IMG/VR virus record: IMGVR_UViG_3300042476_000711
Location: 1 to 22,735 of that record
Strand: one strand, 5' to 3'
Source of the DNA: a virus
DNA length: 22,735 nt
This document shows, piece by piece, positions 1 to 22,735 of this stretch (positions are counted from its first letter, which is position 1; every line of letters begins with the position of its first letter). The position numbers and the translations under genes are program-made. A model generated the notes under the pieces. The model was not told where the DNA came from. It searched no databases and saw nothing but the letters and a program-made list of their open reading frames with translations.

Positions 1-1368
1 GGTGTAACCGAAAGAGGACCAGAAGGTAAGGCAATTGCTGTACACAGCATCGCCGAATACGAGACTGTCTATGGTGGCTACACATCGAGTGGTTGGGTTC
101 ACCAAACTCTTGAAGCCTTTTTTGAAGAAGGCGGCGCTCGTGCGTATGTCTCTCGCGTGATCCCAGACGACGCGGCGTCAGCAGAAGCAATTCTTGACAA
201 TGCAACCAATGATGAATGTTTAGTTCTCACAGCATCAGGCGAAGGCACATGGGCCAATACCGCACTAAGCGCAACGGTGACGCAACCAACAGCAGGTGTT
301 TCGTTTAAGATTGCAATTTCACTTAGCGGTGAAACTGTATACACGACAACAACACACACATCCGTAGCAAATGCAGTTGATGAAATCAACAACAGCGCAA
401 CAGCCGGTCTTTATGTGACTGCAGCAATTGGCGAAGAAGAGGGAATCCCAAAGATTCAGACCGTCGCTTTTTCTGCTGGAGCAAATGGTGGAGCGCTAGA
501 CGATGGTGACCTTGCAGAATCTTTAGAGTTCTTCATTGATTCTTACGGACCAGGCGCAATTTCTGCACCAGGTTTTTACACATCAGACAATTACGACTCG
601 TTGATTGCACACGCAAAAAATTATGGGCGTATTGCGATCCTTGGATTTGACAGAGACGAAACACCTTCTGGTGCCGCTAGTGCGGGTTCCGCTTATGCCG
701 ACGCCGTTGGCGCCGAATACGCAGCGTTCTACTATCCATGGGTAAAAGTTCCAAATGGTTCGTTGACATCAATTATTCCGAATGAGGGATATGTCGCCGG
801 CAAGAGAGCGAAGATTCAAAATGCCGTTGGTCCGTGGGCAGCATACGCTGGCGCAGCGACGGAAGCATCTTTTGTGACAAGTCCATTTGTTGTTCTTTCT
901 TCAACGGAAGAGTCACAGCTTGTTGCTGATGCCGTAAACCCAATTAAACTAGTTAGCGGAACGGTCAGAATTTATGGGGCTCGCTCCATTTCTTCAGATA
1001 CAGCAAACTACCGATTCATCAATGGACGTGAAGTTCTTAACTACATCGTCTACGAAGCAAAACAATCGCTTGAAGCTCTCGTGTTTCAACCAATTGATGG
1101 ACGTCGTGCCCTGTTCGCAAGAATTGGTTCGTCATTGACTGCCATCATGGATAGAATCCGTCAAGCTGGCGGTCTATATGAAGCTATTGATGCAAGTGGA
1201 AAGATCGTTGACCCAGGATATTCAGTTCAGGTCAACGACTCGATCAACCCAGTTAGCCAACTCGCTAGCGGAACGATCAAGGCAAAAGTCGGCGCAAGAG
1301 TATCGTCAATTGGCGAGACGATTGAAGTTGAAATCGTTAAATCCAACCTGACGGCGTCGCTCGTCTAA
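1..1368 (+). CDS. Contractile tail sheath protein, 5' end missing
   Basis: The reading frame is open from the first base, so the gene begins upstream; 455 residues are visible. The GTG at 157 is internal, because the codons before it encode a typical sheath N-terminal segment (GVTERGPEG, then a stretch ending in EEGGARAYVSRV). The C-terminal part, with a GGLYEAIDASGKIVDPGY stretch and a beta-rich end (VGARVSSIGETIEVEIV), matches the conserved C-terminal domain of myovirus sheath proteins (T4 gp18, P2 FI, XkdK type) that forms the inter-subunit mesh. Role from the family: polymerises around the tail tube and contracts to drive it through the envelope. It is followed after 20 bases by the tail tube gene, the usual pairing. 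Assignment is firm; the true start and full length are unknown. Confidence 0.93.
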   Translation, partial: GVTERGPEGKAIAVHSIAEYETVYGGYTSSGWVHQTLEAFFEEGGARAYVSRVIPDDAASAEAILDNATNDECLVLTASGEGTWANTALSATVTQPTAGVSFKIAISLSGETVYTTTTHTSVANAVDEINNSATAGLYVTAAIGEEEGIPKIQTVAFSAGANGGALDDGDLAESLEFFIDSYGPGAISAPGFYTSDNYDSLIAHAKNYGRIAILGFDRDETPSGAASAGSAYADAVGAEYAAFYYPWVKVPNGSLTSIIPNEGYVAGKRAKIQNAVGPWAAYAGAATEASFVTSPFVVLSSTEESQLVADAVNPIKLVSGTVRIYGARSISSDTANYRFINGREVLNYIVYEAKQSLEALVFQPIDGRRALFARIGSSLTAIMDRIRQAGGLYEAIDASGKIVDPGYSVQVNDSINPVSQLASGTIKAKVGARVSSIGETIEVEIVKSNLTASLV

Positions 1369-1388
1369 TTTTATAACGGAGGCCATAT

Positions 1389-1832
1389 ATGTCAAAAAAA
1401 CTTGCTCAGCGTCAGATTTTCGCAGAGATCACACCAGTTGGTGGTGAGGCTGTTAGCGGCCCCGTACTGACTGGGTTTTTTGCACAAATTTCCGGTGGTG
1501 AAATCACAGCAGCCGTAGAAAAAATCTATGTTGGTGGAGAGAAGTTCCCAGAAGTTCTTTGTGCCCCTTCAGAGGTTGGCGATGTCACCCTCACAAGACA
1601 TTACTCCTCGGACGAACGGACAATCCTCAAAAACCTTAGACTCGTTGTTGGCCGTGCTTACTACGAAGTCAAGGTTTATGACACTGATTGCGATCTGAAG
1701 AACAACCAATCCGAAAGAATTTACTCCAAGGCTCTTCTTGTTGGTTTAACAGAGCCAGATGGTGACTCTTCTTCGGGTGCACCAGCAACATTTGCCCTGA
1801 CATTTGCTGTCAGTGGTGAGCCTGCACAGTAA
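1389..1832 (+). CDS. Tail tube protein
   Basis: This 147-residue protein follows the sheath gene directly, and its length suits the gp19/FII/XkdM-type tube family (roughly 140-170 residues). The start is supported by a GGAGG at 1378-1382, six bases before the ATG. The sequence is predicted beta-rich, with a central region (VGDVTLTRHYSSDERTI) and a later strand (YYEVKVYDTDCD) that resemble the beta-sandwich of inner tube proteins. Family role: stacks as hexamers to form the hollow tube inside the sheath through which DNA passes. Assignment rests on position, size and general similarity rather than a diagnostic catalytic motif. Confidence 0.82.
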   Translation: MSKKLAQRQIFAEITPVGGEAVSGPVLTGFFAQISGGEITAAVEKIYVGGEKFPEVLCAPSEVGDVTLTRHYSSDERTILKNLRLVVGRAYYEVKVYDTDCDLKNNQSERIYSKALLVGLTEPDGDSSSGAPATFALTFAVSGEPAQ

Positions 1833-1840
1833 TCAGGACT

Positions 1841-1878
1841 TAGCTAAACAATAAAGCTAGGTGTCCCCCACGGGGTCA
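1841..1878 (+). promoter_or_regulatory. Two small hairpins between tube and chaperone genes
   Basis: The 69-base gap (1833-1901) holds two inverted repeats. TAGCT at 1841-1845 pairs with AGCTA at 1855-1859 (a flanking T-G wobble can extend it). CCCC at 1865-1868 pairs with GGGG at 1872-1875, with two further pairs beyond one mismatch. Neither is followed by a T run, so a classical intrinsic terminator is not supported. They could attenuate or stabilise transcripts between the abundant tube gene and the low-dose chaperone gene; that is inference. The chaperone ATG at 1902 has only a poor Shine-Dalgarno match upstream. Confidence 0.3.
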
Positions 1879-1901
1879 AATGAGTTGCTAGTCTTTGGAT
1901 T

Positions 1902-2405
1902 ATGACAGACAACAACTTGTACGAAATTCAAAATGACAATGCCAGCGATGGCGCAGATTCAGACAACATCCTTAGTCAGCTTCGTGGTGTTATCGGCAAA
2001 AAGGTTAGACGCAATGACATTTTCATTAGCGTCCCTGAGAGACCAGGCGTACAGCTTTTGGTCAGCCCAAACATCACACAGCAACAAATCAAAGCTTGGC
2101 AAAAGAATTGCGGATCAGATACCAAAAACGGAATTGATGCAACAAAGTTTGCTTGCACTGTTATTGGTAATTGCACCGTAGGTGTTTACCTGAATGGGGA
2201 AGAAGTCTACGAAGATGGCAAGGCCCTAGGTTTTGCATCTCCGTCAATTCTTGAAATGACAGGAACCAAGCGGGCTGTGCCTGACTGTGTTTTGGCATTC
2301 TTTGGTCTCGACCCACACGTCGAATCAGCTGCTCTCAGTATTATTGACGCAGCTGGATATGGTGACACGGTGGAGAGTACTGAAAACCCTACGAATCCGT
2401 CTTAG
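1902..2405 (+). CDS. Tail assembly chaperone, short (unshifted) form
   Basis: A 167-residue acidic protein between the tail tube and tape measure genes, the standard place for a G-type tail assembly chaperone (lambda gpG, P2 gpE, T4-like equivalents). There is an in-frame stop at 1881-1883, so ATG 1902 is the only sensible start, though its ribosome binding site is weak. The body contains IGKKVRRNDIFISVPERPG and a C-terminal stretch TKRAVPDCVLAFFGLD. The last four residues after the slippery site (TNPS) are followed by TAG at 2403-2405. Family role: coats the tape measure protein before tube polymerisation. Identity is inferred from position plus the frameshift arrangement; the sequence alone would be called hypothetical. 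Confidence 0.75.
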   Translation: MTDNNLYEIQNDNASDGADSDNILSQLRGVIGKKVRRNDIFISVPERPGVQLLVSPNITQQQIKAWQKNCGSDTKNGIDATKFACTVIGNCTVGVYLNGEEVYEDGKALGFASPSILEMTGTKRAVPDCVLAFFGLDPHVESAALSIIDAAGYGDTVESTENPTNPS

Positions 2406-2581
2406 ATGATCTCGTTGAAGACAATCGGGTCGTAACCGCAGCTCGATTGGCTGAAGCGTTTGGGACGAGCCCTTTGAATTTGCTCAACGTCAAGTTTGAA
2501 GATTGGTTAATTTTAATAGCCTGTGGTAAAGTTATTGAGGAAGATCGACGAAAAGCAGAAGTCGAGTCCCGGGGTTACTAA
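1902..2581 (+). CDS. Tail assembly chaperone, -1 frameshifted long form
   Basis: The region 2406-2606 looks empty, but the -1 frame is open from 2384 to the TAA at 2579-2581 and encodes a plausible 63-residue extension beginning YESVLDDLVEDNRVV and ending EVESRGY. Joining the upstream frame (163 residues to 2390) to this extension gives a 226-residue G-T type fusion. The extension has no obvious start codon of its own with a ribosome binding site. The -1 frame is closed by a TGA at 2381-2383, so the shift can only happen in the 22 bases 2384-2405, which contain a canonical heptamer. Family role: the T part recruits tube subunits to the tape measure-chaperone complex. Two products in a skewed ratio are expected. 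Confidence 0.85.
2384..2390 (+). promoter_or_regulatory. -1 ribosomal slippery heptamer A AAC CCT
   Basis: In the zero frame the codons are AAC (2385-2387) and CCT (2388-2390), preceded by A. This fits X XXY YYZ exactly, with re-pairing to AAA and CCC after a -1 slip. It lies directly after the TGA that closes the -1 frame and 12 bases before the zero-frame TAG, so both phase and position are right. A 6-bp inverted repeat (CAATCG at 2422-2427, CGATTG at 2444-2449) lies downstream, but about 31 bases away, further than typical stimulatory stem-loops, so its role is doubtful. Confidence 0.8.
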
Positions 2582-2612
2582 CCCAAAAAACTTACAGGCA
2601 TAGAGGTTGTTG

Positions 2613-5600
2613 GTGGCTGACGAACGCGTATCCATAGTAATTGACATTGATGTCAAGGATGTAGCGGCGATCGCCGCTGTCAAGGCTGCCTTAGCTGATC
2701 TTGATAGGAGTTCTAATAAAGCATCTCGCTCAATGCAGATACTTCAAGGCCAAACAACAGATACTGACAAAGGGTTGCTTGGTGCTGCGAGATCAAGCCA
2801 AAAATTTAGCGATAAATTGAACCAAATGTCTGCATCTGCAAAGTTGATGCAGAAGATGGCACGACCACTCCTCTTCACAATCATTGCTATGGGTCTTGAA
2901 TTTGCGATTACGGCAGCCTCGTTGGCATCCATCAACCTCCTTTTTGCAGTAGGAAGATTTGCTATAAAGGCGTACAATTTTGCAATGCAGGGCTTAGCTG
3001 GGGCTGTTGCTGCGGTTGGTGTTGCTGCACTTGGAGCGGCGGCAGCCTTTAGAGAGTTCACAGCAGCTCAATACGCTTTCAGGTTCAAAGGATCCGACGG
3101 CATAGGTGCCGGTATGGCTGATGCTACGGCAGCCCTTAACTCTTTGTATAAAGATTCGACGCTGGCAACTGTCGGCATCCAAGGACTCAATCAAGCCTTT
3201 AGTGCGGTTGCGAAAAATAGTGCGTTCACTGGAAGATCGCAAGCGTCACTTAAGCAGCTTTACGATTTTGCGGTTGCATCTGGAGACTCTGCAAAAGGTC
3301 TTGCTGCTGCCGGAACGTTTATAGGTTTATTGCAAAAGGAAGCAAAATTCACTACCGAAGCACTTAACGCAGCAAAACAAATTAGCCCTGAGTTTGATAA
3401 AGCTTTCAAAAAAATGAAAGGCCAAGGAAAAATAAACACCGTGGCAGATTTCTACAAAATGCTTGATTCAGGAGAACTTTCAAAAGCTGGAGGGGTCGAG
3501 GGTGCTGCTGGGATTGTTTCGCAAACGCTTTTTGCTCAGTTCAAAGGTTTCATGACAAGACTTTACGGAGAAATAGCCGGTATCGGTCAGGATCTTCTTG
3601 ATCCTTTCAAAAAAACTTTGTTTGGAATATTTCAAATACTAAGAACCTCGATCCGTCGTGTGTCTGGTGACTTGATCAAATTTGGTCAAGGTGGGTTTTT
3701 AACCACCATCCTTAATGTGACACAAAAACTTTCAGATTTTTCCGTAATGCTTTTAAGAAAATTTCTTCCCGCAACAGAAGGATACTTTTCAAAAATAGGA
3801 AAATTCTTCAACAGTGTTGAAAGAGGTTTTAGGAAGTTTGTTGATGTACTAAGACCACTTCAAGAAGGCTCTAGGATTATAAATAAAACATTTGGGCCAG
3901 CAATTGTGGAGATTTTTAAAGGTTTTGGAAGAAACATTCAAAGGCTTGGTCAGCTTGCAAAAGAAAACAAAGATAAGTTTTTAGAATTTGGTCAATCACT
4001 CAAGCGTCTTGTTGCTTCATTTTTTTCTCTTGGTGCTGGATTCAAGGAAGCTTTCACTGAAGCTCTTCCCGTTATAAATCGAGTAGTGAGTGCTATTGCA
4101 TCCATTGTTGAGCAGGTTGCAAACTTGTTTAAATTGATCGGAAGAGCTGGACCGTTGGGTTCGTTTATGGCTATTTTCGGAACGCTTGCTCTCGGTATGA
4201 AGGGTAGGCGTGGTCGTCGAGGCGGGGGAATGGGTGGCATCCCTGGGGTTGGCATACCTGGTATTCCCGGGGCCATGGGTGGTGGGGGTGGATCTGCTTT
4301 AAATCCTCTGAACATTCTTTCTGGAGCAATGGGTTTGGGCAAAGGCCGTAATTCCGCCGCGAATTCCGCTGCTTACACAGGTGGAAAATCTAATTCAATG
4401 TCTAACGCGGTAATAAGCGCAATGGGGTCAACTGTTATCAATGCTGGAAATGTTGTCGTCAATGGTGCTGTTGGCGGCGGTCGTGGCCCAAGGGGTGGCG
4501 GTCGTGGCGGTCGTGGCGGTCAACGTGGAGCCATGCCTTATTCAAGTGGCTACACACGACCATACGGAGGTTTGGAGTCATCTGGACCAAACCCATACAT
4601 GGTGCAAGGTAGAGGTGGTAGTGGTAGGAGATTTGGATCTGGTAGTAGAAGTACGGATAGAACCAGCTACGAAAATTGGTGGCAGGGCGCAATAGCCAAA
4701 CGACAGACAGACACGATTATGACTGATGGAACCAGAGCGGTTTATCCTCAGTCATCTTTAAATAATTTGGACTATAAAGTTCGTCAATCAAATAGTGCTA
4801 AAGGTGGAAGATTCCTTCCTGGTGGTGAAGTGTATGAATCTTTAAGAGCCGACCGAGCCGCTGCGCAGTTTGGTCGTCGAAATATGAATCAGACGCGACG
4901 AAATTTTCTCGCACGGAAAATTGGCTCAACTAGGGCGATGACTGGTTTGATGGGAGCAATGGCTCCAGTCGGCAGTTATCTTGGCGCAAGAGGATTCAAT
5001 AAGAGCCTCGCGGCTCAAAGTTTTGGGCAGTATGGAAGAGCTGGAATTCAGGGCGGTAAAAATCTTCTCGCTAAAGGTGGCGGGAGCTTTGACAGATTCT
5101 TAACTTCAGCAAGAGGTGGGGACAATTTTAAAGCTGCGTATAAAGAAAACATGCGACAGCAAGGTATACAGCTAGCAAAACAGCGAGCTGCCGGTGGACC
5201 TGCTGGGAAACTTTCAAAAGGTAAAGCAATGAGAGCGGGTCTTAAGGGAAACTTTTCCGGAATGGGAATGGTCGCAGGAATAGCAGGATCTGCTCTCGCT
5301 CCATATATTGGCTCCGAAGAGGCGCAAGGATCGCTTCAGGCTGGATCTGCGCTCATGGGTATTTCTCCGCTACTTGGATTAGGTGTAGCAGGACTCGGAA
5401 CAGCCAAGAGTGCAGAAACATTTACGGGCGGAATTCTTTCTGGAGCGGGTGGTGGAGCGGCTACAGGCGCAATGATCGGAAGTTTTATCCCTGGAGTGGG
5501 TACAGCAGCTGGCGCCGTAATTGGTGGCATTGCTGGTGCAATCGGCGGGTACTTCTCAGCAGATTCAAACAAAAAGAAACTAGCCAAACAGGCTGCTGGT

Positions 5601-7334
5601 CAGGTTTCAGATTCCACCAAATTCTCAATGGCCGAGGCCATGCTTTTGGGTAATAATGAAAGTGTTGCAGAAATAGCCGGCAAAAATCTTGCAAAATTTA
5701 AAAAAATGTCAAAAGATCCGGCTGAGCGATCAAAGCAAATTGATCAAATGGTAAAAGATGGATTAATAACTTCTGGGCAACGCGACCGAGCTCTAACCGG
5801 TGGAACTTCCGCAACCGACAAGTCGAAAACATTTGTTGATGAATTAATAAAGCAAACAGAGTCCCAAATAAGAGTTGGTGGCCTGATGACGGAAAGCTAC
5901 ACGAAAAATATGCGTGGCTTGAAAATGGCAACAGGAATGAGTGAGGAAGAGCTCAGAAAACTTGCCAACACAATGAATGTAAACCTATACGACCCAACAC
6001 TCAAGCTCACTGACGCTATTGGCAAACTTGGTAAAGGAATGGTCAAGACGGCGGAAGAAATAAACGACGCTGTTACCGACAATGTTTTGAAATCCCTTGA
6101 GGGTCTTGAAAATTGGGTGGCTGGTCAAAAATTGGCTGAAACTGTTGATGCTTCTCAGCGTGCTTTCAACTCCGGAGCTCCATCAATGGATCAATTCGTT
6201 AGCACTGTTAGCGAATTAGCGGCATACACAATGAAAGTTAACGAAAAGGCTCCACTTTTGGGGGTCCAGTCCTTAATGAAAATGCTCGTCCCTGGAGACC
6301 CTGCTTATGTTTTCGGCCCAAATGGCGCCCTAGGCGCAGGTTTTGGCCAGCTGTCCCCTGAAATGCAAGCGAAATACACCGAAGCATTGAATAAAAACTT
6401 CATTGATCCGATGATCGCAAGTAACGCTATTACTGCAACTACCCAGATTGGCGCAAAACTTGCAGATGCAGGTCTTGGTTTTGCCACTGACACAGATGGG
6501 ACAAAACTTGAACAAGCGATCCAGAAAAAGCTAAGGTATGGAACAGATGCAGAAATAGGTCAACTTAATCAGTTCATAAAGTATGGGAATCTTGGTGGTA
6601 AGAAACCAGAAGATGCAGCGGCACAGATTATGAAGTTAATTGACCCAACTGGCAAAGTATACTCTGGACTGTCGTTGACCGACACATCAAGCGCATTAGT
6701 GAGTGACACTTCAAATCTGTTAGAAATTGACCAAACAACACTTACAGAAATGACTCAGGCAGTAGCAAGTGGCTTGAATGCAAGCCCCAACTGGTACGAA
6801 AAAGTTCCAGGGTGGTGGACGAAAGGTCTTGTTGCAAAAACCAACAGCGCCGCCACAGTTACGCTCTTGCCCTCTGGTGACACATCAACTCCGCGTGGGG
6901 TGGGTGACACCTCTGTCAGTAAGAGATTAAGAAGCACACTCAGTTCTCACAAATATTTTAATGGAAAACTGACTGGTAAAAGAACTATAACGAGTGCTTT
7001 TAGAACTAATAATTTGGGATCACCAAGCTCCGATCACGCAACAGGCAGGGCGTATGACCTAACCGGGCAGAACCTTGGTCAATACTCAAAGATGATCAAT
7101 TCCTCTGGTGGGTTTGCAGAATTCCACGGAGCAAACGCCAATCGCCATCTTCATGTTGTGCCGCCAAGTGGCGATACGTCATCACCTCGTTCTAGGGGAT
7201 CAGGGTCGTCAGCAGCCGCACCAAACATCACTGTTAATGTTCATGCTTCACCTGGGATGAATGTTGACGCTCTTGTAGCCAAGACGATTCGTGCCCAGGA
7301 AGAAGCTATGAGAAATTACTACGAGAGAGCATAA
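2613..7334 (+). CDS. Tape measure protein with C-terminal M15-like peptidase domain
   Basis: About 1573 residues from GTG 2613, the largest gene here. TTG at 2607 or 2610 are alternatives; GTG is preferred because AGAGG at 2602-2606 sits six bases upstream. Tape measure proteins set tail length and help form the DNA channel. Supporting features: location after the chaperone, great length, helical N-terminal part, hydrophobic segments at residues about 82-147 and a glycine-zipper segment at about 939-985. A Gly/Pro/Arg-rich low-complexity zone spans about 528-640. Residues about 1430-1516 resemble zinc DD-peptidases (M15/VanY type): SSDHATGRAYDL gives candidate ligands H1475 and D1482, and RHLHVVP gives H1512/H1514. 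Family knowledge suggests local peptidoglycan cleavage during infection. Activity is inferred; the tape measure call is firm. Confidence 0.92.
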   Translation: MADERVSIVIDIDVKDVAAIAAVKAALADLDRSSNKASRSMQILQGQTTDTDKGLLGAARSSQKFSDKLNQMSASAKLMQKMARPLLFTIIAMGLEFAITAASLASINLLFAVGRFAIKAYNFAMQGLAGAVAAVGVAALGAAAAFREFTAAQYAFRFKGSDGIGAGMADATAALNSLYKDSTLATVGIQGLNQAFSAVAKNSAFTGRSQASLKQLYDFAVASGDSAKGLAAAGTFIGLLQKEAKFTTEALNAAKQISPEFDKAFKKMKGQGKINTVADFYKMLDSGELSKAGGVEGAAGIVSQTLFAQFKGFMTRLYGEIAGIGQDLLDPFKKTLFGIFQILRTSIRRVSGDLIKFGQGGFLTTILNVTQKLSDFSVMLLRKFLPATEGYFSKIGKFFNSVERGFRKFVDVLRPLQEGSRIINKTFGPAIVEIFKGFGRNIQRLGQLAKENKDKFLEFGQSLKRLVASFFSLGAGFKEAFTEALPVINRVVSAIASIVEQVANLFKLIGRAGPLGSFMAIFGTLALGMKGRRGRRGGGMGGIPGVGIPGIPGAMGGGGGSALNPLNILSGAMGLGKGRNSAANSAAYTGGKSNSMSNAVISAMGSTVINAGNVVVNGAVGGGRGPRGGGRGGRGGQRGAMPYSSGYTRPYGGLESSGPNPYMVQGRGGSGRRFGSGSRSTDRTSYENWWQGAIAKRQTDTIMTDGTRAVYPQSSLNNLDYKVRQSNSAKGGRFLPGGEVYESLRADRAAAQFGRRNMNQTRRNFLARKIGSTRAMTGLMGAMAPVGSYLGARGFNKSLAAQSFGQYGRAGIQGGKNLLAKGGGSFDRFLTSARGGDNFKAAYKENMRQQGIQLAKQRAAGGPAGKLSKGKAMRAGLKGNFSGMGMVAGIAGSALAPYIGSEEAQGSLQAGSALMGISPLLGLGVAGLGTAKSAETFTGGILSGAGGGAATGAMIGSFIPGVGTAAGAVIGGIAGAIGGYFSADSNKKKLAKQAAGQVSDSTKFSMAEAMLLGNNESVAEIAGKNLAKFKKMSKDPAERSKQIDQMVKDGLITSGQRDRALTGGTSATDKSKTFVDELIKQTESQIRVGGLMTESYTKNMRGLKMATGMSEEELRKLANTMNVNLYDPTLKLTDAIGKLGKGMVKTAEEINDAVTDNVLKSLEGLENWVAGQKLAETVDASQRAFNSGAPSMDQFVSTVSELAAYTMKVNEKAPLLGVQSLMKMLVPGDPAYVFGPNGALGAGFGQLSPEMQAKYTEALNKNFIDPMIASNAITATTQIGAKLADAGLGFATDTDGTKLEQAIQKKLRYGTDAEIGQLNQFIKYGNLGGKKPEDAAAQIMKLIDPTGKVYSGLSLTDTSSALVSDTSNLLEIDQTTLTEMTQAVASGLNASPNWYEKVPGWWTKGLVAKTNSAATVTLLPSGDTSTPRGVGDTSVSKRLRSTLSSHKYFNGKLTGKRTITSAFRTNNLGSPSSDHATGRAYDLTGQNLGQYSKMINSSGGFAEFHGANANRHLHVVPPSGDTSSPRSRGSGSSAAAPNITVNVHASPGMNVDALVAKTIRAQEEAMRNYYERA
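4194..4530 (+). repeat. Gly-rich collagen-like and RGG-like low-complexity zone in tape measure
   Basis: Two short repetitive patches interrupt the tape measure coding sequence. At about 4194-4300 the protein has RRGRRGGGMGG followed by Gly-Ile-Pro/Gly-Val triplets resembling collagen. At 4471-4526 the DNA repeats a 9-base unit (GGCGGTCGT and variants), giving GGGRGPRGGGRGGRGG. Both are in frame with the gene. They look like flexible or disordered linkers separating the helical N-terminal half from the C-terminal half. Confidence 0.7.
6870..7190 (+). repeat. Repeated linker flanking the peptidase-like domain
   Basis: The peptide PSGDTS(T/S)PR occurs twice in the tape measure, encoded at 6870-6896 and 7164-7190, one copy on each side of the M15-like domain. 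The DNA copies differ at synonymous positions, so they are not a very recent duplication. The layout is that of a domain held between matched flexible linkers. Confidence 0.75.
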
Positions 7335-7336
7335 AC

Positions 7337-8023
7337 ATGGCAACATCGACAACTGGTAGAGAAATTGTAAATGTTGGCAAGAAAGTCTTGATTACTGCTT
7401 GGACCAGTGGCAGCGGTAGTACATCTGCTCAAACCCCAGTGACAATGTCGCAAATTACTGCTAATGGAAAATCCTTTACTTTCCCATTTAGGCCAATCCC
7501 CATAACACAGGAAGGATATGGGCCAGAGATGTCCGAGGTGGAAAGACCATACAATATCCCGATTCTTGATGTTAAATCAGGCAAGTTACAAAAGATTTCA
7601 TTTGAAGCTCCACTGTCTGTTCAGTTTGATGGCATCACTAAACCCATTGACGACTCTGTTCTTGGATTGACACAAATGGCAGAAGACGCCATACCTGTGA
7701 GGTTTACAAACATGGTTGAACAGGTTTCAAAATCTTCCTGGTATATTGCCGAACTTGGAATTAGTCAGGACAGAACACTTGCGTCTGGTCCTTCTCTTCG
7801 CGTTACGGCAAGGTTTTCTTTGGTCGAGTTTAAGCCAATCAAAACAAGGTTTGTATATCTTCAGCCGTTTGCTTATGGTGTACCCGCAAAGGGAGCAAGA
7901 ACAACCGTTGACAAATCGGTCACTACAGCTGAACAGTTATCGTCTGTAAGTAAGAGAGTATCACTTGAAACAATAGGAAATACTGGGTCCCCGCGGCCGA
8001 TGCTCTCCAATGTGGGGGATTAA
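7337..8023 (+). CDS. Baseplate hub / tube-end protein, XkdP- or gp53-like
   Basis: A 228-residue protein starting two bases after the tape measure stop; the purine-rich end of that gene can serve as ribosome binding site. The region SFTFPFRPIPITQEGYGPEM followed by SEVERPYNIPILDV and KISFEAPL resembles the N-terminal portion of tail proteins that sit between tube and hub in PBSX/P2-like phages (XkdP, gpU-type). In those families such proteins often have a LysM domain, which I cannot identify confidently here. The stop is directly adjacent to the next start (TAAATG), so translation is probably coupled to the hub gene. Position strongly supports a baseplate-proximal role; the exact family is tentative. 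Confidence 0.55.
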   Translation: MATSTTGREIVNVGKKVLITAWTSGSGSTSAQTPVTMSQITANGKSFTFPFRPIPITQEGYGPEMSEVERPYNIPILDVKSGKLQKISFEAPLSVQFDGITKPIDDSVLGLTQMAEDAIPVRFTNMVEQVSKSSWYIAELGISQDRTLASGPSLRVTARFSLVEFKPIKTRFVYLQPFAYGVPAKGARTTVDKSVTTAEQLSSVSKRVSLETIGNTGSPRPMLSNVGD

Positions 8024-9577
8024 ATGGCCATAAACCTGCCACTCCCATATTATCCGTCTGCTTCTGATGCAAAAATTTCTGAGTCTGATGTTTTGGTTTA
8101 TGGAAACATTTCATTATTGAGCAGGGTCCCTGCGCAGACCACAAGCACTGGCGTTATCGAAACTCTTAAATCAATAACGATTACTGAATACATTGTTTTT
8201 GGATCAACTAAGAGACGATGCATTGTGGCAATACCAACACTTGACACCGACGGAAACAAAATTACTGACCAGAAAGCCCGTAATCTTTATGTCGCGACCA
8301 AAAGCCACTTAGGGATATTCGCTTCCGTAAAAGCGGCCACGAAGTATTTGCGTTTATTGTCCATAAGGTCCGGAGATGTTCAGAAACTTCTGCGCAGCGA
8401 GTCGGGCAATGTTGAAGTAACAAATACAACCCAGTACATAACAACACCATTTGACACACAGTTGCTACCTGACCAAATAAAAGGAGCTTTTAAAGTTGGT
8501 CAAGTGATTCAGCCACCCAAATTAGGTGATCTGATTTCCATCCCAGAGATCCCAGACCAGGCATCTTCTGATGGTTCGTTGTCAGCAATAGATACTATTA
8601 GAGATTCGATATTCAGTATTGATGTTAGTTATGACATATCAGCCACAACCGAAGTGACGCTCAAAATAATTGATAAAGATTACTTCTTTTTAGAGAACAA
8701 TTATTTTGTTTTACGTAGAGTCATAAAATACCGAGGAAGAGAATATGAAGTAGCCGTCATTGACGTAGACGCTGGGGAGACTGGTAGTCCTGTATTGACC
8801 GTCAGTCTTAGATCCAGGGCGGTACAACGAATGAAGCGTGACAAAAAAGCTAAAAATATTACAGGCAGCAATGGGTATGAATTTGCTAGAAGTCTTGCGA
8901 AAACATATGGTCTTAATTTTTTCGGTGAACCAAATCCAGTAAAAACGCAGAGTCTCGTAACAGCGAGAGGCAAAAATTCCGATGATTCTGTCTGGACAAC
9001 ACTAACAAGAACCGCAAGTGACGGTGAATCTGTAGTATTTGAAATAGATGGAACCCTGGTTTATGCAACAGAAAAATTTTTGATGGGGAAATTTGGCTTG
9101 TATGGGGAATTAAACAAAATGTACATACCCCTTCCATACCTTCCAGACTATATTGCAAATTCAGACAGTTTTAAAGATTCTGATTTTCAAAAAGCCAGAG
9201 AAGAATTTCCATTGATAAAATGGCACGCATATCGATCTTCAGAAAATGACCCAATAGAAGCAGATGGGTCGTGTCAGATTGCAAGACCAAATGGTGCACT
9301 GCTTAGACCTGGTCACACTGTTCTTACAGGCCCTTTGCCAACATTTTTTTCGGGTTTATATCTTTGTAGTCAGGTTTCTTTCTCTGAGGGCACGAATGAA
9401 CCAGTTAATATTTCTTTCAAGAGCCCAACCAAGCCATCCAGCCAAGAAAATATTCCGCTAAGCGGGATACGCCCGGGAACAAATAGTTTTTCAAGATTTA
9501 AAATCAAATCAACACGCAGCGGAACAACTGTTGTACCACCACCACCACCTGCACCTATTAACTTGGGGCCGCGATAA
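8024..9577 (+). CDS. Central baseplate hub protein, gpD / gp27 / XkdQ-like
   Basis: A 517-residue protein in the conserved hub slot between the tube-end protein and the spike. The middle contains features typical of late-control-D/XkdQ hubs: beta-barrel segments around DKDYFFLENNYFVLRR and YRGREYEVAVIDVD, then a helical domain (GSNGYEFARSLAKTYGLNF) and DSVWTTLTRTASDGESVVF, the pattern of an Ile/Leu-rich helix followed by a hub insertion domain. The C-terminus is a proline run (VVPPPPPAPINLGPR), probably an unstructured tail. Role from the family: trimeric hub joining the tail tube to the spike. The start follows a GGGGGA purine tract; the stop overlaps the next start as TAATG at 9575-9579. 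Confidence 0.78.
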   Translation: MAINLPLPYYPSASDAKISESDVLVYGNISLLSRVPAQTTSTGVIETLKSITITEYIVFGSTKRRCIVAIPTLDTDGNKITDQKARNLYVATKSHLGIFASVKAATKYLRLLSIRSGDVQKLLRSESGNVEVTNTTQYITTPFDTQLLPDQIKGAFKVGQVIQPPKLGDLISIPEIPDQASSDGSLSAIDTIRDSIFSIDVSYDISATTEVTLKIIDKDYFFLENNYFVLRRVIKYRGREYEVAVIDVDAGETGSPVLTVSLRSRAVQRMKRDKKAKNITGSNGYEFARSLAKTYGLNFFGEPNPVKTQSLVTARGKNSDDSVWTTLTRTASDGESVVFEIDGTLVYATEKFLMGKFGLYGELNKMYIPLPYLPDYIANSDSFKDSDFQKAREEFPLIKWHAYRSSENDPIEADGSCQIARPNGALLRPGHTVLTGPLPTFFSGLYLCSQVSFSEGTNEPVNISFKSPTKPSSQENIPLSGIRPGTNSFSRFKIKSTRSGTTVVPPPPPAPINLGPR

Positions 9578-9993
9578 TGCAGAATCAAAGGCGAACTGGA
9601 AAAGTCACAAATGCAACCAAGGGTTCTTCTTCGGGCAGTCAACCCGGAGGACTATACATTGGTGTTTGTAAACGACTCAGTGCGCAGGGTCCGTACATAT
9701 CAATTCCGAATTTATCCCCCGGTGCAGTGTTTGGCCCCTGCAAGGTGAGCGGTCTCTATCCGATTGTTGGATCCTTGGTTGTCTGTATGTTCATTGAAGA
9801 TCGACTTGAGGAAGTCGTGATATTGGGTCGTTTGATCACATCAAATGTAATAAATTCAACAGGAGAACCAGTGGTAGCAACTGACGCAGCAACAAAAAAC
9901 TATGTTGACGCACAGATCAGCTCCCTACAAGCTCAAATTACAGCCTTGAGAACAAGGTACAATAGCCATGTGGCCCACCCACCACCAGCTTGA
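9577..9993 (+). CDS. Short OB-fold baseplate spike protein
   Basis: A 138-residue protein overlapping the hub stop by one base. The segment from about residue 24 to 90 (GGLYIGVCKRLSAQGPYISI then VVCMFIEDRLEEVVILGRL) fits the oligonucleotide-binding barrel of gp5/gpV/VgrG-type spikes. It is followed by a DAATKNYVDA motif at residue 103 and a heptad-like helix (QISSLQAQITALRTRYNSHV), suggesting a trimeric stalk. It ends HVAHPPPA and has no lysozyme domain and no long beta-helix, so it is a short spike compared with T4 gp5. The DAATKNYVDA codons are part of a 29-base repeat shared with the fibre gene at 14447. Confidence 0.72.
   Translation: MQNQRRTGKVTNATKGSSSGSQPGGLYIGVCKRLSAQGPYISIPNLSPGAVFGPCKVSGLYPIVGSLVVCMFIEDRLEEVVILGRLITSNVINSTGEPVVATDAATKNYVDAQISSLQAQITALRTRYNSHVAHPPPA
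9883..9911 (+). repeat. 29-base exact direct repeat, copy 1 (spike gene)
   Basis: Bases 9883-9911 are identical to 15071-15099. Both copies are read in the same frame and encode DAATKNYVDA, a motif common where fibre trunks begin a coiled coil. The flanking base differs on each side (T versus G before, A versus C after). Identity extends through synonymous positions. Confidence 0.9.
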
Positions 9994-10035
9994 TTCCTAC
10001 ATTCACCTCACCTGTTAAAGTGGCAAAATATAACA

Positions 10036-10332
10036 ATGGCAACTTTTCGCATCCCACTCAGCATTGTCAATGGTTCTTTTGTCAAACTTGACGATAATTC
10101 TATTGACTATCAGGCTCAAGCTTTGAGTTTCGCAGTAAAAACGAACATAGGGGAGTTGCCGCTTGAACCAACTTTTGGGATTGTTGACCCAACATTTGAA
10201 CCTCAAAACATTTTACAGGCCAGAGCGGTCATGAATCAGTTCTGGCCAGAAATCGTAATTTCTTCTCTCTCTATAGACGATGTTGACAAAAACGGAAAAG
10301 TTCAAATTATTGCAAGAATTGGTGGTGGCTGA
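10036..10332 (+). CDS. Baseplate wedge protein, gp25 / gpW-like
   Basis: A 98-residue protein at the conserved place between spike and J-like wedge. The centre (NIGELPLEPTFGIVDPTF) and the following helix (QARAVMNQFWPEIVISSL) match the gp25-like family, in which a short peptide around the P-x-FG-I region contacts the sheath. Length is close to the family minimum. Role from the family: baseplate wedge component and nucleation platform for sheath assembly. The start ATG has a weak ribosome binding site after a 42-base gap; the stop overlaps the next gene (TGATG at 10330-10334), indicating coupling. Confidence 0.85.
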   Translation: MATFRIPLSIVNGSFVKLDDNSIDYQAQALSFAVKTNIGELPLEPTFGIVDPTFEPQNILQARAVMNQFWPEIVISSLSIDDVDKNGKVQIIARIGGG

Positions 10333-11798
10333 TGGGTTCTATTGATTTTAGTTCCTACATAGATTTGACGCTTGACGACAAAGATGCTTCTGAAATCTAC
10401 ACAGAAGCAGTTGACTATGCTCGAAATGTTTTGCCTGAGTTTAATCCACGCCCTGGAACACTTGAAGACGCACTATTGCAATCATTTTCATACGTCGGTT
10501 CGCAAACAATTGGCGCAATTAACCGATTACCAGACGGGATAATGGAAGGAATTCTGCGCCTTCACGGACTTGAAAAACTTGAAGCAACATTTGGAACCAT
10601 ATCAGCAATTTTTGAACTTTCAGTAGAGGGTGGAACTGTTCTTGCCGGGACAGTTGTCGTTTTTGAATCAGAAGATGCAGGTGTAGTGGAGCAGTATCCT
10701 TTTACTGTTGACGAGTCGGTTACGGCTGACGAAGATTCCTTTACTGTGACGGCTCAGTTAACATCGACAATTTCTGGCACATTACCAATTATCGCAATTG
10801 GTTCACAACTTTTAATAGCGGAACCAAGCTCAACAATTTTGACATGTGAATCAACAACATCTTTGATTCAAGGTCAACAAAGCGAAACAAGTGACGAATA
10901 CCTAAACAGAGGGACAACATATCTTCAATCTTTGTCTAGGGTTCTTTCAACAGGTTCACAAGTAGAGAACTACATATTGACTAGATATCTTGATGTAAAA
11001 AGATGCCGTGTTTACGATCTTGCAAAAGGAATTCTTTTTGATGCGACGACATCAAATGTTTCCCGGATTGACAACGATGTGACTGTCTCAACAGGTTCAG
11101 CGTTTGTTTCTGATTCATCAGCCGACACAATTTTTAGAGTTATCGCCCCGGATTATTTTGGGTCGGCAAGCCCGAATATCAAATCGGGGACATACACATC
11201 AACGATTTCTGGTAACAATGTTCTGTTTTCGGACACATTGAACATCACCGGTTCGGGCGGGCCTGCTGATGTTATTAATCTTTCCAAGCTAGAACTTTTT
11301 TACTTGCCAAATAATCCGTCACCAGGCCATTTTGTTATTTTCCTTTGTGGTTCAGACGGCCAAAGTTTAAGCCAGGATCTAAAAGACACGATTTACGATG
11401 ATGTCAATGAGCGCATAACAGCTGGTCTTTCTTTTAGCATTTTTGATGTTTGGACTTACGATTTGGATCTAGCTATCGCAATTGCCGTTGACCCAACATT
11501 CGTTGCGGACGATGTTGCTACGGCTGTTGTTGAAACAATAGAAACTGCTATTTCTCCAGACAATTGGCTCAACTGGGACACGGTTGTTCGTGTTTTTGAT
11601 GTCGTGGTGGAGGCCAGCAAAGTCCCTGGGGTGAACTATGTTTATTCGGTAACTGGATCAATACCGACCTATCCGAACTCCGAATACGGAAATCAGCTTT
11701 TGGTTGAGCAAGATCTTGATGGTTCGCAACTCATTGGATATGCACCAATATTTGCCGGCTTGCTGCCGCGTGTCTCGGTGACTGCAACGGTTGCGTAG
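10332..11798 (+). CDS. Baseplate wedge protein J-like (gp6 / gpJ family)
   Basis: A 488-residue protein directly coupled to the gp25-like gene. It shows the usual J-family order: N-terminal region with ARNVLPEFNPRPGTLEDALL, then a beta domain including GTVLAGTVVVFESEDAG, then a segment with SDEYLNRGTTYLQSLSRVLSTG and a following ENYILTRYLDVKRCRVYDL, which correspond to the conserved core of baseplate J proteins. The C-terminal half is beta/alpha mixed with a long insertion (about residues 240-330). Family role: forms the inner wedge ring that transmits the contraction signal. Ends nine bases before the next gene. Confidence 0.88.
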   Translation: MGSIDFSSYIDLTLDDKDASEIYTEAVDYARNVLPEFNPRPGTLEDALLQSFSYVGSQTIGAINRLPDGIMEGILRLHGLEKLEATFGTISAIFELSVEGGTVLAGTVVVFESEDAGVVEQYPFTVDESVTADEDSFTVTAQLTSTISGTLPIIAIGSQLLIAEPSSTILTCESTTSLIQGQQSETSDEYLNRGTTYLQSLSRVLSTGSQVENYILTRYLDVKRCRVYDLAKGILFDATTSNVSRIDNDVTVSTGSAFVSDSSADTIFRVIAPDYFGSASPNIKSGTYTSTISGNNVLFSDTLNITGSGGPADVINLSKLELFYLPNNPSPGHFVIFLCGSDGQSLSQDLKDTIYDDVNERITAGLSFSIFDVWTYDLDLAIAIAVDPTFVADDVATAVVETIETAISPDNWLNWDTVVRVFDVVVEASKVPGVNYVYSVTGSIPTYPNSEYGNQLLVEQDLDGSQLIGYAPIFAGLLPRVSVTATVA

Positions 11799-11807
11799 GC
11801 GATCAAT

Positions 11808-13061
11808 ATGGCTAGAACAATTAATAGGTTCAGTGAAACTCAATACAAACTGACATCAGTAAATCAAGCCGATACCTGGGTTACGACAAATATAAATGTA
11901 GCAACTCCCAGCACTTCAACCTTTAGGCCCAACGGATATAAACAGTTTGAAATGTCCATCATTGACCCTGACCAGCCAAATTTTTTAGAGCTAAATGGGT
12001 TAAACCTATTTGAAACTGATGAAAACACAGAGATTGTATTAACTTTTGCCGTACGAATGGTTTCTGGTGGTTCTGTTTCCGTGCTGATTTCGGAAACAAA
12101 CCTCGGAATAAATGAAGTTGACCAAACCTTTCCCATTGATGCAACAAATAGCGTATTTGCAACTTCGAGCATTGCTGAACCAGTGGTTTCTACTGTCGAG
12201 TGGAGCATTATACGCACCAACCCCATTGTGGTGCCGGTGTCGGTAAACACCCCAACACTGAATATATCTATATCATTTGAACCCGCCGACGATACCGAAA
12301 TTTTTTATTTTACATCTCCTTTTATTGCGCCAAATTACGACATGTTTTTGAAAAATTCATCCATTATTCCAATTATGCAAAATTTACCGTTTTGGTTGGT
12401 TCAACAAGACCTTGAGCTTGAATCAACACCGAATGTGCAGTTGGCAAGACTTATTGATATTGGGTCTACGTATGTTGATAAAGCAATCGAGTATGCTTTT
12501 GCATATCACTATGTTGATATTGAAGATGGCTTCAACGCATTAAACCCTTTGACGATTAGTCGTTTTTCAGACCCAAGCCAAGCAACTTACCCCGTGTTAC
12601 TTTATCTTTCTGCGTTTGTATTTACGAGTCCTGTTACGCGTTTTGAATCAGCAGAAGACTACTTGCCTGAACCTTTTATTCTTGATGAATCAAATCTAGA
12701 TGAAGAAACAAGATTGCTACTAACAACAATCACGAGCATAACCCCACCAACAATCACTAGAAATATTCAGCTTGACTTGTTAAGATGGCAAATCCAATTT
12801 GGATATTATGGCGCAAATGCTGGAACAATGAATGCTGTCATTGAAGCTGCGAAACAGATGTTGATTGGTGATAAAGAACTTTCAGTAAGTTTTGACTGGG
12901 ACACAGAACCTTGGGTAATAAATATTGAATCTCCCTGGGATCAAACTTTTGGAGCTGATGAAGAATCGGTTGGTACTCAGTCAAGCCTCGTTCTTCAAGC
13001 TGTAAGTTATGCAAAACCCCTAGGGGTGTTGGTTAATCACAATATTGCGGCTGTGGTGTAG
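11808..13061 (+). CDS. Probable baseplate wedge / fibre-attachment protein (gpI-like position)
   Basis: A 417-residue protein in the position of P2 gpI or T4 gp7, immediately after the J-like wedge. The N-terminal half (to about residue 170) is beta-rich, reminiscent of a jelly-roll or Ig-like domain. The C-terminal half is mostly helical and includes TYPVLLYLSAFVFTSPVTRF and LRWQIQFGYYGANAGTMNAV, which resemble the helical core of Tail_P2_I-type proteins. Expected role: bridges the wedge ring to the fibres. The start is preceded only by a weak purine stretch. Family assignment is by context plus loose pattern similarity. Confidence 0.55.
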   Translation: MARTINRFSETQYKLTSVNQADTWVTTNINVATPSTSTFRPNGYKQFEMSIIDPDQPNFLELNGLNLFETDENTEIVLTFAVRMVSGGSVSVLISETNLGINEVDQTFPIDATNSVFATSSIAEPVVSTVEWSIIRTNPIVVPVSVNTPTLNISISFEPADDTEIFYFTSPFIAPNYDMFLKNSSIIPIMQNLPFWLVQQDLELESTPNVQLARLIDIGSTYVDKAIEYAFAYHYVDIEDGFNALNPLTISRFSDPSQATYPVLLYLSAFVFTSPVTRFESAEDYLPEPFILDESNLDEETRLLLTTITSITPPTITRNIQLDLLRWQIQFGYYGANAGTMNAVIEAAKQMLIGDKELSVSFDWDTEPWVINIESPWDQTFGADEESVGTQSSLVLQAVSYAKPLGVLVNHNIAAVV

Positions 13062-13095
13062 CCGTTGGGGTATACTTTTTAAACTGGAGGCTTTC

Positions 13096-13326
13096 ATGGC
13101 CGAAGAGCATGACGAACATATGCAAGAAGTTTTTGAGCAAATGGTTCGAGAGATACTTCCGTCAACGGTTATTACAAATTTTGTAATGATCGCCGAAGTT
13201 GTTAGCGATGATGGTACAGATTTAAGTTTGACTGTTTCATCAAACATCACACCATGGCTTGCCATGGGCATGCTCAAATCGGCAGAAGAAATGATTGTCA
13301 CAGGTGAGTGCAAATTCCCAAATTAA
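13096..13326 (+). CDS. Small acidic hypothetical protein
   Basis: A 76-residue protein. The ATG at 13096 is chosen because GGAGG at 13086-13090 sits five bases upstream; a longer reading from 13045 would overlap the preceding gene and has no such site. The N-terminus is very acidic and helical (MAEEHDEHMQEVFEQMVREI), followed by a short beta segment and a helix (TPWLAMGMLKSAEEMIVTGE). No signal peptide or membrane segment is seen. I do not recognise the family. It lies just before the holin and may belong to the lysis or baseplate set. Confidence 0.7.
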   Translation: MAEEHDEHMQEVFEQMVREILPSTVITNFVMIAEVVSDDGTDLSLTVSSNITPWLAMGMLKSAEEMIVTGECKFPN

Positions 13327-13339
13327 ATAGGAGAAAATC

Positions 13340-13555
13340 ATGTCAGTAAAATTCATTAAAGACACAGCGGAGCGAGCAGGAATGGCGTTTTTGACGGCCT
13401 GGCTTGGTGCAGCCGCAGCAAACGGAATGGATTTTGATTCCCTTGTTAGCTCTGACAACCTGAAGGTTGGAGTCACTGCTCTTGCTTTGACAGTCGCCGC
13501 AGCTTTGGGTCTCAAGAAGGTCGGAACAAACAAAGATTCAGCTTCGGTTTTGTAA
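13340..13555 (+). CDS. Holin, r1t / actinophage-like
   Basis: A 71-residue protein with AGGAG at 13330-13334 before the ATG. Two hydrophobic stretches, about residues 14-28 (GMAFLTAWLGAAAANG) and 45-58 (ALALTVAAALGL), are separated by a short polar loop, with a charged N-terminus (KFIKDTAERA) and a polar C-terminus (GTNKDSASVL). This order, including the loop motif SSDNLKVG, closely resembles small holins of the r1t type common in actinobacterial phages. Family role: makes lesions in the inner membrane at the end of infection so that an endolysin can reach the wall. No stand-alone endolysin is in this window. It could instead be a generic small membrane protein. Confidence 0.7.
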   Translation: MSVKFIKDTAERAGMAFLTAWLGAAAANGMDFDSLVSSDNLKVGVTALALTVAAALGLKKVGTNKDSASVL

Positions 13556-13559
13556 GACT

Positions 13560-13623
13560 ACGCCCTATTAGTGGGCGTTCTAACCTACAATGTAAACTAA
13601 CAGAAGTAGCTAGGAGCGCCCAC
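13560..13623 (+). promoter_or_regulatory. Mutually exclusive hairpins before the fibre module
   Basis: ACGCCC at 13560-13565 pairs with GGGCGT at 13573-13578 (7-base loop). The same downstream arm, as GTGGGCG at 13571-13577, can alternatively pair with CGCCCAC at 13617-13623. The second pairing would cover the stretch between AGGAG (13612-13616) and the ATG at 13626. The pieces therefore allow two alternative RNA folds, one of which would occlude translation of the next gene. The first hairpin is not followed by a strong T run, so it is not a clear terminator. Regulation is inference from pairing alone. Confidence 0.4.
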
Positions 13624-13625
13624 TG

Positions 13626-14027
13626 ATGATCGCCGGGGTTTACAACATCATTTGTCAACAGGGTGCTGTTTTGAATCTCCTCGTCCAGGTTCAACAGCCA
13701 GATCTCGCTACTGACCCAACAGGCGGAACACATGAACCATTTGATCTTCGAGGTCATACGGCGAGAATGCAGGTGAGAAGAACCCTTGAAAGTTCTACCT
13801 TTTTGGCTCAGTTAACTACCGAGAACGGTGGATTGATCATTAATCCAGACTCAGTTGAGCCATTCCCAGGAACGGATTTTAACAATTTGCAAATTTTAAT
13901 GACCAGTGGACAAACGGCAGCGCTTACAAGTGGCGGTGTGTACGACATTGAGATAATTAACGAGGATGGATATGTCTCACGGTTGCTTAAAGGTGAGTTC
14001 AAGTTTGACCACGAGGTGACAAGATGA
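13626..14027 (+). CDS. Small virion-associated beta-sandwich protein (BppU N-terminal-like)
   Basis: A 133-residue protein after AGGAG at 13612-13616. The pattern MIAGVYNIICQQGAVLNLLV, then FDLRGHTARMQVRRTLESST and later GGVYDIEIINEDGYVSRLLKG, is that of small phage proteins resembling the N-terminal domain of baseplate upper proteins (a beta-sandwich in which a linker precedes a receptor-binding part). Here there is only that domain. It overlaps the next gene as ATGA at 14024-14027. Likely role: adaptor that docks fibre material to the baseplate. Function is inferred from the fold pattern and from neighbours. Confidence 0.5.
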   Translation: MIAGVYNIICQQGAVLNLLVQVQQPDLATDPTGGTHEPFDLRGHTARMQVRRTLESSTFLAQLTTENGGLIINPDSVEPFPGTDFNNLQILMTSGQTAALTSGGVYDIEIINEDGYVSRLLKGEFKFDHEVTR

Positions 14028-14437
14028 CGGCTAATTATGTATCCGTAGAGCCGAACAAGGTAATCGTTCAACTCCATAGCCCATACGGAGCTAGGGGTCG
14101 TGGCTGGTTTTCTGGTAACGGAGAACCCGATGAAGACATAGGCAGAGTCGGGGATTTTTATATTGATCTCAACACCCAGCGATACTTCGGCCCAAAATCC
14201 GAAGAGGGTTGGCCTGCACCTTTTTATACTGCTGGTGCAATAGTTACCAGGTATGAACACATTCAATCATCCCCTTCGGCGGAATGGATAATTGAACACG
14301 GATTGGGTGGGAAACCATCAATCGTCGTAGTTGATAGTGCGGGAACAATGGTTATAGGTGAAGTAACTTACGTTTCTGACTTGCAAATTCGTGTAAACTT
14401 TACTTCGGCGTTCGCCGGTTACGCCTATCTTACGTAA
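14024..14437 (+). CDS. Short tail fibre-like protein
   Basis: A 137-residue protein translationally coupled to the preceding gene (ATGA). The middle carries a fibre-type motif GRVGDFYIDLNTQRYFGPK, which commonly follows Gly-rich collagen-like stretches in phage fibres. The C-terminal 60 residues (EHIQSSPSAEWIIEHGLGGK, then VVVDSAGTMVIGEVTY and VNFTSAFAGYAYL) match a small beta domain often found at fibre ends. A similar pattern closes the next protein. Likely a component of the distal tail or a short fibre; the exact structural role is unknown. Confidence 0.62.
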   Translation: MTANYVSVEPNKVIVQLHSPYGARGRGWFSGNGEPDEDIGRVGDFYIDLNTQRYFGPKSEEGWPAPFYTAGAIVTRYEHIQSSPSAEWIIEHGLGGKPSIVVVDSAGTMVIGEVTYVSDLQIRVNFTSAFAGYAYLT

Positions 14438-14446
14438 GGAAGTGGC

Positions 14447-15940
14447 ATGGCTACAAAGTTCGTAACCAATCTAGATCTAAATCAAAATCAAATACTAAGT
14501 GGTCGTTTTGAGTCTCTTGCGACCAACCCTGCAAGCGACAACTTTAATGGTCGTGTTTACTACAACACAACAGAGGGCACCCTTAAGTATTACTACATTG
14601 CGACGGGTGAAACTTCCGGGGAATGGCGCAAATTAGTTCGTGGAATAAGCTCCAGCACTACCTCGCTTACCACATCAGAATCAAACGGCAGTATTTCTCT
14701 ATCAATCGCCAACGCAACAAGCTCGGTGGATGGACTCATGTCTTCAGCCGACAAGGCGATTCTTGATGATTCGACAGCGGCGAATGTAACTGGAAAAATC
14801 GTAAAAAGAAACAATTCTGGAGATTTTTCCGCAGGGACCATAACGGCTAATTTGACAGGAAATGTCACCGGAGATGTAACCGGCAATGTGACAGGTCAGG
14901 TTTCAACTCTGTCCAATCACGACACTGGAGATCTCGCTGAAGGTACCAACCTTTATTTCACCGACCTAAGAGTTCGTGCCAACAGGCTTGACCAAATGGC
15001 TTCGCCTACCGCGAATGTTAGTTTTAATAGCAATCGCATAACTGGACTATCTGAACCGCAGGACCCACAGGACGCAGCAACAAAAAACTATGTTGACGCC
15101 GCCAGATCTGGTCTTGATGTAAAAGAGTCTGTAAGAGTTACAACTACCTCAAACATTTCTACATTGGCTGGATTGCCAGTGTTGGATGGAATTCAAACTG
15201 TTGAGAACGACAGAATTCTTGTTAGAAATCAAAACACTCAATCACAAAACGGAATTTACCTGGCCAAAGCAACTGGTGGATGGGTTCGTTCGACAGACGC
15301 AAACAGTGATGCAAATGTCGGACCTGGAATGTTCGTGTTTGTCGAAGAAGGAACCGAGTGGAGTGATTCTGGTTGGGTTCTTACAACAAATAGACCGATC
15401 ACTCTTGGAACAACCTCGCTTGAGTTCACACAATTTTCTTCAGCTGGCCAGAGTATTGCAGGTAATGGTTTAACAAAAGCCGGCAACACAATTGATGTTG
15501 TTGGCACATCAGACAGAATAAGCGTAACAACTGGTTCTGTGGATATCGCTTCAACATATGCTGGTCAGTCAAGCATCACTACCCTTGGCACAATCACAAC
15601 AGGTATTTGGAATGGAACAGATATCGCTGTTGCCGATGGTGGCACTGGTGCTTCAAACGCTTCTGATGCAAGAACAAATCTCGGTTTTACTGCTGGGACA
15701 TTCACGACCATAACACCAGTTGTTTCACGAGTTTCAGCTCAAACAATTGGTGATGGAATTTTGACTGCTTACCCAATTACGCACAACTTCAATACTCGTG
15801 ATGTGAATGTACAAATTTACGACATCGCCACATTTGATACAGTTTTTGCTGATGTGGTTCGTACCAACGTCAACACAGTTACGGTTTCTTTTACAAATGC
15901 TCCTGCAACAGGATCATTCAGAGTGGTAATCACAGGTTAA
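14447..15940 (+). CDS. Tail fibre protein
   Basis: A 497-residue protein with AAGGAAG before its ATG. Sequence order: an N-terminal part ending in GTLKYYYIATGETSGEWRKL; a repeat of the form TGNVTGDVTGNVTGQV (about residues 140-155), a beta-helix-like tract; LAEGTNLYFTDLRVRANRL; DAATKNYVDA at residue 209, followed by a domain with GIQTVENDRILVRNQ and NGIYLAKATGGWVRSTDAN; then the classic fibre motif ADGGTGASNASDARTNLGF at about 399; and a C-terminal beta domain. All are familiar parts of long trimeric fibres. Expected role: receptor recognition or fibre trunk. No enzymatic domain is evident. Confidence 0.82.
   Translation: MATKFVTNLDLNQNQILSGRFESLATNPASDNFNGRVYYNTTEGTLKYYYIATGETSGEWRKLVRGISSSTTSLTTSESNGSISLSIANATSSVDGLMSSADKAILDDSTAANVTGKIVKRNNSGDFSAGTITANLTGNVTGDVTGNVTGQVSTLSNHDTGDLAEGTNLYFTDLRVRANRLDQMASPTANVSFNSNRITGLSEPQDPQDAATKNYVDAARSGLDVKESVRVTTTSNISTLAGLPVLDGIQTVENDRILVRNQNTQSQNGIYLAKATGGWVRSTDANSDANVGPGMFVFVEEGTEWSDSGWVLTTNRPITLGTTSLEFTQFSSAGQSIAGNGLTKAGNTIDVVGTSDRISVTTGSVDIASTYAGQSSITTLGTITTGIWNGTDIAVADGGTGASNASDARTNLGFTAGTFTTITPVVSRVSAQTIGDGILTAYPITHNFNTRDVNVQIYDIATFDTVFADVVRTNVNTVTVSFTNAPATGSFRVVITG
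15071..15099 (+). repeat. 29-base exact direct repeat, copy 2 (fibre gene)
   Basis: Identical to 9883-9911 in the spike gene, in the same reading frame, encoding DAATKNYVDA at fibre residue 209. See copy 1. Confidence 0.9.
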
Positions 15941-15943
15941 AAA

Positions 15944-16186
15944 ATGGCCAAGCAAAGAATCCTTACTGACCTTGAAGTTTCCGGGGACGCAACCGTTGAT
16001 GGCATAGCCACAATCAACGGTGTTGCAATAGACCCATCAGGAGCTACAAACTTAATGGTTCTAACATACCTGGCAGCACAGCAAAAGTTTGTTGCTAGGG
16101 CTCCATCCGGCGGCGGCGGTGGCGGCGGCGGCGGCGACGAGGGGACAATAGCAATGGTGTCCTCATGGATGATGGGTAGCAATTAA
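15944..16186 (+). CDS. Small fibre-associated protein with polyglycine tract
   Basis: An 80-residue protein three bases after the fibre stop. The N-terminal half (ILTDLEVSGDATVDGIATIN) has the alternating beta/turn pattern of fibre shaft repeats, like segments in the protein at 16784. The centre is a run of nine glycines (about residues 56-64) followed by DEG and a short Met/Trp-rich tail. The upstream ribosome binding site is poor, so translation is probably coupled to the fibre gene. The stop overlaps the next start (TAATG). It may be a fibre tip, adaptor or remnant of a longer fibre; function unknown. Confidence 0.6.
   Translation: MAKQRILTDLEVSGDATVDGIATINGVAIDPSGATNLMVLTYLAAQQKFVARAPSGGGGGGGGGDEGTIAMVSSWMMGSN
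16109..16135 (+). repeat. GGC trinucleotide tract encoding nine glycines
   Basis: Nine consecutive GGN codons, all GGC except one GGT, form a 27-base near-perfect trinucleotide repeat. Slippage here would change protein length by whole residues without breaking the frame. Confidence 0.85.
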
Positions 16187-16521
16187 TGGCTGTTGAATAT
16201 TTTGGAAATGTTACGCCAGCCGGCGGGGTAGAGACGCAAATTCTCGCCGAAAGCGCCGCTTATGACTACTTTGTTTCAGTTACATGCACAAACAAAGCAA
16301 TGGGTGACGCAACAGTTTCTGTTTATGCAAAAGCTGTAGGCGACACCGATGACGAATTTATGTACTTTGCGAAAGATCTGAATGTGGCTGGAAATTCTGT
16401 TTTTGAAACAAAAAAGTTGACTCTTGCTGACGATCATGCTTTGTATGTTAAATCTTCCCATCCGGTGATTTCTTTTGCTTGCGTCGGTTTGAAAACAGAC
16501 AAAATAGTTGAAGGTTCATAA
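16186..16521 (+). CDS. Small virion beta-sandwich protein
   Basis: A 111-residue protein coupled to its upstream neighbour by TAATG. The pattern FGNVTPAGGVETQILAE, ATVSVYAKAVGD, EFMYFAKDLNVAGNS and a final ISFACVGL is typical of small single-domain beta-sandwich proteins found beside tail fibres in environmental myoviruses. No signal peptide, membrane segment or catalytic motif is seen. Its stop overlaps the next start (TAATG at 16519-16523). Likely a fibre-associated or virion decoration protein; that is inferred from neighbours and overall pattern. Confidence 0.5.
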   Translation: MAVEYFGNVTPAGGVETQILAESAAYDYFVSVTCTNKAMGDATVSVYAKAVGDTDDEFMYFAKDLNVAGNSVFETKKLTLADDHALYVKSSHPVISFACVGLKTDKIVEGS

Positions 16522-16784
16522 TGGTTGACCCTATTAATGACCCAATTATCGTCGAACCAGAAACTCTGTCAGAGATTTATGGTCGTGTTTTCTATGGTCT
16601 TAGGTACGACCCATCCACCGGGGTGGCTTACTTTGAAGTAATTGAAAGAGACGAAATAATCACACTCCCATCCGCCGATGACATATCGGTTGACGACTAT
16701 CAGTCGTGGTTATCTTCTAAAAAGTACCTAGATTTCACGTGGGAAACAGCCACATCGTCTAATCTTATTATGGAGGTTGCGTAA
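16521..16784 (+). CDS. Small acidic hypothetical protein of the fibre module
   Basis: An 87-residue acidic protein, overlapping both neighbours by a base (TAATG on each side), so it is locked into the fibre operon. It has a proline/acidic N-terminus (DPINDPIIVEPETLSEIYGR), a short beta hairpin (GRVFYGLRYDPSTGVAYFEVI) and a helical middle (SVDDYQSWLSSKKYLDF). Its 3' end provides the GGAGG (16772-16776) for the next gene. I do not recognise the family; a small adaptor or fibre assembly factor is possible, but nothing shows it. Confidence 0.6.
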   Translation: MVDPINDPIIVEPETLSEIYGRVFYGLRYDPSTGVAYFEVIERDEIITLPSADDISVDDYQSWLSSKKYLDFTWETATSSNLIMEVA

Positions 16785-19700
16785 TGCCGCAGTTGATAGA
16801 TCTTGGTAGAATTCGTCTACAGTTCCTTGGTGCTTATAGTAATACGACCGTACACAAAGTTAACGATGTCGTTCGCTATGGCGGTAACCTCTATGTCTAC
16901 AAGAACGCGACAAATGCTGCAGCGATTCTTCCGACCACGACAACACACTGGTCGCTCATGCTCGAGGGTTTCAACTTCCGTGGCCCGTGGGATGTAACCG
17001 CTACCTACATCGTTGGAGACATCGTAAACTACGGTGGTCTTCTGTACAACGCAATTGATCACTCAATTGGCGTTCAACCAGACGATGACGCAACAAAGTG
17101 GGAAAAGTTTCTTGAAGGTTTTAGCTGGGAAGGTGAGTGGTCTTCAACCACTGCTTACCAAGAAGGCGATGTCGTTCGCAATGGTGGAAACCTTTTCATT
17201 GCTAAAAGAGACACAACAGGAGATCTCCCTGGTGACGCAGCGACGGCAGCCGACTGGGATCTTTTTGCTCCAGGAACAAATCCTCGTGGAGAATACGACG
17301 AAACGGAAGAATACTTCCTTAACGACCTCGTAACAATTGGAAGCCGCACATACCGTGCCCTTGAACATGTTTCTGCTGGGGACCGACCAGATGATACATA
17401 CACCGCACCGGCTACAAATCCATGGGTACTACAGAACGTAGGTCTCTCTTACCGTGGCAACTGGGTAACTGGAACCGACTACGAAATTGATGACCTTGTT
17501 CGTCATGGTGGTCAAACATACATCGTAAAACTTCGCCACGAAGCGCCAGCAGATTTTGTGGACTCGATTGATGATGGTGATGTTGAAATTTTCACTGCTG
17601 GTACACGCTGGAGAGGAACATGGGCAACTGCTCAGGTATACCTCATCGGAGATCTTGCATTTGATGGTGTAACAACATACATTGCAACTGCCGATCACAC
17701 TGCTGGCGCAACATTCGCTGGCGATCTCGCTTACTGGGATGTTTATTCGCAAGGCGCTGACTATCTGCCTGCGCAAAATACTAACGATTATAAAATTCTC
17801 ACGACAGATGGGACCGATCCTCGCTGGACGGATGAAGTCAACCTTGAGGGCGAAACCCAGACAATGGGTCCAGGTGCTTTTGATTTTGTTTCGGCAAATG
17901 GTGGACTTACAAGCCCAGCTCTAGTCGTTCAATTCGACGACGGCCAGACAGACAAAGAATCGTTCGCACAAATTGCGTTCCGCCACAATGATCCAACATC
18001 GTCAACTGACATTATTGCTTACTCTTCGGCCGGAACAGATTCCGCTGGTTGGGTTGGTATGGGTGTTACGGGAGCCGAGTTTGGTGACCCAGCGTTTACT
18101 CTGACAGGACCTAATACTGCTTACATTTTTTATGAAGCAGAAGTAGATGCCGCTTCAAACGATGGCACAGGAAATCTTGTTTTCGCTACTGGTGACAAGG
18201 GAACCGATAACGCAATTGTTTTTGCTGCTGGCGGTTTTTCCTCCGGCACGGAGCAGATGACAATCATCCCGGATGAGCGTGTTCATATTGAAATTGATAC
18301 AGAGTCAACAAGCTCCTCAACTGGTGCGCTCACCGTCTCTGGTGGCGTTGGTATCCAAGGAGACCTAAACATTCAGGGAGACTTGAACGTTGAAGGAAAC
18401 TTTGACCTTAGCGGTCTTGACTTCATTGCGGTTGGTGATGGCGCAAATACATTCGCCGACACACTAACTTTCCCAATTGCAGTATTCCAAGCTGACACAG
18501 ACGACTTTGCCCAGATTGCGTTCCGAAACATCGGAACTGACGGAAACTCGTCAACCGACTTCCTTGCTTATGCGGATGTCGGTAGCGATACATCTGGTTG
18601 GATTGACATGGGTATCACGTCGGCCAACTTTGACGACCCAGACTTCACAATCACCGGCGGCCATGACGGCTACATTTTTATGGAGGCTCCAGCTGGAACT
18701 GCCGGTGCTGGAAACTTGGTGCTTGCAACTGGCTCAAACGGTTCAGAAAACAAAATTGTCTTTGGTGCTGGTGGATTGAGCGACAACTCGATCCAAATGG
18801 TTATTACGCCATTTGAAAACGTGCATATCGAAATCGATACAGAGTCAACAGACGCATCTACTGGTGCGTTGACGGTCGTCGGTGGCGTGGGTATTCAAGG
18901 CAACTTGAATGTTGCAGGAAATACCGACATTGTTGGAAACGTAAACATCGCGGGTCAGATCACGGTTGCTGGATCAGGAACAACCTTTGAAACCAACAAT
19001 CTTGCTGTCAGCGACCCAATGATCTTTGTTGCGTCACCAAACCCATCAAACGTTATTGACTTTGCATTCGTTGGTGAAGCAGCAATTGCACTTTCGGAAC
19101 CGATCGTAAGAACTTTATCTTTACGTGAGGTTGATACAAACGTTGCGACAATGACAACGACAGCAGCCCACAACTTCCAAGTTGGAGACTTTGTTACGAT
19201 CGCTGGTTCTCTTGCAGCACTGAACGGCCAGCGCCTGATCACTGCAACAACTGAAACAACATTTGAATTTGCTGTAGAAACAGCTGACTTCGCCGAAACA
19301 GGGACGTCAGGAACTGCAACAGTTTCAGCACGAGCCAAGTATTCTGGTCTTGCTAAAGACGCTTCGGACGGTCACTGGAAGTTATTCAAGGACCTTGATT
19401 CCAAGCCGACACAGACGGTTGATTTTTCTGATGCAGTCCTTGACAGCATCGAGGTAGACAACCTTGACGCAACCACGATCAGTGCCGACACATCAATCCA
19501 AGTCAATGGCTCTAATGTCATCGCAGAAAGCATTTCCAACGCCAAGGGTGACTTGATCGTAGGAGATGCAGCTGATTCGGTTGCATCGCTCACTGTTGGT
19601 GCCAACGACACCTTTGTGCAGGCTGATTCATCTACCGCAACTGGTCTTAAGTACACAAATCTTGCAACCGGGAGCGTTCTGGGTGCTGTTCTCACTAACT

Positions 19701-19987
19701 CGGCGGCAAATACAACAGCCGCAGCGACAGCTCTCAGCTCGTCAACAGTTGGCCAAGCCAGCTATAGCACGGCCACAAAGAACCTCACATTCAAGACATC
19801 GACAGGTGTACATGAGGTAGGCCCAGTATTCTTGGGTTTCTCAATCAATTATTCGACTGGTGAAATGACCGCAAATGTGGGTACAGATGCCGCAGTTTAC
19901 GACTGTGGTACATTTGTTGAGCACGCATTGCTGCCAGCAACGATGGCACCATCGGTTACATCATCAGGCATATTGCAACTGGCATAG
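16784..19987 (+). CDS. Large tail fibre with six carbohydrate-binding-like modules
   Basis: A 1067-residue adhesin with GGAGG at 16772-16776. Residues about 10-330 are six tandem modules of about 50 residues following the pattern W-x(6-8)-Y-x-x-GD-x-V-x-x-x-G-x-x-Y-x-A ... W (examples GPWDVTATYIVGDIVNYGG and GEWSSTTAYQEGDVVRNGG), resembling chitin/carbohydrate-binding type 3 modules. Residues about 375-745 hold a duplicated segment of about 180 residues, each copy ending with HIEIDTEST..STGALTV.GGVGIQG and beta-helix-like LNVEG repeats. A further domain (TAAHNFQVGDFVTIAGSL) and a shaft-like C-terminus follow. Expected role: long fibre binding cell-surface polysaccharide. Binding specificity cannot be read from sequence. 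Confidence 0.8.
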   Translation: MPQLIDLGRIRLQFLGAYSNTTVHKVNDVVRYGGNLYVYKNATNAAAILPTTTTHWSLMLEGFNFRGPWDVTATYIVGDIVNYGGLLYNAIDHSIGVQPDDDATKWEKFLEGFSWEGEWSSTTAYQEGDVVRNGGNLFIAKRDTTGDLPGDAATAADWDLFAPGTNPRGEYDETEEYFLNDLVTIGSRTYRALEHVSAGDRPDDTYTAPATNPWVLQNVGLSYRGNWVTGTDYEIDDLVRHGGQTYIVKLRHEAPADFVDSIDDGDVEIFTAGTRWRGTWATAQVYLIGDLAFDGVTTYIATADHTAGATFAGDLAYWDVYSQGADYLPAQNTNDYKILTTDGTDPRWTDEVNLEGETQTMGPGAFDFVSANGGLTSPALVVQFDDGQTDKESFAQIAFRHNDPTSSTDIIAYSSAGTDSAGWVGMGVTGAEFGDPAFTLTGPNTAYIFYEAEVDAASNDGTGNLVFATGDKGTDNAIVFAAGGFSSGTEQMTIIPDERVHIEIDTESTSSSTGALTVSGGVGIQGDLNIQGDLNVEGNFDLSGLDFIAVGDGANTFADTLTFPIAVFQADTDDFAQIAFRNIGTDGNSSTDFLAYADVGSDTSGWIDMGITSANFDDPDFTITGGHDGYIFMEAPAGTAGAGNLVLATGSNGSENKIVFGAGGLSDNSIQMVITPFENVHIEIDTESTDASTGALTVVGGVGIQGNLNVAGNTDIVGNVNIAGQITVAGSGTTFETNNLAVSDPMIFVASPNPSNVIDFAFVGEAAIALSEPIVRTLSLREVDTNVATMTTTAAHNFQVGDFVTIAGSLAALNGQRLITATTETTFEFAVETADFAETGTSGTATVSARAKYSGLAKDASDGHWKLFKDLDSKPTQTVDFSDAVLDSIEVDNLDATTISADTSIQVNGSNVIAESISNAKGDLIVGDAADSVASLTVGANDTFVQADSSTATGLKYTNLATGSVLGAVLTNSAANTTAAATALSSSTVGQASYSTATKNLTFKTSTGVHEVGPVFLGFSINYSTGEMTANVGTDAAVYDCGTFVEHALLPATMAPSVTSSGILQLA
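16800..17770 (+). repeat. Six tandem carbohydrate-binding-like modules
   Basis: Six diverged repeats of about 150 bases encode the modules at the N-terminus of the large fibre. Each has an aromatic residue near its start, a G/N-D-x/L-V turn, a Gly-Gly or Gly-x turn, an aromatic in the next strand and usually a closing W. They are recognisable at protein level only; codons have diverged. Confidence 0.75.
17907..19005 (+). repeat. Internal duplication of about 540 bases in the large fibre
   Basis: Two copies, roughly 17907-18465 and 18466-19005, share FAQIAFR near the start and HIEIDTEST..STGALTV.GGVGIQG near the end. The HIEIDTEST blocks lie exactly 540 bases apart (18281 and 18821), and the FAQIAFR blocks 543 apart. 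Several short exact DNA matches remain, such as the 15 bases encoding DTEST. Confidence 0.85.
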
Positions 19988-20000
19988 GAGATAAAACAAA

Positions 20001-22010
20001 ATGGCAACAGTAAACCTCGGCAAAGTCCGTTTCAACTGGGTTGGTAACTTCGCTTCAATCGCGGCGTTCAAAGCTCTTGATGTCGGCTACAACGGAAACA
20101 TCGTCTATGTATGCAAAGCCGATAAGACCTATGAATCAGCAGGTGCCTTTGATGCCGACGCCGCATCATTTGATGTTGTCGGAACATCGGCAAACGCCGC
20201 CGCTTCAAACAATCAAGTTCTCGTTCGTGGAGCATCTGGTGTAACAGGTGTTACATACGGTGAACCTGGCCTCGTACTTACTAGTACAGGCAAGAGCACA
20301 TTGCCAACGTGGAAGCCACGTTCAGGTCGTCCGAACACAACTCCTTATGTCGGAACATCTGCCGTAACAGACGGAACAACTGTTTGGTACCCGGGCGAAC
20401 AATTCAACCGTTATTTGTCGCATGTTGCTTTTGATATCCAGGCCGAAGGCGCAGCGGGAAGTGGTAATCGTAATTTCTATTACATCACTCCAGATCGCAA
20501 AGCTGTCAAAGTTTCTGGCTTTAACTACGGCGGATCAATGGGCAATAACCATTACGACGATCAGATGTCAACGATCACATATCCAGGTACTCGTTACTCA
20601 GTAGTTTTCAACTACTGCCAGTTTGACACTGCGCTTGACTCAGATGAATTCTTTTGCTACGTCTCAGCATGGGCATATGGTGCAGTTATCGTAACGACAA
20701 AAGGAAACCTCTACTGGGCTGGCCTTAATGCATCAGGTGAATGGGGTGAAGGCACCACCACAAGAAGCTCAATCTTTAAGAAATCAGCCTACTTCGGTCC
20801 GTCAACTGGCCGTCGTGCAACTGGTGTTTACTTCCGCCATTCAAACAACATGTACCAAAACAACCCATCCGCCACTGTCATTGTAAGAACACTTGATGGT
20901 CGTTTGTTTGGTTCCGGTTACAACGTTGATGGAATTCTCGGCAAAAACGACACTGTAAACGCCACGACCTGGGTGAACATTGGTCAGACTCAGTGGGGTA
21001 CTACGGCACAAGTTGTTGGTCTCCAATGGAGACAAAAACCAGAGGGTATTGACTCGATTGCAATTGCTTGGTTGGACAACGGTCAGGTTTGGGGTTGGGG
21101 TAATCCATTCTCCAACGGTCTTGGCCGCAACAACGCTACACAGTTGAACATTCCGACTCGTCTCACTGAGCTTGAGACGATCATGCAGAACACTGTTGCT
21201 GGGGACACGATTCGCCAAATTTTCATGCCATGGGACGGAAGCGTAACCCAGTACAACTCGATGACAGCTGTTTTAACAAACGCTGGAAGACTTTATGTTT
21301 GTGGTCGAGGTCAAAGAGGTGACCTTGGTATCGGTGGCGTAACCACTGCACAGACACAAGTTACCTGGATTGAAGTTGTTTGCCCAGATACAAGAACATG
21401 GGGTCAGATTCACTTTACCAACGGTGCGGCTTGGTCTTCCGTTTACGGAATCACAACAAGCGGCCACTTGTATGCGTGGGGTGACAACAGGAACCAACAA
21501 CTCGGATTTATCAACGACACAGCACATCGTGCACAGCCAGTTGAAGTTACTGGTCTTCCGACTGGCTTCCAAGGCAACATGCGTTATGTATGGTCGTTTG
21601 CGAATTCGCACGGAGCAGCCGATGATCAGACGTCAGGTAACTTCTATACGTTCTTCAAGGCTTATGACTCAGTAACTGGTCAGGATCGCTATGCGTTCGC
21701 CGGCTACTGGGGTGGCGGAGTTGGTTGCACTTTTGGTTCAGATCGCCGTGTAGACCAACAATTTGCCATTAACCTTCCTTGTCGCGAAATGACATTCGGT
21801 CTTCCAAACTTTGGTCAGGGCCTAGTGGACATTGTGTTTAGACACGGTGAGTCTGGTTCGACTAACGCATGGTTTACGGTTCAGTGGATCTTCAAGGATG
21901 GACGCAGTTTCATCTCTGGATACCAGAACAACACATCTACATACGGTGTTTCGACTGGTTACACGCTTCCTGCGTACAACCACTATCCGATGGAAATGCG
22001 TTACCAGTAA
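20001..22010 (+). CDS. RCC1-like beta-propeller tail fibre / adhesin
   Basis: A 669-residue protein with AGGAGAT at 19984-19990 before its ATG. The first 60 residues (VNLGKVRFNWVGNFASIAAF then IVYVCKAD) resemble the N-terminal module of the previous gene, suggesting a shared docking domain. From about residue 155 to the end there are eight RCC1-type repeats with the signature (T/D)xxGxLYxxGxNxxGxLG, for example TTKGNLYWAGLNASGEWGEG, TSGHLYAWGDNRNQQLGF and LDNGQVWGWGNPFSNGLGR. RCC1 proteins form seven-bladed propellers used for binding. Here the propeller probably forms the receptor-binding head of a fibre. No enzymatic residues are evident. The fold call is strong; the receptor is unknown. 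Confidence 0.82.
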   Translation: MATVNLGKVRFNWVGNFASIAAFKALDVGYNGNIVYVCKADKTYESAGAFDADAASFDVVGTSANAAASNNQVLVRGASGVTGVTYGEPGLVLTSTGKSTLPTWKPRSGRPNTTPYVGTSAVTDGTTVWYPGEQFNRYLSHVAFDIQAEGAAGSGNRNFYYITPDRKAVKVSGFNYGGSMGNNHYDDQMSTITYPGTRYSVVFNYCQFDTALDSDEFFCYVSAWAYGAVIVTTKGNLYWAGLNASGEWGEGTTTRSSIFKKSAYFGPSTGRRATGVYFRHSNNMYQNNPSATVIVRTLDGRLFGSGYNVDGILGKNDTVNATTWVNIGQTQWGTTAQVVGLQWRQKPEGIDSIAIAWLDNGQVWGWGNPFSNGLGRNNATQLNIPTRLTELETIMQNTVAGDTIRQIFMPWDGSVTQYNSMTAVLTNAGRLYVCGRGQRGDLGIGGVTTAQTQVTWIEVVCPDTRTWGQIHFTNGAAWSSVYGITTSGHLYAWGDNRNQQLGFINDTAHRAQPVEVTGLPTGFQGNMRYVWSFANSHGAADDQTSGNFYTFFKAYDSVTGQDRYAFAGYWGGGVGCTFGSDRRVDQQFAINLPCREMTFGLPNFGQGLVDIVFRHGESGSTNAWFTVQWIFKDGRSFISGYQNNTSTYGVSTGYTLPAYNHYPMEMRYQ

Positions 22011-22044
22011 TCAACAAGAACTATAAATTCAAGTAGGAGATGCA

Positions 22045-22735
22045 ATGGCCATCCTTGATATCACAAAACTGAGACCAAACTATAAAGGTGAATGGTCGTC
22101 TTCTGCGACCTATGTTTCAGGTGATGTTGTCTCGTACCGGAAAGCTCTGTACTCGGCGACGGCAACGACCACTGGTTTTCTACCGCAAAGCGATACATCG
22201 GTAACCCCATCGGGCTCGCCGTGGGTCTTGATGACTCTTGATGCTGATACTGCTGTTTTGGTGGCTAATGGTGCGCTTGGAGATACATCTCAGGGTGTTC
22301 TCTACCGCGATGCAGACTCAATGAAGTTGACTTCTGGAGCAACCAACAAGACACTTTATGGCAGTCGTGTTTCTGTTAACTATCTAACGACTTCAGCCCA
22401 AGGTGCGAACAAAACATATACCGGTGGAACAGCCACACAATCGCTGCAAACACGAATTGCTTCCGGTGTTACAAACCCAAACACTGGTTACACGACAGGT
22501 ATTTCACAAAGCTTTGCAGTATCAGATGAAGAAGGCGTAGAAAAAAATCTTGTTACGTTTGAAACTTCTTTAGCCCGCGAAGGAAACACGAACAATTCTG
22601 TTCAGGTTTCTCGTTTTGTTCGTAACGGCGGAACGGTTGCATACACAGTTGCAAACAGTGGTACCAGCTCCTACACATTTACCGGAACTGACCTTACTGG
22701 AACAGTAAGCGATCCGGCTCTGAGTGTTCGTGTTG
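22045..22735 (+). CDS. Third adhesin/fibre protein, 3' end missing
   Basis: An ATG at 22045 follows AGGAG at 22035-22039; the frame stays open to the window end (230 codons). The N-terminus (TKLRPNYKGEWSSSATYVSG, then DVVSYRKALYSA) is another carbohydrate-binding-like module of the kind repeated in the gene at 16784. After a closing W (about residue 66) comes a region rich in Thr, Ser, Gly and Val with fibre-like beta patterning (DTSQGVLYRDADSMKLTSG). It is probably the next receptor-binding fibre of the series. Full length and C-terminal domains lie outside the window. Confidence 0.75.
   Translation, partial: MAILDITKLRPNYKGEWSSSATYVSGDVVSYRKALYSATATTTGFLPQSDTSVTPSGSPWVLMTLDADTAVLVANGALGDTSQGVLYRDADSMKLTSGATNKTLYGSRVSVNYLTTSAQGANKTYTGGTATQSLQTRIASGVTNPNTGYTTGISQSFAVSDEEGVEKNLVTFETSLAREGNTNNSVQVSRFVRNGGTVAYTVANSGTSSYTFTGTDLTGTVSDPALSVRV

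Follow-up and report, generated by a model that had tools for sequence, protein, structure and literature searches.

The question raised by this locus is what a protein built of RCC1 repeats, a class whose phage members are currently filed under DNA metabolism and read in papers as DNA-condensing, does among the tail genes of a virus. The window (the complete viral record IMGVR_UViG_3300042476_000711, 22,735 bases) has a gene content that reads as a contractile-tail module (Table 1). Besides the sheath gene it contains a very long tape-measure-like ORF (2607-7334, 1575 aa), for which no match was found in the annotated phage collection; the C-terminus of this ORF shows a weak Peptidase_M15-like match (E=0.026). 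The genes ahead of the fibre genes are presumed to encode the baseplate. They are followed by a cluster of three fibre genes, opened by a long fibre in which Pfam CBM_5_12 is matched in 4 stretches (E=5.5e-19) and which also matches the tail fiber family phrog_9851 (3.3e-45); the next two genes are here called RCC1-A and RCC1-B.

Table 1. Features of the window, with the glycosyltransferase-like genes of related contigs
Feature	Position	Strand	Remarks
Sheath gene	1-1368		31-34% identity to Arthrobacter, Gordonia and Brevibacterium myophage sheaths
Long tail-fibre protein, 1067 aa	16784..19987	+	N-terminal CBM5/12-like repeats; opens the three-fibre cluster
RCC1-A, 669 aa + stop	20001..22010	+	complete gene; ATG start after a good ribosome-binding site (AGGAGAT)
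RCC1-A dock, residues 1-62	20001..20186	+	CBM5/12-like (hhalign)
RCC1-A linker, residues 63-108	20187..20324	+	VLVRGASGVTG...LVLTSTGK...PTW; common to tail-fibre families
RCC1-like segment 1, residues 150-206	20448..20618	+	low confidence, possible extra blade
RCC1 segment 2, residues 217-268	20649..20804	+	0/200 shuffles; four strands
RCC1 segment 3, residues 276-333	20826..20999	+	0/200 shuffles; four strands
RCC1 segment 4, residues 339-396	21015..21188	+	0/200 shuffles; Pfam match 21078-21188
RCC1 segment 5, residues 405-462	21213..21386	+	0/200 shuffles; Pfam match 21285-21341
RCC1 segment 6, residues 467-522	21399..21566	+	best repeat; Pfam match 21459-21560, E=3.3e-8; 0/200 shuffles
Segment 7, residues 530-590	21588..21770	+	degenerate in RCC1-A; three strands
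Segment 8, residues 609-669	21825..22007	+	last blade; four strands
RCC1-B, N-terminal part, 230 aa	22045..22734	+	cut-off start; contig ends inside the gene
Glycosyltransferase-like gene in relatives	L005:13182-14207; L026:7633-8709; L049:9232-10302		

The profile HMM analysis places RCC1-A in the RCC1/BLIP-II group, with several repeats over the curated cut-off: Pfam RCC1 (PF00415) matched in three stretches with E=1.5e-12 (48.3 bits, cut-off 21.7), PF13540 with 9.8e-9, and the RCC1-like domain PF25390 with 1.6e-20, under that model's own 150-bit cut-off, while the HERC2, RPGR and RCC1 chains were matched at the sequence level. The RCC1 segments span ~20448-22007 (residues 150-669). AlphaFold modeling of the propeller alone (16 sequences) gave a pTM of 0.74, and that of the full-length protein a pTM of 0.65 with a similar strand pattern. 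Foldseek matched both models to solved RCC1-like domains (UVR8, HERC2, RPGR, RCC1; E down to 5.5e-18 and 2.2e-19, probability 1.00), with TM 0.5-0.68 of the target and rmsd 5-8 Å, i.e. with shapes only roughly alike; a TM of ~0.6 to seven-bladed RCC1s is compatible with an eighth blade or with a weak model, and was left out of the blade count. When viral models were searched, the tail fibre of Littlefix and the T7-type tail fibre of PollyC (E=1.1e-17) were among the best matches from named bacteriophages. The head of RCC1-A is thus predicted to be a propeller of the RCC1 class, in agreement with the sequence-only reading of this DNA. The epithet "eukaryote-style" used in that reading is misleading, since the RCC1/BLIP-II group, to which BLIP-II itself belongs, has both eukaryotic and bacterial members (PMC9218822), RCC1 propellers occur in many phages (three PHROGs), and phage tail fibres are among the best viral structure matches.

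The same reading counted eight RCC1-type repeats. We laid out eight repeat-like segments by eye and compared each with 200 shuffles, using an external HMM made from unrelated phage RCC1 repeats as well as a leave-one-out procedure; since the segments were picked by eye, the shuffle counts serve as a guide and not as strict probabilities. With the external HMM segments 1-6 each beat 200/200 shuffles, and segments 2-6 beat all of them again in leave-one-out, which makes them strong in both tests. Segment 1 (12.0 bits) was equaled by 0/200 shuffles with the external HMM and by 39/200 in leave-one-out. For segment 8 the leave-one-out count was 1/200; with the external HMM it was not significant in RCC1-A, and it passed in most relatives. 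Segment 7 did not rise above the shuffles in either test and is supported in some relatives only, most clearly in the RCC1-B of L023 and L026. An earlier leave-one-out run with fewer sequences left segments 1 and 7 undetected. In the AlphaFold model segments 2-6 and 8 have four strands each, and segment 1 has two or three, with low pLDDT. The repeats therefore lie where they had been reported and seven of the eight are statistically detectable, the exception being the degenerate segment 7. Seven blades are well supported, and an eighth, from segment 1, is possible but unproven. The fibres of PollyC and SeaP3 contain seven motifs at a comparable spacing, which suggests that the usual seven blades are represented by segments 2-8, and an extra blade or a closing hairpin by segment 1.

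The docking module that had been proposed ahead of the repeats was confirmed as a dock of the tail-fibre type. The dock of RCC1-A is related to those of RCC1-B and of a podovirus (L012) (hhalign E=2.8e-19, 99.2%), and profile comparison also links it with the N-terminal end of the long fibre (E=6.4e-10); the CBM_5_12 model matched the docks of 4/7 relatives and gave no match in RCC1-A's own dock. The "tail fiber protein" family phrog_9851 matches dock and linker of the L026 homologue (3.9e-18), and pelagiphage genes match residues 1-109 of RCC1-A, one of them (HTVC024P gp43) adjoining a putative tail fibre. In the podovirus L012, several tandem genes that follow a T7-type fibre bear a dock of the RCC1-A type with other heads. 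Such combinations of one dock with differing heads in L012 and HTVC024P represent the modular behaviour expected of fibres, and the N-terminal ~110 residues of RCC1-A constitute a tail-fibre module that is joined to various heads in other phages, i.e. the N-terminal virion attachment module typical of receptor-binding proteins. A point against an adhesin is that the dock and the propeller are joined without an evident shaft or trimerisation domain.

Analysis of the genomic neighborhood revealed that the order of long CBM fibre, RCC1-A and RCC1-B is kept in L005, L006, L023, L026, L049 and L050/L053, including distant relatives in which RCC1-A is only ~36% identical, and that a counterpart of the long fibre occupies the equivalent place in L005, L006, L023, L049 and L050. 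As expected of a receptor-binding protein, RCC1-A follows the long fibre, in a group of fibre genes that lies downstream of the presumed baseplate genes; the conserved three-fibre cluster thus supports the proposal that the propeller takes the place of a receptor-binding head, where it would bind the host. No relatives were recovered when 84,980 genomes were searched with the RCC1-A alignment.

Complete homologues of RCC1-B are present in the closest relatives (L005:10045-12798, 917 aa; L006:10046-12928, 960 aa), where the protein contains a cupredoxin-like insert and a second RCC1 propeller. The insert lies at residues ~196-304 of L005:10045-12798 and in L006 matches Pfam Copper-bind with E=0.0055, under that model's cut-off; similar inserts occur in cyanophage tail and baseplate proteins (31-46% identity). 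In L004, the RCC1-A of which is 100% identical to that of the window, the RCC1-B frame is broken at L004:11080-11110 (349 aa, followed by 540 aa read in a different frame), through either a sequencing error or a real change. In several relatives the RCC1 pair is followed by a glycosyltransferase-like gene that varies in strand and type.

We consider it likely that RCC1-A is a short virion-borne tail adhesin, the propeller of which binds the host surface, and that it is paired with RCC1-B. This interpretation is well supported by the context: the RCC1 fold, a tail-fibre dock recombined with other heads, the conserved fibre order, and RCC1 proteins in the virions of other phages (see below). From these features, and from the independent RCC1-tipped fibres described below, we infer that the protein is present in the virion, located at the tail and engaged in receptor binding, so that the earlier claim of a phage adhesin is probably right. 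The phage would be a contractile-tailed one that infects Actinobacteria, and RCC1-A would sit on its tail, anchored to either the baseplate or the long fibre by the CBM5/12-like dock and the linker (together residues 1 to ~110). The propeller (~150-669) would form the distal head, and its loops may recognise some structure on the host surface, most probably a glycan or a polymer of the cell wall. RCC1-B could supply a second head of similar kind on a similar dock, in which case the phage would carry a matched pair. WhiB genes, found in 7/10 related contigs (in a control set of 14 genomes they were present only in Corynebacterium), together with the Arthrobacter/Gordonia-like sheath, point to Actinobacteria as the probable hosts.

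The strongest competitor, which we regard as unlikely, is that RCC1-A is a structural or decorating propeller of the tail that caps or spaces the fibres and leaves host recognition to RCC1-B or to the long fibre with its CBM5/12 repeats. The long fibre does bear several CBM5/12-like repeats, and the RCC1-A heads are conserved rather than hypervariable: comparison with L005 gave dN 0.068 and dS 0.80, which indicates purifying selection and not rapid divergence, and the head exceeds the dock only slightly in variability when close relatives are compared. A receptor-binding protein diversified by a DGR was likewise considered and set aside, as no reverse transcriptase (RVT_1) was found among 8 related contigs, which may be fragments and of which two measure 151 kb and 118 kb. 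The conserved head and the lack of a detected DGR in these contigs leave no signature of rapid receptor-driven change. However, docks are recombined with differing heads, and in the PollyC and SeaP fibres the RCC1 domain is the C-terminal tip itself, the usual place of receptor binding.

The adhesin interpretation of RCC1-A is further illuminated by its counterparts in other phages. Fibres with RCC1 domains, for which the sequence-only reading had suggested a search, do exist independently: Pseudomonas phages PollyC and SeaP1-4 (Ppr_SeaP1-4) encode proteins with a T7-tail N-terminal domain and a C-terminal RCC1 head, and SeaD1 and others share the N-terminus of these fibres at 75% and have no RCC1 part, an arrangement that appears from the sequences to be a natural exchange of heads. 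Three PHROGs bear the name "regulator of chromosome condensation" and are classed under DNA metabolism, and each includes tail-module proteins: phrog_4219 covers the whole T7-type tail fibre of PollyC, phrog_7220 a phiCDIF1296T protein located in a tail-fibre cluster, and phrog_16766 an SP-15 protein adjoining a pectate-lyase gene; in LIS04, a sister phage of SP-15, a baseplate J gene lies just upstream of the RCC1 gene. Among phages followed up from matches, rather than surveyed at random, RCC1 genes also adjoin tail fibres in S-SRM01, BUCT-ZZ01 and PBES02 and lie near a tail protein in PS6, and in Littlefix an RCC1 head forms part of a tail protein (phrog_20500). The exceptions are the jumbo phages UB and BF, which carry separate RCC1 clusters that are not placed in the tail module.

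Several additional observations concern these phages. The clusters of Escherichia phage UB (L034) and Serratia phage BF (L038) are annotated as DNA condensation; we speculate that they could encode whisker or tail appendage proteins. The RCC1 proteins of UB and PBES02 align to the head part of phrog_4219 (419-800). Beside the tail fibres of Synechococcus phage S-SRM01 (L013) and of BUCT-ZZ01 (L016) there are ~7 and ~14 very regular RCC1 repeats, respectively, which suggests recent repeat amplification of propeller heads. A match in Aphanizomenon phage Yong-DA was set aside, as its neighbours resemble polysaccharide genes and not a tail module.

RCC1 proteins have been detected in virions by mass spectrometry: several RCC1-like "DNA condensation proteins" in phAPEC6 (PMC7247149), W70_237-239, three proteins of phrog_4219, in W70 (PMC11370258), and GAP_001 in GAP32 (PMC5259590). 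As far as the accessible parts of the phAPEC6 and W70 reports go, their authors proposed DNA ordering or encapsidation, without a direct test (PMC7247149, PMC11370258). It is very improbable that RCC1-A is such a DNA-condensing or capsid inner-body protein, despite these proposals and the classification in PHROGs, because DNA binding is not favoured by a propeller of net charge 0 and pI 7.2 that lacks a basic tail. Moreover, the N-terminus, where a canonical RCC1 protein would bear the basic chromatin-binding tail, is a tail-fibre dock, the genes lie within a fibre cluster, and phrog_4219 spans a whole T7-type tail fibre. Equally improbable is that RCC1-A is an enzyme (a polysaccharide-degrading spike) or an inhibitor like BLIP-II: glycosidases and BLIP-II are indeed found among β-propellers, but the structure matches are RCC1/UVR8/HERC/RPGR domains without glycan-cleaving enzymes, and RCC1-A matches no catalytic family.

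Phage "chromosome condensation" proteins are thus probably often fibre heads, and the DNA-packing label usual for the related phage RCC1 proteins is probably wrong. In a broader generalization, which we advance tentatively and hold somewhat short of an even chance, RCC1 propellers might be widespread unrecognised host-binding heads, with the three PHROGs and the jumbo-phage "DNA condensation" proteins being tail adhesins, and the actinophage tandem pair a variant with an eighth blade. A literature search found no paper on an RCC1 phage adhesin, which is no proof, as most subscription papers lay outside it. Propeller-headed phage adhesins as such are already known, and in our judgement the main interest of RCC1-A is that it calls for re-annotating phage RCC1 proteins. 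Such re-annotation would add a propeller class to the searchable receptor-binding domains of phages, yield candidate receptor-binding proteins for uncultured actinophages, and open the function of the RCC1 proteins in jumbo-phage virions to a direct test.

Compared with known systems, RCC1-A shares the RCC1-like propeller fold with eukaryotic RCC1, UVR8, HERC and RPGR, however with 15-20% identity and in a different context; the eukaryotic propellers have the canonical seven blades, and the chromatin tail of canonical RCC1, a Ran exchange factor and chromatin binder, is absent from RCC1-A. The proteins of jumbo phages and Vequintavirinae (phAPEC6, UB, BF, W70, GAP_001 of GAP32) are likewise RCC1-like, several being found in virions, but unlike RCC1-A they are ~380-400 aa long, lack a dock and are often clustered. 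The baseplate receptor-binding protein Gp45 of Staphylococcus phage phi11 contains a β-propeller, as we propose for RCC1-A, but of a five-bladed, non-RCC1 class and in a trimer with a helical stem; the propellers of PRD1 P2 and phiKZ gp131C have been named beside it (PMC4901313). The Littlefix fibre has a similar RCC1 head, but belongs to a schitovirus, is 1365 aa long and has an unrelated N-terminus. The fibres of PollyC and SeaP1-4 (phrog_4219) resemble RCC1-A in having a C-terminal RCC1 head after a tail-fibre attachment domain, but they have 7 RCC1 motifs (PollyC and SeaP3), one late repeat being weak, against eight repeat-like segments, a T7-type dock and a long central part against a short CBM5/12-like dock, and they act as a single fibre of phages with a Gram-negative host, whereas RCC1-A is a member of a tandem pair.
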